From assembly GCA_946544235.1 (NCBI GenBank), contig CAMNMC010000117.1:1-38442 (forward strand): DNA of 38,442 nt. The letters are read 5' to 3'. Below the pieces are notes generated by a model that worked only from the letters and a program-made list of their open reading frames with translations, was not told the origin of the DNA and did no database searches. Below, one piece after another: positions 1-38,442 of this stretch. Position 1 is the stretch's first letter; each line of letters begins with the position of its first letter. A program made the translations under genes and the position numbers. The DNA is from an uncultured Lachnospiraceae bacterium. GTDB taxonomy: Bacteria > Bacillota > Clostridia > Lachnospirales > Lachnospiraceae.

Positions 1-3000
1 TAATCATAATTAACCTTTGAAGATGTAAATTCGGTAATATAAGGCTCAAACCCTCCCACAAGAACAGTACAGCCCGTGAACATATTACCGCTGTTATTCA
101 TAGTTGTTCTGTTATAGCCTGAAAGCGTATTCTTATAGAATCCTCTTCCACCGTTGATATCAGGATCCATCGCTATTATTTCCTTAAGACTTGAGCAGTC
201 ACGGAACATCTCCTGAGTATTCTGCAGGCTTTCAGGGTTAAACTCATAGAGATCAAGACTCTGAAGTGAAGAACAGTTCTTGAACATCGACTGCATAGTC
301 GTAACGGCTTCACATGTGAAACCCTTGCCGAATTTTACCTCAGTAAGGCTGCTGCAGCCGTTAAGGAAGAAACTCAGATTGGTCACTGCAGCCGAATCAA
401 ATCTGCTGAGATCCAGTTTCTTAAGTGAGCTGCAATTATTAAACATCTGTGACATATTTGTTGCAGCTGAGCAGGTGAATCCGTCACCAAAAGTAATGCC
501 TGTCAAGGAAGTACAGCCATTAAACATACTGCTCATATTGCTTGCTGCAGAAGTATTTATCATCGACAGATTAAGAGTCGGAAGTGATGAACAGTTCAGG
601 AACATCTGGCTCATATTTCCAACGCTCTCGCAGGTGAATTTATCGCCAAAGGTTACCGAAGTAAGAGCATTGCAGCCACTGAACATATTGTTTACTTCTG
701 TAAGGCTTGCTGAATTAAGCGAATCCAGACGTACTGTCTGAAGCTTATTTTTATTTGCAAGAAATTCCTTAAAGCTTGTCAGTAATCCACCGTCAAAACT
801 CCTCATATCCAAAGAAACAAGATTATTGCAACTCGCAAACAGTGAAGTCTTGGTTGTAACCTTGTCGCCGATAAAACCGGACATATCAAGCACTTCAAGG
901 TTTGCACAACCGTTAAACATGTTCTCGATAGATGTAATATTCTCTCCGCCCTTAATCATGCTGATATCGAGACTGGTAAGACCTGTACAATCCATGAACA
1001 TATTTGTTATGCCTCTTACTTCACTTCCTACCGTCTCCGTCTTGATACTTTCACACGTAAAGCCGTCGCCAAAGCTAAGCTCCTCAAGAGTGCTGTTTCT
1101 TTCAAACATTCCACGGACGTTCATGAGTGATTCTGATGAAAAGCTGCTGAGATCAAGCGTTTTCATTCCAACAGATTGAGGAAGGATATTGCCCTGGTCA
1201 CCGTGGTAGAACATATATGCCATCGTTACAACCTTTGATGTATCAAAGCTGCTGAAGTCTACAGTAAAGCCTTCCGCTCCCGTTCTGCAGAACATAGCAC
1301 GCATACTCTCAACATTTTCTGTATTAAATTTACTGATGTCAAGCGACTGAAGTGACCTGCAGTCCTCGAACATCATGTTCATTCCAACATAAGTATTCTG
1401 ACCGTCTGCTCCACCTTCCGCAGATGAAGTATCGACAGCATAATCATTACCGGTCGTACCATCAATTATACGTTCAAGTTTTATGCATTTCTTGAACTCG
1501 CCGGCAAAATTCTTCTGCTTAGAAAAATCAAGTCCCTGAAGATCGATATTCACAATATTCTGCCAGTCGTCAAATACTCTTACCGAATTCGGATTAATGT
1601 AAACATATGTTGCGTCAGACCACCAGTAGATGGTATTATCCTCTGCCCAGAAATATACCTGGTAAGGCTGAGCTGCGCCATCAACCTTGTTGTTGCGGTT
1701 ATAATATCTCGTATCAGTTGAATTGAGAGCATAAGCCGGTGCAAATGTGGTGTCCGTTGCAACCTTATAGGTCTTGCCGCTCAGGTATGCTTCGATCTCA
1801 GCAACCGTACTCTTTCCGGTATATCTTGTGAAACCGGTGATAGCACTCTTACCGCTAGCAAATATATTAAAATTATTCACTTCAGTATTATTTGCATTAT
1901 TACCTGAATAAACTTTTGATTTTCCCGAAGTAGGCCAGTTATTGCCCATTGCTATGATCATCGCGTATGAGATCACGTTGTCTCTGTCAGTGAAATATCC
2001 CCTTGCATCGCTATGGTTGGAATCGGTTGTTCCATCGATCCATGCCATCTTTGCGGAAATGTTATCAGCTGACCATTTAGTATTATAATCTTCTGTTCTT
2101 CCAAAGCCCGCCACAAGATTTTCATCTCCATCGAAGGCATCAACGTCGAAGCAGTCGGAAGAAACAACAAACGTATCCTTTGCAAATATTCTTTCAAGGT
2201 TAGTACATCCAGCGAATGCACCTTCAATACCAGCGTCGGATGTGACATGTACAGTCCATAATTCAAGATCAAGAACAGTCAGGCTCTCACAGCCATTAAA
2301 TATATTTCCTACGTCAGTAAGTGCAGATGTGGTCATACCTGCAAAGTCCTTATTCAGAAGCCTACAATTCTGGAATGCAGAGTTAAGAGTTGTACATGCC
2401 GAAAGTTCTGCGCCATCAGGAAGCGTAAGAGTTTTAAGACTCTCACAGCCATCAAATGCATGATCCAGTTCAACTATATATTCCATATTCCAGTCAGAAA
2501 TATCCACTTCCTCAAGGCTGCTGCAGCCCTGGAATATGCCTGACATAACAGTTGCCTTCTTAACATCCCACTTGCTCAGATCAGCATAGGTTATGCTGCT
2601 GTTCATGAACATCCCTGTCATATCTGTAACATTGCTGACAGTCCAGTGATTAAGATCAACTGAGCCAAGATTCTTACAGCCATTAAATGTATTTTTAAGT
2701 GTTTCGAGTTTATTTGTAACAGTTATATCCGAGAGATCAAGAGAAAGCGCCTCACAGCCCTTAAAGGTTGACTCCATGGTTGTTACGTTTGCAAAGCTCC
2801 AGCCATCAAGTGAAAGACCGGTCAGAACCTTACATCCATCAAACATACCGCTAACATCAGTTACATTTGCTGTACTAAAGTTACCCACACCAATAGAAGT
2901 TGCTGCAGAGCAGCCCTTGAACATATCCTTAAATGATGTGACATTTGAAGTATCAAAGCTTTCGCTGAAACTGATTTCAGTAAGAAGCTTGCAGCCACTG

Positions 3001-4589
3001 AACATGCCCTCAACTTCCGTAAGATTTCCTTCAGCCGAAACGAAGCTATCCATATCGACATCCGAAAGCTTCTCACAGCCGCTGAACATACCCTTCATCG
3101 ACGTAACATTATTAGTACTGTCCGCATCAAAAGAACCGCCGAAATTAACCTCACTAAGGTTTGTGCTTCCTGCGAACATATTTGTCATATCAGTTATTTT
3201 TTCTGTATTAAACTGAGTAAAATCGAATGCTGCCAGAGCAGTTTTACCGTTAAAGAAGTCAGAACAATCATCCGGAAGATAAACCGTACTTGCATTTGAC
3301 CACCAGTAAACCGTAGTACCTTCTTTCCAGGAGTACATTATAGCGCTGTTATCGCTGCTTTTTTCAGGATCATCGGTTCTGACCGCAGTAATTCCTCGTT
3401 CACTCAGGTAATCCCTGAGTTCATCTCCGGTCTGAAAACTTACATTCGACTTCTGTATAGTATATGATGCACCACCATTCGGATTGAACATGCTTCCGAA
3501 GCTTGTCTTATCAACAACAACAAATGTTGAATAACCTTCCGGAAGGCTGATATACATGGTGAAGCTGGTATTATTATTTTCAAATACTTCTCTTGCAATA
3601 TCCTGCAGCCCCTGGTACGGCTGAACAACTTCTTCGGAAAGGTTTCTGAATGCCCAGTCCATCTGATCCAGCTCTTCTTTTCTTTCTCCGATATACCATC
3701 CGATAAACTTATAACCGCCTTCAAAGAAAAGTCTGTAAATCTTGTTATTTCTTGCTGTGAATCTGTCTGTACCATCCACAGGATCAGCTGTCCAGTTATA
3801 GCCTGTCTCAATATCACCATTGGAATACTTCTTCTTCCAGAATACAACCTGAAGAGAAGTGATACCTGCTTTGCCGGTTGTTCCTTCGCGCACGAAATAA
3901 ACATGGCTCACATTATATGGATCAAGATTCAGGGTAACCAGTTTTGTCACTGTTTCCACTTCATCACCCGGCTGAATTTCCGGTCCTTCACCATCGTCAC
4001 CAATATATGCAAAATCCTGTTTGTCGTAAGGCCATACATATATTACATTTTTTTCTTCGGAAGTTTTGATCTTTGCTTCAGCTTCTTCCCTGCTGGTGTA
4101 TTTGATCCACTTACTTCCGTCATAATAGAAATACAGATTGTCATTCGCCTTATAAATGGCTTTTTTGACAGTATATGAAGCTATATTTTCTGCTACTGCT
4201 GTTGTATAACCATCCCAGAGCATTGCCTCTGTCCAGACGGTAAATTCGGTTCCGTCATCACCTGACGAACCTGCCAGTTCTCTTATCTTTGCACGTTTAC
4301 TTGGTTTAAGCTGATTCTTCGCATCATTATAGAGATCCGAAAGGGCTGTCTGTGTAGCCGCAAGAGCCTTCTGCGCCTTGAGCTTTGCATCCTTCTCTTT
4401 TCCGCTGTCAACATAACCGAACAGTGCAGGAATGATCATTGCCGCAACGATTGCGAGAACTACGAGCACGACAATAAGCTCCACCAGAGTGAAGCCCTTA
4501 TGACGCGAACCGAAACAGACCCTCTTATCTGAGCTGGAGCCGCTTGTTCTCAATATGCGGTTTTTCATAGTTTTTTCTCTCTCACCCAT
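1..4589 (-). CDS. Giant BspA/DUF285-repeat surface protein with type IV pilin-like N-terminus (3' end outside window)
   Basis: The frame is open from 4589 down to the window edge, giving about 1529 codons with no stop, so the C-terminus is missing. ATG 4589 is chosen because GAGG lies 9 nt upstream; in-frame ATGs at 4595 and 4568 are alternatives. The N-terminus is basic, followed by HKGFTLVELIVVLVV, a class III (prepilin) signal with Gly at -1, Phe at +1 and Glu at +5, then a hydrophobic helix. After a spacer of about 350 residues come roughly two dozen 20-25 residue repeats with the core MFxGCxxLxxLDLS, typical of the DUF285/BspA leucine-rich family. The repeats form two blocks, each preceded by a similar segment (TVYWWSNASTVYLP and TIYWWSDATYVYIN). 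The protein is probably processed by a prepilin peptidase and displayed on the surface. Adhesion is a family-based guess. No pilus assembly genes are in view. Confidence 0.88.
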   Translation of the reverse strand, partial: MGEREKTMKNRILRTSGSSSDKRVCFGSRHKGFTLVELIVVLVVLAIVAAMIIPALFGYVDSGKEKDAKLKAQKALAATQTALSDLYNDAKNQLKPSKRAKIRELAGSSGDDGTEFTVWTEAMLWDGYTTAVAENIASYTVKKAIYKANDNLYFYYDGSKWIKYTSREEAEAKIKTSEEKNVIYVWPYDKQDFAYIGDDGEGPEIQPGDEVETVTKLVTLNLDPYNVSHVYFVREGTTGKAGITSLQVVFWKKKYSNGDIETGYNWTADPVDGTDRFTARNNKIYRLFFEGGYKFIGWYIGERKEELDQMDWAFRNLSEEVVQPYQGLQDIAREVFENNNTSFTMYISLPEGYSTFVVVDKTSFGSMFNPNGGASYTIQKSNVSFQTGDELRDYLSERGITAVRTDDPEKSSDNSAIMYSWKEGTTVYWWSNASTVYLPDDCSDFFNGKTALAAFDFTQFNTEKITDMTNMFAGSTNLSEVNFGGSFDADSTNNVTSMKGMFSGCEKLSDVDMDSFVSAEGNLTEVEGMFSGCKLLTEISFSESFDTSNVTSFKDMFKGCSAATSIGVGNFSTANVTDVSGMFDGCKVLTGLSLDGWSFANVTTMESTFKGCEALSLDLSDITVTNKLETLKNTFNGCKNLGSVDLNHWTVSNVTDMTGMFMNSSITYADLSKWDVKKATVMSGIFQGCSSLEEVDISDWNMEYIVELDHAFDGCESLKTLTLPDGAELSACTTLNSAFQNCRLLNKDFAGMTTSALTDVGNIFNGCESLTVLDLELWTVHVTSDAGIEGAFAGCTNLERIFAKDTFVVSSDCFDVDAFDGDENLVAGFGRTEDYNTKWSADNISAKMAWIDGTTDSNHSDARGYFTDRDNVISYAMIIAMGNNWPTSGKSKVYSGNNANNTEVNNFNIFASGKSAITGFTRYTGKSTVAEIEAYLSGKTYKVATDTTFAPAYALNSTDTRYYNRNNKVDGAAQPYQVYFWAEDNTIYWWSDATYVYINPNSVRVFDDWQNIVNIDLQGLDFSKQKNFAGEFKKCIKLERIIDGTTGNDYAVDTSSAEGGADGQNTYVGMNMMFEDCRSLQSLDISKFNTENVESMRAMFCRTGAEGFTVDFSSFDTSKVVTMAYMFYHGDQGNILPQSVGMKTLDLSSFSSESLMNVRGMFERNSTLEELSFGDGFTCESIKTETVGSEVRGITNMFMDCTGLTSLDISMIKGGENITSIENMFNGCANLEVLDMSGFIGDKVTTKTSLFASCNNLVSLDMRSFDGGLLTSFKEFLANKNKLQTVRLDSLNSASLTEVNNMFSGCNALTSVTFGDKFTCESVGNMSQMFLNCSSLPTLNLSMINTSAASNMSSMFNGCTSLTGITFGDGFTCSAATNMSQMFNNCSSLKKLDLSRFDSAAVTNLSFFLNGCSSLTEVKFGKGFTCEAVTTMQSMFKNCSSLQSLDLYEFNPESLQNTQEMFRDCSSLKEIIAMDPDINGGRGFYKNTLSGYNRTTMNNSGNMFTGCTVLVGGFEPYITEFTSSKVNYD

Positions 4590-4741
4590 ATGCATATACC
4601 TCACTGTCTCTCTCAAAGAATAAGGTATAAATACTGCTTTATTCCATAAACATTGTCTGTCACATTTTTAAAATTATTATCTTAATTTTGTATTTTTTTC
4701 ATATACAAACACTTATCACAAATATACACTATATCAATAAT

Positions 4742-4770
4742 ATAATACCGCAAAACAAGAGAAGTATCAA
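4742..4770 (-). promoter_or_regulatory. Sigma-A-type promoter of the BspA/pilin-like gene
   Basis: On the minus strand TTGATA (4770-4765) is followed after exactly 17 nt by TATTAT (4747-4742), each one mismatch from consensus. It would give an AT-rich leader of about 145 nt before the start at 4589. Confidence 0.6.
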
Positions 4771-4836
4771 CTACAATTTGCTTTACATAAAGTACATTGT
4801 CAGAATCTATTTTTATTAATTATTCATAATCGACAA

Positions 4837-4865
4837 TTGCATTTATCCTGTCCCGGCGGTAAAAT
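4837..4865 (+). promoter_or_regulatory. Candidate upp promoter
   Basis: TTGCAT (4837-4842), 17 nt, TAAAAT (4860-4865). The -10 box is good (5/6) and the -35 box is weak (3/6). The predicted start of transcription is about 78 nt before upp. The 4590-4949 gap otherwise holds only this promoter, the divergent one at 4742-4770, the hairpin at 4877-4912 and AT-rich sequence. Confidence 0.4.
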
Positions 4866-4876
4866 AAATTTAGTTT

Positions 4877-4912
4877 TATCAGGAGGTTCAGTAAAGCACT
4901 TCTCTCCTGATA
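4877..4912 (+). promoter_or_regulatory. Hairpin in the upp leader
   Basis: TATCAGGAG (4877-4885) pairs perfectly with CTCCTGATA (4904-4912) around an 18-nt loop, inside the expected upp 5' leader and ending 37 nt before the start codon. No U-run follows, so it is not an intrinsic terminator. It does not show the loop sequence I associate with PyrR sites. It could affect RNA stability or bind a regulator. Confidence 0.4.
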
Positions 4913-4949
4913 TCATTGAGTCAAAAATACAGAAACGAGGGGATAAAAC

Positions 4950-5594
4950 ATGTTCTACAAAGACAACAAAAATGTTGAGATCATGGAGCATCCATTGATC
5001 AAACACAAGATTTCAAGACTTAGAGATTCCGAAACAGGAACCTACGAATTCCGCAGCCTTATCGAAGAGATTGCCATGCTCGAGGCTTATGAGGCTCTGA
5101 GAGACCTCCCTCTGGTTGATATTGAGGTTGAGACACCTATAGAAAAATGCATGACACCTACTATTGACGGCAAGAAGCTCGCCATCGTACCGATACTCCG
5201 TGCAGGACTCGGAATGGTTAACGGTATTCACGCTCTCGTACCATCCGCAAAGGTTGGTCACATCGGACTCTACAGAGACCCTGAAACCCATCTTCCTCAC
5301 GAATACTACTGTAAGCTGCCTGATCCTATCGATCAGAGACTTATCGTTCTTCTCGATCCGATGCTTGCAACAGGCGGTTCCGCAGTTGAAGCCGTAAACT
5401 TCATCAAGCAGCACGGCGGTAAGCATATCAAATTCATGTGCATCATCGCAGCTCCTGAAGGACTCGAGAACCTCATGAACGCACATCCTGACATCGAGAT
5501 CTATGTCGGAAATCTCGACCGCGGCCTCAACGACAACGCCTACATCATGCCCGGTCTCGGCGACGCCGGCGACCGCATCTTCGGCACCAAGTAA
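4950..5594 (+). CDS. upp: Uracil phosphoribosyltransferase
   Basis: Pyrimidine salvage enzyme converting uracil and PRPP to UMP in the cytosol. The 214 residues match the usual length of about 209, with a few extra at the N-terminus. The family start is recognisable as [15 protein letters not shown] at residue 12. PILRAGLGM lies at 81-89, the PRPP-binding loop [11 protein letters not shown] at 134-144, and the C-terminal uracil-site segment [11 protein letters not shown] ends the protein. ATG 4950 is supported by GAGGGG about 7 nt upstream. The gene is monocistronic, divergent from the giant surface protein and convergent with the sirtuin gene; a long palindrome sits immediately downstream. 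Confidence 0.96.
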
Positions 5595-5633
5595 GGTTTT
5601 AGCAGGAACTGTTTATTTTTAGATACACTAAAA

Positions 5634-5821
5634 AAACATGGGTATATATATCGAAACATTGCGGGATTCACGTAATAACAAACAAATCATGTTTTATGAT
5701 TTTTCAAGATTGACTCAACTGTCTGAGCGAAGCGAGTTTTGAGGCAATCTTAGAAAAATCCAAAACTGATTTGTATTGTTATAGTGAATCTTAGAACGTT
5801 GAGATATATATACCCATGTTT
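5634..5821. repeat. 188-nt imperfect palindrome (MITE-like or bidirectional terminator)
   Basis: The left end AAACATGGGTATATATATC (5634-5652) is exactly complementary to the right end at 5803-5821. Inner blocks also pair with small mismatches: the GATTCAC region near 5665 with GTGAATC near 5783, ACAAATCA near 5681 with TGATTTGT near 5767, and TTTTTCAAGATTG near 5700 with CAATCTTAGAAAAA near 5744. The centre is a small CTCAA...TTGAG hairpin containing GAGCGAAGCGAG. It fills the space between two convergent genes. It encodes no protein. Confidence 0.75.
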
Positions 5822-5833
5822 AGTATTATCTCT

Positions 5834-6586
5834 TTAAACCACGATCTGCGAGAAAACTTCTCCTATTTTCTTCTGAACTAGTATATCGGCCTTCACATCC
5901 CTTGCAGTCGGTGACATATTGATCACCGCCAGATGCTTTCCTCTGAAATAATCTATAAATCCGGCAGCCGGGTAAACAACCAGGCTCGTACCGCCTATGA
6001 TAAGCATATCGGCCTTACTGATATGCTGAATGGTTCTGGTTATAACATTGGAATCAAGTCCCTCTTCATAGAGAACAACATCAGGTCTGATGATTCCTCC
6101 GCATTTATCGCAGTGTGGAACGCCCTCGGAAGCAAGGATATATTTTACACCTGCATGCACATCCTCGTCGGTACTGCTGAAGGTCTTGCCGCATTTCATG
6201 CAGTAATTACGCAGGGTTGAACCGTGAAGCTCAAGCACCTCTTTACTGCCCGCAGCCTGGTGAAGTCCGTCGATATTCTGAGTGATAACAGCCTTAAGCT
6301 TGCCCGCCGCTTCCATCTCTGCAAGCTTTTTGTGAGCGGCATTTGGCTGCGCCTCAGTTATCAGCATCTTATCCTTGTAAAACTCATAGAAGTCTTCCGT
6401 ATAATGCATAAAAAACGTATGACTTACTATTGTTTCAGGAGGATATTTATACTTCTGGCTGTAAAGGCCGTCCTGACTTCTGAAATCAGGAATTCCGCTT
6501 TCCGTGGAAACACCTGCACCGCCGAAGAAAACAATATAATTCGATTCATCGATCGCATCCTGAAGTTTCTTTACATCTTCATCCAT
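5834..6586 (-). CDS. cobB: Sirtuin, NAD-dependent protein deacylase
   Basis: Removes acyl groups from protein lysines using NAD and releases O-acyl-ADP-ribose. At 250 residues it has the usual bacterial length. The NAD-binding motif GGAGVSTESGIPDFRS spans residues 22-37, TQNIDGLHQ 102-110, and the catalytic His is H121. A Cys4 zinc site is formed by C129, C132, C159 and C162. GGTSLVVYP at 198-206 is the second Rossmann motif. GAGGGG lies 9 nt before the ATG. The gene follows cdaR by 44 nt, so it probably shares that operon. Class (deacetylase or desuccinylase) was not decided: Y66 and Y70 lie in the usual region but a Tyr-x-x-Arg pair is not evident. Confidence 0.94.
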   Translation of the reverse strand: MDEDVKKLQDAIDESNYIVFFGGAGVSTESGIPDFRSQDGLYSQKYKYPPETIVSHTFFMHYTEDFYEFYKDKMLITEAQPNAAHKKLAEMEAAGKLKAVITQNIDGLHQAAGSKEVLELHGSTLRNYCMKCGKTFSSTDEDVHAGVKYILASEGVPHCDKCGGIIRPDVVLYEEGLDSNVITRTIQHISKADMLIIGGTSLVVYPAAGFIDYFRGKHLAVINMSPTARDVKADILVQKKIGEVFSQIVV

Positions 6587-6630
6587 TTCTCAACACCCCT
6601 CTCATTAAACAATACCCTTTGATTCACGGA

Positions 6631-8034
6631 TCACTCCTCAGTCGTGATGATCTCCGGAGTTTTCTGGTCATTTGCATACCCCGTATCGTCGATACCGCCG
6701 TTGCCGTTTCTTGCTTCAGTGGTAACCTCAGTACTTCCGTTCTCAGGCGAATTACCGGTCGTTCCGTCCGTACCTTCTTCGGTAGTTTCCTCAGGCTTAT
6801 CGGTTATCGTTATAAGCACTGTTCCGTTTCTGTCTATCCTGTACCTGCTGCTCAGCGTAACGGAAATATCAGCCGGCATAACGCCCGGTTCAAGATTCTT
6901 ACAGTCGATCAGAGGCTTCAGATCTTCAACCTCAATACCGTCCACGTATCTTTCAAGTCCTGTAACGGTTATCACATAAGCGCCCTGCATCTGTATTGAA
7001 TAAAGATACAGATCATCATTCTTATTGATAAGCTCTATATCCTCTGCAGCAATGGTCAGATTCTTCACCATGAGCTTCTCAACATTTACGGTTATAACTA
7101 TCGTATCAACAGAATCAGCCAGATAAATATTATCCGGAAGGAAGTTTGATATACTTCTCTCGTAGGTTGTATTTTCGCTTATACCGGTTGCATCAAGATC
7201 ATTGATGCTGAGGTAAGAAAGCTTATCAATATACTCTGCAGGTCCCGAAACAACTATCTCATTGATGCTTGCAGTTATATCGGTCAGTTCATAACCATCC
7301 TCAGGCTTGCCCGTGGTATAGAACTTGATCGGCACAGATTTCGTCTCATAAACCGGAACAGTCACCTTCGCCTCTTCGACATTCATTTCGAGCCTTGACG
7401 AAGTCATTATCTCATCATTTCCGTCATAGATAACCGGCTTTACACTTACCTCAAAATCCTCATATCTGTTGGTAACATCCACCGTTACCCTGACAGTTTT
7501 GATCTTATTTATCAGAGACTCCGGACCGGTAACATTTACAACAGCCGGCGCAGTTGTGGCCTTGCCGAGCGCATAGCCGTCAGCAACATTTCCCTTTGTA
7601 GATACAACAAGCTCAAACTGCTTACTCTTCTTCTCCTCAATGGAGAGAGTCATGGCATCATCCACAACGGTTATCGACAGCTTATCCTCATAAGAACCAT
7701 TCTTAGGCGTAACGCTTATCTTTGCCGTATTTGTATATGACAGCTTCGAAAGATCCGCAACAGCCTTGAAGTCATTTGCCGAAAGGCTGTTCACTATCGA
7801 ACGACGCCCCTCGATGACTATATCAACCGTTTCTCCGGAGGTTACGTCAAATACAAGTCCGCCCTCCTCGATATCCGATCCATTTATCTGTTCAACAGGA
7901 ATATTATAGATTTCCTTTACGATCTTGTAATCATCCACATTTACAACGATGAGCCATATCACAAAGGCGATCAGAAGTGAAAGGAGCTTCAGCCATATTG
8001 ATTTAAAGAAGCCGCGTTTCTGTTTATTCTTCAT
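6631..8034 (-). CDS. cdaR: YbbR-domain protein, regulator of diadenylate cyclase CdaA
   Basis: 467 residues: a short basic N-terminus, one membrane helix (about 12-30), an extracellular stretch of about four YbbR-type repeats (around 35-120, 125-215, 220-305 and 310-400), and a Thr/Glu/Gly-rich tail (400-467) that looks disordered. YbbR proteins bind CdaA and tune c-di-AMP output in Firmicutes. The start ATG overlaps the last 11 nt of cdaA, which implies translational coupling. In many Firmicutes glmM is the next gene; here a sirtuin takes that place. The low-complexity tail is longer than I would expect for the family. Confidence 0.9.
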   Translation of the reverse strand: MKNKQKRGFFKSIWLKLLSLLIAFVIWLIVVNVDDYKIVKEIYNIPVEQINGSDIEEGGLVFDVTSGETVDIVIEGRRSIVNSLSANDFKAVADLSKLSYTNTAKISVTPKNGSYEDKLSITVVDDAMTLSIEEKKSKQFELVVSTKGNVADGYALGKATTAPAVVNVTGPESLINKIKTVRVTVDVTNRYEDFEVSVKPVIYDGNDEIMTSSRLEMNVEEAKVTVPVYETKSVPIKFYTTGKPEDGYELTDITASINEIVVSGPAEYIDKLSYLSINDLDATGISENTTYERSISNFLPDNIYLADSVDTIVITVNVEKLMVKNLTIAAEDIELINKNDDLYLYSIQMQGAYVITVTGLERYVDGIEVEDLKPLIDCKNLEPGVMPADISVTLSSRYRIDRNGTVLITITDKPEETTEEGTDGTTGNSPENGSTEVTTEARNGNGGIDDTGYANDQKTPEIITTEE

Positions 8035-8893
8035 TCTTCACGCCCTCCTTTTTATGCCTTCTATGGATAAACGCTTCTTCTGTCTTATCCTGAAGTCTCT
8101 GAAGATGACGACGAAGACTGTCTTCATCCAGATCCTTATAAAGCGCGCCCATGTATGCAACTGATATGCTTCCGGTTTCCTCGGAAATAATGATCGTCAT
8201 ACTGTCGGAAACCTCACTGATACCGAGACCCGCTCTGTGTCTCGTTCCAAGCTTCTTATTTACGTCGCTTCTCTCTGTAAGCGGCAGATAACAGGTAGCT
8301 GCAACAACACGGTTGTCCCTGATGATAACTGCGCCGTCGTGAAGAGGCGTATTTTTCTCAAATATATTTACAAGCAGCTGCTCGGTAACAAGAGCATCGA
8401 TGCTGATACCGGTCTGCTCGTATTCTCCAAGCGGAGTATCGTGTTCAAGCACAATAAGAGCGCCTGTTTTATCCTTGGATAATTCAACAGACGTCTTAAC
8501 GAGCTCAAAGATAGTCTTATCATTAACTCTCTGTTCTTCACTTTTGTCATCAAAGGTGAATATATGTTTGAGAACCTTCTTCCTTCCCAGTTCATCAAGA
8601 GCATGACGAAGTTCGGGCTGGAAAAGGATTATGACGGCGATAATGCCGACATTGATCATGTTTTTGGCAAGCCACAGGATCGTATTAAGCCTGAAGATCG
8701 CAGCAAGCCCTATAAAGAATGCCACCAAAACCAGACCACGGAGCAGAGTCCATGCACGGCTCTGTTTGATCCATGCCAGAATATGATAAATGATATATGC
8801 AATTATGATGATATCAAGTATATCCTGCCAGCTTATACTGGGAATATAAAACCAGTCAAAATACGACTTGATATGTAACCAGAAACCATACAC
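8024..8893 (-). CDS. cdaA: Diadenylate cyclase CdaA (DisA_N domain)
   Basis: Makes cyclic di-AMP from two ATP at the membrane. Three N-terminal membrane helices (about 25-45, 50-70 and 75-95) precede the DAC domain. The catalytic motifs are intact: LHDGAVII, with DGA near residue 186, and LGTRHRAGLGISE, with RHR near 218. I chose GTG 8893 because GGGGTG lies 6 nt upstream; an in-frame GTG at 8902 would add three residues but has no ribosome site. The gene overlaps cdaR and follows an unassigned membrane protein by about 60 nt, suggesting one transcript. Nothing else in the window bears on c-di-AMP degradation. Confidence 0.94.
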   Translation of the reverse strand: MYGFWLHIKSYFDWFYIPSISWQDILDIIIIAYIIYHILAWIKQSRAWTLLRGLVLVAFFIGLAAIFRLNTILWLAKNMINVGIIAVIILFQPELRHALDELGRKKVLKHIFTFDDKSEEQRVNDKTIFELVKTSVELSKDKTGALIVLEHDTPLGEYEQTGISIDALVTEQLLVNIFEKNTPLHDGAVIIRDNRVVAATCYLPLTERSDVNKKLGTRHRAGLGISEVSDSMTIIISEETGSISVAYMGALYKDLDEDSLRRHLQRLQDKTEEAFIHRRHKKEGVKNEE

Positions 8894-8956
8894 TATGCAC
8901 ACCCCGCTTGCATAAGGGCGCTCGGGTCATAACTCCCTTCACGCCAATTCTATTTC

Positions 8957-10789
8957 TTATTCTTCAACATCCGAATCAACAGGTCTGTTTGGATTCCTGT
9001 TTGGATTGCGGTTCGAATTCCTTTTTGGATTACGATTAGGATTTCTGTTTGGATTCTTTGACGCCGGATTTGCTGCAGGTCTTGCACCAGGTCTCGTTGT
9101 CGATGTTGCAGGAGTCCTTCTTGCATTTGCTGATGCATTTTCTCTGCCGTCTCCATATACGACAGGAGTACCCTGTCTCTCAACATCTATGAATCCGCCC
9201 GGCTGAACCGTGCTTCTTGAAATAGCCTCATCAATTGTCTTGTTGAAATCCTTTTCAGCCTGTCTTACAGCCTGCTGTGTCGGGCTGACTCTCTTCTCTG
9301 TCTGTTCAGTAACAGGTGTAAGAACAGTTTTCTCCATTCCCGACTGAGACGCTGCTGCAGGTTTCTGAGCCTGTGCTCCCGCAGGTCTCTGTGCAGGGTT
9401 CTGTCCTGCCGTTCCTGCCGTTTTCTGAACCTGTGCTTCTCTCTGTGCACCTGCAGGTTTCTGTGCCTGACCTGCCGTTCCCGCAGGTCTCTGTGCAGGG
9501 TTCTGTCCTGCCGTTCCTGCCGGTTTCTGAGCTGATCTCAGATTATCAGTCCTTGCAATATCCTGAGGCTGTGCTGCACTCATGGATTTCTGAACCATAG
9601 GATTCTGGAGCTCGCCTGCCGGTCTCTGTGCAGGATTCTGTCCTGCTATGCCTGCCGGCTTCTGTGTCTGACCTGCCGGTCTCTGAACTGTTTTATCTTC
9701 AGCTCCGGCCTGTCCTGCCTGAGCATTTGAGCCACCCTGTGCCTGCTGTGCTGCAAGCGCAGCCTGTTTTCTCTTCTCAGTCTCCATATGACGCTGTTTA
9801 ATCTCTGCTGGTGTCTGAGGTCTTCTGACTGCTTCAGGATTCTTTGCCTCAAGTGCTGCTCTTGCTGCAGCTGCCTTTCTCATCCTAGCAGCCTTCTCGA
9901 TATCCTCTCCGAACTTTGGAACAGCCTTGACATAGTAATAGTATTCATCATCCTCAAACTGAACTCTCTCAGTCTTCCTGTAATCGATGAAGCCCTTACA
10001 GAACTGAAATACAAGTACGAAGATAAGTCCAAACAGGGTAGCCATTACAATGCTTCCCATATCAAACTTATAGCCCACCTTCTTGCCAACAGCAGAAAAT
10101 GCGATTATATTTACGATTGCTCCGGCTCCGATACCGATATACTGAGAAAACTTGAACGGAAGCCTATATACTATTCCCGCAATAAATATGGTAACCGCAA
10201 AGGCACCGATAATTGCGATCATTTCCTTGTTATCCTTAAAATAATCCCTTATCTGATTGAAAACCTCAACCTTGTCAGGATCGGCAGCAAATCTGAGAGA
10301 CACATCAATATCCTTCAGAACCTGTCCGAAATAATAAATAACAATACCCAGAGCAGCAGGAACAATACCCGCCATGCCTGCGATAACTGCTATAAACAGT
10401 GGCAGGATGCCCGAGAATGACATATACGTGAAAACAAAAGCAAGCAGAAGTATATAGCAATGCTTCGGGAAGAATCTGAGATAACAGCAGTACATTGCGA
10501 CGAAGAGGATCACAAAGAAGAGACCCGCTTCCATGCTGACTGCAAAGGCATTGACGCTTATCACCGCACCGATCACGAACAGCATAAATGCATCCGGCAT
10601 AAGTGCACAGAGTATCGAGATAAGCAATACAAATATTTCCTTGCTGAAAAGTTTTGAATAGGTGAATACCTTATTTATCGACGTAAATACTATGAATGAC
10701 CAGATAAGCCTTATGACAGGAATAAGTATGTCATCGAAGTTTCTGATAAAATTTCTAATTTTATTTTTGATCTTTACTAGATCCTTCAT
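8957..10789 (-). CDS. Polytopic membrane protein with long Pro/Ala/Gln/Asn-rich tail, function unknown
   Basis: Not recognised. The first 280 residues contain about eight or nine hydrophobic helices. A charged region follows (KAAAARAALEAKNPEAVRRPQ), then a low-complexity cytosol-type tail: variants of PAGTAGQNPAQRPAG between about residues 360 and 475, and an Asn-Pro-Asn-Arg run near the C-terminus (about 580-605) before the acidic end PVDSDVEE. GGAGAG lies 7 nt before ATG 10789. The start overlaps the end of the upstream 172-residue membrane protein by 29 nt, and cdaA follows, so these four or five genes probably form one operon. A role linked to c-di-AMP or the cell envelope is only a guess from position. 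Confidence 0.8.
   Translation of the reverse strand: MKDLVKIKNKIRNFIRNFDDILIPVIRLIWSFIVFTSINKVFTYSKLFSKEIFVLLISILCALMPDAFMLFVIGAVISVNAFAVSMEAGLFFVILFVAMYCCYLRFFPKHCYILLLAFVFTYMSFSGILPLFIAVIAGMAGIVPAALGIVIYYFGQVLKDIDVSLRFAADPDKVEVFNQIRDYFKDNKEMIAIIGAFAVTIFIAGIVYRLPFKFSQYIGIGAGAIVNIIAFSAVGKKVGYKFDMGSIVMATLFGLIFVLVFQFCKGFIDYRKTERVQFEDDEYYYYVKAVPKFGEDIEKAARMRKAAAARAALEAKNPEAVRRPQTPAEIKQRHMETEKRKQAALAAQQAQGGSNAQAGQAGAEDKTVQRPAGQTQKPAGIAGQNPAQRPAGELQNPMVQKSMSAAQPQDIARTDNLRSAQKPAGTAGQNPAQRPAGTAGQAQKPAGAQREAQVQKTAGTAGQNPAQRPAGAQAQKPAAASQSGMEKTVLTPVTEQTEKRVSPTQQAVRQAEKDFNKTIDEAISRSTVQPGGFIDVERQGTPVVYGDGRENASANARRTPATSTTRPGARPAANPASKNPNRNPNRNPKRNSNRNPNRNPNRPVDSDVEE
8982..9061 (-). repeat. Short tandem repeats encoding Asn-Pro-Asn-Arg run
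   Basis: Imperfect 12-nt units (plus-strand core GTTTGGATTCCT) run through the 3' end of the 610-residue membrane protein gene and encode repeated Asn-Pro-Asn-Arg. Such repeats are prone to slippage, so length may vary between strains. Confidence 0.6.
9340..9700 (-). repeat. Imperfect repeats encoding the Pro-Ala-Gly/Gln-Asn-Pro segment
   Basis: Units such as CTGCCGTTCCTGCCG and GGTCTCTGTGCAGG recur several times on the plus strand at 9380-9420, 9470-9520 and 9615-9660. They encode variants of PAGTAGQNPAQRPAG. One pair of copies, about 60 nt long, is nearly identical, pointing to recent duplication. Confidence 0.6.
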
Positions 10790-11279
10790 GATCTTTCTCT
10801 CCTTTGTCTCGTCCTGAAATGCTCATATCAAGGTCATCAATATCGCCCCCGATACTGCTGCTAACCTTGAACTTCGTAGTATCGGTAGTCTCAAGTCTCT
10901 CATAATATTCAATGAGCCTTCTCAGATTGCCGTTATACTCAACAAGTCCCGGTTTAGCCTTGTAATATCTGTAAGAATATGCTGCAAAAGCAACAAGTTC
11001 AAATACCAACAGGAATATGCAGTAATTCATCATCAGCTTACTTACAAGCTTAAAGTAATTTGCCGATCCAAATTCAGAAAGATATTTTTCAAAGTTTACA
11101 AACACCGATGCCAATACGAACAGCCAGAAGCATAATGTCGATGTAACAAGAGTTTTCAGAAGGTTATATTTGATGTAATCCTCTCTGAAATACTTTGCCA
11201 GAGCCAGACCCTCATGCTCATTATTCTTTTCGTAAATAGCGATCCTGGTCATTATCCTGACCTTTTCATTATCAACCAT
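10761..11279 (-). CDS. Small membrane protein, function unknown
   Basis: 172 residues, not recognised. A charged N-terminus (about 1-40) is followed by two hydrophobic helices (about 43-62 and 86-104), then a hydrophilic C-terminal half rich in Asp, Ser and Lys that ends EKDHEGSSKDQK. The ribosome site upstream of ATG 11279 is weak (GGGAC, 11 nt); an in-frame Met at residue 10 is an alternative. The 3' end overlaps the following membrane protein gene by 29 nt, which implies co-translation and perhaps a complex. A large hairpin lies just upstream (11331-11402). Confidence 0.7.
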   Translation of the reverse strand: MVDNEKVRIMTRIAIYEKNNEHEGLALAKYFREDYIKYNLLKTLVTSTLCFWLFVLASVFVNFEKYLSEFGSANYFKLVSKLMMNYCIFLLVFELVAFAAYSYRYYKAKPGLVEYNGNLRRLIEYYERLETTDTTKFKVSSSIGGDIDDLDMSISGRDKGEKDHEGSSKDQK

Positions 11280-11330
11280 TTTTACAAGTCCCGCCTGATT
11301 TTATTATCATTCTTCTTTATATGCATCTGA

Positions 11331-11402
11331 TGATTCACATACACATATGTCTCTGAGGGCGTATTTGGCTACAACCGAAGAGATATATGTGTATGTGAAT
11401 CA
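11331..11402. repeat. Hairpin A with conserved apical sequence
   Basis: Arms 11331-11354 and 11379-11402 are 24 nt each with one mismatch that is a G-U pair in one of the two RNA orientations. The 24-nt loop (11355-11378) reads GAGGGCGTATTT then GG then CTACAACCGA. The same loop sequence caps hairpins at 18454-18526 and 18577-18647. This hairpin and the next one fill most of the 303-nt gap 11280-11582. Confidence 0.75.
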
Positions 11403-11416
11403 CATTAACACATATA

Positions 11417-11456
11417 AAGATAAAGGGCATAGTATTACAACTATACCCTTTATCTT
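11417..11456 (-). terminator. Hairpin downstream of the symporter gene, possible terminator
   Basis: 16-nt arms (11417-11432 and 11441-11456, core AAGATAAAGGG/CCCTTTATCTT) with an 8-nt loop pair completely on the minus-strand RNA if one U-G pair is allowed. It lies 126 nt past the symporter stop codon. No good U-run follows, so factor-independent termination is doubtful. Confidence 0.45.
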
Positions 11457-11582
11457 ATGTTATCTGATTGAAAAAATCAAGTGTTAGTTAGTTTTTAAAC
11501 TATTAATATCCTTTAATATTTTATTATCCGTCACAGCCCTTTTTAAGGTTCCTCTTAACGGCACGGATCATTAAGTATTTTC

Positions 11583-13148
11583 CTACTCAGACTCTTCCTC
11601 AAGAGATGTCTTGCTGTGTACCACAACAGTCCTGTCATAGCACTTGAAGAGCTCTTCCATCTTCTCCTTGTTCGGCTTAGGTGTTACAAGGCTGACAAGC
11701 GGAACAATGATAAGTCCTGCGATCATTGTAAGAGCACCTGCATTGATAGGTGATTCAATGATAGGATGTCCTGCCTGAGATGCAAAAACGTTAGCAAGTG
11801 TAAATCCAACGCCTACGATGTAGCTTGCCCATACAGAAGCCTTGGTGATCTTCTTAGAGTAGAGACCAAACATGAACGGTGCAAGGAAGGCACCTGCAAG
11901 TGCACCCCATGAAACGCCCATCAGCTGTGCGATAAATGTAGGTGGGTTGAATGCGATAACAACTGAAAGTGCAACGAATACAACTACGAAAACCTGCATA
12001 AGTCTTACCTGAGTCTTGTCCTTCATCTCCTTACCTACTGTCGGCTTGATAAGGTCAAGTGTAAGTGTTGAGCTTGATGTGAGTACAAGTGATGAAAGTG
12101 TTGACATTGATGCTGAAAATACAAGTACAACAACGATACCGATAAGTATGTCAGGAAGTGTCGAAAGCATCGTAGGAACAACATTGTCGTATGCTATTTT
12201 ACCATTTTCAAGCACGATGCCCGGCTCATCACCGAAGAGACGTCCGAAACCACCGAGGAAATAGCATCCACCTGCAACAACGATTGCAAAGAATGTAGAA
12301 ACGATGGTACCTGTCTTGATAGACTTCTCATCCTTGATGGCATAGAATTTGTGAACCATCTGAGGAAGTCCCCATGTTCCGAGAGATGTAAGTATTACAA
12401 CTCCGAGGAGGTTGAGAGGATCCGGTCCGAAGAAGCTCGCGAAGAGACCCTGGCTTCCCTGAAGAGGTCCGGTTGTAACTGCTGACTCAACAGGAATATT
12501 TGAAAGGTCCTTAAGTGCCGCAAGGAAACCGCCCTTTCCTGAAAGAACTGCTGCAATAACTGCGCAGATACCGATCAGCATAATGATACCCTGAATGAAA
12601 TCGTTGAGCGCTGTTGCCATGTAACCGCCGACAACAACGTAAACGCCTGTAAGAAGCGCCATAACGATGATACATATCTTGTAATCAACATCGAAAGCCA
12701 TTCCGAAAAGTCTTGAAAGGCCGTTATAAACGCCTGCCGTATATGGAACAAGGAATACGAAAGCAATGATAGATCCTGTCAGTCTGAGTGCCTTGGAATC
12801 AAATCTCTTACCGAAATATTCCGGCATGGTTCTTGCATCGAGCGCCTGTGTCATGATCCTTGTTCTTCTACCAAGAACAAGCCATGCGAGAAGGCTTCCT
12901 ATAAATGCATTTCCTATACCTATCCAGGTTGATGAAAGACCGTATTTCCATCCGAACTGTCCTGCGTATCCGATGAATACAACAGAAGAAAAATACGATG
13001 TACCGAATGCGAAAGCTGATATCCACGGTCCGACTGTTCGTCCGCCGAGTACGTAATCATTTACACTCTTAGCCTTCTTTCTGGAATAAAATCCAACGCC
13101 GATCATGACGCTGAAAAACACAACGAGTAACGCGATTTTGATTGCCAT
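11583..13148 (-). CDS. Sodium:solute symporter family transporter
   Basis: 521 residues, about 13 membrane helices, consistent with the SSS family (Na+-coupled uptake; relatives of PutP, PanF and SGLT). Visible family signatures are KKAKSVNDYVLGGRTVGPW (about 24-42), FGTSYFSSVVFIGYAGQ (about 48-64) and GGYMATALNDFIQGIIML (about 177-194). The N-terminal helix, inter-helix loops and length are intact. The substrate cannot be read from sequence; amino acid or short organic acid are equally possible. GGGG lies 9 nt before the ATG. It is transcribed alone from a strong promoter at 13272-13300. Confidence 0.92.
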   Translation of the reverse strand: MAIKIALLVVFFSVMIGVGFYSRKKAKSVNDYVLGGRTVGPWISAFAFGTSYFSSVVFIGYAGQFGWKYGLSSTWIGIGNAFIGSLLAWLVLGRRTRIMTQALDARTMPEYFGKRFDSKALRLTGSIIAFVFLVPYTAGVYNGLSRLFGMAFDVDYKICIIVMALLTGVYVVVGGYMATALNDFIQGIIMLIGICAVIAAVLSGKGGFLAALKDLSNIPVESAVTTGPLQGSQGLFASFFGPDPLNLLGVVILTSLGTWGLPQMVHKFYAIKDEKSIKTGTIVSTFFAIVVAGGCYFLGGFGRLFGDEPGIVLENGKIAYDNVVPTMLSTLPDILIGIVVVLVFSASMSTLSSLVLTSSSTLTLDLIKPTVGKEMKDKTQVRLMQVFVVVFVALSVVIAFNPPTFIAQLMGVSWGALAGAFLAPFMFGLYSKKITKASVWASYIVGVGFTLANVFASQAGHPIIESPINAGALTMIAGLIIVPLVSLVTPKPNKEKMEELFKCYDRTVVVHSKTSLEEESE

Positions 13149-13271
13149 TTTTTCATACCCCTTACACTTTTTCTTGTTTGATGCCCTTCATGTGCATACA
13201 GTGCCTAAGCTTACACACTCGTTATGGTCGCGATTTTCTCCGCACTTTATCGCACTAAAGCACCAAAGTGT

Positions 13272-13300
13272 ATTCTAACTGCACAGGGTCTTTTTGTCAA
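13272..13300 (-). promoter_or_regulatory. Near-consensus sigma-A promoter of the symporter gene
   Basis: On the minus strand TTGACA (13300-13295), 17 nt, TAGAAT (13277-13272). It starts about 20 nt after the nitroreductase stop codon and leaves a leader of roughly 115 nt. The leader contains a repeated GCACTTTA/GCACTAAA pair (about 13241-13260) of unknown meaning. Confidence 0.8.
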
Positions 13301-13320
13301 CAGCAAAATACGTTTTCCGG

Positions 13321-13983
13321 TTATAAAACCTTCTTCCCCGTAACAACCTCAAAATTATATTTAACAATACCCAGATCAACCTTCGCAAAAGGGCCTCTCT
13401 TAGCTGTGATCGTTACATTATCACCATCTAAGGTTACAAAGAATTTCTGCTGATTTAGAGCAGTCGGTGCCATCATGGCAGCCTTCATTCCATTCCTGAA
13501 CCACTTAGGCATCTCCTCTTCCGGAACATTACACAGCTTGCTAACCGGCTTGGATTTATGCTTTACGCCCTCGGTTTCGCCATAGCCAAATGCAATTACG
13601 CAGACTATCTTCTCTCCCTTCTCAGCATCAGCCTTGCATTTTCCCTTGCCATAAGAGCCTCCGACCCAGCATGTATTCAGACCGATCTCCTGCGCCTTAA
13701 GAACCATCTTCTGTCCATAATACCCACACTTTTCATCCAGATCAGGGAGTCCTTTGTCACCGACAAGCGCTATATAATTATAAGCATTTTTAAACCTTCC
13801 ATAATGTGCAAGTAGTGTCTTGAAGCACTCCGGATCATCATAGATCACCTGAAACTTCAGTCCGGTCTCTTTGTTTATCTCTTCCGCCATTTCGTCCAAA
13901 ACAGCCCGAACCTCTTCATCTATCGGCATATCCTTAAACTGCCTTACACTGTGTCTTTCTTTTATAAGATCCTTAATATCCAT
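13321..13983 (-). CDS. Nitroreductase family protein
   Basis: 220 residues. The N-terminal FMN-phosphate motif ERHSVRQF (about 8-15), the central GLNTCWVGG (about 97-105) and MMAPTALNQQKFFV (about 169-182) are typical of the NAD(P)H-dependent, FMN-binding nitroreductase superfamily. The C-terminal third resembles the putative Tm nitroreductase-like subgroup common in Clostridia. The physiological substrate is unknown. AAAGGAA precedes ATG 13983. It has its own upstream gap (13984-14094) with a 10-bp direct repeat, and ends just before the symporter promoter, so it is probably a separate transcript. Confidence 0.85.
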   Translation of the reverse strand: MDIKDLIKERHSVRQFKDMPIDEEVRAVLDEMAEEINKETGLKFQVIYDDPECFKTLLAHYGRFKNAYNYIALVGDKGLPDLDEKCGYYGQKMVLKAQEIGLNTCWVGGSYGKGKCKADAEKGEKIVCVIAFGYGETEGVKHKSKPVSKLCNVPEEEMPKWFRNGMKAAMMAPTALNQQKFFVTLDGDNVTITAKRGPFAKVDLGIVKYNFEVVTGKKVL

Positions 13984-14005
13984 TTCCTTTCACACCTCCG
14001 TTATA

Positions 14006-14032
14006 ATAATCGTAACTATAGAATAATCGTAA
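14006..14032. repeat. 10-bp direct repeat upstream of the nitroreductase gene
   Basis: ATAATCGTAA occurs at 14006-14015 and again at 14023-14032, 17 nt apart, 23-49 nt before the nitroreductase start. Two identical half-sites in a short promoter region suggest a transcription factor site. The region is AT-rich, so chance is possible. Confidence 0.3.
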
Positions 14033-14094
14033 TTATCACATAATAATTTAATTCTCATCCATTGTTCTATAATTATTCAAACTTCGCAAACTTA

Positions 14095-16362
14095 TCATCC
14101 GATCAGCTTCTTTACCTCTTCCTCGGAAATACTGTCCCCTCTGAATCTCACCAGATAATACCTGTCGAGCAGTTTTTTTAGTTTTTTCTTAGCCTCCGAA
14201 TCCTCTGCATATTGAATATACTCATACAGCGATGTTGAATTGGCTTTGAGCTTTTCCTTCTCCTCCTTGGACTTTATTCTCTTCTCTATTTCCCTGCACT
14301 TTACTCTCACGATCTCCTGGAGCTTTCTTTCCGGAGGAAGGCTATAGAATATTATCTTTCTCACGACTATCACAACAAGAATGAAGAATACCACTGCCGC
14401 AAGTATTATTCCGATATAAAGAAGTATAAGTCCTAGAACCTTTTTGAATTCAGACGTCTCCTTTTTATTCTCTGGTTCTTCAGTAGTTTCAGTGATTACG
14501 CCGCTGTTTGATATCTGATCACCCGGTTCATAACTTGACTGATCCATCTCGACACTGACTCCTGTAGGTTCGAAAGGAACCCAGCCGACTCCTCTGATAT
14601 AAGCCTCCGGCCAGGCATGAGCATCACTGCTCATTACCATGGTAGTTCTGTAATTGTAATGATAGCCGCTGACGTATCTCGAAGGAACTCCGGCAATTCT
14701 CAGCATGATAACCATTGCCGATGCAAAATGAACGCAGTATCCCTTCTGCACTTCGAACAAAAATGCATCAACATAATTATCATAGCCTCTGAGATCGACC
14801 TTTTTATTGTATTTATAATGCGTGTGAAGATATTTCTCAATTGCGAGAGCCTTGTCGTAAGGATTGTCAAGTCCATCCGTGATACTCCTGACAAGTTCCT
14901 CCATTCTTTCCGTAGCCATTGATGTATCAAGATAACGGTCTATATCATATTCGCTGACGTACAGATAACTGTTATCATAACCCTGCTTATCCGGAATTGG
15001 CTTTGAAGCGTTAATGGCCTTGATATACCCATCCCAGTACTCGGCACGCTCAGACAGCATCCGGTATCGGGCCAGAGCAAACAATTCACTCGTAATCATG
15101 CTATTGTCTGTCTGCGCATCTGTAGCAGTCGCTCTGTCGTCTCCCTGTGAACCGTAATCATTTCCCGGTGAACCGGCCTCATCACCCTGCTCATCCGCAG
15201 CAGTCTCGAGCTCATACAGTTTATTGAAATAATCCATGAGTTCTTCCCGCGTATATATTTTATTTCCGCCTTCTTCACCTGTATATATCAGCTTCTCATA
15301 AACCGGATCTGTTCTGTCAATGGTCAGGTATTTAACCTTGTAATTGAAACCTTTTGTCTTCTTACCTTCAGACTCAACATTTTGTATGACATTAATACTG
15401 ATGATATTTTCCGGACAGATGATATCTTCTGTCCTGAGCAAAGTATATTCTATCTCAGCGGTCTCGATCCCGACAAAGCTGCTTGCTTCCTCCGGACTTA
15501 TACCTGCATTTATAAGGCCGTTCACCAGATAAAATGCCCAGTCATAACAAGTCACTTCCTGATCTTCCTTACGCATCAGTCCTCCGGAACACACCGTTAC
15601 AAAGCGTGAACCCTTCAGATAGATCGGGCCGCCTCCGCTGTCTCTCCTGAAGGTGATCTCCCCACGATATTTTGTACTGAGTGCACCCTGGAGCGTGCCG
15701 TCTCCGGAGTAGCCCGTAAAAAAATTATCCGTTTTTTTATTTCTTTTATCATAATCTTCCTTATCAAATTCTGAAACCTTAGCTATATTATCTATGAAAC
15801 GTTTCACCAGGGTCCATTTAATCGGTCCCTTATTGATCGGAAGCAACACAGCAAACATCAGAAGCATTACAGGTATTATATATGCATCTGCATTATTTCT
15901 GATAAGCCGGCCGAGAGCATAGATGGTTCCTACCACCAGAAAGCCGACCAGCAGCCTGTTATCTGTCTGCCTTACGCACCAGAAAACAATATTTACCAGC
16001 ATAAATACAGCAAAGCCCGTTCTCTTAAACAGTCTGCTGAGTATGAAAAATACAAACAGCGAGACAAACGGTACTGCTATATTTATGGTCAGCACGCTGT
16101 CTCTGTAAATAACCATGAGCAGAGCCGCTGCTGTTAATAATACCGCCGGAACCCAGCCTGTTTTCCTGTAATATGCCATTATCAGTATGATCCCACAGAA
16201 AAAGAAGAGATAACAGCAGCCAAATAAAAGGTTCAGATCCTTCACTCCCAGATTTTTGAGCATGAAAAAACCCAGAAAGAATGTAATGATCCCTCCCGGC
16301 AGTAAAGAAACGATCTGCTCCGACGCTCTGCTCTCTTCAGTTTTGTTACTGTTGATCATCAT
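14095..16362 (-). CDS. Transglutaminase-like membrane protein (TgpA-type)
   Basis: About 755 residues. Five or six N-terminal membrane helices fill residues 20-185. A long extracytoplasmic part follows, with a transglutaminase-like (papain-fold) core, then a membrane helix near 645-668 and a cytosolic charged tail. The core shows GYCVHFASAMVIMLRIAGVPSRYVSGY with the nucleophile Cys, SSDAHAWPEAYI with the His, and WVPFEPT, where Glu stands in the usual Asp position. The start is ATG 16362 or 16359; it overlaps the end of the DUF58 gene, implying coupling. MoxR, DUF58 and transglutaminase genes commonly cluster and are thought to act in envelope or protein-complex maturation. The substrate is unknown. 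Confidence 0.88.
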   Translation of the reverse strand: MMINSNKTEESRASEQIVSLLPGGIITFFLGFFMLKNLGVKDLNLLFGCCYLFFFCGIILIMAYYRKTGWVPAVLLTAAALLMVIYRDSVLTINIAVPFVSLFVFFILSRLFKRTGFAVFMLVNIVFWCVRQTDNRLLVGFLVVGTIYALGRLIRNNADAYIIPVMLLMFAVLLPINKGPIKWTLVKRFIDNIAKVSEFDKEDYDKRNKKTDNFFTGYSGDGTLQGALSTKYRGEITFRRDSGGGPIYLKGSRFVTVCSGGLMRKEDQEVTCYDWAFYLVNGLINAGISPEEASSFVGIETAEIEYTLLRTEDIICPENIISINVIQNVESEGKKTKGFNYKVKYLTIDRTDPVYEKLIYTGEEGGNKIYTREELMDYFNKLYELETAADEQGDEAGSPGNDYGSQGDDRATATDAQTDNSMITSELFALARYRMLSERAEYWDGYIKAINASKPIPDKQGYDNSYLYVSEYDIDRYLDTSMATERMEELVRSITDGLDNPYDKALAIEKYLHTHYKYNKKVDLRGYDNYVDAFLFEVQKGYCVHFASAMVIMLRIAGVPSRYVSGYHYNYRTTMVMSSDAHAWPEAYIRGVGWVPFEPTGVSVEMDQSSYEPGDQISNSGVITETTEEPENKKETSEFKKVLGLILLYIGIILAAVVFFILVVIVVRKIIFYSLPPERKLQEIVRVKCREIEKRIKSKEEKEKLKANSTSLYEYIQYAEDSEAKKKLKKLLDRYYLVRFRGDSISEEEVKKLIG

Positions 16363-17461
16363 AGGCTTTCTTAAATACACATCCGTCTTCTAAAAAGAGA
16401 ATAACACTTGCAAAACCGGCCGAAGCCACTTCGAGCATTTCCTTCTCATGACCAGCTGCAGTCTTCTGACCGACCCTGTCAGGCACATTACTGTAAAACT
16501 CTCTGAAGCTGACCGGGCTGTCTATCAGATACGACTGAACACCGGCATTGTAATAATACAAAACAAACGGCTTTTTATTCATTCCGAAATAGTTTCCCAC
16601 AGAAACCAGATATTCGAGAAAACTGTCTCTATTCTCCATCATTTCAATCGACCCGTCCAAGGCTTCAGTGACGGCCGCTATACAGAGTATATCAATCTCC
16701 TGCTTTTCCGGAATTCTGACATACATCTCGCCGGTTCTTGCATAATTCTTCCAGTGCACATCCGAAAGTCTGTCGCCCGGAATGTATTTTCTGATATCAT
16801 TTCCGAGATTTTCTTCGGGTGAATTTATACTGAAGCGATTGCCGCCCTTTTTGAGTTCGTTCAGCTTTCGTATCTCATCATCGGAAAGTGTTTTGATAAA
16901 AGGAAGAACACTTATCCTGACCGGCAGTTTTATCCTGAACTTCCAGGTTATGATGTCAAACATATCCTGAACCGAATAAGCCGTGATTCCCACATCATAG
17001 CTTCCGGCGTATTTAACGGTAATACAGGTATCTATCTCCTTCCGTTCCCTCGAAGAGAGGCTGAAGCTCTCCCCGGTGAAATCATCCGTGAAATTCATAA
17101 GCTTGTCATCATAATAAAACTTAAGTCCGCCGATCGGGAGCCAGCCTGTATTTTCCACCATGAAACTGTATTTTTCAGCTGTGGCCTTCTTGAACAGCTT
17201 ATGCTCCGTTTCCTGGAAGAAGCTAAGCGCTATCGCTGAATATAAAATATATATAATGGATACAGGAAGGTATAATAAAAGAACATAAAACACTATGTAA
17301 GAAAAGGCTCCACCGCGTAAGCTTACATTTACCGTCGCCAGAATAAGAAGCAGCAGGTAGATGTATAATGGCAGCCTTTTCCTGTTAAATATTTTATGTT
17401 CTGTATTATTGTTCATGTTGGAAGTATTCATTTGTTTTATTCGATCAAAAAAACTGATCAT
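16346..17461 (-). CDS. DUF58 domain protein
   Basis: About 371 residues. Two adjacent hydrophobic helices lie near the N-terminus (about 30-48 and 52-72), followed by a beta-rich segment and a vWA-like DUF58 domain. The family signature is clear: DIRKYIPGDRLSDVHWKNYARTGEMYVR (about residues 217-244). ATG 17461 is used; a TTG one codon earlier has no better ribosome site. It follows the MoxR gene by 39 nt and overlaps the transglutaminase gene by 17 nt. DUF58 proteins are presumed partners of MoxR ATPases; the exact role is not established. Confidence 0.9.
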   Translation of the reverse strand: MISFFDRIKQMNTSNMNNNTEHKIFNRKRLPLYIYLLLLILATVNVSLRGGAFSYIVFYVLLLYLPVSIIYILYSAIALSFFQETEHKLFKKATAEKYSFMVENTGWLPIGGLKFYYDDKLMNFTDDFTGESFSLSSRERKEIDTCITVKYAGSYDVGITAYSVQDMFDIITWKFRIKLPVRISVLPFIKTLSDDEIRKLNELKKGGNRFSINSPEENLGNDIRKYIPGDRLSDVHWKNYARTGEMYVRIPEKQEIDILCIAAVTEALDGSIEMMENRDSFLEYLVSVGNYFGMNKKPFVLYYYNAGVQSYLIDSPVSFREFYSNVPDRVGQKTAAGHEKEMLEVASAGFASVILFLEDGCVFKKAYDDQQ

Positions 17462-17500
17462 CAATTACTCTGTTTAGATCTTCCGATCCCCTTGACCGGA

Positions 17501-18430
17501 TTATTTAGGTCTCTTAACCTTCTCAATAACAGCATTTATTATCTGATCCGGCGTATACTTGTTCATCCTCGACCGGGTTGTCAGTACAAGTCTGTGAGGA
17601 AGTGTAACCTTAGCCATCGAGATAATATCCTCAGGGATGACAAAGTCCCTTCCGGAAACAAGCGCCGCTGCTCTCGATGCAGCCAGAAGATCAAGTCCGG
17701 CTCTCGGAGACAGACCATATTCAAGATTATCATTACTACGGGATGAATCCACGATCGTAAGTGCATACTGTATGATCTCATCCGTCATCGTAACCTTGCT
17801 TGCGTCTTCACGCAGTTTTAAAATATCGGCAGCCGAAGCAACTGCAGAGAGTTCCTCAAGAAATTCACCTGACAGGAATTTCTTCGCCATCTCCATCTGC
17901 ATTTCCATTTTAGGATAACCTATTGACAACTTCATCATAAATCTGTCCAGCTCGGCTTCAGGAAGTACGTAGGTTCCGATCTGCTCAACCGGATTCTCCG
18001 TTGCGATGACCATAAAGAGTTCCGGCAGCTTATAGGTTGTACCGTCTATAGTAACCTGATGCTCTTCCATCGCCTCTAGAAGCGCCGACTGAGTCTTCGG
18101 CGGAGTTCTGTTGATCTCATCGGCCAGAATGATCTCGTTAAATACAGGTCCCTTTACAACTCTGAATTCAGCCTTTCCGGCATCATAGATTGTTGTGCCT
18201 GTAATATCCGTCGGAAGCGTATCCGGAGTGAACTGTATTCTCGAGAAGCCCGCATCAACGGATCTTGCAAGTGCCTTCGCAAATGTCGTCTTACCGACTC
18301 CCGGCACATCCTCCAGAAGAACATGTCCTCCCGCAAGCAAGGCAATAAGGACATTGTTGATCACACTCTCCTTGCCTATAAATCTCTTCCCCACATTAAG
18401 TTTAATGTCTGATAAAATGCTCATATTCAT
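17501..18430 (-). CDS. MoxR family AAA+ ATPase
   Basis: From ATG 18430 the protein has 309 residues, the usual length. Walker A is GVGKTTFAKALA, Walker B EIILADEINRTPPKTQSALLEAMEE, and sensor 1 VIATENPVEQIGTYVLPEAELDRF; all are intact. The frame is open up to 18553, but that extension runs through hairpin B and has no family similarity, so I reject it. ATG 18430 and ATG 18424 (MSILSD) both lack a recognisable Shine-Dalgarno site, which is unusual here. It heads the MoxR-DUF58-transglutaminase operon and probably acts as a chaperone-like remodeller for the partner proteins. Confidence 0.92.
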   Translation of the reverse strand: MNMSILSDIKLNVGKRFIGKESVINNVLIALLAGGHVLLEDVPGVGKTTFAKALARSVDAGFSRIQFTPDTLPTDITGTTIYDAGKAEFRVVKGPVFNEIILADEINRTPPKTQSALLEAMEEHQVTIDGTTYKLPELFMVIATENPVEQIGTYVLPEAELDRFMMKLSIGYPKMEMQMEMAKKFLSGEFLEELSAVASAADILKLREDASKVTMTDEIIQYALTIVDSSRSNDNLEYGLSPRAGLDLLAASRAAALVSGRDFVIPEDIISMAKVTLPHRLVLTTRSRMNKYTPDQIINAVIEKVKRPK

Positions 18431-18453
18431 TAATTCTATATTAAATATGTGAC

Positions 18454-18526
18454 TGCATCGTGGACACAAATACCCCTTCAGTTGTAGATAAAATACGCCT
18501 TCAGGGGTATTTGTGTCCACGATGCA
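18454..18526. repeat. Hairpin B with conserved apical sequence
   Basis: Arms 18454-18476 and 18504-18526 are perfectly complementary (23 bp, ending in CCCC/GGGG). The 27-nt loop, read on the minus strand, is TGAAGGCGTATTT, TAT, CTACAACTGAA. It is in opposite orientation to hairpin C and lies 24 nt upstream of the MoxR start. Confidence 0.8.
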
Positions 18527-18576
18527 TAAGTTTTTCTCTAATCCTTCAATCATTGCTATTTGCCAAAGAGTTAATC

Positions 18577-18647
18577 GATTCTCACATATATATGCCCCTG
18601 AAGGCGTATTTCACCTACAACTGAAGGGGCATATATATGTGAGAATC
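18577..18647. repeat. Hairpin C with conserved apical sequence
   Basis: Arms 18577-18598 and 18626-18647 are perfectly complementary (22 bp, ending in CCCC/GGGG). The 27-nt loop, read on the plus strand, is TGAAGGCGTATTT, CAC, CTACAACTGAA. It lies 25 nt after the UPF0371 stop codon. B and C together fill the 241-nt gap before MoxR. Confidence 0.8.
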
Positions 18648-18671
18648 AGCCATAATCCTATAGCATAGCAA

Positions 18672-20156
18672 TTATTGATGATACATTTTATTGGTCTGGT
18701 ATTTGGGTTCGCAGGTCAGATACACTCCAAGCTTTGAAAATACATTTTCATCAATACTTGAAAGAATAACCGACGAATGTGCCTCACATCCGCGAAGCTT
18801 ATCCAGCTGTGCAAGGGCAAGACGTGCATTTTCATCATTCTCTGCACACATGGTAAGTGCGATGAGCACCTCGTTTATATGCATAAGAGGATTGTGGTCG
18901 CCCAGATGCTTAACCTTCAGCTGCTGTATCGGTTCGATAACCGATGGTGCAAGAAGGATGATCTCATCCGCAAGTCCTGCAAGATGCTTCAGAGCGTTCA
19001 GGAGCATAGCTGATGAAGCGCCGAGAAGATTTGTTGTCTTACCGCTGATAACTGTTCCGTCATCGAGCTCGATAGCCGCTGCAGGAAGTCCTGTAAGCTC
19101 AGCTTTGACATTTGCGGCTGTTGCGCATTTTCTGCTTTCAAGACCTATTCCTGCCTGCTGCATTATGGTCTCGATTCTTCTTACGATCTCAGGACGTCCG
19201 CCACCCTTTCTGAGTGAGCAGCTTTCCTTATAATATCTTCTGATGATCTCCTGCTTTCCGGCCTCTCTTGTTGCTTCATCGTCAGAAATACAGTTTCCTG
19301 CCATATTTACGCCCATGTCCGTAGGTGACTTATAAGGCGAATCCCCATAGATCTTCTTGAACATGGCATTAAGAACAGGAAATACCTCTATATCTCTGTT
19401 GTAATTAACGGTTGTCACTCCGTAAGCCTCAAGGTGGTACGGATCGATCTCATTTATATCGCTGAGGTCAGCTGTAGCTGCTTCGTATGCAAGGTTTACC
19501 GGATGCTGAAGAGGGATATTCCAGATAGGGAAGGTCTCGAACTTAGCATAGCCTGCCTTAACTCCTCTCTGGTTCTCCTTGTAGAGCTGAGACAGACATA
19601 CAGCCATCTTACCGCTTCCCGGACCCGGTGCAGTTACAACAACCAGCGGCTTTTCTGTCTCTATATAATCATTCTTTCCAAAGCCCTCATCGCTGATGAT
19701 GAGCGGAATATTGTTCGGATAACCATTGATCGGATAGTGTCTGTAAACCTTCATACCGAGACTCTCAAGTCTCTTCTGATATTTGATTGCTCTCTCCTGT
19801 CCGTTAAAGCGTGTAAGTACAACGCTTCCTACGAAGAGCCCATAGCCTCTGAAGGCATCGATCAGACGAAGCACATCGATATCGTAGGTGATGCCGAGGT
19901 CACCTCTTACCTTATTTTTCTCTATGTCATTTGCATTGATGACTATGACTATCTCCGCATCATCCTTCAGCTGGGTAAGCATCCTGATCTTACTGTCCGG
20001 AGCAAAGCCCGGGAGAACTCTTGATGCATGGTAATCATCGAAAAGCTTTCCGCCGAATTCCATATAAAGCTTTCCGCCAAAATTAGATATTCTCTCCCTG
20101 ATCTTCTCTGACTGCATTGAGAGATATTTGTCATTGTCAAAACCTATCCTGCTCAT
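18672..20156 (-). CDS. UPF0371 / DUF1846 family protein
   Basis: 494 residues from ATG 20156, which has GGAAGGA about 7 nt upstream; the frame is open 14 codons further but without a ribosome site. The N-terminus MSRIGFDNDKYLSMQSEKIRERI and internal VTAPGPGSGKMAVCLSQLYKE (Walker-A-like loop, about 187-207) are characteristic of this family, widespread in Firmicutes. A structural relation to nucleotide-binding folds is known, but no reaction is established to my knowledge. The gene stands alone between the FHA/ATPase gene and hairpins C and B. Function is left open. Confidence 0.9.
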   Translation of the reverse strand: MSRIGFDNDKYLSMQSEKIRERISNFGGKLYMEFGGKLFDDYHASRVLPGFAPDSKIRMLTQLKDDAEIVIVINANDIEKNKVRGDLGITYDIDVLRLIDAFRGYGLFVGSVVLTRFNGQERAIKYQKRLESLGMKVYRHYPINGYPNNIPLIISDEGFGKNDYIETEKPLVVVTAPGPGSGKMAVCLSQLYKENQRGVKAGYAKFETFPIWNIPLQHPVNLAYEAATADLSDINEIDPYHLEAYGVTTVNYNRDIEVFPVLNAMFKKIYGDSPYKSPTDMGVNMAGNCISDDEATREAGKQEIIRRYYKESCSLRKGGGRPEIVRRIETIMQQAGIGLESRKCATAANVKAELTGLPAAAIELDDGTVISGKTTNLLGASSAMLLNALKHLAGLADEIILLAPSVIEPIQQLKVKHLGDHNPLMHINEVLIALTMCAENDENARLALAQLDKLRGCEAHSSVILSSIDENVFSKLGVYLTCEPKYQTNKMYHQ

Positions 20157-20239
20157 TTTGTTATCCTTCCTGATGTTTAATATACTTAAAACTATCATAA
20201 CCCTGTGATCGTTATTTCAATCTCACGGGAGAATATACT

Positions 20240-22225
20240 TTATTTAACAATTATCCTGCCTGCAAGCTTCTTCAGGCTTGCAGCTTCTGCAAGATCATTT
20301 ACACTTAATCTGTCATAATTTCTGAAATGCTCTATCCTTGCCGTGATCTCAAGTCCTCCGAATACTCCCGAATCAGCTGTCGCATCGATTTCAGTATCCT
20401 GATAATCATTGCATACATATATGGTTTTATTTGCTGCAATGACGGAAATAAGGTCAGCAAAGAGCTGTGTTGCTTCAAAGGTTCTCTCATCCTGCTTGGT
20501 AACGACCAGCAGCTGGTCACATTTCTCGATCATCCATTTAGAAAGATCATCTATGGTAGAATCCGCATCAACTATGACAATATCATATCTGTCGGAAACT
20601 GTTGCCTCCTTGATGATATCAACATATGTTCTGCTTGTGATGCCCGCATAGGCAGAGATGCTTGTTCGCTTTATCTCCTGCAGGAACTCAAAGCCCTCTT
20701 TCCTGATATATTGTCTTACCTTGCGGAATTCGCCCGCTTCAACAATCCTTTCATCCTCGACCATATCCTCACAGCCAAGAAGCCTTCCAAAGGTCTGATA
20801 AGGTGAGGTACAGATGTATAAAACTCTGTTGCCCGAAGCAGCAAGTATGCGGCTTAATGCAAGTGCAACAGTTGTCTTGCCGACTCCTCCGGCTGCAGAA
20901 TAAACCATAAGAAGTCTGGCCGGATTCTCTGAAGAGATCATCTCAGCCGGCTGCACTGTAGTTCCAACTGCCTGCTCCGCAGCAGTCTCGCCCTGCAATC
21001 CATTGTTTTCTGCTGTCGGCGCTCCGACTACATGCACAGGTTCTGCATTCTTCACTGAAGGTGCTGCCATATGATCCGACGCCTCCGTAGCGGATGCGAT
21101 CGGTGCGGAAGCCGCCATGCTCCTGATCACGCCCGTTGCAGTCAGCTTGTCAACGGCCTCCCTGACCTGAGCCTTGGCCGCTGCGTCTCCAAGAAGAACC
21201 TCCTTAGGGAACTTTATGAGAAAATCACATTTACCGATCCTGAGGGTATCATTATCAGATATGTATCTCGCTTCACCGCTCTTAAGCCTTGAACCGTTTA
21301 CAAAGGTTCCGTTGGCACTGCCCAGATCTATCACGGCAATCTTGTTTCCGACCTGTGATATCTTACAATGAATACGGCTTGCCGATGCATCGGGAACAGC
21401 TCCGTCACAGGTATCCGAGCTTCTTCCGATAACATAATTATCATTTGTCACCACAAGCTCCGGAAGCTTTCCGTTAAGATGAGTAAGCGTTATAGCCGGC
21501 ATATTTCTCGCAGCCAGATATCCGGTATGTCCCGGAACATCAGCCTTCACCGGCTGTGGCTGCGCCACCGTAAGCTCAGAGGTGTCCTTTATATTGGCAA
21601 TTGATACTCTTGACTTGGAATCCTCTTCGCTCAGCTTGTCATACACCTCGGTGATGCTCAGATTTTCATCCATAAGCCACTCTATCACGTCGTCCGCTCT
21701 GTCGCCCTGAAGATTCTGCTGTTTCTTCATAAATCTGGCAAATACATCTCTTACTTCATTTTCAAACAGAACCGCTTTGACCGGCACCTTCTGGATCACA
21801 GGTGCGTATACACCCTTGACCTTTTTTGTTTTGGGATCGATATATATCCTTGACAGAGAGGTTATGATATTTTCCTCCTTAAGGATATTACTCTCCTTCG
21901 TTTTGATCACTATTCCCAGGAAGTCCTTAACGATCTCAATAAACCGCGGGAGAGTCAGCCCTTCCGCAAGTTCCGAAATACTCTTAAGATTATTTACAAC
22001 ATAATAAAAGGCATTCTGACCATTAAAATTTCCATACATAACATTGGCAAAGGTTTCATCCCTGCCTTCAGTTATCAGATTATATTCATCAGCGGCAACA
22101 CATGTCGGATCATTAATGATATAGACAAAATCGCCGCCTGCGGTCTGTTCTGTCAATGTACCATCGATCAAAAACCTGTTCAAATCTGCCACATCCTTTC
22201 TGTAAATATCAAGAATCAATGACAT
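20240..22225 (-). CDS. DUF6382-like / FHA / ParA-like ATPase protein
   Basis: 661 residues from ATG 22225. Three parts can be seen. Residues 1-170 resemble the N-terminal domain (DUF6382) that precedes FHA domains in Clostridia. An FHA phosphothreonine-binding domain at about 258-340 contains YVIGRSSDTCDG, SRIHCKI and DLGSANGTFVNG. A low-complexity Ala-rich linker (350-435) follows. A deviant-Walker ATPase (437-661) has MVYSAAGGVGKTTVALAL and YDIVIVDADS, close to CpaE/TadZ/MinD. Such proteins often sit beside Flp/Tad pilus genes; none are here. There is no clear Shine-Dalgarno site. The stop lies 83 nt before the UPF0371 start; the hybrid kinase gene lies 93 nt upstream and may be co-transcribed. 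Confidence 0.85.
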   Translation of the reverse strand: MSLILDIYRKDVADLNRFLIDGTLTEQTAGGDFVYIINDPTCVAADEYNLITEGRDETFANVMYGNFNGQNAFYYVVNNLKSISELAEGLTLPRFIEIVKDFLGIVIKTKESNILKEENIITSLSRIYIDPKTKKVKGVYAPVIQKVPVKAVLFENEVRDVFARFMKKQQNLQGDRADDVIEWLMDENLSITEVYDKLSEEDSKSRVSIANIKDTSELTVAQPQPVKADVPGHTGYLAARNMPAITLTHLNGKLPELVVTNDNYVIGRSSDTCDGAVPDASASRIHCKISQVGNKIAVIDLGSANGTFVNGSRLKSGEARYISDNDTLRIGKCDFLIKFPKEVLLGDAAAKAQVREAVDKLTATGVIRSMAASAPIASATEASDHMAAPSVKNAEPVHVVGAPTAENNGLQGETAAEQAVGTTVQPAEMISSENPARLLMVYSAAGGVGKTTVALALSRILAASGNRVLYICTSPYQTFGRLLGCEDMVEDERIVEAGEFRKVRQYIRKEGFEFLQEIKRTSISAYAGITSRTYVDIIKEATVSDRYDIVIVDADSTIDDLSKWMIEKCDQLLVVTKQDERTFEATQLFADLISVIAANKTIYVCNDYQDTEIDATADSGVFGGLEITARIEHFRNYDRLSVNDLAEAASLKKLAGRIIVK

Positions 22226-22318
22226 ATATTTTATCAAAATACAGTTTCAAAAACAACTCTGATATATACATCATCCTCAACCAATAGGCCTCTTAATGTG
22301 AAGTTCCGAGGTGTCCGG

Positions 22319-25081
22319 TTATTCTGCCGAAAGCTTTCCGGCAAGAGCCTTATACACCTCAATAACAGCGCCGTGATGCGTCTTAACAAAGTCACCGTCA
22401 CCGGCAGCCGCAGCTTCCTCAAGCTCTTTGGCCTTTTCAAACATCTCTGATGCTCCTATCGTTTTGGAAGCACTCTTGACAGAGTGTATCAGTATCTTGT
22501 AATCCTTCAGATTATCAGCCTTCAGGAAATCCTCGAGCTGGCTTATCTTCTCAGGTGCATCATTCGCATAATCATTTATTATCTCAAGATAAAACTCCTC
22601 ATCATTGCCACAGTAGGTAAGACCATCTGTTGTATTTAAACCTATTTTTTCAAGTTCAGCCAGTGTAAGCTTTCCACCTGTTTCCATATTGTCTCCTTCT
22701 GTCACTTCAAATGTCATTATTTCAAACTCTTCCGTATCCGCCTTCCCGGCAGTCTTTATTTCATCGCCTGATCTCACTCTGTCACGAGACCCATCCGATG
22801 TCTCATCAGATGTCTCATCAGAACCCGCGCCGAAAAGTTCATCCACCAAAACGGTTTCTTCCATCTGCACAGGACTTTCGGTTTCCGGAAGCATCTCATT
22901 TTCATCCGAACCTGTCACTGCGCCTGTCAGATATTTCTTAAATATCTTCTCAAGCCCGGCCAGCTCGATTGGCTTAGAGAGATAATCATCAAAGCCCGCC
23001 TCAAGGTACTGCTCCCTCGCACCCACTACTGCATTTGCGGTAAGCGCGATCACCTTGGTATCGCCAACCAGGTCATTATCCTTCAGATATTTCAAAGTCT
23101 CAAGGCCGTCCATCTCAGGCATCATATGATCGAGGAAAAGCATATCGAAACGCTGTTCCCTCATCACCTTGATAGTCTCTTTACCTGAACCGCATATGGT
23201 AGGTTTGATGCCGAAGAGCTTCATCAGATTGGCTGCAACCTTGCGGTTTACTTCATTATCATCCGTAAGGATTATCTTTGCATCCGGTACAGTGAGAGTC
23301 ACCGTGCTGGCCGCACTCTTGCTGTGGTGCTCCTTAGCCGTAACACTGTATTCACCGACCGGTGACTTATCCACGATCTCCAGAGGAAGTTCAAAATAGA
23401 ACTCCGATCCTACGCCGTATTCACTCTTTATCTTAAGCTCACTTCCCATCATGATGAGAAGTCTTGTTACTATGGAGATGCCCAGTCCGGTACCTTCGAT
23501 ATGGCGGTTCTTCTTCTCATCAACACGCTCGAAGGAGATGGAAAGCTTATCAATGTCTTCTTTCCTTATACCTATTCCGGTATCCTTTACCGAAACCAGA
23601 AGACTGCATTTGTTATTCTCTGTCTTCAGATTCTTTATCGATAACTGAACATAACCTTTTTCAGTGTATTTAACCGCATTTGTCAGAAGGTTCATTATAA
23701 CCTGACTGATCCTGACATCATCGCCAAGAAGCTTCGAAGGCACTGTTTCATCAAGGTCGATCTTAAGCGCCAGTCCCTTGGTCTTCGCTCTCTCACTAAT
23801 GGAATTGACAAGTCCGTTCACCAGTATCTTGATCTCAAATTCCGCAGGAACCAGGTTCATCTTGCCGTCCTCGATCTTGGAAAAATCAAGGATGGTATTT
23901 ATTATCGAAAGAAGCGTCTTGCCTGCACTCTTGATATTTGTTGAATAATCCAGAGTGTTCGGCTCCTTTGATTCATGAAGGATCATCTCGTTCATTCCGA
24001 GGATGGCATTTATAGGAGTTCTTATCTCGTGGCTCATGTCTGCCAGGAAATCACTCTTGGCTTTATTTGCACTGTCGGCAGCAGATTTCTCGAGCTTCAG
24101 AACCTTTGCCTCGTAGTCCTTCCTTCTCTCGCTCTCCTTCATCTCTTCCATCCTGAGATAGTTCTTGCGCTCACTTCTGTAGCCCAGAAGATAGAAGGTT
24201 GAAATAAGGATAAATACTATTATTGCGATGATGATGGTTACAAAGAGAAGCATCATCGGAGCGCTGTAGAGTTCGGCATTCTTGGTGATAACGACCAGAT
24301 ACCACTGATCCATAACCTCATCGACAAATACTGTGCATTTTTCGTCGTCGATCTTCGTCGTAAAATTTCCTTTGCCGGTCTTCACAACCTTCTGAAAGAA
24401 ATCATGCTGTTCCTCCAGATCATTATAATTCTTTCCGTTCTCTCTCCTGTCATGGTGAGCGATCACCATTCCGTCCTTGTTTACAACATAGCCGTAACCA
24501 TAGCCGTTGATCTGGATTTCCTCAACGATCTCCTGAACGCCGTTAAGCGTAAGATCAAGGGCAAGTGCGTTGTTGTTATCGGACAGAGCCTTGCCGACCG
24601 AAATGATCACATTGCCGGTCTGTGCATCAACATAAGGCGGAACGATGACTACCTCACCCTCATGGGAAACGATAAATTTATACCAGTCTCTTGCCTTCGG
24701 ATCATAATCTTCAGGTGGAACCCAGCCAACGCCGTCGACATATACATCGTTGATAACACCGTAGATTCCGGTGTAGCTCTCATCAAACTGTTCCTCTGTT
24801 CCTGAGGACTCTCTGGTAATATATTCGATTATTTCTTCACTGGATGCACCGTTTGAAGCCATATGATCAACTGTATCGGCTGCAACCCACAGGACACTCT
24901 TCGCAGTATTGAGATAATTCTCAAGATCAGCCGTAATAGCTGCCGTCTTGTCTTCACCCAGTTCCTGAACAGATGAAAAGGCTGTTCTGAATACGACTCT
25001 CGCACTAAAAATAACCATAAGTGTCATCAGAATAAAGGTTGCCGTAAGTATTAGTATCAGATTTTTTCTGCTTCTCATCAT
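22319..25081 (-). CDS. Hybrid sensor histidine kinase (dCache-like, HisKA, HATPase, REC, HPt)
   Basis: 920 residues from ATG 25081. The frame extends to GTG 25135, but the promoter at 25146-25174 would start transcription only a few nt before that GTG, and GGGA precedes 25081. Order: helix 7-30; extracellular dCache-like sensor 31-270 (DPKARDWYK, VDAQTGNVIISVGKAL); helix 275-298; coiled coil 305-345; HisKA with H351 in DMSHEIRTPINAILGM; HATPase with NLLTNAVKY, DTGIGI and GTGLGI; receiver with D651 (LFLDHMMPEMDG); acidic linker 720-800; HPt with H866 in IHSVKSASKTIGA. The complete His-Asp-His relay suggests phosphate passes to a separate response regulator, most simply the divergent one at 25253. 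Confidence 0.93.
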   Translation of the reverse strand: MMRSRKNLILILTATFILMTLMVIFSARVVFRTAFSSVQELGEDKTAAITADLENYLNTAKSVLWVAADTVDHMASNGASSEEIIEYITRESSGTEEQFDESYTGIYGVINDVYVDGVGWVPPEDYDPKARDWYKFIVSHEGEVVIVPPYVDAQTGNVIISVGKALSDNNNALALDLTLNGVQEIVEEIQINGYGYGYVVNKDGMVIAHHDRRENGKNYNDLEEQHDFFQKVVKTGKGNFTTKIDDEKCTVFVDEVMDQWYLVVITKNAELYSAPMMLLFVTIIIAIIVFILISTFYLLGYRSERKNYLRMEEMKESERRKDYEAKVLKLEKSAADSANKAKSDFLADMSHEIRTPINAILGMNEMILHESKEPNTLDYSTNIKSAGKTLLSIINTILDFSKIEDGKMNLVPAEFEIKILVNGLVNSISERAKTKGLALKIDLDETVPSKLLGDDVRISQVIMNLLTNAVKYTEKGYVQLSIKNLKTENNKCSLLVSVKDTGIGIRKEDIDKLSISFERVDEKKNRHIEGTGLGISIVTRLLIMMGSELKIKSEYGVGSEFYFELPLEIVDKSPVGEYSVTAKEHHSKSAASTVTLTVPDAKIILTDDNEVNRKVAANLMKLFGIKPTICGSGKETIKVMREQRFDMLFLDHMMPEMDGLETLKYLKDNDLVGDTKVIALTANAVVGAREQYLEAGFDDYLSKPIELAGLEKIFKKYLTGAVTGSDENEMLPETESPVQMEETVLVDELFGAGSDETSDETSDGSRDRVRSGDEIKTAGKADTEEFEIMTFEVTEGDNMETGGKLTLAELEKIGLNTTDGLTYCGNDEEFYLEIINDYANDAPEKISQLEDFLKADNLKDYKILIHSVKSASKTIGASEMFEKAKELEEAAAAGDGDFVKTHHGAVIEVYKALAGKLSAE

Positions 25082-25145
25082 ATTATTTTTCCCAATCACA
25101 CATGACGCAAAACGTCCGTCTAAAAAAACTTTCACCCATTTATAC

Positions 25146-25174
25146 AGTATACTGATATAAAGTATTCATTTCAA
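25146..25174 (-). promoter_or_regulatory. Sigma-A promoter of the hybrid kinase gene
   Basis: Minus strand TTGAAA (25174-25169), 17 nt, TATACT (25151-25146); each box has one mismatch. The implied transcript start near 25139 argues for the ATG at 25081 as the kinase start. Confidence 0.7.
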
Positions 25175-25184
25175 CATCTTTTAC

Positions 25185-25213
25185 TGTAAATATCAGATAA
25201 AATCTGTTATGAT
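25185..25213 (+). promoter_or_regulatory. Extended -10 promoter of the response regulator with a spacer palindrome
   Basis: TGTTATGAT (25205-25213) is an extended -10 element. The -35 position (25185-25190, TGTAAA) is weak, as is common for this class. The palindrome CAGATAAAATCTG (25194-25206) fills the spacer, where a bound protein would block RNA polymerase. It sits between the divergent kinase and regulator genes, so autoregulation is possible. Confidence 0.5.
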
Positions 25214-25252
25214 ATATTTTGATTTCGGATAGCGGTCAGCCATACCGATAAT

Positions 25253-27727
25253 ATGTCTGATCATTTTAATCTGATATACCGGACCGGGATCAAAATATAT
25301 CGCATAATATTAAACTACATGAAAGGAAAATATCCGACTCTGTCACAGCCGGATCAGATGATAAACATGGCCGATTTAATAGCACTCGTCGATGACGATC
25401 CGTTAAATCTGAAAATAGCTCAGAATATTCTCAAGAAAAATGGTATGGAGGTTGTCGCCATGAGTTCCGGCGCACAGCTTCTTGATTTCCTGCGAAAGGA
25501 TACGCCTGATCTTATCCTGCTCGATATCATGATGCCTGAAATGGACGGCTTCGAAACGCTTACGAAGATCCGTGATCTCGAAAACGAGCTTGATATGGAT
25601 GATATTCCTGTAATCTTTCTCACCTCAGACGAAGGCAACAGTTCCGAGACGCGCGGTTTTGAGCTGGGAATCTCCGACTACATCAGAAAACCTTTCCAGC
25701 CTGCGGTTCTTATCAAGAGGATCACAAACGTTTTAAAGAGGCAGGCCATCATCCAGAGATATCACGAGGAAGCAACCACCGATACTCTCACAGGACTTCT
25801 TAACAAGGGTGCTACCAACAACAAGCTGGAGATGCTCATAAAGAGAAAGCCGGGCTGTCTCATGATGATAGACCTGGATGCTTTCAAGCTTATTAATGAT
25901 ATTTACGGCCACAATGCCGGTGACAAGATACTTATCAGCTTTTCCATCCTGCTGAAGGGCTTCCTCGGTCCCGATGATATTATCGGAAGAATGGGCGGAG
26001 ATGAATTCACAGCATTTTCTACCTCACTTAAGACTGAAGAGGATCTGAAGGAATTCTCCGATAATCTTAATACCACTCTCATTCTTGATGCCAAGAGGAT
26101 ACTCGGCGAAGAGATGGATATTCCTCTCGGCGCCTCGATCGGTGCAATATTCCTTGACGGCAAGGGCATAGAATACGTTGATGCACTTAAGCTGGCAGAC
26201 AAGGCTCTTTATAATGTAAAAAATAACGGCAAACACGGCTACAGCCTGTATTCCGGAAATGACGATGACGAAGAACAGGATGTCCTGAACATGAGAACTC
26301 TCTCAATGATCCTTTCAGAGAGAAATATGTCATCAAACGCTCTCAAGCTTGACAGCTCATCCTTCGTGGGCGTATACCGTTTTGTAATGCGTTACGTAAT
26401 GCAGTACCACAGAAACGCCTGCAAGCTTCTTATCACGCTCCATCCTTCGAAGGGACTCACCACTGAAGAAGCTGATGATTATTTTGAACAATTCGGTAAG
26501 CATGTGGAGGAAACTCTCCGCAGAAGCGACCTTGTCATGCAGGTCAGAAAGAATGTATATTTCGTCCTGCTCACTGATATCAGAGCCGGTGCCGACGAAC
26601 AGGTTGCCGGAAATATCATAAGAAACTGGCGTTCAAAGAATGGTGACGTTCTGCAGATATTCTATGAGACAGATTTTCTTGAATCGGAAAAGATCTATAC
26701 CGGCAGCGACAAGAAGCTCTGGGTTGCGATAGTTGACGATGATGAGATGAACCGTAAGCTGGCAGACAGAATTCTATCCAAGAACGATATAGTTGTAACA
26801 AAGCTTGCTTCGGGCGAGGAACTGATCAACTTCCTTAGCGATCACCGTCCTGATCTCATCCTTCTCGACGTAAATATGCCCGGAATGGATGGCTTTGAAA
26901 CCCTCGATATACTTCGATCAAAGGAGACAGAGATTGCGGACATTCCTGTTGTCTTCCTTACTGCAGAGAATGATATCGATACAGAGAAGAAGGCTCTCGG
27001 ACTCGGAGCCAAGGACTTCATCAAGAAGCCTTTCATCCCTGAGATTCTTACACTCAGAGTTAAGCAGATAGCCGAACTTCTCCGACTTCAAAAGCGTCTC
27101 GAGGATGAGGTTTCCAAGAAGACCAAGGAGAACGAGGAGCTGTTCCTCGATGTCGTAAGTTCTCTTGCCGGAGCCATCGATGCCAAGGATACTTATACAA
27201 ACGGTCACTCTTCGCGAGTTGCCGAGTATTCCAAGGAGATTGCCCGAAGATACGGCTACAGCATGAAGGAGCAGAGCGACATCTATATCATGGGACTTCT
27301 CCATGATGTTGGCAAGATCGGTGTACCGGATTCAATTATAAATAAACCGGGCCACCTCACCGATGAAGAATTTGAACAGATCAAGAGCCATCCTGTTATC
27401 GGCTCACAGATACTGAAAAATATAAAAAAGATGCCGAAGCTCTCAACAGGAGCACGCTGGCATCATGAGAAATACGATGGAACCGGATATCCTGACGGCC
27501 TTGCCGGAGAAGAAATTCCTGAAGAGGCTCGTATCATAGCTGTTGCGGATGCGTATGACGCCATGTCAAGCAAACGAAGCTACCGTAATATCATGCCTCA
27601 GGAGAAGATCCGCAGCGAGATCATCCGCGGTTCAGGAACCCAGTTTGATCCACGCTTCGCAGAGATCATGGTCAGAATGATTGATGAAGATACGGAGTAT
27701 GTTATGAGGGAAGGCGGAAAGGAATAA
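25253..27727 (+). CDS. Response regulator REC-GGDEF-(degenerate GGDEF)-REC-HD-GYP, cyclic-di-GMP turnover
   Basis: Up to 824 residues; the family start would be near M39 (ATG 25367), and no candidate (25253, 25319, 25367) has a clear ribosome site. First receiver: D91 in LILLDIMMPEMDG. GGDEF domain at about 175-335 with DTLTGLLNK, DLDAFKLINDIYGHNAGD and an intact GRMGGDEF (GGDEF at 248-252) but no RxxD inhibitory site before it. Residues 365-475 look like a second, degenerate GGDEF (RRSDLVMQVRKNVYFVLL). Second receiver: D539 in LILLDVNMPGMDG. HD-GYP: HSSRVAEYSKEI, LLHDVGKIG (HD 684-685), HHEKYDGTGYPDG (GYP 745-747), VADAYDAM. It should both make and cleave cyclic-di-GMP, gated by two receivers. 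The divergent hybrid kinase is the likely phosphodonor. Confidence 0.93.
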   Translation: MSDHFNLIYRTGIKIYRIILNYMKGKYPTLSQPDQMINMADLIALVDDDPLNLKIAQNILKKNGMEVVAMSSGAQLLDFLRKDTPDLILLDIMMPEMDGFETLTKIRDLENELDMDDIPVIFLTSDEGNSSETRGFELGISDYIRKPFQPAVLIKRITNVLKRQAIIQRYHEEATTDTLTGLLNKGATNNKLEMLIKRKPGCLMMIDLDAFKLINDIYGHNAGDKILISFSILLKGFLGPDDIIGRMGGDEFTAFSTSLKTEEDLKEFSDNLNTTLILDAKRILGEEMDIPLGASIGAIFLDGKGIEYVDALKLADKALYNVKNNGKHGYSLYSGNDDDEEQDVLNMRTLSMILSERNMSSNALKLDSSSFVGVYRFVMRYVMQYHRNACKLLITLHPSKGLTTEEADDYFEQFGKHVEETLRRSDLVMQVRKNVYFVLLTDIRAGADEQVAGNIIRNWRSKNGDVLQIFYETDFLESEKIYTGSDKKLWVAIVDDDEMNRKLADRILSKNDIVVTKLASGEELINFLSDHRPDLILLDVNMPGMDGFETLDILRSKETEIADIPVVFLTAENDIDTEKKALGLGAKDFIKKPFIPEILTLRVKQIAELLRLQKRLEDEVSKKTKENEELFLDVVSSLAGAIDAKDTYTNGHSSRVAEYSKEIARRYGYSMKEQSDIYIMGLLHDVGKIGVPDSIINKPGHLTDEEFEQIKSHPVIGSQILKNIKKMPKLSTGARWHHEKYDGTGYPDGLAGEEIPEEARIIAVADAYDAMSSKRSYRNIMPQEKIRSEIIRGSGTQFDPRFAEIMVRMIDEDTEYVMREGGKE

Positions 27728-27746
27728 TAACGAATAAGGGATAAAG

Positions 27747-27864
27747 TATTGTTGCGAACCTAAGAGAACGGTCACCCAACGCGTTGCTTCGCAACTCAAT
27801 GATGAGATAGTACATTATTGCAAATCTAAGATCTGATCACACAACTCGTTGCTGCGCAACTCAA
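27747..27864. repeat. Two imperfect direct repeats of about 52 nt
   Basis: Segments 27747-27800 and 27815-27864 align along their length: both run TTGC, then a CTAAGA block, then GGTCACCCAAC or GATCACACAAC, then CGTTGC(T)TCGCAACTCAA or CGTTGCTGCGCAACTCAA. Each contains a short GTTGC...GCAAC hairpin. They lie in the 260-nt gap between convergent genes. Confidence 0.6.
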
Positions 27865-27908
27865 ACGTTTGCTGACGCAAACGGGTTGTGCGCCCATCTC
27901 TTAGATTT
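27822..27908. other. Cloverleaf-like three-way inverted repeat
   Basis: Outer arms 27822-27831 and 27899-27908 (AAATCTAAGA/TCTTAGATTT) pair fully. A second helix pairs 27840-27845 with 27885-27890. Inside are two hairpins: GTTGC/GCAAC (27848-27852 with 27856-27860) and CGTTTGC/GCAAACG (27866-27872 with 27877-27883). It overlaps the second direct repeat and could be a mobile palindromic element or a structured RNA. Confidence 0.55.
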
Positions 27909-27919
27909 CTAATGAATCC

Positions 27920-27970
27920 AGAAAAAAATACCGGCATTTGCAAGTAAACTTGCATGCCGGTATTTTTTCT
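27920..27970. terminator. Bidirectional intrinsic terminator
   Basis: AGAAAAAAATACCGGCA pairs with TGCCGGTATTTTTTCT, and TGCAAG pairs with CTTGCA around a TAAA loop. U-runs follow on both strands, so it can end both the response regulator transcript (plus) and the rplM-rpsI transcript (minus), 18 nt past the rpsI stop. Confidence 0.85.
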
Positions 27971-27987
27971 GTATTCGCAATAATGCA

Positions 27988-28383
27988 CTATCTCTTTGAG
28001 AACTGTGGAGCACGTCTTGCACCCTTGAGACCGTATTTCTTTCTCTCCTTCATACGAGGATCTCTTGTAAGGTATCCTGCAGACTTGAGAACTGGTCTGA
28101 AATCAGCTGATACTGTAAGAAGGGCTCTTGCAATACCATGTCTGATAGCACCTGCCTGGCCTGTGAAACCGCCGCCGTATACATTTACAAGTACGTCATA
28201 CTTTCCGTCAGCACCTGTAGCAACGAGTGGCTGCTTAACGATAACCTTAAGTGTCTCTAATCCGAAATACTCATCGAGTGACTTCTTGTTAACTGTTATA
28301 TTTCCTGAACCAGGTACAAGATAAACTCTAGCAACACTGCTCTTTCTTCTTCCTGTACCATAGAATTTAGCTGCCTTTGCCAT
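27988..28383 (-). CDS. rpsI: Small ribosomal subunit protein uS9
   Basis: 131 residues. The N-terminus [21 protein letters not shown], the middle [19 protein letters not shown] and the C-terminus [17 protein letters not shown], whose basic tail reaches the ribosomal P site, are all diagnostic. It follows rplM by 19 nt in the universal rplM-rpsI pair and ends just before the shared terminator. Start ATG 28383 has GGAGGAAG a few nt upstream. Confidence 0.97.
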
Positions 28384-28402
28384 TTACTTCTTCCTCCTTC
28401 TA

Positions 28403-28837
28403 TTAATACTTGATCTCAAGTACTTCAGGCTTCTGTGCCTGCTGCTTGTGATCCGGACCTGCATAAACAAAAAGCTTGGTAAACATGCTTCTTCCAAGAG
28501 GTCCCTTAGGAAGCATACCCTTAACTGCGTGCTTGATAACTTCTGTAGAATCCTTAGCAAGCTGATCCTTAAGGGTTATTGACTTAAAACCACCGATATG
28601 GTCTGAATGGCTGTAGTATACTTTCTCGTTCAGCTTATTTCCTGAAACCTTGATCTTATCTGCATTGATTACGATTACATAATCACCTGTGTCAATGCTT
28701 GGTGTAAATGTAGGCTTATTCTTGCCTCTTAAAATCTTTGCGACCTCTGATGAGAGACGTCCTAATGTATGTCCGGTGGCATCAACTACGTACCACTTTC
28801 TATCAATCGTTGATGGGCTTGCAACAAAGCTCTTCAT
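28403..28837 (-). CDS. rplM: Large ribosomal subunit protein uL13
   Basis: 144 residues from ATG 28837 ([20 protein letters not shown]), the family length and start, with GGAGGAAC 8 nt upstream. The frame is open up to 28930, but that extension is the RNA leader. [17 protein letters not shown] and [19 protein letters not shown] are family landmarks. The gene has its own strong promoter and a leader of about 105 nt. Expression is therefore independent of the reverse transcriptase gene that precedes it. Confidence 0.97.
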
Positions 28838-28942
28838 CTGACGTGTTCCTCCTTGATATATTCTATTAAATAACTGTTCATGTAACAAGACGTGCATCAC
28901 TATTCCGGGGCATGGTATAGAGTCAGCCACTACTCGTCACAG
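28838..28942 (-). promoter_or_regulatory. rplM leader, candidate L13 autoregulatory region
   Basis: About 105 nt lie between the predicted transcript start and the rplM ATG. Firmicutes rplM leaders are known to carry a structured L13-binding element. Short complementary blocks exist here (CTAT/ATAG around CCATGCCCCGGA), but I could not match the known consensus by eye. Confidence 0.4.
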
Positions 28943-28948
28943 AAAGGT

Positions 28949-28977
28949 ATTATATGATACTTTATCTTATATGTCAA
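28949..28977 (-). promoter_or_regulatory. Perfect-consensus sigma-A promoter of rplM-rpsI
   Basis: Minus strand TTGACA (28977-28972), exactly 17 nt, TATAAT (28954-28949). The -35 box begins four nt after the stop codon of the reverse transcriptase gene, so that gene occupies the space up to the ribosomal promoter without damaging it. Confidence 0.88.
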
Positions 28978-28980
28978 ATA

Positions 28981-30246
28981 TTATTTTTCATAATATTCAT
29001 GAACCAGACTCCTGTAGCCCAGCTTCTTCAAATCTTCGTAGGAAGCTTTAAATCTGCCCTTATTCCGCCTTCCCGTCAGAAGATATCTGATACACTCCTG
29101 TGCATAATGATCTATAGCCTTCAGGCTGTCTGTCGTATTTATTACCGGAAAGAACCAGTATGCCCAGCTGAGCTCATTATCGGCAGGACTTTCCAGAAGC
29201 TTCCTGTTAAATACTCTGATAAAGGCCTTGGCACATTTCTCGGGCTGCACCTCATTTCTGTCGCCCCAGCGTTTCAGGGCACGCGCCTTTCTCCGCATCT
29301 TAGCCTTAAGCTTCTTTATCGTGACAGGCGCAATATCTATCTTTCCCCTGCAATATGAAAAACCAAGAAAGGTCCAGCCTTCCTCCGGAGAAAAAAAGCT
29401 TTCCTTATCAGGATTTATCTTCAATCCTCTCCTCTCGAGAAAGCCTCTGATTCTTTCAGCCTCTACCTGCAATTCTTCAGCAGAATCGGCCAGAACGATT
29501 ATATCGTCAGAATATCTGGAATATATCACCACGCCGGCGTCATATGCCATATTCCCATCATTTTCCGGGCAGCCGTCATTTGCCATATATCCATTATGTT
29601 TTCCGCTGCCGTCATAAGATCTGTCAAGCTCCATCAGATAGAGATTTGCAAGAAAGGCAGCTACAGGCGTTCCGGCCATTATTCCTTTTCTTTCCTCAAT
29701 AACGTTTCCTCTGAAGCTAACTCTGTCCTCCGTAAGCAGTCCCTTAAGAAAGAGAAACAGCTTCTCATCCTCCTTCATGACTTCTTCAAGAATCGGCAGA
29801 AGTCTGTCTACAGGCACGGAATTAAAATAATCACTGACATCCGCTTTATAAGCGTATTTTCCATCAATGCCCTCGCTTGCAACCAGTCTTCGCACGGCAT
29901 CCTTCGCAGTTCTACCCGGTCTGAAGGAATAGAGACCCTCAGAAAAAATACTGTCATATTTTCGGAGCATAAGCCAGGTCAGAAGCTTGAGCGTGATATT
30001 TTCAGCTTCAGGATAGGTATATACCGTTCTCTTCTTTCCCGTGCTGATCTTGCTGATGATACTCTTTTCCGGAAGAGGAAAAGGCTGTCCGGATGCGATA
30101 CGTTCATATACCTCAAGATAACCCTTCGTATCGATAAAATCCCTCAGAAGCTTAGTAAACCTTTTCTCGCTTATCAGTGAAGTTCTGTAATTGTAAAAAT
30201 TCTCCCACACCTCCGGAGAGGCAAGGTTGTCTAATATGCTATTCAT
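28981..30246 (-). CDS. Stand-alone reverse transcriptase (group II intron-like fingers/palm, unclassified)
   Basis: 421 residues. RT motifs in order: GKKRTVYTYP (70-79), LYSFRPGRTAKDAV (105-118), motif A KADVSDYF with D136, motif B GIMAGTPVAAFLANLYL (188-204), motif C YSDD (245-248), GLKINPDKE (274-282), and motif E WTFLGFSY (291-298), then a basic thumb-like region (310-330) and about 90 more residues. Catalytic Asp residues D136, D247 and D248 are present. Motif B lacks the usual Gln-Gly and Ser-Pro pairs. Residues 210-238 are a Gly/Asn/Asp-rich insertion before motif C. No endonuclease, no X/maturase signature and no intron RNA is obvious. It lies between truA and rplM, normally adjacent. 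Possible classes: unknown-group defence RT or domesticated group II-like RT. Confidence 0.92.
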   Translation of the reverse strand: MNSILDNLASPEVWENFYNYRTSLISEKRFTKLLRDFIDTKGYLEVYERIASGQPFPLPEKSIISKISTGKKRTVYTYPEAENITLKLLTWLMLRKYDSIFSEGLYSFRPGRTAKDAVRRLVASEGIDGKYAYKADVSDYFNSVPVDRLLPILEEVMKEDEKLFLFLKGLLTEDRVSFRGNVIEERKGIMAGTPVAAFLANLYLMELDRSYDGSGKHNGYMANDGCPENDGNMAYDAGVVIYSRYSDDIIVLADSAEELQVEAERIRGFLERRGLKINPDKESFFSPEEGWTFLGFSYCRGKIDIAPVTIKKLKAKMRRKARALKRWGDRNEVQPEKCAKAFIRVFNRKLLESPADNELSWAYWFFPVINTTDSLKAIDHYAQECIRYLLTGRRNKGRFKASYEDLKKLGYRSLVHEYYEK

Positions 30247-30285
30247 TTTCCAAAGTTATATAGAAACAGCAAGGGAAGATGTTAA

Positions 30286-30399
30286 ATTCAGGAAAATTCC
30301 TGAATGTACCGGATCGTACACAGATCAACTGCCTGCGAAGTGTTGAGTCCGGTGCGATACAACACCGGTTCACCGATCTGTGCCTGATCTGCCACAGGC
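30286..30399 (-). ncRNA. Structured region upstream of the reverse transcriptase, candidate RNA
   Basis: The 269-nt gap 30247-30515 holds dense inverted repeats: ATTCAGGAA/TTCCTGAAT (30286-30294 with 30297-30305); CACAGATC/GATCTGTG (30319-30326 with 30375-30382) enclosing two mutually exclusive helices, GTGTTG/CAACAC (30340-30345 with 30360-30365) and CCGGTG/CACCGG (30349-30354 with 30363-30368); and GCCTG/CAGGC (30382-30386 with 30395-30399). It is AT-rich on both sides. It could be an RNA partner or template of the RT, a riboregulator, or a palindromic element. Confidence 0.4.
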
Positions 30400-30515
30400 G
30401 CAAAATGCATTCCCTTACTGTTATATTTGTCTTATATGCTAATGATTCCCTGTCTTATCTGTTGTTATTTTTATGAATTATACATGTATTTCAATTGACG
30501 GCAGGCTTATTGTGA

Positions 30516-31079
30516 CTAAAGTGCAAGTGCCTTGCGGGTTCTCTCGATAACATAGGATTTGGTATTCCACCATCCCTCATGATCATAATAATATCTGAGA
30601 TATGGCACTCCCGTCCTTCTGCATTCTTCTCTCAGCTTATATCTTCCGCTGTTACTGTTAAGGAGCTCAACTACCAGCGCCTTTACACCTCCGCTGTAGA
30701 AGGTAAATACGGTTATCTTCCCCGATTTTTCCTTCTCTATCTGATATGCCGGGAATTCATTTCTGAATATTTCTTCAAAATACTGTATATAGCTGCCCTT
30801 ATAATTAAACTGATTTTCCTCAGCCGGCATTACGGGTCCCCATGAATTACCTGATGGCTGAATCATAGCACCGGTATTTGAATAACCGCCATCATTATTT
30901 GGAACAACGGTTCCGCTGTAATTATTACCGCCGCCGATCGGCTGTCCATTCAAAATAACTCCCTGACCGGAATTATTTCCCTGACTGTTACCCTGATTAT
31001 TGCCTGTTCCGAGATTATTCAAAAGATCCCCCACAGCTTTACCTGCACCTTCCGAAAAAAGCTTTGAAAAAAGTCCCAT
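30516..31079 (-). CDS. Small protein with Gly/Asn-rich N-terminus and conserved-looking C-terminal domain, unknown
   Basis: 187 residues, not assigned. An N-terminal amphipathic stretch (MGLFSKLFSEGAGKAVGDLL) leads into a Gly/Asn/Ser-rich linker (about 22-80). A compact domain at 95-185 has ITVFTFYSGGVKALVVELL, RYKLREECRRTGVPYLRYYYD and HEGWWNTKSYVIERTRKAL. The strand-strand-helix order with Glu 138 and Lys 148 loosely recalls PD-(D/E)XK-like folds, but this is only a pattern impression. GGAGG lies 6 nt before the ATG, the best ribosome site in the area. It sits 65 nt after truA and 269 nt before the reverse transcriptase. Confidence 0.75.
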   Translation of the reverse strand: MGLFSKLFSEGAGKAVGDLLNNLGTGNNQGNSQGNNSGQGVILNGQPIGGGNNYSGTVVPNNDGGYSNTGAMIQPSGNSWGPVMPAEENQFNYKGSYIQYFEEIFRNEFPAYQIEKEKSGKITVFTFYSGGVKALVVELLNSNSGRYKLREECRRTGVPYLRYYYDHEGWWNTKSYVIERTRKALAL

Positions 31080-31144
31080 AAATTACCTCCTTGTAACCTC
31101 TTTCAACATATTTACACTTCTCACCCACATCAAAAATAATTATA

Positions 31145-32059
31145 TTATAAATACCTGATTTCCACAAGCGTAAGTCCTCTGGCCTCTGCGGTATCTCCCG
31201 CCCTGCTTCTGTCCTTACTTTCGATAATTTCCTTAACCGCCTCCGGAGCGAGTCTTCCGCTTCCGACCTCCATAAGGGTTCCGGCAATGATGCGGACCAT
31301 ATTATAGAGGAAGCCGTTGCCGGTTATTCGGATCGTTATCATCCTGCCCCTCCAGACTTCATCTCTATTTTCATTATCTGAAGATATTATTCCTGCCGCT
31401 TCTGAATCTTTATTATTCTCACAAATCGCTGAACCGGAATAACTCATATCAGAATCATTCATACCAGGATAATGCGTTTCAGAGTCACTCTTATCAGAAT
31501 CACTCACATCAGAATCACTCACATCATGTACGATGATATCACACGAATATATCGTCCTTGTCTTGTCGACCACACTGCTTCCGGCCGAGCAAAAGGCTGT
31601 AAAATCGTGCTCTCCGACGATGTATGAAGCAGCTTCCTGCATTTTTTCGGTATCAAGAGGGATATAGCAGAACTTCGAATACAGCCTGTAAAGCGGATTC
31701 TCTATCCGATCATTATATATCTTATATTCATAGGTTTTGACTGTATCCGCGTGTCTCGGATGAAAATCATCAGCCACCTCGAACGATTCTCTGACGCGTA
31801 TATCTTCGGGAAGTCTCTGGTTCAGAGCCATCTTAAGCTTATCGGCAGGAATACGTGTTTCAGCATCAAATACACACACATTTCCGAGTGCATGAACTCC
31901 CGAATCGGTACGGCTCGCGCCTATCACCTGCACCTCCTGTCCCAGAAGGTCTGTAATAGCCTGATTCAGAACACCCTCTATGGTTATGCCGTTCGGCTGC
32001 ACCTGCCAGCCGCAGTACGCTGTTCCGTCGTATGAAACTGTGAGTTTATATCTTTTCAT
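31145..32059 (-). CDS. truA: tRNA pseudouridine synthase A with a Ser/Asp-rich insertion
   Basis: Converts U38-U40 of tRNA anticodon arms to pseudouridine. Residues 1-179 and 237-304 match TruA: YDGTAYCGWQVQPN (10-23), GASRTDSGVHALGNV with catalytic D52, HDFTAFC (151-157), GNGFLYNMVRIIAGTLMEVG (247-266). Between them, residues 180-236 form an extra segment with repeated Ser-Asp pairs (SDSDVSDSDKSDSE), making the protein 304 residues against about 245-250 usual. The gene follows ecfT by 146 nt in the conserved ecfA-ecfT-truA order. Confidence 0.95.
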   Translation of the reverse strand: MKRYKLTVSYDGTAYCGWQVQPNGITIEGVLNQAITDLLGQEVQVIGASRTDSGVHALGNVCVFDAETRIPADKLKMALNQRLPEDIRVRESFEVADDFHPRHADTVKTYEYKIYNDRIENPLYRLYSKFCYIPLDTEKMQEAASYIVGEHDFTAFCSAGSSVVDKTRTIYSCDIIVHDVSDSDVSDSDKSDSETHYPGMNDSDMSYSGSAICENNKDSEAAGIISSDNENRDEVWRGRMITIRITGNGFLYNMVRIIAGTLMEVGSGRLAPEAVKEIIESKDRSRAGDTAEARGLTLVEIRYL

Positions 32060-32205
32060 CTTTGCAACCTATTCTGATAATTCAAATATCAATCTGTATT
32101 AAATATTTCACATTGATACCATCTGTTCCCAATACCAAAACAGTGAATTATATATCACCATTCATATTCGTCGACCTGATTTTATGATTGTCAGTATCAA
32201 TAGCT

Positions 32206-32940
32206 TTATAACAGTATATTGAGCACTATCGTAAGTATCAGTGCAGCGATAACACAGAAGAGATACAGTGCATCATTTCCGTCATAGCGGAGCGGATCCA
32301 CCTCGGTCCTGGGCTCTGTACTGTCATAGCATCTGATATCCATGGCATTTGCAAGCTTCTCGGCCTTGTCGAGTGTCTTTCTGAACAGCGGTATCATTAT
32401 TGAAATACTGTTTTTAAGGCGCTTAAATATATTTCCCATGGTTATATCCGCGCCACGGGAGGCCTGCGCCACTCTGATCTCGTTCATATCATTTCCGAGT
32501 ATCGGCAGGAACATCATCGCAACTGTCATGGTCATGGCTGTGTCTTCCTTCACATGGAAGCCCTTTCTGATGCCCTTCAGAAGCTCCCTTGCCGTCGTCG
32601 TCTTGATCATGATGACACACATAAAGGCTGTCATCAGAAACTTCAGAAATATAAAGAGTGCTCCCGTAAAGCTCATAAATATCAGATTGATCAGGAATCC
32701 GGCCACAAGAAGCATAACAGCCACCCTCATCGACCTGATATACCTGAATATACTGACTCCCGAAAGAGCTATGCTCGCGATAAGTAAGGCCGCGGGAATC
32801 AGAAGCATTATGTATTTTTTTGAAAGGATGCATATAAGTGCAAAGAGCAGCACCGTATACAGCTTGGCTCTCGGGTCAAGGCTGTGTACGAAAGATTCCC
32901 TGTCCTCATATCTTCCTCTGTTTACATCGTAGAGATACAT
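32206..32940 (-). CDS. ecfT: ECF transporter transmembrane component EcfT
   Basis: 244 residues, about six membrane helices. The coupling motifs that contact the ATPases are visible: QASRGAD (about 159-165), where family members have Ala-Arg-Gly, and ANAMDIRCYD (about 202-211) at the second site, where the usual Arg-Gly is replaced by Arg-Cys. The start MYLYDVNRGRYEDRESFVHSLDPRAKL matches family members. It lies 241 nt after the fused ATPase gene with tandem repeats between. Together they should energise vitamin uptake by separately encoded S components, as group II ECF modules do. Confidence 0.92.
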   Translation of the reverse strand: MYLYDVNRGRYEDRESFVHSLDPRAKLYTVLLFALICILSKKYIMLLIPAALLIASIALSGVSIFRYIRSMRVAVMLLVAGFLINLIFMSFTGALFIFLKFLMTAFMCVIMIKTTTARELLKGIRKGFHVKEDTAMTMTVAMMFLPILGNDMNEIRVAQASRGADITMGNIFKRLKNSISIMIPLFRKTLDKAEKLANAMDIRCYDSTEPRTEVDPLRYDGNDALYLFCVIAALILTIVLNILL

Positions 32941-33075
32941 GATTCTAACTTTCTATTTCTATCTATTATCAGGCAGGAATTATACGATTCGTCATATTGT
33001 ACTGTTATCAGCCAATGAAAACGCACCGGCTTCCATACGGTTCAGCGGATTATTTTCCGACATTCATATATTTTT

Positions 33076-33183
33076 AGCGGATGATCACAAACCGGCTTAC
33101 ACATAATTCTCAGTGGATGATCACAAAACGGCTAACACATAATTCTCAGCGGATGATCACAAACCGGCTTACATATAACTCTC
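33076..33183 (-). repeat. Three 36-bp tandem repeats after the ECF ATPase gene
   Basis: Units 33076-33111, 33112-33147 and 33148-33183 differ at a few positions (plus-strand core GGATGATCACAAA, CCGGCTTACACATAA). The first bases of a fourth, diverged copy coincide with the last codons of the ATPase gene (GTAATCTGCCACTGA). Each unit keeps the reading frame and each boundary reads TGA or TAA. Upstream sequence 33020-33060 holds a weaker relative. Confidence 0.85.
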
Positions 33184-34726
33184 AGTGGCAGATTACGATA
33201 ACACATCTGCCCGCCTCGATATAGCTCTTCACAACGCCCGAAAGCGCATCGATACCACCCTCATCAAGTCCGGCATCGGATTCATCGAGGATGAGATAGT
33301 CCGGCGTATTTGCAAGAATACCGGCAATTCCGACTCTTCTCTTCTCACCGCCGGAAAGAGCCTGCACGGGTCTTTGCCAGAGCACTTCATCAACATTCAT
33401 ATATGTAAGAGCATTTCTTGCCGATTTTACGGCACAGTCATTGTCAAAGCCCATATTTTTCGGTCCGAACATAACATCCTTTATGACGGAATCAGCAAAG
33501 AGCATCTTGTCCGGATTCTGAGCAACATAACCAACTCTCCTGCGGAGCAAATTGATATCAAAAATTATGCCCTCCTCCAGATTGCTCTCCGAGCTCTGTC
33601 TGACCGGATTCGGTCTGCGAAGCTTCGTGACCGGAAGAGCCTTGCCTTCAAGGAAAATACGTCCTTTTTTAGCCATCAGAAGGCCGTTAAGCAGCATTGC
33701 AAGCGTTGATTTACCGGAGCCGCTCTCGCCCTTCACAAGATATACCCTGCCCCTTTTAAAAGCATATGACACGTTCGCAAGTATCCTCTCTCTGCCATAG
33801 CCAAAGCTGACACGGTCAAGCTGAAGTGCCGCGGTATCATCTACAAGCTCTACCCTTTCCACGCTTTCAACCATAGCATAGTCGTCATTATTCTCTCTTA
33901 GAACTTTTTCTTCAATATATATCGGTTTTATCTCACTGTTAATTTCGGTGCGATTAATGGTACGTGTAAAAAGATCAATCTCCGGCACCAGTCCGGGAGC
34001 ATCCTTCAGTGAAACCGAAAATGCTGCCATTTCCTGCCCGTCGCTGTCGGAAATATCATCCGCCACGTCAGAATACCCTTCAACAACCTTACCGCTATCA
34101 AGCCTTATGACCCTGTCGCAGTATTTAGCAGTATCTTCTCTCTGGGTTATCAACAGAACAGTCTGTTTATTCGTCCTGGCCTGAGAGACAATATGCTCGA
34201 GCATTTTTGCCCTGACCTTATCACTCTGCATCGAGAAGGCTTCATCCAGCACCAGAATATGTGGTTCCATCAGAAGTATTGCCGCAACTGCTGCTCTCTG
34301 TTTCTCGCCTTCGCTGAAGGTTCTGAGATTCCTGTCAGCCTTATCAAGAAGGCCGAATCGTTTCATGAGTCCCTTTGTCTTCTTAACAGTCTCATCTACC
34401 GGTGTATTAAGATTTTCCAGACCAAACATTATATCTGCAGAGGCAATATCAAATACATGGTTATCCTCGGGATTCTGGAGCACTACAGCGCATTTTCTGT
34501 GCAGCCTTGTTATATTTCCAGGGAAACTGGTATCAAAGCCCGCTACAACGACCTTATCAGGCTCCTCAGGCATGTAGAGACCTGCAATATAGGCTGCAAG
34601 GGTTGATTTACCCGAGCCATTCGGTCCGGCTATCATAACTATTTCACCCTCATCAATATCTAGGCTTATACTGCTGCCCTCTATATATGGAATTTTAAGA
34701 TTTCTTATCTTGATAATGCTTTCCAT
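33182..34726 (-). CDS. ecfA: Fused two-domain ECF transporter ATPase (EcfA1-EcfA2-like), ends at the second H-loop
   Basis: 514 residues with two ABC ATPase domains in one chain; most Firmicutes have two genes. Domain 1: Walker A GPNGSGKST (34-42), Q84, signature FSEGEKQR (137-144), Walker B LVLDEAFS (D161, E162), but the H-loop position in LLITQRED is Q195 rather than His. A linker of about 80 residues follows. Domain 2: Walker A GESGSGKST (333-341), Q403, signature LSGGEKRR (457-464), Walker B LILDESDAGLD (D481, E482), and H514 as the very last residue. Family members usually carry 40-80 more residues after this His. The gene follows the alpha operon as in other Firmicutes. Confidence 0.9.
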   Translation of the reverse strand: MESIIKIRNLKIPYIEGSSISLDIDEGEIVMIAGPNGSGKSTLAAYIAGLYMPEEPDKVVVAGFDTSFPGNITRLHRKCAVVLQNPEDNHVFDIASADIMFGLENLNTPVDETVKKTKGLMKRFGLLDKADRNLRTFSEGEKQRAAVAAILLMEPHILVLDEAFSMQSDKVRAKMLEHIVSQARTNKQTVLLITQREDTAKYCDRVIRLDSGKVVEGYSDVADDISDSDGQEMAAFSVSLKDAPGLVPEIDLFTRTINRTEINSEIKPIYIEEKVLRENNDDYAMVESVERVELVDDTAALQLDRVSFGYGRERILANVSYAFKRGRVYLVKGESGSGKSTLAMLLNGLLMAKKGRIFLEGKALPVTKLRRPNPVRQSSESNLEEGIIFDINLLRRRVGYVAQNPDKMLFADSVIKDVMFGPKNMGFDNDCAVKSARNALTYMNVDEVLWQRPVQALSGGEKRRVGIAGILANTPDYLILDESDAGLDEGGIDALSGVVKSYIEAGRCVIVICH

Positions 34727-34887
34727 TTTGAAATACTGCTCTGACAGTCTATTACAGTAAATTCAACACCGTATATAAAATGAATATATGACGTACATAA
34801 TCACATCCATTGTGTGATGAATCAAATTAACTTCCTTTGGATACTTTAGCACATGAGGCGCCTGTTCGCAAGACTCGTAAACGTGAT

Positions 34888-34915
34888 AAAGGCTGTCGGT
34901 CACCCGACAGCCTTT
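34888..34915. terminator. Intrinsic terminator-type hairpin after rplQ
   Basis: AAAGGCTGTCGG (34888-34899) and CCGACAGCCTTT (34904-34915) pair perfectly around a 4-nt loop, starting 19 nt past the rplQ stop. The U-run is five long on the plus strand but only three on the minus strand used by rplQ, so some read-through into ecfA is likely. Confidence 0.7.
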
Positions 34916-34933
34916 TTGTATTTGAAAATACGA

Positions 34934-35470
34934 TTAAACTAACTCTAAGATTACTTCAAGAGCTCCGTCGCCCTTTCTCTGACCGATCTTAACGATTCTT
35001 GTGTATCCGCCTTCACGTCCAGCATACTTAACAGCATACTCGTTGAAAAGCTTATCTGTAAGATCAACCTTCTTTGTAGCAGCCTTCTTACCAGCCTGAG
35101 CTGTAGGAACTTCTGTTACAGGATAGAGAACCTTAAGCATCTCACGTCTTACATGAAGTCTTGATGGGAGATCCTTCTTGATCTTCTTCTCAACTTCATC
35201 AAATACTGTAACCTTCTTGCCGTCAATAACGTTCTTTACTCTGTTGCCGTCCTTATCTTTTCTTGCAACCTTGGTCTTAACAGTAACTTCTTCGAAGTTA
35301 TCCTTTTCCCTGATTGCCATCTTGATAAGCTTTTCAGCTATCTGACGAACTTCCTTAGCTCTTGCGTCTGTAGTCTTTATCTTACCATAGTTAAGAAGCA
35401 TTGTTACCTGATTTCTGAGAAGTGCCTTTCTCTGATCAGCCTTCTTACCAAGTTTTCTGTACATTGCCAT
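34934..35470 (-). CDS. rplQ: Large ribosomal subunit protein bL17
   Basis: 178 residues from ATG 35470 (MAMYRKLGKKADQRKALLRNQ), with GGAGG 9 nt upstream; the open frame to 35506 is leader. The usual bL17 is about 115-125 residues. Here an extension of about 50 residues (KVARKDKDGNRVKNVIDGKK and neighbours) lies between the conserved N-terminal half and GREGGYTRIVKIGQRKGDGA. I have the impression that such extended bL17 is common in Lachnospiraceae, which supports the taxonomy. It closes the alpha operon. Confidence 0.96.
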   Translation of the reverse strand: MAMYRKLGKKADQRKALLRNQVTMLLNYGKIKTTDARAKEVRQIAEKLIKMAIREKDNFEEVTVKTKVARKDKDGNRVKNVIDGKKVTVFDEVEKKIKKDLPSRLHVRREMLKVLYPVTEVPTAQAGKKAATKKVDLTDKLFNEYAVKYAGREGGYTRIVKIGQRKGDGALEVILELV

Positions 35471-35600
35471 TTTTATTTTCCTCCTTACCCCTGGCAGGGT
35501 CTTCACTGTGCTTACTAATTCCGATCCGTTAACAGATCAGCCTCCGTCAAAGCGTAAGCTTCTCCATCCGAACCGACTTCAGCCTAAGTGGTGATATTAA

Positions 35601-36572
35601 CTATTCCTCAACGTCCTGATTTGTTCCGTCGTTAAGTGAATAACCAAGCTCCTTGAGCTTTGCGAGAACCTCTTCAAGAGACTTACGTCCGAGGTTACGA
35701 ACCTTCATCATATCCTCAGGTGTCTTCTTGCAAAGTTCCTTAACTGTATTTATACCTGCTCTCTTAAGACAGTTATATGAACGAACTGAAAGCTCAAGTT
35801 CGTCAATAGTGATATCTGACTTGCTGACAGGCTCTTCCTTAATTGTGTCAACGATAACGCTTGCGTCCTTAGCAGTCTCTGAAAGATTAATGAAAAGATT
35901 CAGATGCTCGCTGAGAACCTTTGCTGCAAGGCTGACAGCCTCATCAGGTGCAAGTGATCCGTTTGTAAATACATCGAGTGTAAGTTTGTCATAGTCTGTG
36001 ATCTGACCTACACGGGTATTCTCTACAGTGAGGTTTACTCTCTGTACAGGTGTGTAGATAGAATCAACTGCTATTGTATCGATAGTTGTATCAAGCTCTT
36101 TGTTCTTGTCAGCGCTTACATAACCACGACCGTTTGTGATAAGAAGCTCCATCTCAAGTCTTGCCTCAGGGCCGCTGAGATTTGCGATAACAAGATCCGG
36201 ATTAAGGATCTCGATGTCGCCGTCAACTCTGATATCTGCAGCAGTAACAACAGTTGTTCCTGATGCTTCGATATAAGCAGTCTTAGGCTCGTTTGATGAT
36301 GAATTATTCTTGATAACAAGATCTTTGATATTTAAAACTATCTCTGTTACGTCTTCCTTAACTCCCGGAAGAGAACTGAACTCGTGGAGAACGTCCTTGA
36401 TCTTAACAGCGCTTACTGCTGTTCCCGGAAGAGATGAAAGCATAATTCTTCTGAGAGAATTACCCAGTGTTGTACCATAGCCTCTTTCAAGTGGCTCAAC
36501 TACAAATCTGCCATACTTATTGTCGTCTGACTTATCAGCGATCTCAATTCTTGGCTTTTCAAATTCAAACAC
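35601..36572 (-). CDS. rpoA: RNA polymerase alpha subunit
   Basis: 323 residues. The N-terminal assembly domain has [28 protein letters not shown]; the C-terminal domain, which contacts UP elements and activators, has [23 protein letters not shown] and [20 protein letters not shown]. Both domains and the linker are complete. It follows rpsD by 122 nt containing a strong hairpin and is followed by rplQ at 130 nt. Confidence 0.98.
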
Positions 36573-36614
36573 TATGTTACCCTCCTTCTACTATCAAAAT
36601 AATATGCGTCTATA

Positions 36615-36655
36615 TATATCCTGCAGGTTCCCATCACCTGCAGAAGCAGGATATA
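36615..36655 (-). promoter_or_regulatory. Hairpin between rpsD and rpoA
   Basis: TATATCC (36615-36621) pairs with GGATATA (36649-36655), enclosing TGCAGGT/ACCTGCA (36622-36628 with 36636-36642) around a 7-nt loop. No U-run follows. It may balance rpoA expression against the ribosomal genes by processing or partial attenuation. Confidence 0.5.
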
Positions 36656-36694
36656 AAATATCCTGACATTAGATTCCGCAAATGATAATTTATC

Positions 36695-37288
36695 TTACTT
36701 AGAGTATAACTCGACGATAAGTGTCTCGTTAACCGGTACATCGATCTGCTCTCTCTCAGGCTTTGTTACAACTGTACCGCTAAGTGTTTCTGAATTTGAC
36801 TCAAGCCATGCTGGAACTGAAATTCCGCCGTTAGCTTCAACGATATCCTTAAATCTCTGAAGAGACTTGCTCTTCTCTCTGATCTCGATCTTGTCGCCTA
36901 CGCTTACCTTGTATGAAGGAATGTTTACACACTTGCCATTTACAAGTACAAACTTATGACCAACGATCTGTCTTGCTTCTCTTCTTGTTCTTGCAAATCC
37001 CATACGGAAGATTACATTGTCAAGACGAAGCTCAAGGAGTGTCATGAGGTTAGGACCTGCTGTTCCCTGCATCTTCTCTGCCTTAGCGAAAAGATTACGG
37101 AAAGGCTTCTCCTGTACTCCGTAAATGAACTTAGCCTTCTGCTTCTCACGAAGCTGCATACCATACTCGCTGATCTTTCTTCCAGCGTTCTTAGCTTTTC
37201 TTCTTGATTTCTTATTTACACCGAGATACATTGGCTCCATGCCGAGTGATCTGCATCTCTTAAGAACCGGGGTTCTATCAATTGCCAT
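36695..37288 (-). CDS. rpsD: Small ribosomal subunit protein uS4
   Basis: 197 residues. The S4 RNA-binding domain is clear: LELRLDNVIFRMGFARTRREARQIVGHKFVLVNGKCVNIPSYKV. The N-terminus MAIDRTPVLKRCRSLG lacks the Cys zinc ligands found in some uS4 proteins apart from a single Cys. In Bacillus rpsD is elsewhere; here it is in the alpha operon, the common Clostridia order. Start ATG 37288 has GAGGTACATAG upstream. Confidence 0.97.
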   Translation of the reverse strand: MAIDRTPVLKRCRSLGMEPMYLGVNKKSRRKAKNAGRKISEYGMQLREKQKAKFIYGVQEKPFRNLFAKAEKMQGTAGPNLMTLLELRLDNVIFRMGFARTRREARQIVGHKFVLVNGKCVNIPSYKVSVGDKIEIREKSKSLQRFKDIVEANGGISVPAWLESNSETLSGTVVTKPEREQIDVPVNETLIVELYSK

Positions 37289-37307
37289 TTTCTATGTACC
37301 TCCTCTA

Positions 37308-37703
37308 TCAGACTCTTCTTCTCTTTGGTGGACGACAACCGTTGTGTGGAACCGGTGTAACATCCTTAATAGTTAATACTTCAAGACCACATGCATTAAG
37401 AGCTCTGATAGCAGCTTCTCTTCCTGAACCTGGTCCCTTAACCATAACGTCAATAGTCTTAAGGCCGTAAGGAGCTGCTGCCTTAGCTGCTGTCTCTGCT
37501 GCCATCTGTGCTGCATAAGGAGTAGACTTCTTTGATCCTCTGAATCCGAGTCCACCTGCACTTGCCCATGAAAGAGCATTTCCTTCAGCATCAGTTAATG
37601 TAACTATTGTATTATTGAAAGAAGACTGAATGTGAGCCTGTCCATGCTCAACTACTCTTTTATTACGCTTCTTAGTAGCTTTTTTAGTAACTTTACCAGC
37701 CAT
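37308..37703 (-). CDS. rpsK: Small ribosomal subunit protein uS11
   Basis: 131 residues with family landmarks [54 protein letters not shown] and the C-terminus [18 protein letters not shown]. It forms the 30S platform with uS4 nearby. It lies 24 nt after rpsM and 19 nt before rpsD, and has GGAGG 8-12 nt upstream of its ATG. Confidence 0.98.
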
Positions 37704-37727
37704 TACTTTACTTTCCTCCTACCTTAA

Positions 37728-38096
37728 TTACTTCTTCTTGTTAGCAACCGTCTTCTTAGGTCCCTTACGTGTACGAGCGTTGTTCTTGGTGTTCTGACCA
37801 CGAACAGGGAGTCCCTTTCTGTGACGGATGCCACGATAGCAACCGATTTCCTGAAGACGCTTAATATTGAGAGCTGTCTCTCTTCTTAAATCACCTTCAA
37901 CTGTAAGAGTATCATTGATCAGATCACTGATCTTTCTAACTTCGTCATCTGTAAGATCACGAACTCTGGTGTCAGGATTAACGCCTGTCTTAGTAAGAAT
38001 CTTCTTTGAAGTTGGAAGACCTATACCATAAATATAGGTAAGTCCAATTTCGACACGTTTTTCTCTTGGTAAATCCACGCCTGAAATACGAGCCAT
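37728..38096 (-). CDS. rpsM: Small ribosomal subunit protein uS13
   Basis: 122 residues from ATG 38096 ([26 protein letters not shown]), which has GGAGG 11 nt upstream. The open frame to 38153 is non-coding leader. [28 protein letters not shown] is the diagnostic C-terminal RNA-binding tail. It is the first gene of the alpha operon seen here; infA and rpmJ, which usually sit directly upstream, are not recognisable in the remaining 346 nt. Confidence 0.98.
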
Positions 38097-38283
38097 ATTC
38101 CTTATTTCCTCCGTTAAATCTTTTTGATACGTAATACGGTCTCTGCCGCTCACTTGTTTCTTAGTGCCTTTGCACTGATTACTACCGACCTGTACTCTGA
38201 ATAACTTCTGTATGGAGTCAGAAGGTGAAATGTATATCCCAGTATCAGATCCTCCATATTATTATAGAATATAACATATCCGA

Positions 38284-38304
38284 TTCATCTTATTATAAGA
38301 TGAA
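38284..38304. promoter_or_regulatory. Perfect short hairpin upstream of rpsM
   Basis: TTCATCTTA (38284-38292) and TAAGATGAA (38296-38304) pair with a 3-nt loop. The gap 38097-38442 otherwise holds AT-rich sequence and a 21-codon reading frame; no confident promoter could be named. Confidence 0.4.
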
Positions 38305-38334
38305 AATGACGTACGAAATATGTTACAGCCGCTT

Positions 38335-38400
38335 CTACTTTTTTGCCTTGCCTGCCGTCTTTACAGGCAACCGCCGTGCATGACGAACACGGTAGTTCAT
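38335..38400 (-). CDS. Possible 21-residue basic peptide upstream of rpsM
   Basis: ATG 38400 to TAG 38335 encodes MNYRVRHARRLPVKTAGKAKK, rich in Arg and Lys. GGAGG lies only 2 nt before the ATG, closer than normal. It occupies the position where rpmJ (bL36) is expected but has none of the bL36 Cys/His zinc ligands. It may be a leader peptide or a chance frame. Confidence 0.2.
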   Translation of the reverse strand: MNYRVRHARRLPVKTAGKAKK

Positions 38401-38442
38401 CTCCTCCAGAATCCTTCTGCACTACTTATATAAGGTTTATAT

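Follow-up and report, generated by a model that had tools for sequence, protein, structure and literature searches.

The junction between truA and rplM in an uncultured Lachnospiraceae bacterium is occupied by what is almost certainly a UG26 reverse transcriptase (RT) module, made of an RTasCOG2852 partner protein, an RT-5 RNA and the RT itself. We propose, with a probability of about 50%, that this module is a DRT9/DRT10-like system in which RNA-templated, protein-primed synthesis yields a repeat cDNA that is sensed by the partner, for defence. The locus lies in a window of 38,442 nt (the whole stretch of DNA that was analysed), where the list of open reading frames (ORFs) gives the minus-strand order truA, partner, about 270 nt without a long gene, RT, rplM and rpsI (27988-32059). 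The features and the evidence for each are as follows.

31145-32059, minus strand: truA (ORF)
30516-31079, minus strand: partner protein RTasCOG2852, 187 aa (ORF)
30265-30422, minus strand: RT-5 RNA, 158 nt as modelled with the closing stem included and inferred ends (Rfam RF03026, fold, our own model)
30410-30422, minus strand: closing stem P0, 5' strand AACAGUAAGGGAA (covariation, free folding)
30393-30399, minus strand: pseudoknot, 5' strand GCCUGUG (covariation)
30349-30368, minus strand: extra apical-loop hairpin CCGGUGUUGUAUCGCACCGG (insertion relative to the Rfam consensus; mostly paired in the minimum-energy fold)
30331-30337, minus strand: pseudoknot, 3' strand CGCAGGC, in the apical loop (covariation)
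30286-30305, minus strand: 3' hairpin preceding the candidate template, whose boundary it may set (fold, relatives)
30278-30286, minus strand: candidate template loop UUUAACAUC, between the 3' hairpin and P0 (fold with 8 nt unpaired, UUYAA-like core of relatives)
30265-30277, minus strand: closing stem P0, 3' strand UUCCCUUGCUGUU (covariation, free folding)
28981-30246, minus strand: UG26 RT, 421 aa (ORF, PADLOC, two RT alignments, AlphaFold2)
28949-28977, minus strand: rplM promoter TTGACA-17-TATAAT, abutted by the RT gene (12 of 12 consensus bases)
28403-28837, minus strand: rplM, 144 aa (ORF)
27988-28383, minus strand: rpsI (ORF)

All three parts are identified by existing models. The RT matches PADLOC RT_UG26 over nearly its full length (552.8 bits, E 9e-167; the runner-up, UG27, scores 101.1 bits), the 187-aa protein matches RTasCOG2852 over residues 1-185 (197.9 bits, E 3.7e-59) and the non-coding stretch contains the sole above-threshold Rfam match of the window, RT-5 (RF03026, 30274-30403, minus strand, 77.6 bits against a gathering cut-off of 45.7). 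Scans with NCBIfam, Pfam and PHROGs returned nothing beyond generic RT or sub-threshold matches. A preliminary description of this DNA had read the locus as a stand-alone RT, a structured non-coding stretch and a small protein inserted between truA and rplM; the ORF coordinates agree with that reading and the models confirm the RT, RNA and partner layout. Its further suggestion of an undescribed system fails, because the three parts match UG26, RTasCOG2852 and RT-5 and are catalogued in one candidate defence group, the RT and the partner being listed in PADLOC-DB 2.0.0 among 'DRT' candidates. What seems undescribed, judging from the open-licence literature, is the function and mechanism of UG26: our search of that literature found no functional study of UG26 and no paper on RT-5. 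RT-n RNAs are reportedly due to Weinberg in 2017, and the UG classes are said to go back to Mestre in 2022.

The RT gene closes against the rplM promoter with a gap of 3 nt, one fewer than previously described, since its stop codon occupies 28981-28983 and the promoter runs from 28977 to 28949. Most of the 13 same-genus relatives that were aligned have a promoter and leader resembling those of the window before rplM. The idea that truA directly precedes rplM as a rule holds in part: in 10 of 22 rplM loci from relatives, some 160-291 nt separate the end of truA from rplM (6/13 same-genus, at 176-291 nt, and 4/9 more distant), it is absent from the fetched stretch in nine of the 22, four of them same-genus, and another gene stands between in three same-genus loci. 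In these three (L134, L135 and L137) the junction holds related genes for membrane-like proteins of 278-298 aa. One same-genus genome (G1073) has no insert at the truA-rplM junction and carries UG26 with RT-5 on another contig; a second (G1077) likewise has the pair on a contig other than that of the rplM junction. A UG26 match below E 1e-80 occurs in 12 of 61 same-genus genomes, at differing places. Thus, given the insert-free junctions, the copies elsewhere and the genus count, insertion of the module is patchy and is not bound to the truA-rplM site. Further afield in the window, a 36-nt unit is repeated in tandem at 33070-33196 and extends 15 nt into the 3' end of an ABC transporter ATPase ORF (33182-34726). 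Beside rpsI, 25253-27727 encodes an 824-aa protein with what we take, reading the ORF, to be two receiver-like domains, a GGDEF-like domain and an HD-GYP-like end.

The three parts travel together, which the preliminary description had named as a check. A profile-based scan of genome contigs found at least 500 stretches encoding RT relatives, and we kept the best 80 loci, most of them titled as rumen or gut Clostridia. Our own RNA model, built from 30 sequences, detects an RT-5-type RNA in the window and in all but three of the 80, L068, L072 and L090; two of the 77 matches are weak or cut (L065 has a run of N and L055 ends at a contig edge). The partner profile matches 71 of the 80; of the nine that it misses, three have no RNA either and two are close to the end of their contig. 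Starting from the RNA, tblastn with the window RT matches all 30 loci fetched, window included, out of 34 RNA matches; in 42 further RNA-bearing loci the RT profile matches 41, and the partner is found in 22 with a profile built without them or in 28 with one including some of them. Across 50 loci with clean coordinates, the median distance is 17.5 nt from partner stop to RNA model start and 20 nt from RNA end to RT match. One relative (L030:1659-2225) has its partner-like gene between the RNA and the RT instead of upstream of the RNA.

RF03026 is present in 32/397 family genomes, 15/391 class-sample genomes and 2/299 phylum-sample genomes, the last two being the window's genome and another of its family, both also counted in the class sample. 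Besides the window, 11 same-genus UG26 loci were fetched, two with RT-5 and none with a partner match. The two (L154 and L155) have UG26 RT and RT-5 RNA, the partner match missing in the fetched stretch; the other nine (L156-L164) encode RTs that score as UG26 (E about 1e-86 to 1e-108), with no RT-5 or partner match nearby, and in three of them (L160, L161 and L163) the DNA upstream of the RT looks on inspection like an ABC transporter ATPase gene. In viral contigs the RT has five weak matches, at 22-26% identity, and no match in the phage and plasmid collections reached 60% identity. A plasmid match considered as a DRT relative (H16, L180) reads as a group II-intron-type RT. Among 245 genomes of the class Clostridia, no UG17 or UG27 match reached E <= 1e-80; the control genomes were equally silent, so this result does not show that the two groups are absent.

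The RNA of the window lies shortly before the RT gene and matches RT-5 over its full length with a score that exceeds the gathering cut-off; our own model (R1) extends the match to 30254-30422. Its sequence (30257-30422) folds at -64.1 kcal/mol with a z of -5.68, and 0/200 shuffles fold as well. The structure that we modelled combines the closing stem P0, a 5' mini-hairpin, the Rfam main stem and a pseudoknot. In an alignment of 64 RNAs, 63 of them distinct, it pairs 92.4% of cells, compared with 78.3% in shuffled alignments (0/500) and 40-51% when slid, and 31 of its 33 pairs show changes on both sides. In P0, 82.3% of cells are paired and both sides change in 10 of 11 counted pairs; in the pseudoknot, 99.3% are paired and both sides change in all seven. 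The model used for aligning contained neither the pseudoknot nor P0, although both were picked out by eye in largely the same sequences. Free folding of the window RNA recovers P0, the hairpins and an open loop of 8 nt between the last hairpin and P0. Thus, strong covariation adds a pseudoknot and a long closing stem to the Rfam structure, whose consensus leaves both pseudoknot strands unpaired and has no closing stem. The extra apical hairpin of the window is also missing from that consensus, and at the same site a few relatives carry long, different inserts.

The open loop is the candidate template. The first U of UUUAACAUC can pair in the 3' hairpin, so that the loop measures 8-9 nt, and in many relatives UUYAA, or a variant of it, follows the last hairpin, and a short variable stretch leads on to the U-rich start of P0. 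This linker is 7-11 nt long in 103/109 RNAs and 5-14 nt overall. In a number of relatives it has an A-B-A' form, in which the two ends match: CTTTC-AAAGTT-CTTTC in L022, CTGTT-AAATT-CTGTT in L028 and GATTT-AAC-GATTT in L043, where the first bases fall in the hairpin arm. Such a pattern serves telomerase-like repeat addition in DRT10, according to PMC12632851, which also gives two working DRT10 systems template-end matches of 2 nt. In the window the ends of the loop match over 2 nt only.

Two tests of end homology were made, in both of which related sequences are not independent. The 120 pooled RNAs comprise 113 unique ones, and 109 of these entered the shuffle test (L055, L130, L124 and L125 were left out as truncated or of doubtful stem register): the longest end repeat averages 3.25 nt against 2.79 nt expected from within-sequence shuffles (0/1000), and end repeats of at least 4 nt occur in 34.5% of RNAs against 15.2% in the shuffles. 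Permutation between sequences (111 RNAs, 87 unique, with L055 and L130 dropped and one row, L015, in the wrong register) finds no significant end homology (203/2000), and weak end homology for the subset of RNAs ending in TTT (26/2000). Because the two tests disagree and the match in the window is 2 nt, we regard a template at this position as likely and the repeat, or slippage, mechanism as only possible.

The YSDD motif of the RT is intact (29503-29514), with Y245, D247 and D248 invariant in the window RT and 26 relatives, and the AlphaFold2 model has a mean pLDDT of 88.6. An insertion of about 24 residues (29536-29607, residues about 214-237), rich in NDG repeats and mostly below pLDDT 50, sets the window RT apart from the 26 aligned relatives. 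The C-terminus ends in GYRSLVHEYYEK, and a tyrosine follows the LV motif of the C-terminal tail in 26 of 27 RTs, in varying columns; in the exception the reference was cut at the end of the match. Priming reportedly proceeds, probably, from C-terminal tyrosines in DRT9 (PMC12483538) and from a C-terminal serine or tyrosine in DRT10 (PMC12632851).

Other assignments of this RT were tried and set aside. The retron_St85 model scores 46.2 bits (cut-off 235) and no other retron model matches at E up to 1; the group II intron model TIGR04416 gives 105.7 bits (cut-off 300) and the Rfam scan places no intron RNA family in the window; the Drt2 equivalog gives 58.1 bits (cut-off 390), Drt3a and Drt5 are far below their cut-offs, and AbiA is ruled out on model scores. 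As to a diversity-generating retroelement, 24000-36000 holds one direct-repeat family, the 36-nt tandem repeat, and no template/variable repeat pair. As far as tested, then, the lack of retron and diversity-generating marks noted from the sequence at first sight is borne out. Searched against the PDB, the UG26 profile reaches telomerase (TERT) chains with E near 8e-6; they are the two weakest of the 30 matches listed, and group II, Drt2, Drt3a and retron chains outscore them.

The partner consists of an amphipathic N-terminus, a low-complexity linker and a C-terminal domain (residues about 95-187) of alpha-beta-beta-beta-alpha-beta-alpha layout, with AlphaFold2 block means of 92-98 pLDDT from residue 81. 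No Pfam family names this domain in the window partner or 17 relatives at E up to 1, and Foldseek gave the predicted structure no PDB match at E <= 0.001, a null result that extends to the families in the VIA list. Its COG, COG2852, is one that we take to be Vsr-like. Across 51 close partners E138 is the only invariant residue among D, E, K and H of the domain, and a more divergent alignment keeps only Y176 and R180; a conserved PD-(D/E)XK set of catalytic acidic residues and lysine is missing. The domain is tentatively predicted to be nuclease-like. In one relative (L023:359-1474, 371 aa) the partner domain is C-terminal and a long N-terminus that looks like coiled coil replaces the amphipathic start.

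To explain these results we propose that the RT would bind the RT-5 RNA, which probably serves it as both cofactor and template. The closing stem, pseudoknot and 3' hairpin would hold the short single-stranded loop at the RT active site, and DNA synthesis would be primed from a hydroxyl residue near the RT's own C-terminus. The enzyme might then copy UUUAACAUC repeatedly, slipping back on matching bases at the loop ends. For the loop at 30278-30286, a tandem repeat made by slippage is a tentative proposal that we put at somewhat worse than even odds; the predicted cDNA unit would be GATGTTAAA, and the L022 loop would give (AACTTTGAAAG)n-type units. Like that of DRT10, the product would be single-stranded DNA in tandem repeats or, in general terms, a defined repeat like those of DRT9 and DRT3a. 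The partner, with its predicted nuclease-like domain, may recognise this DNA or the RNA-protein complex, and through its amphipathic N-terminus the response may reach the membrane.

That the purpose is anti-phage defence appears fairly likely: it is inferred from kinship with characterised UG enzymes, which PMC12632851 states to be implicated in phage defence, and from the patchy distribution. The neighbourhood speaks against it. With four near-duplicates set aside, we took the nearest complete ORF of up to 700 aa on each side of the other 76 loci, 138 ORFs in total; the 126 with a length of 100 aa or more were compared with PADLOC at E <= 1e-10. The simple ORF caller surely made some spurious picks, one of them antisense to a partner. 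Compared with a crude, unmatched control of 89 ORFs taken at the starts of contigs in the genome of the window, there is no clear defence enrichment among the 126 neighbours, a result that stops short of showing its absence: 'mad3' is matched by 5/126 against 3/89 and 'mad8' by two against one. In all, 41 PADLOC families are matched among neighbours and 4 in the control, and those listed (25 of the 41) besides mad3 and mad8 have one gene each, many apparently the same E1-E2 or PDC-S01 genes.

The closest competitor to our reading keeps defence and drops slippage: the RNA would act mainly as scaffold or primer, or a longer stretch would be copied once or in circles as in DRT2. We hold this to be the weaker account, at something under one chance in three. 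The insignificant between-sequence test and the 2-nt match in the window speak for it, and the 5-14 nt spacing could be conserved for purely structural reasons; against it, the loop sits where templates of DRT3, DRT9 and DRT10 are described, and its UUYAA-like core recurs while the following bases vary. Less probable still is a domesticated RT with a cellular, non-defence role. The ordinary chromosomal neighbours without clear PADLOC enrichment, the paucity of viral matches (only five, all weak) and the nine same-genus UG26 loci without RT-5 or partner match, three beside an apparent ABC transporter ATPase gene, would all suit such a role, but the patchiness of RT-5 in the family and of UG26 in the genus, at differing places, speaks against it, as does the implication of characterised UG enzymes in phage defence stated in PMC12632851.

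It is also improbable that the partner is an active nuclease effector of the COG2852 type, switched on by the RT product: the near-absence of invariant candidate catalytic residues (E138 in the close set, Y176 and R180 in the divergent one) tells against it. Least credible of all is that a selfish retroelement of a group II-like, retron or diversity-generating kind has become lodged at the truA-rplM junction. The RT does occupy a junction that is RT-free in relatives, although the retron St85, group II and Drt2/3a/5 models score far below their cut-offs, no group II intron RNA is matched in the window and 24000-36000 has no long direct repeat pair other than the 36-nt tandem repeat.

Our reading of UG26 as a repeat-making RT can be pushed one step further, into a bolder form that we think rather doubtful: UG26 would be a second telomerase-like defence enzyme beside DRT10, with RT-5 as a pseudoknotted minimal 'telomerase RNA' whose short template loop lies between a hairpin and the closing stem, a protein-linked tandem-repeat DNA as product and a dead nuclease tethered to the membrane as reader. 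The tether would be the amphipathic helix or, in one relative, the long helical N-terminus fused to the domain. If true, telomerase-like repeat synthesis would reach beyond DRT10, a new type of partner (a catalytically dead nuclease-like domain with an amphipathic N-terminus) would join the RT defence systems, and the proposal that telomerase arose in bacteria would have a pseudoknotted, telomerase-like bacterial RNA to take into account. The UG26 and RT-5 pair is widespread across Clostridia, with at least 500 related stretches from a single scan, and the anatomy of the RNA makes the module directly testable, a short DNA repeat being predicted from each RNA.

How does the module compare with known systems? 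It shows no family-level difference from the UG26 and RTasCOG2852 candidate of PADLOC-DB 2.0.0, its RT and partner matching both models across nearly their whole length. DRT10, a UG17 RT with a SLATT protein and an ncRNA (PMC12632851), likewise joins an RT to a structured RNA and to a small partner for which a link to the membrane is predicted; as in the window, a short loop lies beneath a stem-loop and is enclosed by a closing stem, and the RT has a hydroxyl residue near its C-terminus. There are also differences: the window RT scores 87.9 bits to RT_UG17 against 552.8 to RT_UG26, a Pfam scan of the window partner together with 17 relatives (E up to 1) yields no SLATT family, and the order is partner, RNA, RT in the window, whereas the DRT10 RNA lies upstream of the SLATT gene. 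DRT9, a UG28 RT with an ncRNA that makes poly-dA, shares an RNA-templated RT and C-terminal tyrosines (PMC12483538, PMC12489045); its template is a conserved poly-uridine, whereas UUUAACAUC has no poly-U tract, and the window module has an extra partner protein and reaches only 70.6 bits with the Drt9 model. As for telomerase itself, the UG26 profile reaches TERT chains in the PDB, in agreement with the link between class 2 UG enzymes and TERT in PMC12632851, and the window RT, with 421 aa, is a much shorter enzyme.
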